A DNA stretch of 64,000 nucleotides, taken from contig KZ627153.1 in assembly GCA_002917775.1 (NCBI GenBank), forward strand, positions 226,996 through 290,995. Direction: 5' to 3'. Within the stretch, counting starts at the first letter, position 1. Every line of letters starts with the position of its first letter. The DNA is from Glaciozyma antarctica PI12 (lineage: Eukaryota; Basidiomycota; Microbotryomycetes; Kriegeriales; Camptobasidiaceae). Positions 1 to 64,000 of the stretch are shown in pieces. The translations under genes and the position numbers were made by a program. Under the pieces are notes generated by a model, which saw only the letters and a list, made by a program, of their open reading frames with translations, made no database searches and was not told the DNA's origin.

Positions 1-1749
1 CGCAAGAGTCCTCCGCCCCGTTCGCCCGCTGCGCCGGTCGAGGAGGAGGGGCCGTACATGATCGTGTTGAGGACTTCGTCGCGCTTCGAATGCCAGGAAT
101 GGAGGAGGGAGACGAGGAAGGCGCATAGTGCTGGGCGGGTGGAAGCGGAGAATCGGGTGGAGAGGGTGAGGAGGGAGATGAGGTGTGGTCGCGAGGGGAG
201 GATGGCGAGGGAAGCGAGGGTGCGGGGGTCGAGAGTGAGTGGAGGAGGAGGAGCGGATGGTGTGAGGTCCATTTGGACGTCCCCGTCGGCATCGTGGCGA
301 GGTGCGCTCGTCCCGACCCGCTCACGAGCACGCTGGACGACCTCGTCGTCAATGCTTCCTTCATCGTCTGAGTCGTCGTCGTCCAAAACGATAACCTCTA
401 CCTCCTTCCCCTTCCCCTCAGGCTCCTCCTTCTCGACTAGCAAGCTCGGTGGCAAGCGGTTCAGGAGGATCCTCAGCACGTCCAAGTACGCTGCGAGGCT
501 CTTCCCGCTTGCGAAGGTTGACACGCGCTGGCTCCCAAAAGTGAGGACGTTGGCCAGGAGGTGGGCTGCGTCCTCGGTCGGTAGGCCGTCGAGGAGGGTT
601 GGTGAGGAGCTTGCATCTAGGATTAAAGATTCGAGAGGGACGTTGGCGAGGGCGGTGAGAGAGGCGGAAGGAACGCGTTGTGGTAAGAGTGGGATGGAGA
701 GGGTGGAGAGAGTGAAGGCGGAGAGGGCTGAAGCTTGCTCGGGGGAGGCGGTGGGGAACGCCTTGAAGGGGAGGAGGGAGAGCGAGATTGCAGCGTTGAG
801 TGCGGGATGTGTTCGATTTGTCGGAGGCTGTGTCGAGGCAAGTTAGTTGCTATTCGCGCTGGAACAGGGGAGAACGCACGATGCTGAGGATGAGAGCTCG
901 CAGTCGAGGGTAGAGATCGCGCGCGAGGAGGTAATGAAGCGGCGTCTTTCCTCGCAGGCCCGCGACCTTCCACTTGGTGTAGGAAGTCGGGTCGCAGAGC
1001 ATCTTAGTGATTTCGAGGAAGAGCGGAGCTTGAGGCAGTCTGTCGTCGGGGTGAGCTCCAGTCAACGGCAGCGTGAAGACCGGCAGACTCACGAAGGGTG
1101 AAGGGAAGCTTGCGAGAGCAGAATCAAGCTGATCTGGCGCACCAGCACAGACCAGCTTGCAGGGCTGAGCGCGTACAACGAGAACAGCATCGGCGTCTTG
1201 TCTGCACCAGCTCCAGCTCATCAGCTCCTCCGTCTCCACCTCAGCGCCGTGGTACTCACCTCCCGCCGCACTCCCCAACACAGCTCTGCACCACGCCGCA
1301 GCCCTCTTGACATCCCCAGCATTCCGATCCACGAACAACAGCGCCAGGAGCTTCGACGCCTCGAGCAACGCCGTCGGTTCCACCTGCTTGACAGCAAGGA
1401 GCTCGTCGAAGCTTGCGCGCAGGATCTTGCGGCTCTTGCTAGCTTCGTATCGGCCTTTGCAGAACGCCTGCAAAAGGAGGGAGCCGAGTCAGCTCCGCCG
1501 CTCGTTCGGGGAGGATAACCCCAGCATCGAACACCGAGCTCCTCCTCTACCCACTCTGGTGAAAGCACGCACCTGGATCTTAGCAGCTGCTCTCTCCCGC
1601 ACTCGTTGTTCCTCCCTCTCTTCCCGCTGACGCTTCGCGCGCTTGATGAGGTCGTCCTGCGAGTTGCCTTCAGGACGGGTGGCGCCTCCTAGGTTGATCG
1701 TCCGCCTCGAGACGTGGCTGCCGCTGAAGATGGGGTTGGGCCTGCTCAT
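1..1749 (-). CDS. HUL5: Hul5/UBE3C-type HECT E3 ubiquitin ligase, N-terminal part (runs off left edge)
   Basis: The protein begins RPNPIFSGSHVSRRTINLGG after the start Met, followed by a basic helix (DLIKRAKRQREEREEQRV) and an IQ-like segment (AAAKIQ / AFCKGRYEA). This order is the signature N-terminus of UBE3C/Hul5, a proteasome-associated ligase that extends ubiquitin chains on stalled substrates. The catalytic HECT domain lies beyond the left edge and cannot be checked. Three introns are visible at 1468-1572, 1040-1092 and 828-879, each with GT-AG ends; after the third the frame stays open to base 1. The start is the ATG at 1749; the longer open frame above it has no ATG that reads through. 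Family assignment rests on the N-terminal motif only; the rest of the visible protein is poorly conserved helical sequence. Confidence 0.72.
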
Positions 1750-1963
1750 GGCTGGGCTCAGGTTGAAAGGCGCAGGGTGGTCGGTGATGGTTGAAGGGGA
1801 AGCTGGCGCATTCTCCAAGGCGTCGTCAGCACGCGGGAGAAGCTATTCGGAGTTTGACATCGCTCCTCTCCTCCTTCTTTCGAGGCTTCTCTCTCGAGAT
1901 ACCGAGCTAAGCAGGAAATCAGCAAAGCAACGCCTTAGTTTCGAGCACAAGCAACCTCCCCCC

Positions 1964-3944
1964 TCAATCCTCATCCGACTCGTCCACCTCCATCCCCACC
2001 CCTCCCTTCTCCTCCCTCCCCTCCTCGGCCCTCTTGACCATCTTCTCCAGCATCCACCCCGCGCGATCCAGCAAATCCCTCTGTCCACCCATCTCGATCG
2101 GCCACGCAAGTCCCTTCGCCTCGATCTCGAGGCAGCATCGCGCGAACGGGATCATCCTGAGGCGCGAAGCGAGGTAGCTGCCGTGGAGGCTGCTTTTAAT
2201 CGCCTGTAGAGGGATTAGTAGAGAAACGATAGGGAGGGGAGGACGTACGGTCGCGTCACCGGTGGGGAGGCGGTATTGGATGAGGAGGACTTGGAGAGGG
2301 GAAGCGAGGTCGACGTCGATGTCGCTGACGGGGCTGAGGGGAGTGAGAGGTGCGTCCGAGTCGATGGAAGTGGTAGCTTCGACGTTTCTTGATGGACTGA
2401 CGGCGAGGTCGGCGAGCGAGTGAAAAAAGGCGAAGGTGATGTGATCCGAACGAAGTTGCAGACTTTCGAGATTAGGGCAGAGCTGCGAAAGCGAAAGCGT
2501 CAGCGAGAAGGTCGCTGGTCGACCGAGACTCGACGTACCTTCAAGATGTCGTCGAACGTCCCGCGAGTGGAGAAATGAGTCGTCCCGACGAGCGTGAGCG
2601 CCGTAAGCTGCGTCCCCCAGTGCTGAGCGAAGCCTCGAAGATCAAACGGTTGCTGGCCCGCCGCACTCGAATCCGCGAGGATCGAGACTCCTGTCTTGAT
2701 GTGCAGCCTGCACGTCCCAGTGATCAGCTATCGCGTCGGGATTCAACGAGGAACGACGCGCTTGGTCAAACGCGGCACCGACTCGACGAGTCCTCGCAAG
2801 AACGAAACTGGAATCGAGCTCCCCGGACCCAGATAAAGCTCCTTCAACCCCTCTCCCATCGCCCCACTCTTCTCGTGCTTCAGCCTCGCATTCAACCTCC
2901 ACACAAACGCCACCCGCTTCGCATACGCCTCGGACAGCACGAGTCCCTGCGCTCCGAACCGCTTTACATTCGGGGCATGATTGAACAGCTTCAGCAAGCG
3001 CTCCACGCGCGTCGAATTGTCCTCAGTCGAGTTGAATGCGAGGCGGTCGAGCGTGCGGAGCATGGGAGTGGCGCCGAGGGCGAGGGTTTCGAGCTCGGGG
3101 TTGCGGAGGTACTTCTGGGAGAGGAGGAAGATGGACGATAGGTTCGGGAGGTGGGGGAGGAGAGAGGCAAAGAATACGGTGGTGCAGGAATCGCTGCCGG
3201 TCGTGAAGCTCCTGACGAAGGTGGCGAAGGTCGGCGGAGCTGAGGTAGTCGTGGACTCGATCGGCGCAGAGGGGGCGGGGAAAGTTGAGGAGATTGGGGC
3301 GAGAGTAGGAGCTTGAGAATCATTCGAAGTGGTGGAGGTAGTGACGAGCTGTGGGATGAGAGGTGAGGTGGGAATCGTGCTCGAGCGAGTGAGCTGCGTC
3401 GCCAACGAGCTCATGACTCCCTGCGAGTACGTCGCTCCCGAGAAGTCGAGGTGCATCCACAGCCAAGGGAGGGTGATATGGTACCACGCGCGACAGACGC
3501 CCTGGAGGATCTTGAGAGCTCGATACCGCTGCTTCCTCAAATCAGCACTGCAGCCGCAAGCGTCAGCGGGTCCCCTCCCCAACAGCAAGAAGCAACGCAC
3601 AATAACCGCATCCGATCCGTACTCAACCACCCCGTCCTCCTACTATCGCTCTTCTCAAGCGCCTTCCTCGCGCCAGCAACCTGCAGCTCGACGACCCATT
3701 CGAGCACCCTCACGACCGTCTCCTTCGGGAGCGCCTTGAACGCATCATCCTTGAACTCGAGCGGCTCCTCGACAAGCTTGGCCTTCTCAGCTTCCTCCGC
3801 TGCGGTCTCGGGCGAGAAGTGAGTCCCGATGGAGCGGTGCGTCTTGTTGTCGCGTGAGAAAGTGGTGGTGGCGGTGAGGTCGGAAAGCTGAGAGGGCTCG
3901 TCCGGGAGCGACTGAGTAGACTGTCGTTCTGTCCGTTCTGCCAT
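1964..3944 (-). CDS. F-box-like protein of unknown target
   Basis: A gene of about five exons read from the ATG at 3944. Residues about 60-110 contain a short helical block, KALPKETVVRVLEWVVELQ, then KILQGVCRAWYHITLPWLWM after the first intron (about 3549-3602). This LPxE...VCRxW...LPxLW pattern is typical of fungal F-box-like proteins, which bind Skp1 and recruit substrates to SCF ubiquitin ligases. The remainder resembles the degenerate leucine-rich tail common in this group (LPNLSSIFLLSQKYLRNPEL, LCPNLESLQL). Further introns lie near 2710-2770, 2485-2540 and 2205-2250. The last exon ends with an acidic tail. No substrate can be inferred. The opening Met is in a long exon whose upstream frame continues without another ATG close by. 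Confidence 0.6.
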
Positions 3945-4232
3945 TGCGCGTTCTCCGAGGGTGAGGAGGAGAGGGAGAGCAAGAGAGGCGAGTCGAAGTC
4001 GAGAGCCCCCTTTCGATTTCGGCGGCGGCCGCTCGACGTCGACCTCTCCTGTCCAGTCGCTCGCAGAGTACACCGCTTGGTACAAGCGTAGCTCGCCAGC
4101 AAGCACTCGGGAGGAGAGCGCAGGCCAACTCCTCCCCTGTCCCGAAATCTCGTTCTTTCCTCTCTTCGCAACACGTCCAAGTGCGTTCGAACAATAGTTC
4201 GATTCAATGAAAGCTATGAGCAAGCGAGGGGT

Positions 4233-4257
4233 GGGGGGGGGGGGGGGGGGGGGGGGG
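4233..4257. repeat. G homopolymer, 25 bases
   Basis: An uninterrupted run of 25 G, preceded by AGGGGT, in the gap between the start of the F-box-like gene (3944) and the stop of the HTH gene (4360). The rest of the gap holds nothing recognisable. Confidence 0.97.
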
Positions 4258-4359
4258 TAATAAGTGAGGAAGAGACGGAGAGCACGGTGGATAAGAATGA
4301 AGAAAGCAAGGAGGGTATAGGGAGTGCGAAGGACCGTAGTCTCAGCGCAATGAGTAAAG

Positions 4360-7310
4360 CTAACGAATGGGAAAGGAGGGATAGTAAAGAGATAGATCAC
4401 GCTGGGATAGAGAGATAAAAAGACATGTGCAGCTGGAATGAGGAGAGGGAGCGAGCGAGGGAGCGAGGGTGGTGGTGGTGGGAGGTGGCGAGGTTAATCG
4501 CGTTCGTCCATCCCCATCGCCGCCAACAACGACGCGTTCTGAGTCCTGATCGTCCCCACTCCCGACCTTGCCAGGCGATCCTCCAACGAGGCTTCCAGCG
4601 CTGTGCGTCCTCTCGAGCTTGACGCGCTGCTTGGCGGGAGAAGAAGCGAGCGACCTCGCCATGCTCGACGCGGCCGTCTGCGCTGGGGACGACGACATCT
4701 TCTGCGCCGCGCTCGCCATCTTGCCCTTGAGGTCCGAGAGGACGATGATGTCGGCGGGGGAGACGTACCCCTGCCCCTCGGTGCTGAGGTACGCGAGCGC
4801 CGTTTCGAGCGACGAGTACGCCTGATCGAACGTGACGCTATGTCGCTGCTGTCCTGGCGTCGAACGAGTCGAGGGACGGGCGACGGCGGGCGGAGGAGAG
4901 TTGTAGGGGACGCCGCCGGAGATGGTCGCGCGACGAGTGGGGACGCCGGGAGCGTGAGTCGGGGAGGGGACGGGGGCCGAGTGTTGCTGGACGAGAAACG
5001 CGGCTTGGAGTTGAGATTGGGTGCCGTCGGGACCGTGACCAAAGTAGCCCGTCGCGGGGGTCGAGGGGAGGGAGCCCGAGTTGGAGTGGGTGGTCGAGAA
5101 GGAGCCGTACATCGAGCCGGTGAGGGGAGTGCCGCTGCCGTTTTGCGACGAGAAGGCGGTCAGGCCAGAGTACGACGACGTTGTCGACGCGGTCGATCCC
5201 GAGCGTACGTGGCGGAAGTTCCCTCCTGGGGAGTTGGCGCCTGATCCTGCGACCGAACCAGGAGCCGACGCCTGGTAGTGACCGAAGTGGGACTGGGAGG
5301 TGAACTGGAAAGGGGATTGGAGGGGGTAGGGGAGTTCCTGGCTCGAGTACTGGCTCGCGCCGGTGCTGCCGCTGCTGACCGAGTAGAGTCCGGCGGCGGT
5401 TTCGGATCCGGCGTAGGACGAGGTGCTGGAGAGAGGTGCGTGGGAGGATCGGGAGGAGTGGGACGATGGGGCGCGACCGTGAGGCTGCTCCTCGAACGTC
5501 GACTGCGTGAAGCCGGTACTGAACGGGTCGTTGTTGCGCGATGCTGACGAAGCCGTCCTCGAATGCGACGCTGTCCTCGAATGCGTCGGCGTCGACTCCG
5601 AGTCGAGCTCAGTCTTGGAGATCGAAGTGCGAAGCGGCGTTCTACCGTCGACGTCCATGCGAGTCGACGAAGACGACGACGACGACGGTCGAGCCACGCT
5701 GATGCTGTTCGAGCTCGACGTCCTCGACTGGACCTGCCTCCTCGTCGAGTTCTGCCTCTTGCTCTTCCTCGGGCTCTTGGCCGGCGAAGGCTTGAGATCA
5801 AAGTCGGCGTCGTCCTCGTCCTCCTTGATCTGGATCTCCTCGTCCTCCTCCTCTTCGACCGTCTCGTGCGTACGCCTTCCTCCGGGACTCATAAAATCGA
5901 CGAACGTCTGCGCAGCGATGCCCGCGCGGAGCTTGAACCGCTCGACCCACGTCAGGCTCGCCTTGAAGTTCTCGCAGCCTTCGAGGTTCGGCGCGAGCTC
6001 GAGCGCTTTCGCCTGGAGACCTTCGTCGGAGAGAACGGCACCGCCTTCGACTTGTACGCGAGCCCAGTTGGCGAGCTCGTCGTCGAGTGCGGGGTAACGA
6101 CCGCCGGTGAGGCGAACCACGACGGGAGGGGATAGGGGGGCGACGACTTCGGTGGACGGGGTCGAGGAGACGGGGTCGGGAGTAGGAGTGGGGGCGACGA
6201 TGGAGAGGGAGCGAATCGAGTAGTCGTCCTCGTCGTCGTCGGGGAGGGAGAGCCAGTGCTCCTTGCGTTTGAGGATCTTGGAGACGGTGCTTCGCTCGAC
6301 GCCAAAGTTGGCGCCAATGTCCTCCTGCTTGCTCGTTGGGAACGCTTCGTGATGTTGGCAGATACGCTTGCGATCGAGGTTGGAGAGCTTGGTCGAATTC
6401 CCTCGTCCTTTCTTGGGGGACGTGGAAGATCGCCGACTTAGAGTTGGTGCTCCACGGCGAGGTGTTCCCGCGTTGCCCAGCCCCTCGCCCTTCGCCGCCG
6501 ATAACGATCGTTCATCGCTTCTCCGCCGTAGACTGAGCTTGCTGCCGAGCTGGAACCGATGCGGAGGTTCGAGATGGACGACGTGCTGCTGGGGCTCGAG
6601 CTCCGGACTGAGTGCGCGGGATCCATGGTCGCCGAGGTCGGGGTCGACTGGCGAAAGGGAGAGGGAAGGCCGCCGGGAAAGATGGAGGAAGAGGATGCAC
6701 CGAGAGCCTCGAGTGCTAGGGAGGTGGGAAGGTGAAGGCGGAACGACGGCGATTGGGTTCGTACCGGCGACATCGAGGTGGGATACGGCTCCGATGCAGA
6801 GCTCTGCGCACAAGGAGAGGAGGACGGTGGGATCATTAGCTTCCTATCCCTTGCATCCCGTGCCCTACAGAGAAAATGAAGACGGACCTGACCCTTAGTC
6901 GCTCGACTCTGTAACCTCGTCCTCACCCTCTTAGAGCCGCCGACGCTGTCACCTCGAGATAGCTCCGTCCCCTCGTGCACTCGTTCCACCACCTCGTCCT
7001 CCTCCGTCTCCATCCTCATATCGACCCCAAGGCCCGCGAATCTGTCGTCGGGATCGCCCGAGGGGTAGCCTCCGAAGAAAGCATTTTCCTCGAGGAATCC
7101 TTGCAGAGCGTCCGTCGACTCGAGCGCCGAGCTCTCAGGACTCATAGCATCATTCGTCCACTCGCTCCACGCGACTGGGTTGAGGTCGGGCGAGCCAGCG
7201 ACTTGTTGCTGGTGCTGGGAGAGCGTCGGCGGACTTGAGGGAAGGTGCGAGGACGAGCTTCGGAGATGATGGCGTGGAGAGGCGGCGAGGCTCAAGTCGG
7301 CCATGCTCAT
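4360..7310 (-). CDS. CENP-B-type helix-turn-helix DNA-binding protein
   Basis: Exon 1 runs from the ATG at 7310 to 6888; an 84-nt intron (6804-6887) has a CTAATG branch site. After it comes a low-complexity Ser/Pro region, then a first HTH (KRICQHHEAFPTSKQEDIGA ... VERSTVSKILKRKEHW) and, after an acidic linker, a second HTH (ALDDELANWARVQVEGGAVL ... FKASLTWVERFKLRAGI). This pair is the CENP-B/Tc5-transposase DNA-binding module found in Abp1 and CENP-B. No DDE catalytic domain follows; the C-terminal two thirds are disordered and Ser-rich, with one helical block near the end (SLETALAYLSTEGQGYVSPA). The frame shifts once near 6500-6515 without a credible intron, looking like a one-base deletion. 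The stop is uncertain: another frame would stop at 4494. The likely role is chromatin or centromere/ARS binding or transcription. Confidence 0.65.
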
Positions 7311-9033
7311 CTTACTATCGAAAGTAAGAGTCGGCAGGAAGGGCGAAAAGGGAGGAGGAGGTGAGGCTAGGTCGTGCTGTACCGCGAAGAAGGAGGTGAG
7401 CTGCCGTCCCGAAAGCGATGGCACGTCGGCGAGCGCTACTTACGGCGGGGAAGGAGAAGGGGAGCGTCTCCCTGAGTATCCCGGCGTAGACCTTGTGCCT
7501 TCGTGGAGTCTGGCGAGGACAAAGTTTTGGGTCGGGGTGGGGGGAAGGGCAAGCGGAGGGGCAGGCCCAAGGCCCTTCGCTCGCCGCCTTCCTCACCGCG
7601 AGATCGTCACTTTTGGAACTCCCCTTGTCTGACTTTCTCGCACGAGGCGCTTCATTATCCGTCCCTTTGTGAGGTGTGTGATCCTCTCTCGCCCAGGTCC
7701 AACTCGCCGACACCGATTATTCCGTTAATCAGTGAGTCCCAGGACTCCAAGAGTCAGCAACTTGCCCTGCAAAGGCCTCGCTGAGACGACCTTTCTGCTC
7801 TAAACATCGTCTGCTGGCTGTCCCAAGAAAAGAGATTGGCGCGCGCGAAGCGATCTCGAGGATCGCAAGTCGCGGGCGCAGCGCTTGTTTCCCTTTTTTC
7901 TCTCAATTCTTTCGATTCGTATAGCTAGCACATGCACTAGAGAACGTGCTCCCTTTTGGAGGAGCAGCAGTCCATTGCTTTGTGTACGTTACGCCCTTTC
8001 CATTACAGACGAGCTTCTGCGCGAGAGGCGAGAGTACATTCCTCGCGCCCCGCTGCGAAGGCCTTGCAATACTGCTTCAGCGGGTTACAGTTCTTCCCGT
8101 ACAATGGTCTAAAGGGAACGCAAGATAGTTCCCCACCAGAAAGCTCCCCTCAGCGCTGCTCCGGGCCCAGAATCTCCGATTGCCCGCATGTTCTGAATCT
8201 TGTTCCCTCGCTCGCTCCCCGATTTCTTCATCGCCCGGTTGTGCACAAACTCTGAAGCGTATTCAGCCTAACCTTCTCCTTTGATAGCGTCTGCTTCCCT
8301 CCTGTGTTAGCGGAGGGAGAAGAAACGTACGCGCCGCGACGTGATTCGTCATAAAGTAGGGGTAACGAAGTCGGGTGGGTCGAAAAGCGGATCAGGATAA
8401 AGGCAAGATCGCCTCTTGTGAAGGCCCCGGAACTAGATACCACCTTGATAATGCGCAGCTGGCAAGACGCCGAACAGGAGGCGACGAGGAGCTCCTCCCC
8501 GAAGCGTTATCTAGGCGCGAGCTTGTAGCTTGTACGGGCCAAACCGACGCAGAGAGGGGCGACGTAACCCGTTTCTAGCAGTTTCTAGAGGACGAGCTCC
8601 CCAGTCCCCACTGCGTCCGCAAACAAGACGAAGCGGAGCAGTCCCTCCGCCCTCCGGAGCAAGCGCGTCTCAAGTCGAGCGCGAAATCTCCACCACGCGA
8701 ACGGTCCCAGAGCAGCTTTTGTACTGTAGCCCTTTCCGAACTTCGCAGTACGCCCGTCGCCCCAATCGAAACGAGCGTTCCTGGCGCCGTCCCCAGCCGA
8801 AGACCTTAGCTCCAAGGCGGGCGCTTGGCGAGCGTCGAACGCGGCAGGACTCAGGAGCAGGATGCTGACTGCGAGGAGACCGGGCCGTGCCCATCCTCTT
8901 ACAAAGCAGTGCTGGGGAATCGCATTCTGGCGCCGAGGAGGAGGAGGAGGAGGAGGAGGAGGAGGAGAGAGTCAACACGCGCTGCGGCTGTTATCCCTCC
9001 TGCCCCCACTCCACAACGTCGTGGACACTTAGG
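7311..9033. other. Gene-poor divergent intergenic region with a (GAG)n run
   Basis: About 1.7 kb between two divergently transcribed genes. Only short, composition-driven open frames occur and none has family signatures or a convincing exon series. A GAG trinucleotide run lies at about 8936-8967. The region presumably holds the promoters and 5' leaders of both neighbours; no specific element is recognisable. Confidence 0.6.
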
Positions 9034-9808
9034 ATGGCGTACCGCTTTATCGACCACACTGAGCTCAGCCTCCTGCTCAAGAATGGCGCCGTCATGGGGC
9101 GCGATGTCGCCGTTGTGGACGTTCGAGGTGGGCTCTTCCTCACCGCCTTCGCAGCTCTCAGCTCACTCCACCTGCTCGTTCGCAGACCAGGATTTCGTGG
9201 GAGGCAACATGTGAGCTTGCGCGTGGAAGTGGGCAGGAAGGCGCTGACGAGCGCTGCAGCACTGGAGCTATCCACGCCCCAACAGAGGAGCGAACTGAGG
9301 AGAGTGTCCAAGACCTCGTCAAGGACTTGCGGGATGGTACGTACTCTCTATCCAGCTTCTAATACCCCATAGAGCTAACCAACGCTCCTCCGCAGTGCCC
9401 AAAGTCGTCTTCCACTGCGCCCTGAGCCGTTCGTCCCCTCCTCCTCCGAGCCGCCTACGCACTGACCTGCCACTCGCCACAGAGGTGCGCGGCCCCAAAG
9501 CAGCTCGTATCTACGCCGAAGAACTCGCGCGCCAAACCTCCTCCTCCGCCCCCTCCGTCCCCTCCGCCGACCTCTCCACCGCCGCCGCCGCAGCTGCCTT
9601 CTCTCCGAACCCTTATACTGCGGCCGAGGGCGCGCCGAAGCAGGAGGTACTAGTGCTGAGAGATGGGTTTACCGGGTGGCAGGCGTTGTACCGGGTGAAT
9701 TTGGGAAGCTGCAGCTGGGAGAGGGGGAGCTGATGAGGTATCGCGCAGGATGATCCTACGCATGTGGAGAAGTTCGATAAGAGCGTTTGGGGAGGGTTTG
9801 CGCATTAA
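9034..9808 (+). CDS. Rhodanese-like arsenate reductase/Cdc25-type phosphatase (Arc/Ych1/Ibp1 family)
   Basis: Six exons assemble to a protein of about 150 residues. It begins MAYRFIDHTELSLLLKNG, has the rhodanese strand VAVVDVRDQDFVGGNITGA and the active-site loop VVFHCALSQVRGPKAARIYA: the catalytic cysteine follows FH, and the S-x-x-RGPxAA signature is that of the small Cdc25-like family that includes yeast Ych1 and fission-yeast Ibp1. The tail (LVLRDGFTGWQALY, then DDPTHVEKFDKSVWGGFAH) matches the family's end. Introns are at about 9127-9185, 9211-9257, 9336-9394, 9430-9481 and 9685-9747, all GT-AG. These enzymes reduce arsenate or dephosphorylate small substrates; the exact substrate is not deducible. 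The Ala/Ser-rich insert (SSAPSVPSADLSTAAA) before the last strand is unusual for the family. Confidence 0.82.
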
Positions 9809-10704
9809 AGGGGTGGAGTGTTGTAAGAGCGGAGAGTTTAGAGGGAGCTGTGTGAGGGAGAGGTGTTGCTCTGCTTCGGCTGGCCTTGCGATGATGGTGA
9901 GCTGTGAGCCTTGACGCGTGACTGATGCCGAGACGCTTTGCTTTCAGAGCTTCTCGATGCTGCCAGCAAGCTTTTTGAGGATGTCGGTGGATTCCTGCTC
10001 GCTCGACTACTGCGCTCGGCCGCCTCAGCTTCGGCCTGTTCGCCTCGCTCTGGCACAACACCGCTGCTTGGTCTCCTTCCACAACTCTGCTCCAGGGACA
10101 CCTTCTGCTCCTACGCTCAGCGCGTCCGACGAAGCTGGCGTTGTCAGCGTGTCAAAGGGAAAGCTCACACAAGCCTACGCCAGTCCGCTTTTCGGGGAAA
10201 GGTGGCTGACTCCCATCCGCTCGCGAGCAGTGCGCGCTTCTGCGTACGTTGCGAAGGCGCATATCGCAGAGCGCGCGGAGACAGCGGAGAGAGAGTTGCG
10301 GAGTTGCCAGATGGCGTCTTTTTGGCCCGATTGTCGCTGATTGAGTGCGTCGCGCCGCCTGTTCTCCTTCCTTCCTTCCTCACTGTCCTCCGGTTCGACA
10401 TTACACTGCTTCGGAGACGCCCAGGAGACTCGGTGAGCGGCAGTCTGCCCCGCCAGGCCGCGGAGCTGCTCTCCTTTCGGAGGATCCTTGCTTCAGGTCC
10501 ACGGACGTTCGCCCGGCGTACCTCTCCTCGAGTACATCCCTCTTTCGTGTTGAACCGCAGATCGCTTCGCGAGGCTACTCCATCTGCTCTGCCGCCTATG
10601 CCGAACCTTTAAGGCGTTAGTTAAGGCCGCCCGAAGGACCGCGAAAGGCTCTGCGGGGACCGCAAGCCGAGTCAGCTCCTCCTCCCACCGTGCTCACGAC
10701 TACG
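9809..10704. other. Intergenic region
   Basis: About 900 bases between the small reductase and the MFS transporter. Open frames here have no family features and no exon chain connects them to either neighbour. It probably contains the transporter's promoter and leader. Confidence 0.5.
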
Positions 10705-12997
10705 ATGGCCCGCCCAGCACCTCCCTCATTAGCCACTTCCCTCTCGTCGACGGCAGCCTCGCCCTCCAGCTCCCCAACTCTGCCGGACCGACGGGCGTCG
10801 GCTGATTCAACCGAGAATGTCTGCTTGGGAATGGACGAGGACCTCGAGAACAAGCTTGAAGCAGGGAGGAGTGAGAAGCAGCTGGAGAATGGAGAGGAGG
10901 GGCAGCCTCCACCAGTCCCGCATCACCACCCTGCGACGCTCGAGCCGGACGATGCGGAGAGTGAGTTTAGCCGGGTGCTAGCAAGACGCGCGACGGCAGC
11001 TGATGGCGGGAGCAGATCCTCGCAATTGGCCGGTGCGGAAGAAGGTCGTGTTCGACGTGGTGATGTGTACGCAGGTGCTGTCGTTGACTTATGCGTCTAC
11101 GGCTTTCGTGCGTCCCTTTCTCTCCGAGGTCGACGGTCAGCAGCTGACGCTCGCGCTTTCAGGTTACAAGCATACCCTCTGTGATGGAAGAGCTCCAGAT
11201 ATCGCAGGAGGTAGCAATTCTGGGTGTATCCCTCTGCGTGTAGGCTCGTTCCTTCGCACTCTCCGAACGCGAGCTGACCTCGTATTTTGTCCCCAGGATC
11301 GGCTTCGCCGGCGGTCCGCTGGTAATGGGCCCTTCCTCCGAGCTCTTTGGACGAAGACCAGTCTACCTTGTGTGCGGGATCCTCTACACAGGTTCGTTCG
11401 GCGTTCTTCCTCTCCTCTCGCACTAACCTCCCTTCAAGTCTTCTCCTGGATCGCCTCTGAAGCCAACAATGCTCCTCTCCTCCTCATATCTCGCTTTCTA
11501 ATCGGATTCTTCGGAGCTTCCGGCATCAACAACGTACCAGGTACGTCCTCACTCGCCCAGCCGTGAGCTTTTGAATGCTGACCCCACAGTTTTCGCGCAG
11601 CGAGCGTCGGAGACATCACGACGCCACTAAATCGGACTCGGTACACCGTTCCTTATGCGTTCATGGCTTTCGGAGGCCCTGCTCTCGGTCCTTTGTGCTC
11701 CTCCTTCATCCAAGTCCACGCCGGCTTTCGGTGCGTCCCCCAAAGCCTTCGCAAGCGATCTCGCTGACCTCCGACGCATCGCAGAGTCAACTTTCGCGTT
11801 ATGGCCGCCTTCAACACCATCATGAGTATTCTCGTCGGTCTTCAGCCCGAGACTCACGGCCCAACATTGCTCAAGAACCGCATCGCAAGAGCAGGGAACG
11901 CTCCGCCTCCCTTGAGCATAGCGAGGTTCTTGGGAATCTACAGGATCGCGCTCGCTCGACCGATCGTGTTCATCTGCACAGGTGCGCGTGGCTTTCCTGT
12001 CCGTGAGCGCGGTGCTTACTCGTAGATTGCAGAACCGGTCGTCACTCTCATCTGCATCTACCTCTCCTTCCTCTGTACGTGTTCTCGTCATGAAAACGGG
12101 AGTCGAGAACTAACTCCCGTGCTCTGCAGACGGCGTCCTATATTCCTGCTTCCAGTCGTTCCAGATTGTCTACAAGACGATCCGCGGATTTGACGAGACG
12201 TCTTACGGATTGACTTTCATTTCTCTCGGAATGGGATTCATCGTCGCTGCTACTTTGCTCGCAACTGTTGGAGGTACGCGAGACTAGGAACGGCGAGATC
12301 GCAAAGCTGATGCAAGCTCGCAGATCGAATCTACCACCGAGCCGCTGTTCATGGGCAACCAACAGCTCCGGAACACCGATTGGGCCTGGCGTACGCCGCT
12401 GCCATCACCACTCCACTGTGCGTATTCGCACAGCCATCTTTAGAGAGTGCCGAACCTGAGGCTCTTTTTTTTCTCCCACGCAGCTCGCTCTTCATCTTCG
12501 CCTGGACAGCTCCGTTCGTTCAAGTTCACTGGATCGTGCCCGTCATTACGCAAGGCATCTTCGCTGGATCCATCTTCTGCATCTTCACCGCCTTCGTGCG
12601 TCAATTCATTTTTTTGACCGTTCCTGCGAAGCTGACCCACCTCTAGGTACCATGTTCGTCAAACGTCGCCGGTCCTCCTCACTGCTATTACTGACCATTG
12701 CCGTAGATCTAGTGGACGTTTACGGTCCTTTCGCCGCCTCCGCCCTCGCCGCAGGAATGGCCAGCCGAGCTCTGTTCGGTGGTATCTTCCCTCTGTTCTC
12801 CTTCCAGATGGTGAGGCTTCTAGCTTGAGACTCCCAGCAATATGGGCTTACGTTCTTTCCGATAGTACGAAGCATTGACGGTACAGGGCGCTACGAGCTT
12901 GTTTGCAGGCTTCTCGTGCCTCCTCGCGCCGATACCTTTCATTTTTCGTAGATACGGACACCAGATTCGAGGCAGGAGCAAGTTTGCAAGAGCATAG
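10705..12997 (+). CDS. Major facilitator superfamily drug/polyamine:H+ antiporter (DHA1-like)
   Basis: A highly split gene (about 12 exons). A cytosolic Ser/Pro-rich N-terminus leads to DPRNWPVRKKVVFDVVMCTQ, the standard lead-in to TM1 of fungal DHA1 carriers. Later exons give the MFS loop GPSSELFGRRPVYLVCGILY (GxxSxxxGRRP motif after TM2-TM3), SRFLIGFFGASGINNVP, and FMAFGGPALGPLCSSFIQV. The C-terminal half gives YGPFAASALAAGMASRALFG, LFGGIFPLFSFQMYEALT and a last helix ending IPFIFRRYGHQIRGRSKFAR. These are hallmarks of Tpo/Flr/Cyh-type multidrug or polyamine exporters at the plasma membrane. Substrate unknown. The order of exons is continuous with standard GT-AG introns, many with CTGAC branch sites, and no disruption was seen. 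Confidence 0.85.
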
Positions 12998-14036
12998 TCT
13001 ACTCCTCATCTTCCCTGCTCACAGCTCGCGCGAGTGTTGACCGCCCCCTCGTTGAGCTTACATCAAAATCTCACTTCAACGCTCAAACGTCTGCTCCCAG
13101 AACCGCACCGCACCGCACACGATTCCCAGCAAAGCAGCCGATGCTCTGAAACCCAGATTACCCCCGCAAGATCGCCCTCGCCCGCCAACGCGGCAGGTTT
13201 GACACAGCTGCAGCGCCATCAGCTTGAATCCACGTAGCGAGAGTAAGCTCATCAAGTCTTCGCCCTCAAAATGATCGATTCTACGACACCAAAGCATACT
13301 CATGTTACGCAGGGGATTCGGGAGGATTGAAACGAGATGAGCGAAAACCCTCGCGTCTTGCGAAGGGGAACTCGACCGCTTGCTCCCCCTCGGCAGTTCT
13401 CACCGTTTCCGCCTCAAAAGCTGCGTACCCGCTCTGCACCTTAGCCTATTCATACTCTCGCATTATTCCACCTCTCCGAGTGCAGCATTCAACCTCGCGA
13501 CTGCTTCTTTGCGCGCGACCGAAAGCACTCGCGCCTCGGGTCTCTCCTTCCCACTGTTCGGAGTGTAATCTGTTCTGAACTGCTCAGGACCAAAAAGGTG
13601 TGCGAGGAGTAGCTCACCAGATATCCAGAATCATTCACCGAGGGGAGAGGGTCGGAGAACCACAGAATCACCGCCATTGCATCGGAATCCAGCCACGTTC
13701 CAGCATCCGACGTGTGCTCTAGCGGAGAAGCACCTGGAGGATCTCGCGATAATCTTTTTGCACTCATACGGATGCATGACAAGACGTGCATGGAACATCT
13801 GTCAAAGCGGCAGAGTAATCTGAGGAAGAGAGCGCGAACCAACACATGGACGCATTCTCCGTCCCCTCCACCTCTTGGTCCTCATCCCTACCCGGAAGGC
13901 AAACACACCCGACACAACTTAGGTGGTTACGAGGAAGCCTGCCAACGATGTGAGCGGAGTGAGCGGAGTGGTCTGCGAAGAGCGAGCGCGTCACTCGCTG
14001 AATGATGGCCACTCTGGAACCTTACCACACAGAAAC
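12998..14036. other. Intergenic region upstream of the tRNA gene
   Basis: About 1 kb after the MFS gene. Several open frames exist on both strands but none shows conserved motifs or a believable exon series. I see no gene here. Confidence 0.5.
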
Positions 14037-14128
14037 GGACAGATGGCCGAGCGGTTAAGGCGCCAGCTTAAGGTCTAATACACCTGCTGGTTCTTAATTG
14101 AGCGTGGGTTCGATTCCCACTCTGTTCA
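14037..14128 (+). tRNA. tRNA-Leu(AAG) with an 11-nt intron
   Basis: The acceptor stem GGACAGA pairs with TCTGTTC (one G-U pair), discriminator A. The D arm is GCC-GAGCGGTTAA-GGC with the A box TGGCCGAGCGGTTAAGG. The anticodon stem CCAGC/GCTGG encloses 18 bases: loop TTAAGG+T with anticodon AAG, plus 11 extra bases (TCTAATACACC) directly after position 37, the standard site for tRNA introns. A long variable arm (CTT-AATT-GAG) marks a class II tRNA, and the T arm is GTGGG-TTCGATT-CCCAC. The total of 92 nt minus 11 gives 81 for the mature tRNA. It decodes CUU (and CUC via inosine). Confidence 0.94.
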
Positions 14129-14131
14129 TTC

Positions 14132-14137
14132 TTTTTT
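14132..14137 (+). terminator. RNA polymerase III terminator of the tRNA-Leu gene
   Basis: A run of six T begins four bases after the tRNA discriminator base, as expected for Pol III termination. A second T run follows at about 14166. Confidence 0.85.
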
Positions 14138-14399
14138 GCTCGCCGACGGACTGTTCAGATCGCGATCTTTTTTTCTGGTCTATACGGCCTGTTCGTAAAT
14201 CGCTCCTCGGGAAGGAGGAGGGAAGAGGAGGGGGAAGAAGCCGAGGAGAAAGTAGCAACCCCCCAGCGGCGAAGTAGCACCCCGCCCGAGGTCGTACCCG
14301 CCTTCGTTCCTTCCCACCGCCGCTCCCACAGAGGTCAGGTCCACCAAGCGTCAAACTGCAGCTCAGCGAACCTCTTTTCGCCCACCCCCTTGAGACGAA

Positions 14400-16683
14400 A
14401 TGGATCGTAAGCACGCTCGCACCCCGCGTTCCAAACGGAGGCTGAATCCTCACCTCCTTCCCCCCCCAGACTCGAACAACTTCGGAGGAGGACTCGACTT
14501 TGAGGAGGACACGAACGATATCCCCGAAGGACTCCGTATGATGGCAGAGGTGAGCGAGCGTTCGAAGCTGAGCCTGCTGTGCTCCTGGCTGACGCGCTTC
14601 CCAAGCAGCAGCAACAACAGCAGCAGGCTCGCCTCTCCGCCCAGTCCGACCTCGCCCCGCCGCCGGCGCCGCGCCCTCTCCAGTTCGCCCCTCCCCTCCC
14701 CTCCCACCAGTTCCCCGCGTCCGCCGGCCTCGCGGCGCCTTCCACCTCCGTCGCACCCCCTGCCGCGACCTCGAACGTTCTGCCGCCCCTCACCTCCATC
14801 GTCGACGCCGCGCCCGTGAAGCGGCCTCGTGGACGACCGCGCAAGATTCCTGGCACGGAGAGTAGGCCTACTGCGGTGCCCGGTTCGAGGGGGAGGCCGA
14901 GGGGATCGCGGGCGCGAGGGAGGGGGCGCGGACGGGGACGCGGGGGCAAGCGTCCCAGGCCGAGCAGCGACGAAGACGAGGCGAGTGATGGCTCGGACGA
15001 CATGGACGACGCACAGGAGCGACGCGTTCTTGATCCCAACGAGGAGATGCCTGATGATGTGAGCCTCTCCTTCTCCCGGTTCTGGAGCTTCCTGCTGACC
15101 CGCCCGCGCCCGCAGTGGAGCCCTTCCGACGAGATCGTACTCCCGCCGACAACCAAGTACGGCCGCAAGATTTCCAAGCCTACGCCGTTCGCGCCCACCA
15201 CTCGTCCGACGAGTACGCCCGCTCACTCTCTGTATCCGCCCCCGTCGAAGCTAACCCTCCGCTGCAGTCCACCGGAAAAAGCGCGCAAGCGTCATTAACC
15301 CCGACGCATCTCTTGTGAGTCTACTTGCTCGTTCTCCCGACTCTGCGACTGAATCCGCCTCGCCGGTAGATGTGCCAGGTCTGCAAGGAAGGCCACTCGC
15401 CAAAAGCCAACCGAGTGCGTAGTTTCAATTGAATCTCCGCGGCTACCAGGCACTAACGTGCGCGCTCTTTCGCAGCTCGTGATCTGCGAGTCGTGCTCCA
15501 AGGGCTGGCACCAGATCTGCCACGACCCTCCCATCAACGAGCAAGTCGTTTCGTCGGATCTCTCGTGGCTCTGCAAGGAGTGCGACATCAAGCTCGCGCG
15601 TACGCATCCTCCTACCGATGTCGGCGTTGGAGAATGGGTCATGGGAGCGGACGGCAAGGGCACGGCGTACTCGGAGGAGGAGAAGCGGGAATGGCTCGAG
15701 GGTCTCCCTCTTCACTCGCTGATCGGGTTCATCATATCCGTTGAGCGGAGTAAGTCCACTCCGACACCAGAGCTTAGCCTTGATGGAGAGCTGACGCTAT
15801 TCGTTCCTCGGCAGAGTACGCTCCCAGCGTCCAGCTCCCCGGTCTCGCCATCTGGCCGCAGAATCTGGCGTCAGTTCTCGTCGAAGCTCGTGCGCGCAAG
15901 GCAGCGGAAGCCGAGGAGCGGAGGATCAAGGACGAGGCGGAGGAGAACGCGCGGATCGCCGAGAGCGAAGGAGTGGCGACGCCGTCTTCGATTGCGGAGG
16001 AGCCCGTCTTTGCGAGGACGGTCGCGTCGGAGAATCTCAAGCGCGCTACGGCCTCGACTTCGACTCCTGCGCCGCCGTCGACGCTGCCTTCCGTACTGGC
16101 GCCGGTCCCGATGAAGCTCGACCCTCGCCGCCCTCCTCCCCCTCAGCAGCACCAACAGGCGCCGCAGCGTTCGCAACTGCCGCCGTCCCTTCAGCAGCCC
16201 CAGCCTCCCTACCAACCGTCGTACCAGCCGTCGTACCAGCAACAGCAGCACCAGCAGCAGCAACAGCACCAGCAGCAGCAACAGCACCAGCAGCAGCGAC
16301 AGTACGGGCAGCAACCTCCTCAGATGCCGCAAGTGGCGAACCGCGGTCGTTCCCCTGCCTCGCCACCTCCCCACCGCAACGCCCTCCCTCCTTTCAACCC
16401 CCGCAACTTCGTCCCTTCCCCCGTCCTCCCGCCTCAGCAGCAGCCGTCGTTCAGCCACCACCCTCTCCAGTCGCTGGCGCCCCAGTTCGACTTTGCCGCC
16501 GGAGGCTTCAGTAACGACTTCTTCGCGGCGCCGAACCCGCACCAGTACTTCCAGTCGAACATGCCGGCGTACCCGCAGTGGGATCCGCAGCAGAACAACG
16601 GAGGCGCGGATGGAGGAAGGAACGCGGGAGCAGGAGGAGCGGGAGGAGGTGCGAGTGGAGGAAGTGGAGGCGTTGCGCGGTGA
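14400..16683 (+). CDS. PHD-finger protein with AT-hook-like motifs
   Basis: The start ATG at 14400 opens a basic first exon (DRKHARTPRSKRRLN) ending at about 14548. The next exon carries polyQ, then AT-hook-like motifs VKRPRGRPRKIPG and a long RG-rich stretch (GRGRGRGRGGKRPRP). Small exons follow, giving a PHD zinc finger: MCQVCKEGHSPKANR, LVICESCSKGWHQICHDPPI and LSWLCKECD supply the C4-H-C3 ligands, with the WH before the final Cys pair typical of histone-reading PHD fingers. After it come a conserved block (EWLEGLPLHSLIGFIISVE), a coiled coil (ARKAAEAEERRIKDEAEE), and a Pro/Gln-rich C-terminus with a Q-H repeat at about 16240-16300. Probably a nuclear chromatin reader. The exact family member is not recognised. 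Confidence 0.75.
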
Positions 16684-16809
16684 TGGGAGAATAAACTTTG
16701 TTGCGACCTGGAGCACTTGCCCTCTCTCTGCTTCGCGTTCGTTCGACGTTGGAGCATCGCTGGAAGAGAGGAGAGCGACGAGAACGCATTTCTCAACGTA
16801 TCAATCCCA

Positions 16810-17336
16810 TTACAGCTTCCCCGCCTTCTCCTCGCCCATCATTCGCTCGCCCTGAACGAGAATACATGGTCCTCCGAAGAGAACGCGGTCCCTGACTCCC
16901 TTCTCCCGCACCAGCGTCGCTACCTCCTCGCTCTCCGCACCAGGTTGCAGCCAGATCCCCCGAATCCCGAGCGCGAGCGCCTCCTTGACCACTCCAAGCT
17001 GTGCGCAGTAGGTTAGCTAGGCTTCCCTGAAGGACGAGAACGACGTGCGCTGACGGCGGGCGGGGTGATGATCGAGATGGAGGTTGTCGTGGGGTTCTTC
17101 AGCTGAGAGAGGGAGGAGAGGACGGAGAGGCCCTCGATGGTGGACTCGCGAGGGTTGAGAGGCTGGACTGGAAGGTTGTGGTCGAGGTACCTGGAGGGAC
17201 GAAGCTGGGGTCAGCTGTGGCTGCTTCGGAGAGCCCGGAGAACGTACCACCTCAAGACGCGGTTCCCGTACTTGGCCCTGTCGGTCGAGGCGCCGACTAC
17301 GGCAAAGTGGGACGCGGAGAAGAAGGAAGGCGGCAT
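16810..17336 (-). CDS. CoA-binding (Rossmann-fold) domain protein
   Basis: Three exons make a protein of about 140 residues that is essentially one domain. The first exon has PSFFSASHFAVVGASTDRAK, where VVGAS is the nucleotide-binding turn; then YLDHNLPVQPLNPRESTIEG, SISIITPPALGVVKEALALG, IRGIWLQPGAESEEV and a final VLFGGPCILVQGERM. This matches the YccU-like CoA-binding family related to the N-terminal fold of succinyl-CoA synthetase alpha. Introns are near 17188-17247 and 17002-17052. The start is the ATG at 17336, seven codons before the first strand. The physiological role of this small family is not established. It is convergent with the PHD gene (126 bases between stops) and divergent from the sugar transporter. 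Confidence 0.8.
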
Positions 17337-17575
17337 AGCTGGCGTTGTGGTGAGAGGGAGAAGGGAGAGTGCCGCCAGCTCGGAGAGTCGACTCGTTGGC
17401 GGCTCCGCTGCTCTCCTTCGTCCACCACCAGCCAACCTCGAATCCACACTCGTTCAACAGCAAGCAAACCGCATTGCGCTTAATCGCGCGAGAGCCGCAT
17501 GGCACCGCTGAGCAGGGCAAGTCGGCGCCCCTTCTCTTGAGGTCGGACCCCCGCTGACGGCGCGATTGTGGTTAG

Positions 17576-19368
17576 GCTGCGATCCTCTCCCTCGCCGGCC
17601 TTACGATCCACTTTAGCGTCCTCTCCATCGTCCTTCACATCTCACGCCACGCCGTCTCGGACCGACCTCGATACCACCCCTCCTCGGCCGTCGCGTTAAC
17701 AGAAGCGCTTAAGATTGTCGTCTCGATTGTGCTCGTCTTCTGGACTGGGGAGCTACGATCACGCGTGGAGGAGAAGCGGCAGCAGCGGTACGAGCCGATA
17801 GTGGGCGTCGCGGAGGAACCGGCATGGATGAACGGGAACGCTGGCGGCGGTGGAGCTCAGAAGGAGGAGGAGAAGGCCCACGAGTGGGTGGTAGAGGCGC
17901 CTACGATTCCAAGTGAGTTCGCTTCCTAGCGATTGGGAGGGAGGAGCTGGAACTGACACGCTTCGTGGTGCTGCACCAGTTCAGAAGCGGAGAGGTGGCC
18001 AAGGAGGCTCTCCCAGCTCTCTCGCTCACTCCCGCAGCTCGAGCCTGAACATCAACATCTCCCTCGCCCAGAAGCTCAACCCCGTCAGCGTAGCTGTTAT
18101 CCCCGCGACCCCCGCCGCCCCCGTCTCTTCCCTTCGTACGCTCAACTCGGCCGGACTGTATCCCAACCGTCGCAGCCCGACGCGATTGCCCGTTGCGGTC
18201 GATTCGGACTGGGGAGTCTTCGACAAGGACTCGTGGATTGCGCTCAGGGAGACAGTTTTTGGGCCTGGGTGGTGGAAGCTTGCGATCCCTTCGATCCTCT
18301 TCGTGAGTGCGAGCTTTGGGAGAACGACAGGGGGACCGACTAACCCATCTCTCCTTCTCCCAGGTCTTTCAGGCCAATGCTCAGTACTTGGCGTCGGGGA
18401 ATCTGAGTGTACCGACCTTTCAGCTCGCTTACCAACTCAAGGTAGACTCCACCACATCCCTCTCGCTGTTCGTCCTAACCTCGTCTCGTCGCGACAGATT
18501 CCCGCAACAGCACTATGCTCCGTCCTCCTCCTCAACCGCGTCCTTTCCACTCAACAATGGATATCCCTCTTCGTCCTCACCCTCGGCGTCGGCATCGTTC
18601 AGCTCCACAGCGCCGCCCCCACTCCCCATCTCCCCTCCTCCCCCGCAACGCACATCGACCTCGACTCTCACCCCGCCCCAAATCACCTTCTCGGACTTGC
18701 AGCCGTCATAGCCGCCTGTTTATCCTCGGGCTTCGCTTCGACCTACTTTGAGCGCATGCTGAAGAAGCCTGCGACGTCGACGAGCGGGAGCGGAGACGCG
18801 GAGACGCAACCGAGCCTCTGGATTCGGAACATCCAGCTCTCTCTCTTTGGACTCGCAGCGGGATTACCGATCGTCTGGTACGAGATGCAGGGAGGTTGGA
18901 CGAAGGAGGATGATGGGAGGTCGTTGTCGCTCGAAGGAGGATGGGTGGGCGGAGCGATGAAAACGAGCAGAGTGCTGGCTGGGTCGTTCTTCGAGGGATT
19001 CGACGAGATGACTTGGGCGGTGATTGGGCTGCAGGTGATGGGAGGGCTGTTAGCAGGTACGTTTCGATCTTTTTGTCACTAGGAGGCGAAGGCTGACCTT
19101 TCCTTGCTCTCAGCTCTCGTGATGCAGCACGCCGACAACATCGCCAAGTGCTTCTCGACGAGCATCTCCATCATCATCTCGTTCATCGCAAGCGTCTACC
19201 TCTTCAACTTTCATGTGCGTTCCCTTCTCCCGCTCGGTTGTTCGCCTGCTAACGCACCTCTCGCAGGTTTCTTTCGGAGTTGCGCTCGGCGCATCTCTAG
19301 TGTTGTTATCTACATGGGCCTACGCGCAGCCTGCATCCTGGAGATCACGGGCTCGAGGAGCATGTTGA
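17576..19368 (+). CDS. Nucleotide-sugar transporter, UDP-galactose translocator type (5' end unresolved)
   Basis: From 17576 the exons encode a multi-pass SLC35A-type carrier: AAILSLAGLTIHFSVLSIVL (TM1), HPSSAVALTEALKIVVSIVL (TM2), a long cytosolic Ser-rich loop, then WKLAIPSILFVFQANAQYLA and FQLAYQLKIPATALCSVLLL, the most diagnostic motif of the family (tyrosine-Q-x-K followed by helix). Later parts give STQQWISLFVLTLGVGIVQL, AAVIAACLSSGFASTYFERM, DEMTWAVIGLQVMGG, and HADNIAKCFSTSISIIISF. These carry UDP-galactose or a related sugar into the Golgi. No ATG in frame with TM1 was found: the ATG at 17499 does not splice in phase to 17576. The epimerase gene follows on the same strand 293 bases downstream. 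Confidence 0.8.
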
Positions 19369-19661
19369 GCGGTGAAGGAGGTGCGGCGAAATAGATGATT
19401 TTTTTTTATCAGACTTCGAGCGTTGCTGCCTGCACAAACATGCCTGGCACTCGTTCGGGAACGTGTATCGCCGTGCTGGCAGAGAGATTTTTTGTCGGTG
19501 TTTATGAGTCGGAGGCCATCATTCGGTCGCGAGCGCAAGCGTAGAGGTCTTGCTCTCTTGCAACACCTCCCACCTTCGACCCACCCTGGTGCCGCTCTCC
19601 CTGCCGTACGGCGCTGTGTACTCCTAGACCAGCTTGTATCAACAACCCTTCCCGCCTCCTC

Positions 19662-21619
19662 ATGGCGACCCCGGTTGGAGCGCCTCCTCACACTCACTCG
19701 CCAGCTCTCCTCCGCGCCGCCATCAGCAGCATCCTCGACGACAGGTCCAAGGGAGAAGCTCCTGCCGAGTGGGAGAACAACGTCGTCGTCTCTCATCCTC
19801 CAAGGTACGAGGTCGGAGAACGCATCTTCTGCATACACCATGCTAACTCGGTGTCCTCAGCCCTTCCCTCCTCGCGGCGTACGACCTCCCATCGAGCAAG
19901 GAACCTCTCGCCACCTCATGCCGACCTCTCAGCTCTATCACCCCTCTTGATCCTCAGTCCCTCCACCGCATTCCTCTTTCAACTCCACCGAGAACGCCTC
20001 CTCCAGGCGAAACCAAGGCGGCGGCGGTAGGGAGGGAGGTGGAGAGCCTTGCTGAGAAGGAGTTTCCGCTGATTCTGGTGACTGGTGAGCACTGCACGGG
20101 TGGATGACGGAGGGCGAGAGCTAACGAGCTGCTGGGACGCAGGCGGGAGCGGCTTCATTGGATCTCACACCGTGCTGGAGATTCTGCAGGAGGGCAAGCA
20201 GTGAGTGAAGCTAAGCCAGCTTAAGGGGAAGGCGCTGACCGCTGTGCTTTTAGCGGCGTCGTCGTCCTCGACAACCAGGCCAACTCGCACATCGAAGTCC
20301 TCCACCGCGTTCGCATCCTCGCATCGCAGCACCACACCTCTCTCGACCTCCCCTCCCGCCTCCACCCACCTCTCTACTTCCACTCCACCGACATCCAAGA
20401 TCGCGCCGCCCTCGCCACCGTTCTCGCCCTCTACTCCAAGTCCCCGACCACCTCGCGCATCGTCTCTGCGATCCACTTTGCCGCCCTCAAATCCGTTCCT
20501 GGGAGCCTAGCCGACCCTCTATCTTACTACCAGATCAACGTTGGCGGAACGCTGAACCTCGTCGAGGTGCTCGCACAGTGGAACTGCAAGCGATTGGTGT
20601 TTTCGTCGAGTTGCGTCGTCTATGGCGAGGATTGCGATGGGGAGGGAATCTTGGAGGAAGCGTGCGATGTGCGGTTAGGAGCTAGCAAGGGCATTACGAA
20701 TCCCTGTGAGTGGTAGGCTGAGTCTTTGCGAGGATCTGGAGCTGACTTTGTTGTGTGCTGCAAGATGGACGAACGAAGCGGATGTGCGAGGAGGTGTTAT
20801 CGGATTTGTGCGTGCTCATCATCAAGGCGACGGATCGCTACTGACCTACGCTCGTTCAGGAGCGCGTCGGATCCTGAATGGCTCACCATGTCCCTTCGCT
20901 ACACGAACCCGAGCGGGGCTCATCCCTCAGGCTACATCGGAGAAGTACGTCCTTTCGCATCCTAGCCCAACTCCTCGCCCATCTCTGTCGTCCAACAGGA
21001 CCCCACCAACGCTGTGAACCTAATGCCAATCGTCACTCAAGTCCTCCAAGGCAAGCGAGATCACGTCAAGGTGCGTTCGGCCGCTCTGCACTTCCGCATG
21101 CGCATTCCTGACTCTCGCTCGCAACAGGTCTACGGCGCTGACTACGCCACACCCGACGGCACCGGCGTCCGCGACTTTATCCACGTCGTCGACCTAGCAA
21201 AAGCCCACCTCGCCGCGATTCGGCACATGCAAGACGGGAAGCCCCTCGCTCGTAACTCTACCTACAAGTGCGCTCTCCCTCTCTCTCCCACTCTACGGAA
21301 GCTTATCTCATCTCGTCGCAGCTTGGGCACGAATCAGGGAACCTCAGTCCTGACCGTCATTGAGACTCTCTCGCTCATCGCGCAACGACCGATCAAGATT
21401 GTCGTTTGTGCGAGAAGGCCTGGAGATCTCGGTTGCGTCGTTTGTTCGGTCGATAAGGCTGAGCGGGAACTGGGGTGGAAAGCGGAGAGAGGGATCGTTG
21501 AGATGTGTCGCGATTTGGTCAACTGGCAGGCGGTGAGCTCGTTCGCTTACGTCGCGGGAGGAAGATGCTGATGGTCGACGCAGCTCAATCCTAATGGCTA
21601 CTCTCAGCTCCGCAACTGA
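19662..21619 (+). CDS. GAL10: UDP-glucose 4-epimerase (Gal10/GalE type)
   Basis: About nine exons encode a short-chain dehydrogenase fold enzyme that interconverts UDP-glucose and UDP-galactose. After a non-conserved N-terminus of about 100 residues comes FPLILVTGGSGFIGSHTVLE, the NAD-binding TGGxGFIGSH motif. Then VVVLDNQANSHIEVL, the AIHFAALKSVPGS block, YYQINVGGTLNLVEV, the catalytic serine region RLVFSSSCVVYG, the Tyr-x3-Lys pair in NPYGRTKRMCEEV, SLRYTNPSGAHPSGYIGE, GTGVRDFIHVVDLAKAHLAA and LGTNQGTSVLTVIETLS. All catalytic residues are present. There is no mutarotase (aldose epimerase) domain, unlike budding-yeast Gal10. The N-terminal extension is longer than in bacterial GalE. Lies downstream of the nucleotide-sugar transporter, suggesting a galactosylation or galactose-use pair. 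Confidence 0.9.
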
Positions 21620-21725
21620 ATGGGAGCAGAGGGATTGTATTCGTAGCTGTTGTAGCGCAAGCGCAAGGATATAACTTCGTTTGCATGTTTCCATCCGCGC
21701 GTCGTCGTTTCAGAACATGGAAAAA

Positions 21726-23252
21726 TCAGAACGGGCACTGCTCGTAGAAGGCATTCTTCTCGCAGACCATGAACGCCGCCGTCTTGTGAGGGAAGACGAC
21801 GTCGCCTTGTCGCACGAATCCGACCGACTCGAGGTACTGTCAAAGCGAGGTCGTTAGCAGGATCCTGGTGGGAGGGAAGGACCGAATCGCACCTTGATCA
21901 TCTTCTCGTTCTTCTCGTTCGGCTCGGCGACGACGCGTTGGGTGCGAACGTCGTCGAGGAAGCAAAAGTGGACGAGGGAAGGGAGCCAGCCTCGGATGCG
22001 GTGAGGGCCGCGATGAGCGTTCGAGCCGACGAGCATGTGGATGCCTACGTTTTGCGTTAGCGCCGTCGTACGTACCAAACGAGTGAGAGGAACGCACCAC
22101 GATCGTAGTCGTCCACCTTGGCCTCGCCCAGGAGCTGACCCAAACGATCCTCATTGACCCAGTAGATCTCCGAGTAAGTGGCCGGTTCGTCCGCCTCGAC
22201 AACGCCAACGCTGCTCGCGTTAACGTAGCTCCCGATGACGGGCATGACATGAGCGTCGGCCGTACGCTCAGCAAGGAACGTCTCGTGCTGCTCCCAGGTC
22301 CCCTTCTCCTGCCAGAAGACGTCGACGCGCTCGTCGTTCAACCAAGTGTGAAGCGTGGAGAGGTCGTTGGGCCCGCAGACGGCGAGCTTGAAGTAGGCAT
22401 CGAGGTGGGGGATCTGGCGACTGTAGAGGGGGGAGTGGGCGGCGGGCTTGGGAGCGCGAAGGGGATGGGAGAGACTCGGGGCGGCAGGGGTCGAGAGGAC
22501 GTAGGGGAAGGGGAGGGCAAGGGTCGACGTCGTTGCGTACGAGTAGAGCTGGAAGATGGCGGAGCGGGAGATGGTGTAGCTGGGAGAGTGGTGGACCGCT
22601 CCGAGCGCGAGGAGGGAGGCGTGCAGGACGGTCGAGGGGAGGGGAAGCTCGACGAGGTACGACGAAGGCGAGTCGGATCCGGTGGCACTGTGGGCATAGT
22701 GGGCGATTAGCTTGCAGTTCTCCTGGCTCAAAGGTTGGCAGGCGACAGAGTGCTGCGCGCGTGGGCCTGGTGGCTCTCGACTGGCTCCGCTCGTCCTGGT
22801 CCTTCGAGCACTCCTCCGATCCTCCCATCTACCCCAGCAGGCTTTCGAACTCACAAGTAGAGGAAAAGAGCGTTCCACAAAGCCCTCGTCGAGTCAAGGA
22901 CGGGAGGAGCTGCGGCGGTGGGGTCGATATCGGACAGGCGAGTCACGATCGCTGGGGGTGCGTCTTGTCGTACTTCAAGCTGAGTATGGAGGAGCGCCGA
23001 ACGGTGGAAGCTGACGGCCACCGATCCACGCTTGCGGCTCGCGGTTATCTGCAGGTCGAGGTCTGCGCGGGGAGAAGAAGGTGCGAGTGAGTGACGAGGA
23101 GGAGGACGGATGGGAAAGCACGTACGCTGAGTCGGGGAGGAGACGAGGACGGGGTTGAACGGGTTCGTCCTGTGCGTGCTGCTGCCGCGACGCTTCGATG
23201 CGAGAAGGGCGCTGACAGGAGTGGGGGAGGTGCCGAGTGCCTGAGCAGACAT
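21726..23252 (-). CDS. Siderophore-type hydroxyornithine N-acyltransferase (SidF/SidL/IucB-like)
   Basis: The start is the ATG at 23252. The N-terminal half is weakly conserved. The C-terminal half holds the GNAT-like acyltransferase domain of siderophore enzymes: LHTWLNDERVDVFWQEKGTW, then VMPVIGSYVNASSVGVVEA and YSEIYWVNEDRLGQLLG, IHMLVGSNAHRGPHRIRGWL, FCFLDDVRTQRVVAEPNEKN and the end YLESVGFVRQGDVVFPHKTA. The WxND...W substrate region and the EP(N)xxN acetyl-CoA loop are diagnostic. The family acylates N5-hydroxyornithine or N6-hydroxylysine to make hydroxamates. Red yeasts make rhodotorulic acid, built from N-acetyl-N-hydroxyornithine, so this may be its acetyltransferase; that link is inference. 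A separate acetyl-, anhydromevalonyl- or other acyl-CoA donor cannot be excluded. A long intron of about 150 bases (about 22710-22860) splits the two halves. Confidence 0.82.
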
Positions 23253-23899
23253 TGTTGATTCGGTGTCGAGGTGTGTCGGGGTGATGCTGTTCTGCCTCGT
23301 TTATCGCTCGAGGGTGACTTGGGGAGAGGAAGAGCGGCGACAAAGGCGAGAAGCTGGGGTCTCTCTCGCTCTCTGCGCGCGCGAGCTGATCGTCTCCCCT
23401 TGGCGCGTGGCGCTCTGGTTTCCCCCAACCTCCTCCTTCTGACGTGCTTTCTCCTCTGTACGTACAACGCCTTCCCCAGAGTCCCAACCTGTGTACGATT
23501 GAGAACAGGCGCGGCGTCTTTTCGTCTCGCCCAGACCCTCCATTTCGTGGGGACACTTTCGAGCGGGCCTTCCGCTCTGCCTCGTCTTGTACGTATACGT
23601 AGGCAAACGTACATGCTTGCTAGGAGAAATCAGCACGAACGGCGCCGATATCTGCGAGAAAGCTAGAACCCGAAGCGAGGAGGAATGCGCAACGTGTCGA
23701 TGAACCTCTCCAAGTCGATGGCGAAGCAGCCCGACGCAGGAGCAACGACGAGCACCACCCAGCCCAGGCATCGTTCGAAAAAATGCTTGCAAAAAAAAGG
23801 GACGCAAGAAAAACAACCCGCCTCGCGCGACGCTCCCACTCCCGCTCCCCATCCGACGAAAGCTCCTCGCTCGAAAAGTCGGATCGTCGGGGATCGTGT
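23253..23899. other. Intergenic region
   Basis: About 650 bases between the acyltransferase start and the stop of the Red1-like gene. Open frames on both strands lack conserved features. It should contain the acyltransferase promoter; I saw no clear GATA-factor (HGATAR) cluster of the kind that controls siderophore genes. Confidence 0.45.
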
Positions 23900-26629
23900 T
23901 TACTCGAACGCTGTAGAAAGACACTCGTGATGGTAAGCCAGACCGTTCCTGAGCGCCTCGTCCAAATCCAATGGCCTCAAGATCCGACCAAGGACGAGCT
24001 CGAGTCCTCTCGCAAAGACGTCCTGCTTATCCTTGGAAGCTCCGTCGGGAAGTCGTACGTTCGCTGCTACGAACGAGGTGATATCGTCGTCTGCGCGCCG
24101 TGAATCAGTGAGAGCGAGAGAGAGAGGAAGGAGGAGGGACGTACCGGTTGGTTCGAAAGCTGCGAAATGGTTCGACTTGCAAGAAGGATCGCTACAGCTC
24201 CCGCTCTGCGTCTCAAACTTGCAAACGCGCTTGAGCGCATCGAGGCCACGCCTACGGGCGACCCAAGCTCGCAATGCTGCCGAGGAGGTCGCTTCGTCCG
24301 TCGTGCTGGGTGGGACGAGGTCGGCGGAGAGAGTCGGGGAGGGAAGGGGTTGGGCGCGGAACGAAGGGAAGCGCTGGAAGGGAGACTGATACGCCTTGAA
24401 GAACCGACTCTGCGCGTTTGAGAGACGATCAGCTTTCGCGAGTCAGTCCAGTCGAGTAGCGCGAACGTACAGCGACGGGAGCGGTCGAGGTCGAAGGAAG
24501 CTGCGCCAGATCGAACGTTAGGAGGCGAGCGGATGGCTGGGGAGAGTCAGCCGAGGACTGAGAGATTCTACCTCTGTTGTCGTTGCGGAAGGAGCCTCGG
24601 TAGGCACGATATCTGTGGAAGCGAGCAGGGAGGTCAAACGGCTGCTTGACGTTGGGCGAACCCGAGAAAGACGCAGGACTTGCCGTCGACCACAGCGGAA
24701 TGAACGCGCAGCTCTTCCCCCTCCTCGCCAATCACCTCCTCCTCCTCCTCCTTGATTTCGATCTCAGCCTCGAGCGCATTCGTCGCGGCAATGATCGACG
24801 TCCGCTCCTGCAGCAACTCCTGCACCCGCTCGCGCGCCTCCTCGACCGTCTTGAGTTCCTGCGCCTGCTCAAGGGCGGGCGTCGACGGCGAAGGGAAGTA
24901 CGACGTCGAAGCGGTCGGCATATCGGCGACGATGAGGAGTGAGGGGAGCGGGGAGCCGAGAGAGTCGTCGTTCCTGACGCCAGCGACAAGCTCTTCCCTC
25001 TTCTCCATCTGCTGAATCCGTTCCTGGATCCTTCGAATCTCCATCTCCTTCTCCTCGAGCTTCTTCTTCCCGAGCAAGACGCCGATAGGTGCCGCGGGCG
25101 TTGACGCAGGAGCGAGCGTCGGAGATCGCTTGGGAGGGACGACATCGCCGTTCGAGCCGTTCGACTGGGCGAGATGGTTCTTGCGCAGGGCGATCATCGC
25201 CTGTACGTCCGTGTCCGTGTCGTCGTCGCTCGACTCTGATTCGGAGAGGTCAATGACGATCTTGGAGGGTCGAGCTGAGTCGTTGGGGAGGTAAGGCTGG
25301 CCAGGTCGGCGAGGGACCGCGCGTGCGGAGGCCTCGAAATCAGCTGCGACGGGTCGACGTCCGTTGGCCGGTGCGCGCGAGTTGGATCTCGACATGGGAC
25401 GAGAGGTCGACTCAACGTCGACGAGTTCCTCGAGCTTGTCGACCGCTTCGCGCGCTTGCTCGACGGCGTGCGCGTCTACCCCTTCGTAATCCTGCGCATG
25501 GTCGTGTTCGGAGACAGGTGCTGAACGGGGAGGGGCGGAGAAGAGAGCGCTGAGCTCCGATTCGAGCGACTGAGCGTGCTCGAGGTTCCTGTGCGCGAGA
25601 GCGTCCTTGCGGGCGAAGAGCTCCTTGCGCTTGGCGAGTTCGATTTCGGCGAGTCGGGCTGGGGAGGGGCGAAGGTCGGCGGGAGGAGGAGACGTGTTGT
25701 AGATGCGCTGTGGGGGTCGGAACTCGGACGACGGCTGAGGACGGGGGGACGGTTCGGCCGATTGGGAAGGGCGGGAGGGGTTGAAGTGGGGGTTGACGGC
25801 GGGACGAACGGTGCGGCCTATAACCTGGGAGGGATGGAGAAAGTGGGGAGGAGGAGGTGGACCGAGGTGGGCGAGTGCGGGCGGAAGCAGGAAGCCCAGC
25901 TCGTTGAAGGCGATGGCGACAATGTCCTTGGAGACGCCGATGCTGAGGATGTACTCGGGCGGCACGCCGTAGGTGAGGAGCTCGCCGATGATGTGCTTGG
26001 CTTCTTCGCGAATGGCCTGAACGACTGTGGAGTAAGAAGAAAAAAGGGTCAGAACGGGAGGAGCGGGGCAAGTGTGATGAAGAGGGCTCACCTGGGTTTC
26101 GCGAAGGCGGAGGTGGTGGAGGCGGCTGAAACGGCATCGGCAGGAGAGGGGGAGAAGGGTAGGGAAGGGCGAGTTGAGGAGGCAGAGCGGAGGGCGATTG
26201 GTGGCGTGACGGGTGAGAGGGTTCGATGATCATCACGTCGTCGTCGTCGTCGTCGTTTGCGGGGACGAGCTCGACCTTGACGTGCTCGACCTGAAGCGGC
26301 TTGACCTCGTCCTCCTGAACGGGTGCGAGAGGGACTTCGCCGGCGTCCTCTTCGACCTCGCCAATCTCCCCCTCTTCCATCTCTCCCTCCGTGTTTTCGC
26401 CTGCATGGCGGCGCGACCTCGACTTTGCCTTCTTGCCAGAACCTGAACGACCTTCTTTTGCCTTTCGCTTCTTCGAACTGAGGGCTGCTGCTCGGAGTGC
26501 TGTGAGGTCGATAGCTTTAGGAGAAGGGAGAAGGGAAGAGGTGGAGGCGATGGGTGGAGATGAAGGAGGGAAGGGGTCTGAGAGCGGGTTTAGCGTGCTC
26601 AGACTCGCTCTACTCGAAGTCGAAGTCAT
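23900..26629 (-). CDS. Red1/ZFC3H1-like zinc-finger RNA-surveillance protein
   Basis: The start ATG at 26629 opens a Ser/Pro-rich region followed by a basic nuclear-localisation stretch (SSKKRKAKEGRSGSGKKAKS) and the acidic EGEMEEGEIGEVEE motif common to Red1-type proteins. A large central exon (about 24634-26091) contains a helical block, AKHIIGELLTYGVPPEYILS, and coiled coils (KKKLEEKEMEIRRIQERIQQ; EEARERVQELLQERTSII). Near the C-terminus is a C-x6-7-C-x4-C-x3-H finger, KRVCKFETQSGSCSDPSCKS followed by NHF, the zf-C3H1 finger shared by fission-yeast Red1 and human ZFC3H1. These proteins scaffold MTREC/PAXT and send meiotic or cryptic polyadenylated RNAs to the nuclear exosome. The gene ends with a helical tail. 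Short exons in 24.3-24.7 kb are only approximately placed. Confidence 0.7.
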
Positions 26630-26894
26630 TCCAAGAGAAACGGAGAGCGCGAGGTAGGAAGGAAGGAGCAGGCGAGCTGGGCCTGCGGGCCTGAGCCTAG
26701 AATTTAATTTAATTTATCAGAGTTGGTAAGATTAGCGAATATTGAATTAATTCGAACGCGACTTGGTTCGCATCTCCCTTTCCCCCTTTTACCCTCACCC
26801 TCTTTCGACGCGACTTCCCCCTTCTCTTCCTACTCCCTTCTCTCTCCCCCCTCTACCGCCCCTCGCTCAAGCACTCTTCACTCAGACAGGGAGG
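26630..26894. promoter_or_regulatory. Bidirectional promoter RED1-like/RNR1 with AT-rich core and two ACGCGAC boxes
   Basis: 265 bases separate the two divergent start codons. An AT-rich stretch (about 26699-26755, unusual in this GC-rich DNA) includes three AATTT-type repeats. Two similar elements, TTCGAACGCGACTT around 26756 and TTTCGACGCGACTT around 26808, share the ACGCG core bound by MBF/DSC1 cell-cycle factors at DNA-synthesis genes. ACGCG by chance is not rare at this GC content, but the shared flanks are suggestive. Confidence 0.5.
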
Positions 26895-29800
26895 ATGGCT
26901 TACGTTTTCAAGGTGAGCACCTTCAAAACTCACTCGAAGCGGCTCGGTGTGCTGACAACCTCCCGCCCCCCTCGCGTTCCTCAGCGTGGTAAGCACTCGC
27001 CCCTTCCACTCTTCACACCTTCCCCACAACGGCCTCCCTCCCCGTCGCTTTTTGACGCGAGACCGATCCCGCCACACGCGCCGCGATGCTGATTCACGTT
27101 CCCCCCCTCTCCCCCTCTCTCCCCTCCACCCCCCTCCCCGTCCCACCCTCTTTTCGAAACCTTTTACTCTTGTACAGATGGCCGCAGGGAGCTCGTCGCG
27201 TTCGACAAGATGTGAGCACACTTTTTCGAACCCCCGAGACGACGCGACGGGCAAAGGCTGACCCTCTTCCCTCCTCCTCAGCACGGCCCGCATCAACAAG
27301 CTTTGCTACGGACTGGATACGAACCATTTGGAGCCTATCGAGGTGAGTGGGAGCGCTACGAGAGGGAGAACGGACGGGAGCTGATCTCGTCGTCGCCGAC
27401 AGATTACCAAGCGCGTAATCAGTGGTGTCTACCAGGGCGTTACGACCGTCGAGCTCGACAACCTTGCCGCCGAGACGGCAGCCTACATGACTACGCGTCA
27501 CCCCGTGCGTGCTTCCGTTCGCGTCGCGTTCAAAGCCGGCGTTGACCTAGTTCTTTCGAACAGGACTATGCCATTCTCGCCGCTCGCATTGCCATCTCCA
27601 ACCTCCACAAGGAGAGCAAGCAAGTCTACATCTTCTCCGCATACCTGATCGAGTGCTAACGGTGGCCTCGCTTTTGCAGGAAGACGTTCTCGCATGTCAT
27701 CGAAGACCTTTACACCTACAGTGCGTCGTCTCCCTTCTTCCCGGTCTCGAACGCAGACTGACCTCGCTTCCCAGTCAACCCCAAGAACGGACGACCTTCG
27801 AGCATGATCTCCAAGGAGACATACGACGTGATCATGGCCAACGCCGACAAGCTCAACAGCGCAGTCATCTACGATCGCGACTTTAGCTACGTGCGTGCCC
27901 TCGCTTTCGACGTGCGTCCAAGCCAACTTACACGCGCGCCTCCAGAACTATTTTGGCTTCAAGACTCTCGAGCGATCCTACCTCCTCCGCATCAACGGCA
28001 AGGTCGCTGAGCGCCCTCAGCACATGCTCATGCGCGTCGCCGTCGGTATCCACGGCAGCGACATCGACCGCGTCCTCCAGACGTACAACCTCATGTCGGA
28101 GCGCTTCTTCACCCACGCCTCTCCTACCCTCTTCAACGCCGGAACGCCGGTAATCCTCAGCTCTCGTCGTGCTTCCTCGTCACGATGAAGGACGACTCGA
28201 TCGAAGGCATCTACGACACGCTCAAGACTTGCGCCCTCATCTCCAAGACGGCCGGCGGAATCGGACTCAGCATCCACAACATCCGCGCGACCGGCTCGTA
28301 CATCGCAGGCACGAACGGCTACTCGAACGGAATCATCCCCATGCTCCGAGTCTATAACAACACGGCACGTTACGTCGACCAGGGAGGAAACAAGCGACCG
28401 GGAGCGTTCGCCATCTACCTCGAGCCCTGGCACGCCGACATCTTCGAGTTCCTCGACCTCCGCAAGAACCACGGCAAGGAGGAGGTTCGCGCGCGCGACC
28501 TCTTCTTCGCCCTCTGGATCCCCGACCTCTTCATGGAGCGCGTCGAGCAGGCCGGCGATTGGCCTCTCTTCTGCCCCGCCGAGGCGCCGGGACTTCACGA
28601 GGTCTACGGCGACGAGTTCCGCGCCCTGTTCGACAAGTACGAGAAGGAGGGTCGCGCGAAGAAGGTCGTTCCCGCTCAGAAGCTTTGGTACGCCATCCTC
28701 GAGGCTCAGGTCGAGACTGGAAACCCTTTCATGCTCTACAAGGACGCCGCCAACAGTGCGTTCTTTCTTCGCTCGTCGACGATGAAAAGCTGACCCCTCG
28801 AGCGCAGAGAAATCGAATCAGAGCAACCTCGGAACGATCAAGTCCTCGAACCTCTGCACCGAGATCATCGAGTACTCGGCTCCCGACGAGTGGTGCGTTC
28901 TCCTTCTTTCGATCGCTTCGAGCCTACACTGACTTCCTCGCCCTTTCTCAGCGCCGTCTGCAACCTCGCCTCCATCGCTCTCCCGACCTTCATCAAGAAC
29001 GGCGTCTACGACTTCCAGAAGCTCCATGATGTCGTCAAGGTTCGTTCTTCCGCGTGCTCTTCGCAGGAGCTTCTCCTGACATTCGGTCCAGGTCGTCGCC
29101 TTCAACCTCAACCGCATCATCGACGTCAACTACTACCCCGTCAAGGAGGCCGAGAACTCCAACATGCGCCACCGCCCCATCGGTATCGGAGTCCAGGGAC
29201 TCGCCGACGCCTTCATGGCTCTTCGTCTCCCCTTCGACTCGCCCGAAGCGCGCAAGCTCAACCTCCAGATCTTCGAAACGATCTACCACGCCGCGATCGA
29301 GTCGTCCTGCGATATGGCCCGCGACTTCGCTCTCGCCAACCCCGGCGAGGACGGCTGGTACCCCTCCTACAAGAAGAATGGCGGTTCTCCTGCGAGTCGT
29401 GGAGACCTCCAGTACGACCTTTGGGGCGTCACCCCGACGGAGCTTTGGGATTGGGCTGAGCTCAAGGCCAAGATTGCGATTCATGGACTTAGGAACTCGC
29501 TCGTGTGCGCGCCGATGCCTACCGCGTCGACGAGTCAGATCCTCGGGTTCAACGAGTGCTTTGAGCCTTACACTTCGTGCGTCCTTGCTCTATCTCTCCG
29601 AGTGTTCGAGTGGGCGCTGACGGGGATTGAACGCAGGAACATCTACACGCGTCGCGTTCTTGCTGGAGAGTTCCAGATCGTCAACCCTTGGCTCCTTCGC
29701 GACCTCGTCGACCGTGGCCTCTGGGACGACGCGATGAAGAACACTATCATCGCGCACAACGGATCTATTCAGAATGGTACGCTCAGCTTCTCGCTTCGTC

Positions 29801-30704
29801 TCTCGTCCTCGAGCTAACGACGTTGGCAGTTTCGGGAATCCCTACCGAGCTCAAGGCGATTTACAAGACAGTTTGGGAGATCTCGCAGAAGACTATCATC
29901 GACTTGTCTGCCGACCGAGTGCGTTCACCTCGTCGTCCACTTCTGTACCGACGCTGACGCTCTTTGCGCGACATTTAGGGAGCTTTCATCGACCAGAGTC
30001 AATCGCTCAACATCCATCTCTCGAGTCCTACGATGGCGCAGCTCACCAGCATGCACTTCTACGGCTGGAAGAAGGGACTAAAGACCGGCATGGTGCGTGC
30101 GATTCCCGAACGAACCGCCTCGCTTTCGCTGACAATCACCTCAGTACTACCTTCGCACGCGCGCCGCCGTCGGAGCCATCAAGTTCACTGTCGACCAAGC
30201 GACGCTGAGTACGCCCCTCCCTTCCCCGCGAACAAGGTCCTCGCTGACTCGCTCCGCTCCAGACAAGGCCAAGGTAGACAACCAGAAGCCCGCTCCCAAG
30301 CCCGTCGTCGTCCCCACTTTCGCCGCCCCTAGTCCCGTCCGCGACCTCAGCAGCACTCTCGCCAGCACGACGATCTCGCCCCCGACTCTCTCGAGCCGAT
30401 TCGACGCTTCCTCCTCCGCTCCCTCCCCTATCACTTCTTCCCCTCCTAGCCCTCCTGCGACCCCCGTTCCCGCCGTCGCTGCTGCCACCCCCGTTCCCGC
30501 CGTCGCGGCATCGGTGGGAGAGGAGGAGGAGGGAGAGATGACGTACGAGGAGGCGGTTAAGAGGCGGGAGGAGAACGAGGCGGAGCAGGCGAAGCTTATG
30601 TGCTCGTTGGAGAATAAGGAGGCTTGCGTTATGTGCAGCGTGAGTTCCTTTTCTCTTCTCTCTATGTTGGTGGAGCGAGTGCTGATCCGAGACGATAGGG
30701 TTAA
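26895..30704 (+). CDS. RNR1: Ribonucleoside-diphosphate reductase large subunit (class Ia R1)
   Basis: Makes deoxynucleotides with the small R2 subunit in the cytosol. A split ATP-cone leads the protein (MAYVFK + [13 protein letters not shown] + [11 protein letters not shown]). The catalytic barrel shows PQLSSCFLV with the first redox Cys, [54 protein letters not shown] with the Asn-Cys-Glu triad, and [19 protein letters not shown] Pro/Ala-rich linker precedes the terminal Cys pair EACVMCSG needed for re-reduction. Exon structure is extreme: exon 1 is 18 nt, exon 2 only 4 nt (26985-26988), and the last exon is GGTTAA (30699-30704) after an intron from about 30640. At 28141-28165 the frame breaks: two surplus bases (GT) lie between the codons for Thr-Pro and Asn-Pro-Gln in the active-site strand. 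The product is about 900 residues, within the family range. Confidence 0.95.
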
Positions 30705-30915
30705 TACGGCTGTCGCCCTCCTCTCATGACCTGTCGAGCTTCTTCTTCTTCCTGCCACTTTGCACTCGTAGAACTGGTACCACTCTTTTTTGTAACATTT
30801 CACTTTACCCTATCTCCACTTTGGTCCAGCTGGAGAGGGAGAAGCCGCGAAAGGAAGGAGAGCCGGACTGAGGATCAAGAGACGCGTTGCTCCTTGCCCT
30901 CCTTCCTTCACCTCG

Positions 30916-31686
30916 ATGGCGTCCACTCAGCTCTCCCTCTTCGGCCAAGTCTCTCAAGAGCTCTACACAGTCATCATCGAGCGTCTCTCCAGCGCGTCGC
31001 AGCTTGGGATCACGTACGAAGCGCTCGAAACCGTCTTCGAGCGGGGTGAGCTCCATCCTCACGCGCTCCTTCACCTCGCTAACGGCGTTGGCAGGGACCG
31101 AGCTACCGGGCGGTGGGACGGGGAGCGACGAGAACCGTCTTCGGTTGAGGGAAACGCGGCTGGGGAAGGATGGGGAGGCAGCGTGGTGCGTTCGTCTGGA
31201 GAGGGAGGGAGTGACTAGCTGACGCTCCGCAGGTCGTTGCACGTGTATCAGAAGCCTGAGCCGCTACGACTGAGTCCAGAGATGCTCAGTCGGTCTGTCA
31301 TTGAGTGCCCTATAGCGGAAGGAGACCCGACCTCGCTCGTGTCTTCCCTAGGCTACGCGCGCCTGTTCACTCTCATTGAGCGAGGGCACCGCTTCCACAG
31401 AGGTGCAGTCATAGCATCTGTGTATCAACTCTACGAGGTACGCTTCCCTTCTCCTCCGCTCCTCCAAGCTGACCCCGCCCAGTCCGCAACCTCCACCACT
31501 CCGCTCGACCCTAACTCCTGGATCGTCAACCTCAGTACCAAATGCCCCCGCGTAGCTTCCACAACCGGCGCCTCGACGCCCCAAGCTGGTCCCTCGGCGC
31601 AAGAGGTCAAGGTCCAAGCGACGGAGAGGATGAGGGAGGTGGCCGGTTTGCTGAGGGGAGTGGTAGACCTAGCGCGGGTGGAATGA
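30916..31686 (+). CDS. MED18: Mediator complex subunit 18
   Basis: Four exons encode a protein of about 190 residues. It starts MASTQLSLFGQVSQELYTVI, the LFGQV element opening MED18 proteins, then RLSSASQLGITYEALETVFE. The later exons give SLHVYQKPEPLRLSPEMLSR, SSLGYARLFTLIERGHRFHR and GAVIASVYQLYE, matching the beta-barrel strands of the MED18/Srb5 fold. Within Mediator it pairs with MED20 in the head module that contacts RNA polymerase II. Introns at about 31047-31094, 31185-31232 and 31438-31483. The C-terminal part (VQATERMREVAGLLRGVVDL) is helical as in the family. The stop lies six bases from the stop of the convergent VPS71 gene. Sequence conservation in MED18 is low, so some doubt remains. 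Confidence 0.7.
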
Positions 31687-31692
31687 ACCTCG

Positions 31693-32364
31693 TTATCGTC
31701 GTTCACAGCGCGCGTCGTCGTGGATTGCTCGGCATCCACGGTCGCAGTACTTCATCCCGCAGCGCTGGCATCCGTATCGGCCTTTGTAGCCGCAGATGGA
31801 GCACAAGTTGAGAGGTGGAAGGCGGGAAGGAGGGGCGACGGCGGTCAGGTAGGATGGCTGGGATTGGGGGAGAGTGGCGAGATGCTGCATCGCAAGGGAG
31901 GTGAGCGAACGCGCCAGGGGAGAGCAAGGGGAGAACGCACGGATTCCTCAAAGAGCGTAGCCAGAGTCTTGCGGTACATGAGCAGCTGGCGAATAGCGTT
32001 CGTAGCCTTCTTCCGCTTCCGCCCTGCGTGCGTAGCCTCTCGTTAGCGCCCCATCAACGACAGAGGGAGCCCTGCAGCAGACGCACCTTGTCCATCCTCT
32101 TCTCCCGGCTTGCCCAACGCAGTCGGCGCCTTCTCCTCCCCATCCTCCCCAGCTCCGTACGTGCTCGGTCCAGAGGTGGGTTCAGTGTAGTTGGACCGCT
32201 CGAGATCGTTGAGGTGCCGCTTGACGCGTCGGCTCACGTAGTCCTCGCTCACGGCGGAGACGACAGCGGCGGCGCGGGCGGCTGTAGGAGAGTGGGGAGC
32301 CTGAGTGCACGCGCGTACGCGAGTTTGAGAGAGGCTTACGCTGTCTCCTTTCCTTCTTGGCCAT
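31693..32364 (-). CDS. VPS71: SWR1-complex HIT zinc-finger subunit (Vps71/ZNHIT1)
   Basis: The start MAKKERRQR (ATG at 32364) is split from the next exon by an intron of about 60 bases. Exon 2 has YVSRRVKRHLNDLERSNYTE, the helix that contacts the SWR1 core. After a second intron comes GRKRKKATNAIRQLLMYRKT, the lysine-rich 'RKTL' element of this family, and finally the HIT zinc finger LCSICGYKGRYGCQRCGMKY followed by CDRGCRAIHDDARC, with eight Cys/His ligands. Vps71 helps SWR1 exchange H2A for H2A.Z at promoters. The product is about 175 residues. The length and order of the domains match ZNHIT1. Tail to tail with MED18. Confidence 0.85.
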
Positions 32365-32474
32365 TCGGGAAGTAGGTGTAAGCTTCGTCGACGTCGCGCG
32401 CCGCGCTCAATTCCGCTGCCTATTTCGCTCGCAAGGTCCTTGCATTCTTGATACAGATTACAACGGCGATACCC

Positions 32475-33932
32475 CTAGACAGGAAGCTTGACTGCCCGAC
32501 GAGTCAACCTCCGTCTACGCGATTGCGATCCGCTCGCCTTCGGCGTCGCCGACTTGGTCCCAGCAATATCGAGGTACGAATAGCCAGCTGCGAGCAGCAA
32601 TTCGTGAGCGAGAAGAACCTCCGTCGGAACAACACACGCACCTTCATCGACCTTGCTCTCCGCCCATTCCGCCACAGCATCAACCTGCCAATCCGCGTTC
32701 TGTGTCCACCTCCACCGACCTCCCGCACTCGTCGGCAGCTCTCCTCCCAGCACAATATCCTGCACCCACTGCCCATCCGGCGTCCTCGACTCGACCTCGA
32801 ACCGCTCAACAACGACAATCTCGCCCTCGAGCTCCTCGTCCGGCAGCGCGTCCTCCTCTACCAATCGCTCCACCCTCATGCTCCACCTCTTGCTCTTCGA
32901 CAACACGAGCGGAGCCGCTTCCCTCACGAGTTTCTGAACGACCGGGTGACCGGCGAGGAGGCCGCATTCCCCTCCGACGAGGAAGACGTAGCGCCAGGGA
33001 ATGTAGGGCGAGATGAAAGCGAGGATGACTCCGGAGACGAAGGTGATTTGGAGCAGGACGAGAGAGGTTCGTTCGTCCCGCCAGGTGAGGTAGGGGACTA
33101 GGGAGCGACCGAGGTCGGTGAGCTTGGCGATGTTGCCCATCATGATTTGAATGTTTTGCTGCGAAGGAGGTCAGAGAGAGGAGCTTGCGAAGAGCGAGGT
33201 GTTTGACGCACGAGGTTCGCGAGGTAGCTGTGCGGAGATTGGCGTCAGTTTTTGTTCTCCTCTTTGACAAGAGAATGGAACGCACTCGACCGAGTCCTCT
33301 TGAGGTGGTGGCGCGGAGAGCGTGTACGGTTTAGACCCATCCAACGGCGACGCGGGCGGCGACCTGACGGGTCTCGAGCCGTGCGTCGTGAGGAGGATCG
33401 TGGCGAGAACGACGTTGGGAAGAATGAAGAGGAACGAAGGGTAGAGGCCTGCGTGAGGAGGTCAGCTACGTCCCCACGAGAGAGACGGGAGAACGAACAG
33501 AGGAACGCGAACGCAGCTCCGAAGAAGAGAGTCCTCGGCGTGTCCTCCCAACGTACGACAGCTTCGGCTGCGTCCTGAGCAAGGAAGATAGGGCCTGCTT
33601 TCTGCACGAACCTGCGCGTTGAGGTACCGGGTCAGCTCCTTCCTCACGTATCCACCCCGCACTTCACATGCTAACCTCCTGAAGTTGTTGCTGGTCGTCT
33701 GAAGCGAGAGCGGTTCCTTCGTCGCTGCAATGCCCGTTAGCTCCGATCCACCTCCTCTCCTCAACCGATCGCACGTACGCGCAGTGCTACCGAGGGGGGA
33801 GTTGTTCAAGACCGATGACATGAGGAACTCGTCCAGGTTGGACTTGAGGGCGTCCAGCTTGAGCGCGGCAAAGGGGCGTGTAGGAGTTGAGCTGCTAGCC
33901 GGTGCGGCGCTCTTGGGATCCGAGGCGCCCAT
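32475..33932 (-). CDS. Pex24/Pex28-32-family integral peroxisomal membrane peroxin with dysferlin motifs
   Basis: Begins at the ATG at 33932 with a short Ser/Pro-rich leader, then LDALKSNLDEFLMSSVLNNS. Membrane segments follow: DTPRTLFFGAAFAFLCLYPS / FLFILPNVVLATILLT and, after YLANLQNIQIMMGNIAKLTD, TSLVLLQITFVSGVILAFIS / YIPWRYVFLVGGECGLLAGH. The C-terminal part has VERFEVESRTPDGQWVQDIV and GGRWRWTQNADWQVD, the DysF-N and DysF-C patterns, ending in a basic tail. This layout (reticulon-like membrane region plus DysF) is that of yeast Pex28-Pex32, which organise ER-peroxisome contacts and control peroxisome number. Which paralogue it is cannot be decided. About six introns; all junctions are GT-AG. 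Confidence 0.78.
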
Positions 33933-34156
33933 AGACGCAGAGGAGCTGATGCGGAGGAGGGAGATAGGCGTTCGGCCTCGAACGCCGGCGTTCTCGAGGC
34001 CTGGGGACGAGTGGACCTTGTTCTGCGTCCTAGCTCTGCGTTCTACCTTCCATCACCAGGAGAGCGTATTCTGAAAGTACGTTGGAACAAACAGCTCGAG
34101 CGCTCTCTCCAGCTCCGTCGAATTCAACACAACCAGCTCCATTACCTCCCACACAG

Positions 34157-35534
<1,378 letters not shown>

Positions 35535-35872
35535 GGCTGGGGTTCTTGTTCTTTAGAGAGTGCTTGCGAGAGGGTGGGGGGTCGAACGGGGTGTGGAGGG
35601 CGGAGGAGAGGGGAGGTAAGAGTACAAGCGACGCGTCAGCTAACTTGGCTGGCTCTCAGCCAAATCCTCGAGGCGGGGCTGAGCGACAACAGCTCTCGTT
35701 CTTTCTATCTAGCGAGCTGAACAAGGAGTGATCTGCTTGAACTCCTGCTACGAATACTATCCCAGAGAAGAGCGGCGTCCTCCTCGGACTTCTGCTTCCA
35801 CCCTCGCTCGACCGACGACCGCCTTAACCCTCACTTGCAACGACGCCCGAATGCTCTGCAGCAAGATTAAAT

Positions 35873-36957
35873 TTACTCGACGTCCACCAGCGACTCCAAC
35901 TTTAACCGCGCCTTCTCCAACTGCTCCCTCCACATCGTCTGCCACTTGATCTCCCCCTCCCCTCCCTCCCCTCCTCCCACCGCCTCACTAATCGCCTCCG
36001 ACAACTCCTTCCCAACCTTGAAGAAACCCTCCTTGAGCTCCCCAACGTCCTCCTGCGGCGGTTCCAGCCCCTCCGCAAACTCGTCCGCGCTCGCCGACAA
36101 TTCCTGCACGAGTCGTTGGGATGTGACTAGGAATGGAGGGGAGGATAAGCCCGGAGGAGCGTTGGAAGGGGCGGTCGAGGTGATGAGGCGGTGGAGGAGG
36201 AGTCGGCCGAGACGGAGGAGCATGTGGGAAGCTCCTACGCGAGCTCGTTCGGTCGGCGAGAGAGGGTGGGAGGTACGGAAGTCGTCCGAGTCGTCGTCGT
36301 CGCTGTCGTCCTTCTCCTCCTTTTCCTCCCCGTGTACCGCCTCTTCCATCTCCTTGACCTCCTCGAGGCAATCGTCCAATAGCCCTAACACGCTCTTCCA
36401 CTCCTTGCGCGTCGCCTGCAGCTCGTTCGTCGAGATCATATTCGCTTGCTCCACCTTCTCCCACACCTGCCCCGTTAAGCGCAGGTTGACTTCGCGAATA
36501 GCTTTGGCTTGCTTGGGCTCAGCGACGGACGCTTCGAGGGAGCTCTCCAGCAGTCTCTGCACCGATTCAACGAGCTCTTGTCCCGTCCAACTATCGCGTC
36601 GTTAGCTAGTGGAATAGAGCACGAAGAGCAGGTCCGACGCACTTGATCTCCTTCGCCAGAGCTCCCTTCGCCGGACATGCCAGCAGGCAAACCTCGAGCT
36701 TGAGGAGAAGATTCGAAATGTTGGTGACGGTGCCCTGAGCGGCGGCAAGGGAGATGGGAGGCTTGCATGCGAGGGAGAGGGAGGTAGACTCCTTGCCGAT
36801 AGCTTGCGAGAGGACGACAAAGTCGTGCCGGACGTCGGTGATGGGAGGGAGGTCGGAGGGAGGGGAAGGTGGAGGAGGAGGCGGTGGGAGGAGGAGAGTT
36901 GTGGTGCTGGAGGATTGCGGTGCACTGAGCAGTCGCTTTGGCGACAAAGTCCTTCAT
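35873..36957 (-). CDS. GCIP/CCNDBP1-like helical protein (N-terminus uncertain)
   Basis: Two well-supported exons. The first gives DVRHDFVVLSQAIGKESTSL, then SLACKPPISLAAAQGTVTNI and LLKLEVCLLACPAKGALAKE; the second, after a 47-base intron at about 36595-36642, gives WTGQELVESVQRLLESSLEA, a QVWEKVEQANMISTNELQAT helix, an acidic stretch and a C-terminal helical domain ending KARLKLESLVDVE. The order of helices and the KExTxLSL motif fit the cyclin-D1-binding protein 1 (GCIP) family, a helical-bundle family of unclear molecular role. The nearest ATG (36957, MKDFVAKATAQCTAIL) is one base out of frame with the conserved exon; either a one-base error near 36890-36930 or an unrecognised first intron explains it. 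Confidence 0.5.
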
Positions 36958-37241
36958 AACGGCGCGCAAGTTGGGGTGGAAGTAGGAGAGCAACCCGCGA
37001 GCAGGCGCACTCGTCTACTCGTCATTCGCGCGGAGCTCTCTCTTCCTCCTGCCACTCGCTTCAAGACTCAAACTCGGCGTTGAACTCAAAAGGAACTGCT
37101 CAGGAACAGACGGTCAGCAAGGCAACCCTCTCAGGCCAACCCCAAGTCGTCCATCGCCGACGCCGCACCAACCTCTCCAGCAGCCCCTCTCCACCGTCCA
37201 CCTCCCTGACGTCCTCCCCAACTTAACTCCACTCGCGAGCC

Positions 37242-38207
37242 ATGTTTGCAACAATCCTCGCGTGGCTCAGGTCATTGTTCTTCAAACGGGAGCTCGAGAT
37301 CAGCTTGATTGGTCTCCAGAACTCGGGCAAGGTGAGTGACGGAGGGCAGGAGAGGCGCAGGGGAAGGGGAACGTAGAGCTAACCACGCTGTTCTCGTTGC
37401 TTTCGTTCGCAGACCTCGCTCGTAAACGTCCTCGCTGCGGGCGAGTTTAGCTCGAACATGATTCCCACGGTGTGCGTTCTGCGGGCTGTTCGAGAGATTG
37501 AATCGAGCTGATGGTGCGCTCGTTTCTTGCAGCGGGTTTAATCTGAGAAAAGTGACAAAGGGGAACGTGGTGAGTGCTTTCTAGGATGACGTGGAGTGAT
37601 CTCGCTGACCACTCTCTTCGCACGCCAGACGATCAAGCTGTGGGGTACGCGCCTTCGACCTTTGCTGCTTGCGATCGTATCTAAGCTCATAATCTGCTCG
37701 TAGATATTGGAGGACAACCTCGTTTCCGGTCGATGTGGGAGCGATATTGCCGAGGGGTGAACGCGATTGTGTGAGTTCTCCCCCATCCCATCCCCTAAGA
37801 AATCGCTTACCTTCCGCGTCAAGCTTCATCGTAGATAGCGCAGATCGGGGTACCTTTCCTGCAGCGAACGCCGAACTGCACGCATTGCTCGAGAAGCCGC
37901 AACTAATAGGGATTCCAGTCCTCGTGCGATGCCTTTCGATGACCTTCCAGATTTGCTCAAGCTGACCCTCTTGATTTGTTTACACAGGTACTAGGCAACA
38001 AGAACGATCTCGAAGGGCACGCCAAAGTCGACGAGCTCATTCAGGCGCTGGGGTTGGCGAGCATCAAGGATCGCGAAGTCAGCTGCTATTCCATCTCCGC
38101 AAAGAGCCAACGCAACATCGACCTCACGCTCAACTGGTGCGTTCCTTCAGCTGTGTCTGCCACGATTACTGACGAGGAAGGGTTGCAGGCTGCTGAAGAG
38201 AAGTTGA
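37242..38207 (+). CDS. ARL8: Arf-like small GTPase Arl8
   Basis: Eight short exons. The N-terminus [20 protein letters not shown] is the amphipathic helix of Arl8, which is N-acetylated rather than myristoylated (no Gly2). G1 is [20 protein letters not shown], switch [22 protein letters not shown]3 [21 protein letters not shown]4 [10 protein letters not shown] and G5 [18 protein letters not shown]; all nucleotide-binding residues are present. The last exon adds only LLKRS and the stop at 38205-38207. Arl8 sits on lysosome/vacuole membranes and recruits transport and tethering effectors. Product about 185 residues, the usual size. Confidence 0.92.
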
Positions 38208-38428
38208 GCTCGACGCGTTGCGAAGGAGGGTGATTCGAGCTTGCAATGTTGTACCCGTGTCGACGACCGCTTCTCTCATCCCGAGATTCAGATTGTACAC
38301 CATCTCAGCTAGTTGATTTAGTACGAACAGTGCGTTGAGATAAAGGCGAAGCGACCTCGATACATGCTCGCTGGCCGTTTGTTGTTTCCTGCGCCGCTCT
38401 CCCTCTCTCCTCCCACCACCTCAGCAGC

Positions 38429-40410
38429 ATGGCGCCCTCCCCCCCTCCTCCCACCAACCCCTTCGCCTCCCAATCCATCCGCATCCCGACCTTTGCCTCC
38501 CCTCTCACCCGCCCCGACAGCCGTCCCAAGACCCGCGAAGAGGAGCGACTAGGTCGTCTCAAAGGACCCACCCAGTGGGCTTCTTCCCACCTGCTCTCTG
38601 CGTACTACTGATAATGTGGAACGCAGGCAATGGAGCGCTTTCAGTAGCCTCATGACCGACGCTCCGGCACTTCCTTCCCACCTCCTTTCTCGCGCTCCTC
38701 CTCCTCCTCCTCCTCAACCGAAGCCGAGTTCAGCACCGCGTTCTAGCCGTAGTCAGAGCCCTTTTGTCCAGCCGCGTAACCCCGCTACCCCAGCTTCGAG
38801 CTCGCGACCTACCTCGTCTCGAAGCTCCGCGCGACGAAGCGCGGGGAAGAAGGCGGTGGTCGAGGCGGAGGCGCGCGTAGAGGATGCTGTGATGGAGGAC
38901 GTCGCGGAGGTAGTCCTTGCGAAGAAGGCTTCGGGAGGGAGGAAGAGCTCAGTGCGCGGTCGTCCCGTCGCGACGGAGGAGGCTCCTTCGCTTGTCGATG
39001 TCGGGGAGCTGTGGAGTGAGGGAGAGGAGGAGGGGACGGAGACCGTGGTTGAGGTGGTGAAGTCTTCGGGAGGGAGGAAGGGAGCGACGCGAGGTCGTGC
39101 GGTCGAGGCGGAGGTGCCGGTCGAGGAGCTTTGGAGCGAGGAGGGCGAGCAGCAGGGGGAGCAGGAGCAGGAGGAGAACGAGGAGGAGAAGGTTGTGCAT
39201 ATCGCTGGACTATCGAAGCAGATCAGCGAACATCGCGTCGAGCCCGTCGCTTCAGGATCAGGAACGCGTCGCCAACCAGTCGCGTCCGGATTAGGAACTC
39301 GGGCAGCTGTTCCTCCTAAGAAGACTGCGCCTGTTGCGGTGAAGCCGGTAGCGAAGGCGAAGCCGCAGGTGAGGACCAACAAGAAGCGCAAGTCCGAGGT
39401 CGTCGTTGAAACGGAGAGGTACGAACCTCTCCCCCTTTCTCCCCTCCAGCACCATAGCTAATCCTTGCCGTCAGCAGGAACACCAAGAAGCGCGCAGTCA
39501 AGAAGCCTCAGAAGCCCATTCCGCCTCGCAGCCCTTCACCAGACCTCTCCTCCTCCGACGAAGCCCTCGCTTACGCGCCGAACCCTGCTTCTGACGACGA
39601 CGAGAGCGACGATGACAAGTCCGGCAAGGGACTTCGCATTCGCAGCGAGCGACTGAAGGGCAACAAGGGCCGCCTGAACGCCGTCGACGTCGTTTATGGT
39701 GGGATTCGGCAGATCCTCCAACTGAAGATGTGGGTAGACCTTCGCCCCGCTTAGACCGTCACTAACGCGTCCTGCAGCTCGGGAATGAAGAAGGGGAAGA
39801 CTACGAAAGCTGTTCAGCGATACTCGGAGCTCCTGCAGGTCCTTCTCCTCAACCAGGTTCGTTTCGACCATATCGCTCTCGCACCCGCAGCTCACCCCTC
39901 GTCCCAGTCCGACGAAACCTCCTCGCTCTCCAAGGTCGCTAGCCAAGTCAGCGCAGCACGATCGACGGCGAAACAGCTGCGGAACGAGTTGCTGGGAGTT
40001 CAGAGAGCGCGAGCTGGGGTCGGACGTCGGATGCGCGCGAAGGGGAGGAAGGGGTGGCAGGATGGTCGCGCGAAGGCTGAGGTAAGTCTCTCGCGTCCAC
40101 GAGCATTTGTTCTCGATGCTGATTCGGCGTGCTTTCGCAGACTACTCGGAGCTTGCACTCCTTCCTCACCGATTTGTCGTCGGCGTCGCTCGACTGGAAC
40201 AACGTCGCTGCTGGTGGCCACGAAGACGCTCCTCAAGTTGACGTGCGTCGTTTTGCTCTTGAGGGAAGTGCGCGAACTGATTCTCCACTCGCTACGCAGG
40301 ACGGACTAGAGCCACGACTTCAGCGGATTATTTCGACGCTCGGGAGCGGTGGTGGGACGCTCGCAAGGCGAGTCGAGCGACTCAACGCTGAGCTGGTTTC
40401 TCGCAATTGA
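38429..40410 (+). CDS. AT-hook-like coiled-coil nuclear protein, family not recognised
   Basis: Starts MAPSPPPPTNPFASQSIRIP; the first intron (about 38576-38626) joins to QWSAFSSLMTDAPALPSHLL. The middle is low-complexity with two copies of an SGGRK-x-RGR-type motif (SGGRKSSVRGRP, SGGRKGATRGRA), each followed by an acidic VGELWSEGEEE / VEELWSEEGEQ element. The C-terminal third is ordered: GLRIRSERLKGNKGRLNAVD, VVYGGIRQILQLKM, VQRYSELLQVLLLNQ, then a coiled coil (VASQVSAARSTAKQLRNELL) and HSFLTDLSSASLDWN. A basic DNA-binding N-part with a C-terminal coiled coil resembles inner-kinetochore (CCAN) subunits such as the CENP-Q/U class, but I cannot assign it. It is convergent with the Borealin-like gene. 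Confidence 0.6.
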
Positions 40411-40537
40411 TTCTCTCTTTACGCATCTCTGCGAAGCTGCCACTCCCTTTCTCGCACAACGCACAACCAAACGCCAAACGAATGAGTCCAATCCAAGTAA
40501 AACAATGCACGATGTACACCTCCCTCTCTGCCCGCCG

Positions 40538-42095
40538 CTACAGATCCATCTCAGCAAACCTCTCCTCCAGCCTCGCCCTCTCCACCGCACTCATCGCCGT
40601 CCCATCCAACGCCTCGCGCATCCGCCTCACCATCTCCTCCTTGAGCGCCTTCGCCTGCTTCGCCAGCATCTCATCGTAGTTCGGTGCTCCCGCTGGCAAT
40701 TCGTACGTAAACGCAGAAGCAGGAGGAGCGAACGCCTTCCCTCCCATTCCCGTAAGCGACGACGACCTCGCGCGAGACGACCTCCTCACCGCCGGAGCGG
40801 GCTCCGCAACCGCCTTCCCCTTCCCCTTCCCTTTCCCCTTCTTCCCTCCTTGCTCCTCGACTCGCGACGCCTCGTTCCGCTCCATGATGTCCCATTCGCC
40901 GTCCGAGGCTTCCGAGTGCTCAAGGTCGTCCGGAGCGACATAGACGCCGAGCGGGGAGTTGTTGACGGAGAGCATGACGATACTTTCGCCACGGCGGGGG
41001 TTGCGCTTGGCCGTACCGATGGAAGGGGTAGGAGGGAGGGCGGGGTTGAGAGCGAGGGAGCTGGCGGTTCGGTAGATGAAGTTGTTCGAGGAGGAGGCTT
41101 CGTTCGAAGATTGAGCAGCGTTGCGCGTCTGGCGGGGCTGTGGGAGAGGGGAGTTATCAGAATATGCAACGATAGAGAAGGAGAATAGCGCACAGCTGCG
41201 GTAGGAGTCGCGCTCGTCGTGGCTCCACGGTTGCGACCCGTTCCTCGAGCGGCAGACGCGCCTGCCTTCTTGCTAGCAGAAGCGGGAGCGGGGACTGGAA
41301 CTCGCGGTCGCTTTGTCGTACCGAAGACGTCCTCGTCGCCTTGAAGCTCGTCGTCACTCGCTGGAACGTGCAGTGTCAGCGAAAGTGGCGAAATCAACAC
41401 GATCCCTCACGTACCTTGCTGCCGTTCGGCGGCGGGGTTCCCGGGCCTCTTCCTGCAAAGATCAACCGAGTTAGCTTTCCGTGCAAGTTCAGACGCGTGC
41501 AGCCGACGAACCTCTTGCGACCGCTCTGCTCCAACAACCCCATCGGCGCAGGCTGCATCCGATTCGCAATCACCGCTTGTAGTGCCGCCGCCTTGTCAAA
41601 GTTGTAGAGATCAATGAAGTCGTTCATAGACATGTCGCGGATCTGGTCGTCGAGGCCTGCCACCGCCGAATGCCACTGCCGCTTGGCGCTCGCCAGGCGT
41701 TCATCTCCTGAGGTCTTGAGAGCGTGGATCCGCGACGCCGCTAAGGAAGGCAGGGTTCATGAGCTCTCAATGACACCAGGAGAGGAACGAGGGAGCTCAC
41801 ACTCGATGATAAAGTCCTCCAGAAGCGCCCTCGCCTCGACGGAAGGCAGACCACCGCTGCTGTCATGACTCCCTCCAGCCTCCGCCTCGTTCTCTGTCGT
41901 CTCCCCTGCAGAGCAGTGCTTGCTTGGCGAGACGTGGACGTGTATCCTAACGTCGCCGCTCTCGATAGTGAGATCCGTCTCTTCGTCGCCAATGTTTGTT
42001 GATTGATTCTGAGGCTTGTGAGCGTGAGGTTTGCTCTGGACGGCGTCGGCGGACGATCCTGTGGCCTTCTTGACAGTTTTCTTGCGCGTAACCAT
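40538..42095 (-). CDS. Borealin-like chromosomal passenger complex subunit
   Basis: Opens VTRKKTVKKATGS at 42095. A conserved helical region follows: ARALLEDFIIE, then after an intron ASRIHALKTSGDERLASAKR and DQIRDMSMNDFIDLYNFD, matching the Nbl1/Borealin N-terminal domain (LL-DF..E...R...L, then a short 'MS-x-x-FI' segment) that packs with Survivin and INCENP. The middle is basic and disordered (RGTGRNRGATTSATP; KRPGNPAAE). Near the end PRRGESIVMLSVNNSPLGVY is the C-terminal 'GE-x-hhh-S-x-x-xSPL' Borealin element. The passenger complex places Aurora B on centromeres and the spindle midzone. It is longer than yeast Nbl1 and of the animal/basidiomycete Borealin type. Head to head with condensin BRN1. 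Confidence 0.68.
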
Positions 42096-42199
42096 ACTGG
42101 GCGAGGAGGAGGGCTGAGTGAGAGTTGAGGGAGAAGGGAAGAAGCGCGTCTCCTTCTCCCGGTGTTTGACTCTCTGCCTTCTTCCGCTACGCCTCCGCC
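42096..42199. promoter_or_regulatory. Compact bidirectional promoter between the Borealin-like gene and BRN1
   Basis: Only 104 bases separate the divergent start codons of two mitotic chromosome genes. One ACGCG (MBF-type core) occurs on the minus strand at 42145-42149. No TATA-like element is evident. Co-expression in mitosis is a reasonable inference from the shared control region. Confidence 0.5.
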
Positions 42200-44856
42200 A
42201 TGTCAGTCCCACTTCAGGACGCCAACCGACACAACGTAGGATTCCAGAGTCCAAACTCGAAGGGCGTCAAGTCTCCCGCCCGCCTCGGCCACGCTCAGCG
42301 AACGCCCAAGAAACATGGCGGGGGAGTCCTCGCCGTCGCCAACAACCGCATGCGCGAGCAGGCTACTCCCGGGAGGAACTTCAGCGGGAACCTCTCCATG
42401 GGCGGCGCCAACGTACCTCCTCCTCTCGTCGTCGAGAGCCAGCGGTACGAGGAGTGGATGAAGATCGCGACCGACAACGTGTGTTTGTTTCTCGAGGAGC
42501 TGTGCTGGTGGAGCTGACGCGAGCGCATTGAGCAGAAAATCACCTCTACCAACACCTGGAACCTCGCCCTGATCGACTACTTCCACGACATGTCCCTCCT
42601 GCGCAACGGCGACGATAACTCGATCAACTTTCAGAAGGCGAGCTGCACCCTCGACGGCTGCGTTAAGATCTGGACGAGCAGGGTGGACAGTGTTGCTACG
42701 GAGACGGGGAAGCTGCTCAGTGGACTGGCGGAAGACGGTCGTGAGTTCAGGAGGAGAGCGCGGAGGATTGCCCAGCTCACGCGCCCTGTGTTTACCAGGA
42801 GCTGGCAACGATGCGGACGACGACGACATGGATTCTGGGGACGACGAGGCGCGGGAGGCTAGGAAGAACAAGCGGAAGGTGGGTCCTGTTTTGAGACCTG
42901 CAGGAGGAGGTGCTAACTTCGATCTCGCAACCAGACCGCTCGTCAGGCCGCAACGCTCGCCGAAGACTTCAGCAAGATCAAGGTCAAGGCTTTCGACCTC
43001 GAGTTTACCGTCGACCCCCTCTTCAAGAAGACGAGCGCCGACTTTGACGAGGGTGGAGCCGGAGGAATCCTTATGAACCACCTCGGATGCGACGGCAACA
43101 TGAAGGTCGTCTTCGATGCGGGAGATGCCAAGCTCGAGAACGACGAGGAGGACGAGAGCGAGGAAGAGGAGGACGAGGACATGATCAAGGTCGACCTCAC
43201 GAAGCTCACCTGTGCGTACATGTTCGCCAATCTCTCGATTCGACTCGCGAGCTGACCACCTCCCCTCTCGCAGCCAAGTTCCTCCCCTCTCTCGACGCCT
43301 TCTCGTCCATGACCCTCTGCCCCAGTCTCGCCTCCTTCCGCTTCTCCCCCGACGCCAACATTGACCTCGGTATCCTCAATCCCGTCGACGACGAAGCTCC
43401 TCTCCCGAATGCTCACCTCGCGGACGACGAGGACGACTTTGGCGGCGCCGGCGAGGACGTATTCGCTGGAGTTGATTTATTAGGAGGAGTTGATTCTAGG
43501 GGACGCTGTTGATTTCTTCGACGACGGCGCCGAGGATGGCTCGGGACCCGGCAACGGCCAGGTCGAGGACTTTGACCCGCGAAGGCTTCCTGGGGAACGC
43601 GATCTCGTCATGTCGATGGACGGGAATGGCGAGCAGATGTTCGACTACTTTGACTCGGCGTTGATGAAGAACTGGGCGGGTCCGGAGCACTGGAAGATGC
43701 GTCGAGTGGCGGTTCGCAAGGGTCAGTTCCTATTCATCTCGACGCCTTCTTTGCTCGCTGACGACCTTCTTTGTCGCAGAGGACGCTATTACCGCAACCG
43801 CGAAGCAACGCAAGGAGAAAACTGCCTTCTCCATCGACTTCTCTGCCCCTCCCCTCGTGTCGCAGAAGGAGCTCTTTGCCGCTGGAGCCGCGACGGCCAT
43901 CAAGACCGCTCGCAAGTCCTCCGTCGCTCCCTCCGCTCGAAGTCGGCGCAGCAGTCGGCCAGCACCGCGAGAAGACACCTACGTCCTTCCCGACGACTTT
44001 CACTTTAGCAGTCAGCTCCTCTTGCGACTGTTCCTCAAGCCCAAGACTGCTGTGCGTCTCCCTTGCCCCATCTTGAGAGTGAATTCGCTGACCTTGAGCA
44101 CGCTGCAGCTCAAGATGCGACGTCGCACGCCGGCCGAGGGCGAGCCTGATGCTCAGTTCTGGGCGCCGGGAGGTGGAGGGATGGCGGGAGACGAGGACTT
44201 GGGCGGAATGGGCGACTATTTCCCCGGCGACGATGGAGGTGCGTCTTCTCTCACTCGTAGGAATGCTTCGGAGCTGATATCGAGGTACAGGTGACGACGA
44301 CGACCACGCGCCTTTCGCGACTCAGTTCATGGCGGACGACGAGGACGACGTTCCGTACTTTGACGACGAGGACCCCGACGACCTCATCGCCGCGACGCAA
44401 GGTCAGCTGCAGCGCGTGCGACCAGAGAACGTCAACTACGCCAAGCGAGCGAAGCGCGTCGACGTCAAGAAGCTCAAGGACAGCATCTGGAAAGAGCTCG
44501 AGGAAGTCACGATCCCCGTCAAGGAGGTGCGTTCTCTCTCCCCTCCTCGACAAGATCGCAACTCATTCGTGGTCGTTTGCAGTTCCCCGTCGCCGCGGCT
44601 TACGCTCCGGAGAAGGACAAGCCCGAATCGCTCGTGCCCGTCATCACCGGCCTTCGCAAGATGTAACCCCAAGGACAAGATGGAGGAGATCAGTACGAGC
44701 TTCTGCTTCATCTGCCTCCTCCATCTCGCGAACGAGCAGGGCTTGCGGATTCAGACGCCTCAGGCGGAGGAAGGACAGGTCGACGATGGGTTGCTCGCGA
44801 GGACGTCGGTGGGAGGGTTGGAGCAGTTACGTGTATTCAGGGAGATTGCTGCGTGA
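42200..44856 (+). CDS. BRN1: Condensin complex kleisin subunit Brn1/Barren/CAP-H, with apparent frameshift near the C-terminus
   Basis: The N-terminus has the kleisin head: YEEWMKIATDNKITSTNTWN, LALIDYFHDMSLLRNGDDNS, INFQKASCTLDGCVKIWTSR. Then DFSKIKVKAFDLEFTVDPLF and GGAGGILMNHLGCDGNMKVV, MTLCPSLASFRFSPD, the Asp-rich linkers, GPEHWKMRRVAVRK, and NVNYAKRAKRVDVKKLKDSI near the C-terminus. These are the five conserved Barren blocks. Brn1 bridges the Smc2-Smc4 heads and HEAT subunits during chromosome condensation. The last exon reads VPVITGLRKM and then TAA, while the conserved continuation PKDKMEEISTSFCFICLLHL lies in the next frame; one surplus A at about 44664-44665 (TAAC where TAC is expected, giving Tyr) explains it. 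About nine introns. Confidence 0.93.
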
Positions 44857-44932
44857 ATGGAGCGAGGAGGACACTGTTATACTATATTGTTCGAGAGCGC
44901 GCGAGTATATGGGGTGGAATGCGCGAGCTTGA

Positions 44933-47900
44933 TTAATGCTTCTTGGGCTTCTTGCTCTTCTTCCCCTGCTCCTTCTCCGCCTTGGCGTTCTTCTCCTTCC
45001 TATCCTCCGACGACTTCCTCTTCGTCGACGCCGGGTTCTTGATACTGATCAACGACGAGACACCCCCCACTCGCTCGCCCCCAACCCGCGAAGCAACCTT
45101 CGCCTGCGCCGCCTTCCACTCGTCCTTATCCCCTCCAATCGCGTACCTGCCACCAGAGACAAATCAGCCCAACTCGCGACGCCAAAAGCGACAAGGACCC
45201 ACTTACTGTTTCAAATCGAGCGAATCAATCACCTCGCGCTGCTGCTCCTTCAACTGCTTGAGCACCTCATCTCCCTCGTCCGCGAGCTCCTGCGCGATCG
45301 CTCGCTCGCCTCCGGCCGTCGACATGGCGCCGGCGGAGGGCTTGAAGATCTTGGAGGTCGGGCCTTGCTCGTCGGGGAGGGTCAAGGCGATATCGGCCTT
45401 TTGGACCTCTTGTAAGCTCTTGGTCATCTTGCGAATCGTCTTGACGAAGAGTGCGAGAGATTGGGCGACGGGGAGTTGGAGCTCGGTCTGCAGAGACGAA
45501 CATCAGCTTCAGCTAGCCTCGTTGATTCGCGAACAACGAACCTCGATGTCCTCGACCGGCTTGCGCTGGAGACCCAGTGCGAGCAGGATCGAGCTCTGGA
45601 CTCCGGAGAGCTTGATGTCGGTAGGGAATCGGTTGGAGAAGTAGAGGGCGGCGAGGGTGGGGAGGAGGTCGAGAATGACGTGGTAGTCGAGCATGTTGTT
45701 CGCGTACGAGTCGAGGCGCTTGAGGTCAAACGGGGAGAAGAGGGCTCGGACTTCGGAGGAGACGAGGGCTGCGAGGGGGACTAGATCAGTGTCTGGCGCA
45801 GGCGAATGGGGATGGGAACGCACCGTGCTGGCGCTCCGAGTTGTTGAGGTCGCCTGCGCTAGCTGCCTCCAGCACGCTGAGAGCCGTCACGGACGCGAAC
45901 TCGCGGAACTTGAAGGAGAGAAGGGAGATGAAGCGTTTCCGGAAGTCTGCGCACGTCACTCATCAGCTGGGCCGATTGTATCACCGCAAAACACGACTCA
46001 CCGACAGAGAACGCAGCGAGCCAAGCGGCCGACTCGTCCTTGTTCTTGTTGAGACCTCGCAGCATGACGCAAGTGTGCTCACCGGTGAGCTCGTAGGTCG
46101 TCTGGCGCATGTACAGCGGGACGTAGCCCGCGCGCTTCCAGAACTTGAAGAGGAGGGGAGTGATGCCGTACGAGACGCCGAGGTAGTCGAGCTTCTCGGG
46201 TTGGCGTTCGGAAAGGAGTTGGAGAAGAGGGGGCATCTTGGCGGCGTCGCGGATGCCGATCTTGTCGGTCTGGAGGGTGTCGGACTGGTGTGGAATGCGT
46301 AAGGAACTTGCGAAGCAGCGAGAAAGTTCTGAAGGAACGCACCTCGTCGACCTTGGCAATGTCCTCGAACGTCTCGACCTCCATCTCGGCCATGACCTCG
46401 TCGAGGTTGAGTAGCTCGCCAGAGTAGAACGAGTTGAGCGCTTGGAGAGCGCGAGATCCGTATCCCATCTGTCGAGACCAGGTCAGCAACTGCGAGTTGA
46501 ACGAGCGAGAGAGGAGCGAACCTTGGCGTAATCGGGGTGCACAGCGATCCTGACTATCCGAGCGCCGGAAAGCGAAGCAAAGTCGTCGTCCTGGTACTGA
46601 AGGAGGGAGGGGGAGAGTCAGCGCGAGCTCAAGTCAAAAACGCGAACCGACGAACCTGCTGCGAGATCGTCCAAGGAATGAGGTCGCCTCCTGCCATCTT
46701 GCCGCGACTAAGGTTGTCCAAAACGCTCTGCTTGGAGATATTTCCTTCGAGCGCGACCTGTCCCACACCGTCAGCGCAAGACCTCCCGAAACGGAACGGA
46801 ACGAACGCACCTGCATAACGACGAGAGGATCGGGAAGAGTGTTGTCGCCTTCCTTGAGCGGAGGGAGGAGGACGAAGAGGTGTTGTCCAGGCGCGTCGCT
46901 CATAAGCTGAAGGTCGTTGGGCGAGTTCTTGTAGTGGCTCGCAACGTAGAGCGACATCATGCGCTGGAGGAAGACCTCGGAGGCGGGGTGGAAGGAGAAG
47001 AGGGTATCGCGGTTGACGTAAAAGAGTTCGCACGTCGAAGGGTGCGGGCAGCCTTGAAGCGTCTTCTTGGACGGTACGGAGAGCGTCGCGTCGAGGCAGA
47101 GGAGCTGGTTGAGCCACTTTTCGATAGGGTCGCCGGCGCCGTATCGAATAGGAGTGGTGAGGTTGATCTCTTTGAGCGTTCGCGCGACCGTTCCTGCGAG
47201 CGGAGTCGATCCTCCTGCGGTCTTCGCCGACGTTCCTTCCGCCGCTTGCGGGACTGAGATGGCCGAAGCGGGCCTCGACATCTCGCGGAGTTGTTGAAGG
47301 AGCTTGAGGGAGAGGGAGCGACCGGTGCCTTCGTAGCCGTTGATGGTCGAGGCCATGAAGACGAGGTAGGGGCCGAGGAGGGATCGGACGAGGGTGAGGG
47401 GGATGGCGGCGGCCTCGTCAATAACGACCAGCTCGGCTTGTCCGAGAACGTGGAAGTCCTGGGGTTGGATGTACTGTTGAACGAGAAGCGTCAGTTCTAG
47501 CTTCCAGCACAGCGAGAAACCGAGAAATAACGCACCTGAATCGTCTGGCGATGCTGACGGAAGATGTTGACCCTGACGACGGCTCCCTTCCACTCGGGGT
47601 TGGTACTCTGGACGATATCGTAATCGAGGTGCTCCTCCCACCCAAGCTTGTCGAATCCCTTGAAGACGAATTCGAAGAGCGTCTTGAGGTTCTCGGGGCT
47701 GGGACTGGTGACGAAGATGTTGGAGTACGAGTGGAGGACAGCGAGAGCGATTGAGAGTCCGAGGGCAGCCGACTTTCCTCGGCCACGCGCAGCAGTGAGG
47801 GAGACGGTCTGGGAGAGACTCTTGGACGTGATGGCGTCCGTGAAAGTGAGGATCGCCTTGGCCTGGTCGAGCGTGCGCGCCTCGGCGACGACCTCTCCGA

Positions 47901-49034
47901 TGCCCTTGGTGTCCTTGAGACCCTCCTTGAGCGCTCGCAGCTCCGCCTCTCCCTCGACCTCCCTCCGCTTACCCTTCCCTGCTGAACGACCGAGTCCGAC
48001 GCCTCCTCCGGGTTCGAGAGGAACGATGTCCTTGCCAGCGGAAAGGGGAAGGACGTTGAGCTCGTCGTCGACGATGAGACAGGAGGGGTTGGTGCCGAGG
48101 GAGAGGAGGAAGCGTTCGTTGAAGCGAGCGACGGGGGAGGAAAGGGTAGTGGCGCTGCGGTAGCGAGAGTGGACGTCCTGCGGGCGCGAAAGTCAGCACC
48201 ACTTCTCAGAAGTGAAGGTGCTTCAACGAACCATAGTCATGCTGTACAATCCTCGTAGACTCTTCATGCCCTGCAGTAGGCAGACGACGATTCCTCCTCC
48301 CTCGACAGTTTCGATCGTGCGAGCGAGCAGGTTGGGCGTGATGGCCTCAAAGTCCTGCAAGACGAGCATCGAGAAGGTCTGTCCGAGGATCTTCTCCGTA
48401 TCCTTGTAGTAGCTGCGAGAGAACACGAGCATCAGCTCCATCCCTCGATACTCCCAGCTTGGCGACAACTCACGTATACCGCACGTCCGTCACGCTCACG
48501 AAGAGCTCGAACGGGTCCATCTCTCCCACCTCCCGTTGTCCGCGCTTGACCTCGCGCTTGACCTTGCCCTCGCGCTTCTTCCTGTTGCTCGTGAAGCCCA
48601 AGTCCTTCTTGTAGCACCAGAGCACCGTCGGGCGAGGGTTCTTCTTCTGAGCTGCAAGACCGTCACCGTATTAGCTCCCCTCCTTCCTCTGCTCTACACG
48701 GCTCGTTCACAAGCTCACCATCGGTAGGGTTGGCGAGTCCAGCGATGGATTGGCCGAGGAGGAAGTGGAGGTTGACGATTTGAGCGTGAGCCTTTGCACG
48801 GTCACCCAGGAGGAGGAAGAAGGATCGGTGGGAGGTTTGTAGGGAGCTGCGAGTCTTCAGTCAATGCTGTATACGTGGTAGAGCGTGCGGGGAGAGACTA
48901 CGGACTTGCTGATGAGAGCTGGGATACGGGGATCCAGAGGCTTTCGCCGAGCTGTTGCGTTCGAGCCAGACTAGAAAGAGCGAGGCGGGTTAACTCATAC
49001 GTTCGCTTTAGATGAGCTAAGAGCTACTTACCAT
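44933..49034 (-). CDS. KRE33: RNA cytidine acetyltransferase Kre33/NAT10
   Basis: Coding begins with an exon that contributes only ATG (49032-49034), spliced to SGSNATARRKPLDPRIPALI and SLQTSHRSFFLLLGDRAKAQ. The domain order is that of the family: N-terminal DUF1726 (LGQTFSMLVLQDFEAITPNL), a RecD-like ATPase with Walker A TAARGRGKSAALGLS and Walker B VVIDEAAAIPLTLV, and GNAT with HPDYAKMGYGSRALQ as the acetyl-CoA loop. The C-terminal domain ends in a lysine-rich tail, KKSKKPKKH. It makes N4-acetylcytidine in 18S rRNA and in tRNA-Ser/Leu (with Tan1) and acts in the nucleolus in small-subunit assembly. At about 1,050 residues the length is normal. Roughly a dozen introns; no disruption was noticed. 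Confidence 0.93.
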
Positions 49035-49238
49035 CCTTACAGAAGAGAGAGACGAGATAGGAAACAGCGGGAGGAGGTCAACGTTGAAATCTCTGCACAC
49101 AGCATGTGGGTCTCGTAACCCTTTCTCAGCCGCCTCTCGATACCACACACACACACTCATCGTCAAAAGGAAGAACCGTCGTCTAAATCGAGTGTAATAC
49201 ACGGCTCTACCGCCCTTCAACCCACCAGTGATCCCAGC

Positions 49239-50580
49239 TCACATCAACCTCGACCCCTCTAACACCCTCATCCCACTCCTAACATCCTCATCCCACTTCT
49301 CCCTCTCCCTCTCCCTCCCCACCGCCTGCCTCTCCCTCCTCAGCTCCTCGAGCCCCTCCCGCCCCGCCGGACGACGAAACGAGTCCCCTCGCTGCTGTTC
49401 CTCTGATGCGGGTTCGTCATCGCGTTCTGCGTATTCGGGTTCCTCCTCGGAGACGAGGTCCTCGACGATGATCTCGGGCTCGACGACGGGCTCAGCGACG
49501 ATGGGAACGTCGTCCTCCTCCTCGTCCTTATCCTCGTCTTCGTCGTCCGAATCGACGATGTGCAGCTTGACCATCGGTCCCGAATCCGTCTGGAACGTCT
49601 CGACCTCTCCCTCCATCTCCTCCGCGACCTCCTCCTCTTCCAACATCGCCTCCTCCTCCTCCTCCCGCTCATGCTCGACCGCCTGCTCCTCAAAAAGCGC
49701 CTCCTTCCCATCCTGATGATGCACATGATGCACATGCTCATCATCCAACCTCGGGTCGTCCGGCGAGTCCCTCAAGAAATCCTCGCCGACATCATGCGAC
49801 GAATCCCCCTCGGGCTGATGCACGTCCGCCGGAACTTCCTCCTGCCTATCCAAGCGCGCACCACGTCCACGACGCGGGAGGAACGTATCGGGGATGTCGA
49901 CTTTGGGCGCACGCGCTGCGTTCGCTGGGTCGCCGATTTGAGGCCAGGCGCGAGGGGCTCGAACGGGTGTCGGAGGGGAGGAGGGGGAGGGGGAGGGGGG
50001 AGTCGACGCCGGTGCCGGTTAGGGCGGTGAAGAAGACGAGGAGGCAGGCGAGGAAGAAGAGGGCGTAGAGGAGGTCGTTGAGCTTTTGTCGCCGGAGGTT
50101 CGAGTAGGCGTAGCGGAGGACGTCGGCGGGGGATCTGAGAGTGGCGGTAGGGGAGCCGGCGTACGCGATCGAAGGGGTGATACGATGCCGTTGGTCCTGC
50201 GGCGTGAACTTGTCCGAGCTCGTCGAAGGAGGAGACAAAGCGTAGTCCTCCTCGATCATGCCGAGTCCACTCCCTCCTCCAACTCCCATCCCGCGTTTAG
50301 CTCCCTGAGATCCTCCGCGCGAATCGCTCGTGGCGTGCAGTCCGACCGCAGCCGGGATGGAAGAGGAGCTTCCTTGAAGCGCGTGCCCCGTGAGCTGCCT
50401 TGCGCCCGCGCCGGCCTTGGGGAACGTCCACTCGCGCAAGCTCTGCTTCTTGTCCTTGATCGCATGCGGGGAGGAATGGGAGGACGAGTCGCGGGAGGGG
50501 ACGTTGGGGTCGACGTTGTAAAGGAGGGAAGTGGTCGATTTGGACGAGGTCCGCTTGTGCGGAGCTGTGATGATGCCCAT
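49239..50580 (-). CDS. Single-pass membrane protein with strongly acidic C-terminal region
   Basis: Starts MGIITAPHKRTSSKSTTSLL at 50580. About 180 residues of basic, Ser/Gly-rich sequence lead to one clear membrane helix, LNDLLYALFFLACLLVFFTA, preceded by a basic helix YAYSNLRRQK. After the helix the frame must shift by one within a C run at about 49995-50000 to continue as APRAWPQIGDPANAARAPKV, then a very acidic coil (EREEEEEAMLEEEEVAEEME; DSDDEDEDKDEEEDDVPIVA) and a charged helix to the stop at 49239. In the other frame it would end early (near 49846). No family is recognised. A 5'-leader intron may lie upstream. It is divergent from the polo-box-like gene, so a functional link is possible. 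Confidence 0.55.
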
Positions 50581-51142
50581 TCGCGGGGGAAAAGCTGCTA
50601 GGGGCGTCAGTGGAGAGCACGAGTGCTGGGAATGGAAGACGTACGAGCTCACGAAGAGACGGTGAGTAGGGGGGGCGGTCTGTGCTTGGTCTTCAGGAGA
50701 GGAGGCGCTAGAAGAAGTGGGGAGAGACGAGGCGAGTCGGCCGCTGGAGTAGAAGGGAGGTCAGCGCCTGCAGCAGTAGAGTAGTGTGGAGAGAATCAAC
50801 GAACGCTGGAACTGGAGTGAACGCGTGGACCGTCCAAGTGGGTCGAGAAGGTCCGACGGAGGGAGAGTTGGATGGGCGTAGATCCAGCTACTCGGTGCGT
50901 CGTTGCTGTTGCTGCTGCTGTTGCTGTCGACCTTGCTGTCGCCGACGACGAAGAGGGAAAGGAGGGCGGAGGAAGACGACCAAGGGAGGAGGAGTGAACG
51001 ACTGTGTCGCGAGAGGGTTTCGTTCTCGACCCTTTTGACCTCGTCGATCGATTTTAACCTCGAGTGCTGAGACTCCCTCCTCCCCGTGCGGCAGCAGCAG
51101 CACCGACAGCGACAACGACAGCGGCAGTGAGGAGAGGAGGAG
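50581..51142. other. Divergent intergenic region with CAG/CTG runs
   Basis: About 560 bases between divergent starts. It holds a CTG-type run at about 50905-50935 and a GCAGCAGCAGC run near 51090, both imperfect. I found no protein-kinase coding sequence here, which matters for the adjacent polo-box gene. Confidence 0.55.
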
Positions 51143-52922
51143 ATGGAGTCGCGCTCTCCCTTCACTCAGCTCAACCAGCACCACTCAGCGCGTCGACCTT
51201 CCTTCAAGAGCGTAACCTTCCGCCCCTTCTCCTTCAGCGAACCAAACAACCACAACAACGACGAGAACACGCCCTTACAACCACGACTACCTCCTCTCCA
51301 ATCCCTTGAAGCCCTACTCGACCCCTCTCCCGCACTCCCCTTCCCTCAACGCGCCGGGATCTGTTTCGCCGACCGCGCCATTCCTCTCCGGCGCGAGGTC
51401 CTCAGGAAGGCGGCTCAGGTGCCAGCAGTGCAGCAGGAGCGTCGGGAGGAGGTGAAGGTACAACAGGAGGAGCTGGGCGAGCCAACTTCGCGGCGGCGCA
51501 CGAGGAGCCCCTGGTTGGAGAACCTCAGGCGGGAGGTATGGGGAATGCGGAGGGAGAATCAGGACATCAAGGACGTGATAGCTCGAAGGATCACGACGTG
51601 TCGGACGGTGCAGGGCGGTCCAGCCAGGAAGGCCGCGTTCGCGGGGAGCTCTCCGACCATCCGACCTCCCCAAGTCCCTCTGCTCTCCCATTCCTCAAGC
51701 CCTCTCGACGTCCCTTCCCCTCTCCACCAGTTCGAACCTCTCCACTCGCACCACGACCTGCTCCACCTCTCTCAGAACGTCTCAGCACACCTCCTCTCGA
51801 CGAAATCGCACGCCTCTCCACCGCCGGCCTCCCTCCCATCCGCCACCGTCTTCGCACCTCAGGAACCATCGAGATCCTCCCCTCCTCTCACGAAAACGAA
51901 ATCGACCTCCGCTCACGCAACAACGGCGCAATCCTTATTTCAGGCGACGGCAGCTCCGTGCGTCCCCACTCTCTCCGCTCTTCGCTCGCTCATCCCCTTC
52001 GCAGCTATCCTATTTCGACCACCCCGGACCCCCCGACGGACCTCTCCTCCTCCTCCACCCTACCACCACCTATCTTTACCCCTCTTTTCCGCCGAAACAC
52101 CGAAAGCACTACCTCCTGGCTTTTAAATTCCTCTACGCCCTCCGCTCCAGAACCCCTCTCGTGCGTCCTTTCCTCCTCGACACAACTCCACTAACCCCTC
52201 GCGCAGTTGATCCACTTCCCACCACCATCCTACGCCCGTCAAACGATCTTCTCCGACTCCCCACCGTCGTACAACGTCGTCCTCCCCCGTTCGACACTCA
52301 CCATCTCACGCTCTCAATCCACCGTCCGTCTCTCCAACCCAACGCGCACCCTCCCACTCCCGCTATCACCTTCCGATCTCGCAGCCCTCTCCACAGCCGA
52401 ACGAACGGACGTCCAAAACGCCCTCGCACAAGCTCAGGAGATCGACGCGCTCGCCAGCGCTTTTCGCGCTGCCATACCGGCCCCTCCCCTTCCACCCCCT
52501 CCCCTTCCCCCACGCCCTCCTCCTCCGCTACAAGCAAAGATACCAACGATCGCATCTCAGCCAGCGGGACGAGATCCCACGCTCCGCACCATGTCCCTCG
52601 CACCCTCCTCCCCTCCTCCCTCCTCTCCCCTCGCCTCGCGCAAGGCACCATTGCCAGCAATAGAAGACCGACAGTACCTTCCCGGTGCGGGGTGGATCCT
52701 TCGCACGCGGGCGGGAGAGGGCGGGGAGTACGTCGCGTTGTTTGCGGATGGGGAGGAGGTGCGAGTACGGGAGGGGTGGGTGGAGATTCGCGGGAGGAGG
52801 TGAGTCCCCTTGATGTTGGTGAAGGGGTGGAGGCTGATGAATGCAGGTGGAGGGTTGAGGAGTTGCCGGAGAAGGTGGAGAGGCGGTGGATGTTGGTGCG
52901 GGAGATGATGATGTTGTTTTAA
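51143..52922 (+). CDS. Kinase-less protein with PLK4-type cryptic polo-box and C-terminal polo box
   Basis: About 515 residues. The N-terminus is disordered, with one helix (WLENLRREVWGMRREN). The frame changes between about 51536 and 51627; a 92-nt GT-AG intron or a one-base indel fits. Residues about 209-335 match the two-lobed PLK4 cryptic polo-box: TSGTIEILPSSHENEIDLRS and GAILISGDGSSLSYFDHP in lobe 1; then YPSFPPKHRKHYLLAFKFLY, ALRSRTPLLIHF and the FSDSPPSYNVVLP strand of lobe 2. Residues about 450-515 form a third box: LPGAGWILRTRAGEGGEYVA, LFADGEEVRVREGWVEIRGR, then WRVEELPEKVERRWMLVREM to the end, the order seen in PLK4's PB3. Introns at 51958-52004, 52161-52206 and 52800-52846. No kinase domain precedes it. 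The assignment is by recalled family pattern and is not verified. Confidence 0.62.
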
Positions 52923-53542
52923 CCACCGCACGGGAATGCAAGCATGATTTACGAAACGGCGAAACGAGGTGTCCCTTTTGTACGCGTTCACTCTGGCGCA
53001 CTTTTTTTTGGCTTCCCAAGTCTCAAGTGCAGCTCATCCTCAGCAACGCTCAATCTAGGCAGCAACTGCTTCAACATTCAGCCCCAGCCCGCCTCACAGC
53101 GAGTCCATCGCAAGACTCGACCTCGGTCGTCTCGCTCCTCTCCAATCCTCGCTCCAGCTCCCTCCCTTAAGCCCTCTCCGAGCTGTTCAGTGTGGACAAG
53201 CTCTCCCAATAGTCAATCATCTACGTGATCTGCCTCTTCTCGGCCTTAGGAAAAGAAACTGCGAGGTGTTTCCTCTCCGCATTCCTCGTGAAAGGAGTTC
53301 CGTGTGTTTGTTTGCCCTTCCGCTCTGCCCCCCGCTGCAACAATCCCAACAACGTGAGCACCTTTGCTCCTCCCAGCTCCTTCTATCCCACTTCGCGAAC
53401 CCGAAAAACCTACTCGGAAGTCCCGGCGCACACGTAGCCTGGCCGGGAGCGCCTATTGTTGAGAGTTCCTTGCCTCCTTCCCTGCCTGCTCTCCCCCCAC
53501 ACCAACCCTTCCAGAAGTGGACTTCCACTCACAACACGCGTG
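52923..53542. other. Intergenic region
   Basis: About 620 bases without a recognisable gene. Open frames are short and lack family features. It presumably carries the promoter and leader of the secreted-protein gene that follows. Confidence 0.5.
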
Positions 53543-54353
53543 ATGCGTGCTTTCGTTCTTCTCTGCGTTCTCGTAGCCGGCTGCCAGGCGCGTCCGTTCG
53601 ACGCGAGGGCCCACGAATCGCTTGAGGTGAGCTTGCTCTGCTAATCACGGCACGCGCCAGTCCCCCGCTGACAGGGCTTTTCTTGCAGTCTTACATGGAC
53701 CTGGGGAAGAGCTCAGCGCGTGAGAAGCCGCCTGGTGGGCGCTCCCTTTGCTGAACGAACCGACGCACGCGCTTACCCCTTCAAAAGGGCTTCCTCACGT
53801 CCGACGCCAACAAATCGACTTCACGAGCGCGGAAAGCGCTTCCGCCAGCTCCGACGAGCCCTCCTCCACTCCCTCCACCTCCGTTCCCATTTCTACGACC
53901 TCCACTCTCGACTCGTCCTCGTCCTCCTCCTCCTCCTCCTTCCCCTCCGGCACCAGCACGCCTACGACTGAGACGCCAGCTCCAATCGAAACCCCCTACT
54001 CTTATTCCGAAACTTACTCCTACGTCGAGCCCACCTCCACCTCCAGCACAGCAACACCTCCCCCTGTTATCGTAGTCTACTCGACGGAGCTAGTTCGAGC
54101 GCGCGAAACGGGCACGGCGATTGCAGCTCCTATCGTGGTGGAGAAGACAAGGACGCACGGGGTTTTCGTGTCGACTACGTTGACAAGGCCGACGATCAGG
54201 GCGACGGCGAGTGTCAGTGCCGGAGAGCGGGGGAGGTCATCCTTTGGTGAGTGGGCTCCTTTCGCGGGCCGGAAAGGAAGCTGATGTTTGCGTGGTGAAG
54301 TGGGCAGAACGGTGGCAGTCTTGGGGTGGACGGTGCTGGTGTTGGTGGGATGA
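53543..54353 (+). CDS. Small secreted Ser/Thr-rich wall or surface protein
   Basis: The first exon encodes a signal peptide, MRAFVLLCVLVAGCQARPFD, with likely cleavage after GCQA. An intron (about 53626-53688) leads to SYMDLGKSSAR and a second intron to LPHVRRQQIDFTSAESASAS. The body is Ser/Thr/Pro-rich with a poly-Ser stretch and YSYSETYSYVEP, suited to O-mannosylation. A beta-like segment IVVYSTELVRARETGTAIAA and VVEKTRTHGVFVSTTL follows. After the last intron (about 54245-54298) comes VGRTVAVLGWTVLVLVG, a hydrophobic C-terminus that could be a GPI-attachment signal or an anchor. No cysteine pattern is present in the mature part. No homologue is recognised. Confidence 0.62.
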
Positions 54354-54772
54354 ACAGCTCTGGAAGCGTCAATGTGTTGTATTTAACGAGGGAAGAGAGA
54401 GCGAGATCACGGCACGGAGCTCGAAACTGATCTCAATCTGCTCTTCTTCTGCTGTTCTTTCGTTAGCGGCTCTCGTACGCTTGCACATGCCTTTTGGGAG
54501 CGAAGCGAACCCAGAGGAAGAGGTTTGGCGATGTCCCAGCGACGCGGATGGTAGTGAGGAGAGAGGCAGGAAATGTGGTGGAATACCGAGGTCCAGCTAC
54601 CTGCTCGTCGACGTTGGCGACGACGTGACCGTTGCTCAGAAATTACTCCGTGCGAAGCTGTCCTCGCTCCGCTCGCTGTCTCGCCTTCTCTTCGTCCCAG
54701 CAGTCACGCCACAGCAGAGCTTCTCATTCATACTATGTAGATCACTTCCACCCTCCTAAACTATTTGCTGAG

Positions 54773-54958
54773 CTACGAGGACGCGGGGGAGCGACCCATT
54801 CGCGCTGCAGCTCCTCCTGAGCCCGGCCGCATATCCTTCATCTCCGCGTCGTTCCACGCCTTCTTCTCGGCCTCGTACATCGCGTTCCTCCGGCTCTCAG
54901 GCACTCCCAGAGATTTTCGCATCAAGTCCCGATGACCGACCTGCTCGTGGTTCATCAT
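54773..54958 (-). other. In-frame 61-codon extension immediately after the MYND gene's TGA
   Basis: Directly after the TGA the frame continues MMNHEQVGHRDLMRKSLGVP, ESRRNAMYEAEKKAWNDAEM and KDMRPGSGGAAARMGRSPAS before a second stop. The composition is protein-like (charged helix). It could be a read-through extension, the product of a sequence error at the TGA, or chance. It has no peroxisomal C-terminal tripeptide. Confidence 0.35.
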
Positions 54959-55806
54959 TCACTCGAGGCTCACGCAAGTGGGGACGTCCGTCACCGGAAT
55001 CGCAGCCTCCGCCGCTCGCAATTTGCGCTCGAAAGCGATGGCGACGAGCGAAGATTGATCGCGAGACTTGTACCTTGCAACGCGGAGCGTGTTGTGAGCG
55101 AAGGTGGCGTGGAGGAGGCGTCCGAGAAGGGTCGGTGGAATTGGGGGGTCGCAGGAGATCATGCGGAGTTGAAACTCGACGGTGATGTAAAAGGGAATGA
55201 GGGAAGGGCGGAAGGATTGGAGTTGTTCGGAGTCGGTGAGGAGGGTGGTCATGCGTAGGCGATAGATGAACTTGTTTCGCTCGAGAGGATCCAGGCGATT
55301 GAGCTCGTCACTCATACGGCGCCAGTAAATCTGCGACGAGAGGCGTGAGCGAGGACGACAGAGCAAGTTCATAAAGATTGACGAACGTCTAGCGAATCGG
55401 GTCCAAAGACCTGTCGGAAGGTGTCTTGCTCGATCGAGTCGGACTGCTGAGGATTCGGGGCGCGAGGGTACCACCTATCAGCGGCGTTGTCTGCAAAAGA
55501 CTGGATCAGTTATACACCCTCTCACTGAACGGCACAAACCGTACACAAACCAGCTTGCGCATAGAAGTCGTTCTCAGCTCGCGTCCACGGAGCCTGCTCG
55601 AACTGCAGCGAGTCCTTCCCGCAAAGCAGCTTGTGGCAAGGCCAGACCTGCGACTCCTTATGCTCAGTCATATCTACGATGTTCTGGAGAGGAAGCACAC
55701 GCACGAGGGCTTGATGAGCCTTGGAGCAGTACGCCGCCACTCTACAGCTTCCACAGCGGAGAGGGGCGGGGGACAAGCAAACAGCACACTCGGGAAGCTC
55801 CTTCAT
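54959..55806 (-). CDS. MYND zinc-finger protein
   Basis: Starts MKELPECAVCLSPAPLRCGS at 55806 (a leader intron ends just upstream). The MYND finger runs through CRVAAYCSKAHQ and, after an intron, SQVWPCHKLLCGKDSLQFEQ, supplying the C2-C2-C2-H-C ligands. Small exons then give DNAADRWYPRAPNPQQSDSI and IYWRRMSDELNRLDPLERNK, followed by a helical region FIYRLRMTTLLTDSEQLQSF, SLIPFYITVEFQLRMISCDP and LLGRLLHATFAHNTLRVARY. There is no SET domain. The stop is TGA at 54959-54961, after VTDVPTCVSLE. The same frame reopens immediately and runs 61 more codons (see the next feature). MYND fingers bind proline-rich partners; no specific role is apparent. Confidence 0.7.
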
Positions 55807-56183
55807 CGCAGCAAAGCTCTAGGAGGAGTCAGCAGGTCATCAGAGCGCGGACCGGGTTCAGACGGAACGGAGAAGCTTCTTACTCGTGAGCGCCGTGGAC
55901 GTTGGGAGAGGGGAAGCGTCTCGGGGGTACGCCTCGTTGGCCTGAGCAGGAGCGACTCGCAGGATACTCTTGCGGAGCAGGGGGGAGAGAGAAGGTCGTG
56001 GGTTTGGGAGGAGAGAGGACGGCCCCCCCTCACGATCTCGATTATGAGGACCGTTCCTTTGTTCTCCTGATCTTGGCCTCTTTCGAGCCTTCCCACTTCC
56101 TTCGCGTCGTAAGAACTGCTCCCAGCAGAGTTGAATCAACAGGGAAGACACTAATCACAGCGGGAAAGCACAACGCGCAACGC
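55807..56183. other. Gap between the MYND and DCP2 genes, probable MYND leader
   Basis: About 380 bases. A plausible 3' splice site (CTGAC...CTCCTAG) sits just above the MYND start codon, so the sequence is probably the 5' leader with an intron. Nothing else is recognisable. Confidence 0.4.
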
Positions 56184-59100
56184 TCAATACTCTTCGAATT
56201 CCAGCCGACCGCACCCTCCCCACCGCACCCTCACCGTCGTCCCCACCGGCGGCTTCGCATTGAACAAGTCAAGCAACTGACTCGCCTGCCCCGCTCCCTC
56301 CGCCCGTTCTCCAAACCTCGTCCCTCCCTCCTGCCTCGCTGGCTGCTGAGGCGAGAACGGCTGGAACCCCTGCGAGATTCCTCCATTCTGCATCGGCGGA
56401 GGCGGGAAGGGAGCGCCGTTTGGCGGGGAGAAGGGAGCGCCGTTTGGCGGGGAAAAGGGAGCGCCGTTTCGCGGGGGGAAGGGAGCGTAGCCGAATGACT
56501 GAGCGAAAGGTTGAGGCGGCTGGAACGTCGAGGGGGGTTGGGCGAAGCTCGAAGGAGGTTGAGAGAAGGGCTGGCCGAAAGGAGGGGGAGGGTAGGGCTG
56601 GAAAGGCTGTTGAAGTTGAGGAGGGAAGGGCTGCTGGAACCGAGGGTCGAAACCGGGGTACAATGGCGGGAGAGCGTACGGCGGGAAGGGCGGTTGTTGT
56701 GAGGTGAGGAAGGGAGGTTGTTGGGGCGAGAAAGACGGAGGCGGCGGGAAGGGTTGCTGAGGGTAGTAGTTGGCCTGCGTGAGTGGCGGCGGCGCAGGAG
56801 GATAAGGGATCGACCTCTCCGGCTGCTGCTGCGACGTCGCCCATTCCGGACTCCGCTTCCTCTCCTCCTCCCTGAACGACGCCCTCCGCTCCTCCTGACC
56901 AAAGGACGGCCTCTGCTGCACGAACGACGGTCTCCGCTCGACCGGCTTTGGCCCTCCGGTCCCATTCAAGATCGTGAGCAAGCTCGCACTCGCTTGCGCC
57001 CTCGCCGGCGAATCCTGCGCGCTCGCCTCCCTCCTCGACCCGGCCGACCTCCTTGGCGACAACGGCGGACTCATCTCAAACGACCCGTCCTGGTGCGTCT
57101 TGAAGTCGGTTGTCGGCGGGAGAGGAGACGCATCGCCTGGGTAGGGCAGCTTCAACTCCGCTCGCCATGCCGGCGCGAGATTGTCCATCCCAGGCGACCA
57201 GATCCTCCTCTCCGCCTCGTCGCTCGGTTCCGGATTCCATCTCCTCCTCATCTCAAACTCCCTCTCCTCCTCGAACGGTTCGCCCAATTCGATCGAAACG
57301 CCAGCCTCCGAGGCGGGCCAACCGGTCCCATCGAGGTCGGCTCCGAAAGACGGTGAATCGGGTCGTCGCGGTCCCTTGAACATCGTACGAACCGTTTCCG
57401 GTACAGCGGAAGTCTGAGCCGGCGGAGGAGTAGGGACACCCTGGAGGGCGCGAAGGAGGGCAAAGTGCTTTTCGCGCCGTTCCGTCTCGCCGCGCTCGAG
57501 GTCGGTGAGGACATGCGTGAGGCCGAACCCTTCTGCTTCGGGCGGGGGGTCTGAGTCGGCGAAGAGGATGGATTGGGCGGGAGAGGAGGAGGGACGAGAG
57601 GGGGGAGCGAGGGCGGCGACGGGGGCTGAGCTGAGGAGCTGGTCGAAAGTGCTGAGGAGGCTGCCTCCCTCCCTCGGTCCTCCCTTAGCTGTGCGTCGCT
57701 GCGATTTGGCGGGCGGAGGAGAGGCGACGGGATTGTCGTTTTCGAGGAGGGCGATGATGCCCGTCGTGTGCCTCGAGGTCGCTTTGGGTCGAGGCTGGAC
57801 GAAACTCTGCTGACGCTCGTACGCCAATTGCGGGGGAGTCCGTGCCGATCCAGTTTGTTCGTCGAAGGTGAGGTCGGCGAGGGAGGTCGAAAGGGCGACA
57901 GAGGCGTTGAGAGGTCGTTCGGTCGATTCAGAGCGGTAGCCTGCGACGGCGGACGAGCTACCGTTCGAGAATACGGGTCCGCCACCAAAGAAGAGAGCGT
58001 TGAGCGCTTCGGTCCCCTCCTCCTTCGTCTCGAACGTCGTGGGTCGCCGCACGCCCTCGTCCGAATCGTCGGAAGAGACTTCGACCTCCTCTGTTGATCC
58101 GAACGAGGGGGAGGTCGATTGCGCATGGTCGTCCGACTCGACAGCTGGAGGGTTGTAGTTCTCGACGTCGGTATCTTGTAGATGGGGAGGGAGTTCTCGA
58201 GGGATGCCGTCGTGGGAGTGGGCTGCGCGAGGAGTGGGTGCGGGAGGTCGAAGGTGTTGCTGTTGTAGCTGCTGTTGTTGCTGAGGGTTGTTGGAGCGCC
58301 TGCGAAGGTCTTTGGGCTTGTTGCGGTCGATCCAGAGTTTGAGGTGGCTGCGGGCGAGGGTCAGCCTGACTTCACGAAACCGAAGGAGAGACGAACGAGA
58401 TGAAGGGGGTGACCATGTAGAATCGTGGGCTCTTCCCCTGAGGCGCCTGCGCCGGGTTCTTGCCCTTCTTGTCGCGACTCCAAGTCGGCAAGTCGCTCAG
58501 CTTGAACCAGTCGATCTTCTGCTCTCGCACACAACCGTCAGCCGTGCCTCTCCCCGCTGAGTAACTGACTCACCGAAATCTCCTTCCGTGTCCGCGTCTC
58601 AAAGTAGGTATCCTCGTGCACGCCAGGAACGAAGTACAGCCGTATCTTCTGCTCCTTGATGACGAGCTCGACGTAGTAAGGTCTCCGCTCCACGCCTTCG
58701 GGCTGCTCGTACCCCGGCACTAGTTGACGTTCCGGGAACTGGTTCGTAAGGTCGTATCCCGTCTCCTCCAGCACCTACGCCACGCCACCATCAGCTTCGA
58801 CCCCACCTGAAGCAGCTCGAGCAGCATACCTCCCGAATCGCGCACATCCCCTCTGGCTCCTCCTTGTTGATCTTGCCGCGTGGAAAGGACCAGGAAGCGC
58901 CCCTCTGCCAGCCCTTGACGAGCAGGACCTAGTACTGCCATCAGCTGCCGTGCTCCCTCCTAACGCGCTCCTCACGCACCTTGTCCCAGAATTCCGAGAT
59001 GAGGATCGCTCCGCACACTGGCACGCGCTCCTTGTACGCCATAAAGCTCATCCAAATCGCGTCGTGCTTATTGACGAGCTGTAACAAAGGAGTCAGCTGA

Positions 59101-59811
59101 AGCAAGCAGCGCACGAGGAGAGTAGGCGTACGGCGTGGAGCAGTGGACAGGAGCGGAACATGAGAAGGGAGAAGTGGCGCAGGCCGAATGAAGGGAGGAG
59201 GGAAGGATTGAGGGCAGAGGGGCGGACAAAGTCCTCGTAGTACCAGTGCCTGCGCGTTGAGAAGGTGAGCGTCAGCTGCTGTGCTCGTGGGGGAGGGAGT
59301 GGCCCGTCGTCTCGAGCCAGAGTCCGCGCCATGACTCTCCACCACACTGAGCTCCTCCAGCGCCTTCGATGCCTGTTTGAGAACAGCACCTGTGCCTTCT
59401 CTGACTAGGGTCCGACAGCCCCCGTGCACCTCCCCCGCCGGCGATGCTCCCCCAACCCTCCCTCTCCCTGCCAGAGCTCCTCCGCACCTCCCAATCCCCT
59501 CGTACACCTTGTCCCACCTCCCCAGTTCCCCCAGATCCCTCCAAGTCCCCCCCTGCTCCACACCTTCCTCGCCCGCCACCTCACCCGAACACGCGCTCAT
59601 GCCGCTCAACTCACGCTTGTTCGATCTGGAAGCACACTCGGTCCATACTGGCGAGCTCCTCTGCGGGGAGGTTGACGATGAAGCGGGCGCATAGGTCCTC
59701 GAGAGTGTGTTCGAGAGTGAGAGTGCCGAACTCGGATTGAGGGAGGGAAGGTGCTGAGGTGGACGGTGGTGGTTGCTGCTGCTGCTGTTGCCAGTTGGGT
59801 TGCTGCTGCAT
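56184..59811 (-). CDS. DCP2: mRNA-decapping enzyme Dcp2 (Nudix hydrolase)
   Basis: Begins [20 protein letters not shown] at 59811. The regulatory domain is [27 protein letters not shown], then [15 protein letters not shown] and [20 protein letters not shown]. The catalytic domain carries [20 protein letters not shown] and the Nudix box G-x5-E-x7-REVLEETGY ([20 protein letters not shown]), then Box [21 protein letters not shown] and [14 protein letters not shown]. The first long intron (59250-59614, 365 nt) is far longer than other introns in the window. The C-terminal two thirds (about 600 residues) are disordered and Pro/Gln-rich with short leucine-containing motifs ([19 protein letters not shown]) of the HLM type that bind Edc3. 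The stop at 56184 follows LEFEEY. It removes the 5' cap in 5'-3' mRNA decay. Confidence 0.95.
56407..56480. repeat. 24-nt tandem repeat, three units, in DCP2
   Basis: Three imperfect copies of a 24-base unit encode NGAPFSPP-type octapeptides in the disordered tail of Dcp2. The frame is kept, so copy-number change would alter only tail length. Confidence 0.8.
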
Positions 59812-60041
59812 ATTGGGCGGGCAGGCTTTAAGGTGAGTACGCTTTGAGAAGGGCAGGAGGTGTTGGCTGAGAAACAAGGCGAACCCGATCGACGACGAGG
59901 AAGCTGAGCTCGAGCATTTCTCGCTGCCCGAACCCTTCTCTCCTCGAATTCAATTCAAGACCGAATCGATGCGACAATGCTAGTACGATGTTGCAGAAAA
60001 ACCAAGCGTAAGAAGGAGACAAAAAACAACCACGACCTCGT

Positions 60042-63000
60042 TCACCTCCTCGCCATCTCACTCCTCTCCTCCCTCGCCCTCTCCTCCGCCGCTCTCAACG
60101 CCCTCTCCCTCCTCTGCCCCGGCTTCTCAACCAGCACCGCTCTCGCCTGCAGTCCCGCCCCCGCTCCCGCTCCCTGACCTCCCACCCTCGCGCCTTGCCA
60201 CACTGCCCTCGCTCCCTGTCCTCCATTCGCCTGATACGCCGGCCCCGCTACCGCCTGTCCAGCCATCGCACCTCGCATCTGGTTGGCGAGCGCCTGCTGT
60301 AAGGCTCTGAAGGCGCCGTAGTCTCCCGGATACGGTTCAGGTTGAGGAAGGGGCAGAGGGTGACGAGGGCCCCGAGGAGCAGGCGGGGCGAGAGGAGCGA
60401 TGTCCTTCTCTTCGAGATTAGGGAAGCGAGCTGAGAGTTCTGCGAAAGCGGCTTTGCGAGCTGCTTCGGTCTGCAAGAGGGAGTCAGCGACGGCGCTTGA
60501 GAGGTGGAATGGGAACGTACCTCTTGATGAGCGCGTTGAGCGTCAGTCAGGCCGTCGTACATCGGGCAGGTGGTGCCGCCGAAATGGGTGAGACGCTTGG
60601 GGTCGATCTGAGCGAGCCAAGGTCAGCGAATTGTCTCTGAGGAGGTGCGAACAGGACGCACGAGTTCTCGGCAGACGTAGCACGAGTGTGAGTGGCACTT
60701 GACCTGTGGCGAAGCAGTGTCAGCGAATCTGTTCGAGGAAGAACGGGGGAGGACGAACGCAGGTGATGTGGTTGCAGCCTTCGGTCTTGGTGAACGGCGT
60801 CGAGCAATTCGGACACCTGCGAATGAGAGCACGACTCATGGCCTCTGGAACGCAATCGCAAAGCGTCAGAAGTGCGAAAGAGCGACGACGACGAGGACTC
60901 ACCCTCGATAGCATGAACGCTCGACTCCTTGTTCTTCTCGTTCGCGACCACTTCCTCGCACGTAAATGGAATATGAGGAGCCTGCATTCGCACGTCGTTA
61001 GTTCCTGCTCACGACCACTATGGACGTAACGAACCTGCTTGTACCCCCGACACGTCGTCTTCTTGCATCCCGCCCTCGCGCAGTGAAAGAGTCGCTCGTA
61101 CGGATCCTCAACAATGTACGCATACGGACAGAACCTGCTCACCAACATCAGTATACCGCTCCCTCTCACCAAGGCAGAAACGCACGGGCACTTCTCCAGT
61201 CCCTCGAGCTCGGCGTGATCGATCTCGACCTCCAGCTTGATCTTCTGTAGGAGAGCGAGCGACGTTCCGGGGAGGAACTTGGCGGCTTCGATTTGAGTGA
61301 ATTGGGCGTTGCAGTTTTCGGCCATGCAGGGGAGCGTCTGAGAAGTCGTCGTGAGCGACGACGAAGGAGCGAGCGAAGGGACGTACGTATTGACGGAGTC
61401 CGATCTGAGAGTCTGCGTTCCCTTTGGCGCATTCCTTGCAGAAGAGATAAGCGTCGGGGCATTGGACCGCGGGAGGAGAGATTCAGCAACCTGCGAACGA
61501 CGAAGGAAAGGAGAGCGCACCCATCGAGACGAAACAAAAGTCCCCAAAGCAGCATCCGCACTCGATCAGCAGTCCCGCCGCCTCCCTCATCCTTCTTCTC
61601 CTGGACCTTCTCCTTCTTCGCCCGCTTGTTCGCCGCGCGCTCCTTGACTACTCACAGCATCAGCTTTGTCCTCCGACCACAGTGGAACGACTCACTCAAC
61701 CGCTCACGCAACCACACCTTCTCCCGCTCCAACTCCGACGAAACGACCTCCTCCTCCCCCTCCTTGAGCTTCCTCATCGGACGAGCCTTCGCGAGCGGCT
61801 TGCTAGTCCTTCCGTTCTTCTCCTCGTCACGAAGGAAGAGGTAGGTAGGGGCGCAGAAGAGTCCGTGCTACTTGAACGCGGCCTTGATATGCGTCGAGCC
61901 GACGAGATCGTAATCGATGTGGAGCTGCTCGATCCTGCGTCCCCCGTCAGCAGGACTCAGGAGAGGGGAGAGGGAAGGAACGTACGCCGCTTTCTTGTAC
62001 TGAACGTCTCCCGTCTTGCGCTGCTTGACGCCCAACCAATCCGTTCGCTCCTCCTCCTCCTCCTCCCTCATTCTCTTCCTCCCCACCACCTTCTCATAAA
62101 TGCCCTCCAACATCCCCTCCACCACCGTCCCTGGATTCCCATCGTACTCGGGCGCACGAAGGAGGTCGAGGACGTGCGAAGGTAGGGCATCAGGGAAGAC
62201 GCGAAGAATCGTCGATAACGCCGCTTCTTCTGGATCCTCCGGGAGTGGAGAAGGCGAGGGAAGGCGCTTCGGTGGGGGAGGGAGGAGAATGACCTCGTCC
62301 TCTGAATCTGAGAGCTCGACTACCTCCGTCCTCCCCTTTCCTTTCTCCGTCTTCGTCGGGCGAGGCTCCATAACAACGACTTGGGACTCCTCCTCGTCCT
62401 CCGTCACAGGTTCGTCCTCCGTCACGGGCTCTTCGTCAGACGAGACGAGGTCGATCTCGATAGCGCGGCCTTTGCCCTTGTCGGCGCGATGAGGAGGGGT
62501 GGGAGGGGTGGGAGAGCGGAAGAGGGGTTTCTCGCGTCGGGGTGGAGAGTCGGCGCGGAGAGGGGAGTGAGCTGGGGCGGGGGCGTTCCGAGCGTTCGAG
62601 GGACCTGGAAGGACGTCCTGAGGCCCATCGAAGAGGAACCCGAGAGCAGCTGTGTCCTCCCGTCAGCGCCCGCCTGCCCTCGCACACGCGCAGAACGTAC
62701 CTTGCACACGCGGGCTGCTGGAGTCGAAAGCAGTGCTGGTGCCGCCGCCACCGATACCCCTGCTGCGATCCCAGGCCGAGTAGATGGTGCGTTGAGAGGT
62801 GGTGGGGACGATCGTTCGGGCGAGGAGGTGGAACTGCCGTAGGGGTAGCGCGGGTCAGCTTGGTTCGCTCCCAGCTGTGGTTCGGTACGCCTGTGCTCCT
62901 GTCGTAGCTGTAGCGGCGGTGGTTGCCGGAGAAGGAGACTCACCTCTGGTGGACAGCGGTCGAGGTCTTCGTCCTCCGAGTCTTCTTCCTCCGTCTCTGG

Positions 63001-63057
63001 GTCCGGTCCTTTGGCTTGTTGTGGATCTGGATGTGGTCGGCCTTGCCAGGGAAGCAT
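60042..63057 (-). CDS. RNF216/TRIAD3-like RBR E3 ubiquitin ligase carrying three lesions in this sequence
   Basis: The likely start is ATG 63057 (MLPWQGRPHPDPQQAKG). Disordered acidic regions follow, then a helical region (LSTILRVFPDALPSHVLDLL) and a lysine-rich helix. RING1 is ECGCCFGDFCFVSM / VQCPDAYLFCKECAKGNADS; the IBR finger includes LPCMAENCNAQFTQIEAAKF, CPFCPYAYIVEDPYERLFHC and ARAGCKKTTCRGYKQ; RING2 has RRCPNCSTPFTKTEGCNHIT with its catalytic Cys, then CHSHSCYVCRELIDPKRLTH. This order matches RNF216. Three defects: an in-frame TAG at 61868-61870 between FK and HGLFCAP; one extra G at about 61584-61588 that shifts the frame; and a 3' splice site reading GG rather than AG at 61467-61468. 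Either the gene is decaying or the sequence has errors here. Confidence 0.82.
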
Positions 63058-63661
63058 TCGGGCGGCGTGGAGGTGTAGTGTGTTGTTCCGGTCTGGGGCA
63101 AGGGCAGAAAGTTCCTCTGCCAGGCGATTTTGCTTCACGTGACGTAGGAACGGCGACACGGCGACGACGACGACGACGGCGGCGGAGCAGTTCCTGGGAA
63201 AAACAGAGTCGAGAGCGTCTTTTCCAGCTACTCAAGTAAGAGCAAAGAGTTGAGTCAAGGGGGAGAGAGGTTCGCTGCCGAGACCCCCACTTCCTCAGTC
63301 CTGCGCGATAGGAAGAGACACTCTCGCAACCGCTTTGCACGCTTTATCAAGCTCAAAAAGACCAGCTGACACGACGCTCTTCCAAGACCATGAGTGTCGT
63401 AACAGCCCTGCGACATGCCAACGAGCGAAAGTTCACCAGCGAACAACGAGCGAACGAGCTCTCCGTTCTCGTCGTAGACAGCTTGCTCTCTGCGACAAAT
63501 TCTACCAGGCAAGCTGTTGCGACACTTTATTGGCCTTGCTCGCGACTGGAGACACGAACTAAGGCAGCTCTCTCTCACTCACTCGCTCTCGACAAGGACG
63601 ACGAATCACAGATCAAAAACGACGGGTTGCAGGGGAGTTCAAGCTCAAAGGAAGGACCAGA
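63058..63661. other. Intergenic region before the Grg1-like gene's stop
   Basis: About 600 bases with no supported gene. It should hold the RBR promoter and the 3' end of the Grg1-like transcript. A run of CGACGACGAC-type trinucleotides lies near 63160-63180. Confidence 0.45.
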
Positions 63662-64000
63662 TCACTGTCGAGAGACCTCATCAGCTTCCCATCCCCTCAT
63701 CCATCTCGCGAAGGAACTCACGTTCTTGGCCATCTCCTTGTGCGCGGACGCCTTGGATCCATGAGCGCTCTCGTCGACCTTGTCTCCCATCGCCGAGAAT
63801 CCAGCCGAAGCGCGGTCGGTAAGGGAAGCATCGGTATGTCTACACTCACTCCATCAGTTCATAGCCCTCGTCGTCGTCGTCCAAAGACTCACCCCTTGGC
63901 GATGTTTCTGGAAGCTCCGGAGACGAGGACGGTCTCGCTGACGTACGAGGCGGCGTTGGAGATGGTGTCAGCGATTCCTCCGGAGGTGGTGCTGTTGGTG
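63662..64000 (-). CDS. Glucose-repressible/clock-controlled stress protein Grg1/CCG-1-like (N-terminus off right edge)
   Basis: Read from the right edge, the exons give TSGGIADTISNAASYVSETV, LVSGASRNIAKG, then after an intron (about 63835-63892) TDASLTDRASAGFSAMGDKV and DESAHGSKASAHKEMAKN. This tandem of SNAANYVS, DRLSAAGDAxGDKxDESxHxxKAxxxK-type blocks is the signature of the small hydrophilic Grg1/CCG-1 proteins, induced by glucose loss, stress and the circadian clock in Neurospora. The final intron (63665-63720) leaves an exon whose only coding content is TGA (63662-63664). The start codon lies beyond base 64000. Molecular function is unknown; the protein is very abundant when induced. Confidence 0.8.

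What the first reader, a model, noticed from the sequence alone, without database searches (positions are those of the whole stretch)
51143..52922. Kinase-less protein with PLK4-type cryptic polo-box and PB3
PLK4 is the centriole-duplication kinase. Here three polo-box-like units in the PLK4 order (two-lobed cryptic box, then a C-terminal box) occur without any kinase domain, in what looks like a non-flagellated, centriole-free yeast. Key matches: GTIEIL...ISGDGSSLSYF, then FPPKHRKHYLLAFKF...LRSRTPL and SDSPPSYNVVL, as in PLK4's P-E-K-x-x-x-K...VRSxxP and ENxPxADFEV; and PGAGWIL...YVALFADGEEVRV...ELPE. A retained polo-box scaffold, perhaps at the spindle pole body, would be a new kind of polo protein.
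Basis: partly seen in the sequence, partly recalled or inferred. Interest (0 to 1): 0.88.

Follow-up and report, generated by a model that had tools for sequence, protein, structure and literature searches.

The report
Kinase-less PLK4 relative in a fungus
A fungal gene encodes what looks like the docking half of PLK4, the animal master regulator of centriole copying, without the enzyme half, hinting that part of this machinery may be kept in fungi thought to have lost it.

Summary
Three clean 46-47 nt introns join the exons into a protein whose 186-residue middle part matches the PLK4 cryptic polo-box (CPB). Of 9 PDB hits the best 7 are PLK4 chains (best E 0.007); the reversed sequence hits nothing. 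The alignment to human CPB (31 of 111 identical) is reached by 0 of 3000 shuffles (z 12). The second lobe is supported by gap-free colinearity (z 5). PB3 is weaker: z 7 to human and mouse, nothing to fly, missed by an HMM. No Pfam polo model fires.

No printed kinase match lies in the window, and about 560 nt upstream an opposite-strand gene begins. No PLK4-type kinase was seen elsewhere; Cdc5 is present. Two homologous open frames start alike without a kinase and keep polo-box 1 at 44 of 45 residues while the linker drifts (39 of 81).

New caveat: relative to both, the window copy changes frame near 51565-51590 (short intron, assembly error or lesion).

Best reading: a kinase-less PLK4-type docking protein, a new variant of a known kind. 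Spindle-pole function is a guess, and the fungal clade is not established.

The parts
51143..51574 (+). N-terminal part (ATG 51143), 144 codons, no known domain; conserved blocks NDENTPL..LLDPSPALPFPQRAGI and RSPWLE.L.REVWG
   Evidence: to VWGxx, 91 of 136 and 96 of 133 aligned residues identical to P0001 and P0002
51565..51627 (+). frame change relative to two homologues (net +2 or -1 nt, about 51565-51590); a 53-nt GT..AG at 51575-51627 would restore frame but has a weak donor (GTGATA)
   Evidence: alignment; candidate introns
51814..51957 (+). polo-box 1, first part (LSTAGLPPIRH...GDGSS)
   Evidence: 41 of 45 and 40 of 45 identical to P0001 and P0002, the last of the 45 being read from the intron's first codon
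51958..52004 (+). intron, 47 nt, GTGCGT..CAG
52005..52160 (+). polo-box 1, second part, with the stretch FPPKHRKHYLLAFKFLYALRSRTPL
   Evidence: PDB alignments to PLK4
52161..52206 (+). intron, 46 nt, GTGCGT..CAG
52207..52464 (+). polo-box 2 of the cryptic polo-box
   Evidence: ungapped colinearity with human PLK4 PB2
52465..52653 (+). proline-rich linker
   Evidence: sequence
52654..52799 (+). PB3-like box, first part
   Evidence: z 7 against human and mouse PB3
52800..52846 (+). intron, 47 nt, GTGAGT..CAG
52847..52922 (+). PB3-like box, C-terminal part (WRVEELPEKVERRWMLVREMMMLF) and stop

Best explanation
The gene encodes a PLK4-derived polo-box protein without a kinase domain: N-terminal region with conserved short blocks, cryptic polo-box (PB1-PB2), proline-rich linker, PB3-like box. 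Supported by tests here: CPB homology to PLK4, and no kinase seen in the gene. Partly supported: PB3. Inferred from PLK4 biology: the CPB dimerises and grips an acidic peptide of an anchored partner, PB3 binds a coiled coil, and the protein acts as a dimeric adaptor, most likely at the spindle pole body or another microtubule-organising site, while Cdc5 is the cell's PLK kinase. The confidence given is for 'PLK4-derived, kinase-less docking protein'; the pole part alone I put at about one in three.
For: PLK4 chains on top in PDB searches, reversed control empty; shuffle tests; closer to PLK4 than PLK1; none of the printed kinase-HMM matches lies in the window, the nearest printed ones on the contig being about 110 kb and 85 kb away (3; the list was cut at weak matches); about 560 nt upstream an opposite-strand gene begins (ATG 50580; 1, 2, 93), whose two long ORFs have no Pfam match; the homologous open frames P0001 and P0002 begin at the same MESR without kinase; PB1's first 45 residues identical at 44 between them against 39 of 81 in the linker; canonical polo boxes only near C10:989.2-989.8 kb, beside the one locus with a PLK-type T-loop among the 10 fetched PLK4-kinase matches.
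Against: No Pfam polo model; PB3 missed by HMM, unlike fly PB3, absent from PB3's own PDB search; exon 4 finds no homologue; genomic DNA upstream of P0001 and P0002 was not seen, and they end before PB2; frame change in the window copy; nothing on expression, localisation or partners; structure job not finished (31 to 94).
Confidence: 0.72

Rival explanations
1. A decaying PLK4 remnant: the kinase was lost and the gene is now breaking, as the frame change at 51565-51590 suggests.
For: Frame change at a site without a homopolymer.
Against: PB1 is nearly invariant between two homologues whose linker drifts; the polo-box exons of the window are open with clean splice sites.
Confidence: 0.15
2. 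A PLK4 kinase exists but is spliced on from elsewhere or encoded as a separate gene.
For: Exon-level searches can miss divergent kinases; the list was cut; 2 of the 10 fetched kinase loci gave no readable T-loop; only 10 of 67 matches were fetched.
Against: No printed kinase match in the window, little room upstream, no PLK4-type T-loop among the 8 readable ones.
Confidence: 0.06
3. Chance similarity of a serine- and proline-rich protein to PLK4.
For: Pfam silent; PDB E only 0.007.
Against: PLK4 takes ranks 1-7; composition-preserving shuffles never reach the CPB score; reversed query empty.
Confidence: 0.05
4. A true PLK4-type polo-box protein that works away from the pole, as PLK5 is reported in the nucleolus.
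For: PLK5 precedent (passages).
Against: None direct.
Confidence: 0.25

Closest known systems
PLK4 / SAK (CPB structures 4N9J, 4N7V, 6W38; PB3 4YYP, 2N19, 1MBY)
   Same: CPB in both lobes, stretch P-x-K..Y..A..F...LRS..P, PB3-like C-terminus, same order
   Different: no kinase domain seen; 31 of 111 aligned CPB residues and 16 of 63 PB3 residues identical to human; different N-terminus
PLK5 (polo-box protein with truncated kinase, mammals)
   Same: polo boxes without working kinase (PMC8151477 passages)
   Different: PLK5 has the two-box type of PLK1-3, not CPB plus PB3 (recalled; not compared here)
The genome's PLK1-type kinase, Cdc5 by its features (contig C10, about 989-992 kb)
   Same: polo family
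   Different: has kinase and canonical polo boxes

Membership tests
PLK4 | N-terminal Ser/Thr kinase domain of PLK type | tested here: not met
   no RNA evidence
PLK4 | cryptic polo-box PB1-PB2 | tested here: met
   by sequence; but no Pfam match and no structure
PLK4 | C-terminal PB3 | tested here: inconclusive
   z 7 to human and mouse, z 0.2 to fly, no HMM hit; no polo hit
PLK4 | binding of CEP152/CEP192-type acidic peptides and of STIL | not testable with these tools
   needs binding assays
PLK1/Cdc5 polo-box domain | match to POLO_box PF00659 | tested here: not met
   the 2 genome matches lie on contig C10
PLK5-like kinase-less polo protein | PLK2/3-like polo-box pair with kinase remnant | not tested
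   no PLK5 sequence compared

The most novel reading that the evidence does not exclude
A PLK4 orthologue survives centriole loss in a spindle-pole-body fungus by shedding its kinase and serving as a scaffold in pole duplication, so that the PLK4 docking module has a function independent of centriole building.
Probability: 0.35. Interest if true: 0.85.

Novelty: new variant of a known kind. Interest (0 to 1): 0.66.

Why it matters
Two papers whose passages I read state that PLK4 is lost from yeasts but present in chytrids, and that among the fungi sampled centriole-building proteins were found only in chytrids (PMC6070874; PMC6559791). A retained PLK4 docking module without kinase in a non-chytrid fungus would show that the loss was partial, give a handle on how spindle pole bodies replaced centrioles, and offer a natural separation of PLK4's scaffold from its catalysis. 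The survey in PMC6559791 used bidirectional best hits to human or fission yeast proteins (figure legend); here human CPB as a genome query did not find this gene, so such relatives could have been missed.

Tried and rejected
Pfam on the spliced protein and two parts of it: only sub-threshold, unrelated hits. Genome search with PF18190 (Plk4_PB1): nothing, no control rang. Human CPB against the genome: nothing, no control. CPB region against the protein collection: 2 of 3859 candidates. Exon 4: none of 5552 candidates at E<=10. Profile of P0001 and P0002: only themselves among the 8000 candidates scored. Secondary genome matches to the spliced CPB-PB3 query: 4 places besides the gene itself. 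L016 (C9, E 2.3e-4, over a stretch that includes the proline-rich linker) gave no tblastn match at E<=1 and L017 (C5, E 0.004) only matches at E 0.06-0.17, one across a stop; the other two (C7, C11; E 0.14, 0.15) were not looked at. Clade: aromatic amino-acid lyase PF00221 not found, with 5 of 14 controls ringing; FAS beta and acetyl-CoA synthetase match fungal enzymes best (species of the PDB entries recalled) but do not fix the group. SAS-6_N: nothing, no control rang. Tcp10_C: nothing, one control below the cut-off. Codon-usage frame plot, trained on four long ORFs: not decisive. ACGCGT boxes not enriched (20 found, 16.7 expected). Literature: no paper holds PLK4 + fungi + polo box + Basidiomycota, PLK4 + Dikarya (19) or polo-like kinase + Pucciniomycotina (59). 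Searches list 5 of 5, 6 of 6, 20 of 55, 5 of 5, 12 of 74, 10 of 75 and 12 of 238 papers; judged by titles and abstract starts none listed is about such a protein. This covers only the held open library; I opened four papers, by passages only.

Full report
What is there. Introns at 51958-52004, 52161-52206 and 52800-52846, 46-47 nt long with GTGCGT or GTGAGT donors and CAG acceptors, join the exons from PB1 on into one frame ending at the stop 52920-52922. With a hypothetical first intron the protein has 528 residues.

CPB. The 194-residue segment searched against 177,635 distinct PDB sequences gives 9 hits at E<=10; the best 7 are PLK4 chains (one a chimera), best E 0.007. A 324-residue query including PB3 gives the same 7 on top of 26, best E 0.015. 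By these seven fall into two groups, five near-identical (human) and two more distant (fly, recalled), so they amount to two independent hits. The reversed CPB gives none. Smith-Waterman against the human CPB, with letters printed by the PDB tool, scores 87; shuffles average 30 and none of 3000 reaches it; lobe 1 alone scores 71 (0 of 3000), lobe 2 alone 34 (159 of 3000). Identity is 31 of 111 aligned residues. Lobe 2 laid on human PB2 without gaps over 77 residues scores 14 against a shuffle mean of -64 (z 5.1, 0 of 5000); the twelve other registers tried lie between -49 and -98. I chose that register after seeing the sequences, so the z is somewhat generous, but in a global alignment with lobe 1 fixed the real lobe 2 also beats 1000 of 1000 shuffles of itself. 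A human-CPB HMM ranks the spliced protein first among 2073 sequences (E 5e-4, next 0.62). Against this, Pfam reports no polo family even at E 10.

PB3. The last 73 residues score 47 and 51 against human and mouse PB3 (0 of 3000 shuffles each; 1 of 2000 for human), 16 of 63 aligned residues identical to human, but 21 against fly (1258 of 3000), and an HMM of the three does not report it. Its own PDB search lists release factor 1 first at E 0.07 and no PLK among 17 hits. Position at the C-terminus, GW, F-x-DG and LPE support it; I call it likely, not proven.

No kinase. The genome search with the kinase HMM counts 154 matches; none of those printed lies in the window, and the nearest printed ones on the contig are at 167543-167800 and 364850-365584, against the gene at 278138-279917 (the printed list was cut at weak matches). 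Upstream, 562 nt separate the ATG at 51143 from the presumed ATG of an opposite-strand gene at 50580; the two long ORFs there have no Pfam match at E<=0.01. A stand-alone PLK4 kinase is therefore unlikely but not strictly excluded.

Relatives and the frame change. The protein collection holds two relatives, P0001 (327 aa) and P0002 (346 aa), each one open frame from MESR through the start of PB1 and on into the unspliced intron. Neither carries a kinase before PB1; the DNA upstream of them was not seen. Between them PB1's first 45 residues (the last one read from the intron) are identical at 44 positions, the linker at 39 of 81 and the N-terminal block at 90 of 136, as expected if PB1 is under strong selection. 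The window's frame from the ATG follows them to about 51565, and the polo-box frame follows them from about 51580, with a net +2 (or -1) nt in between. There is no homopolymer at the site. A 53-nt GT..AG (51575-51627) would restore the frame but lacks the usual G at +5; other GT..AG pairs would do so too. Intron, assembly error and recent lesion remain open. Because P0001 and P0002 stop soon after the first part of PB1, they say nothing about PB2 and PB3; exon 4 found no homologue.

Organism. The genome has 19,983,266 bases in 18 contigs; the window is 60% GC. Fatty-acid synthase and acetyl-CoA synthetase pieces match fungal enzymes best (species of the PDB entries recalled). I could not show that it is Pucciniomycotina, and an aromatic amino-acid lyase, which I recall as usual in red yeasts, was not found. 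SAS-6_N and Tcp10_C gave nothing, but without sound controls this does not prove absence of centrioles.

Mechanism. From PLK4 biology (recalled, in part in the passages), the CPB dimerises and binds acidic peptides of centriolar receptors, and PB3 binds the STIL coiled coil. Without kinase the plausible role left is that of a dimeric adaptor. Pole localisation is a guess at about one in three; a role elsewhere, as reported for PLK5, is the main alternative.

Placement. It looks derived from PLK4's docking half, but is not a PLK4 kinase: the defining kinase was not found. Polo-box proteins without working kinase are known (PLK5). A PLK4-type one in fungi I did not see in the listings of searches.

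Noticed in passing
window 51565-51627: Frame change in the window gene relative to both homologues; cause open (short intron, assembly error or lesion).
   Followed up: partly
window 46634-48189 (-): NAT10/TcmA-type RNA cytidine acetyltransferase, split over frames (Pfam).
   Followed up: partly
window 4360-6843 (-): Long open frame with what reads like a CENP-B/Tc5-type helix-turn-helix (LSNLDRKRICQHHEA...VSKILKRKEHWL), judged by eye only.
   Followed up: no
window 49846-50760 (-): Divergent neighbour: serine-rich N-terminus and one membrane-like stretch (DLLYALFFLACLLVFFTAL), no Pfam match.
   Followed up: partly
window 55522-55818 (-): MYND zinc finger (Pfam).
   Followed up: no
window 14037-14128 (+): tRNA gene, the only Rfam match at gathering score in the window.
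   Followed up: no
genome G000: No aromatic amino-acid lyase (PF00221) match, unexpected (from recall) if the organism is a typical red yeast.
   Followed up: no
L016 1501-1992 (G000:C9:323909-324400): Genome match to the CPB-PB3 query at E 2.3e-4 over a stretch with the proline-rich linker; not reproduced by tblastn.
   Followed up: partly
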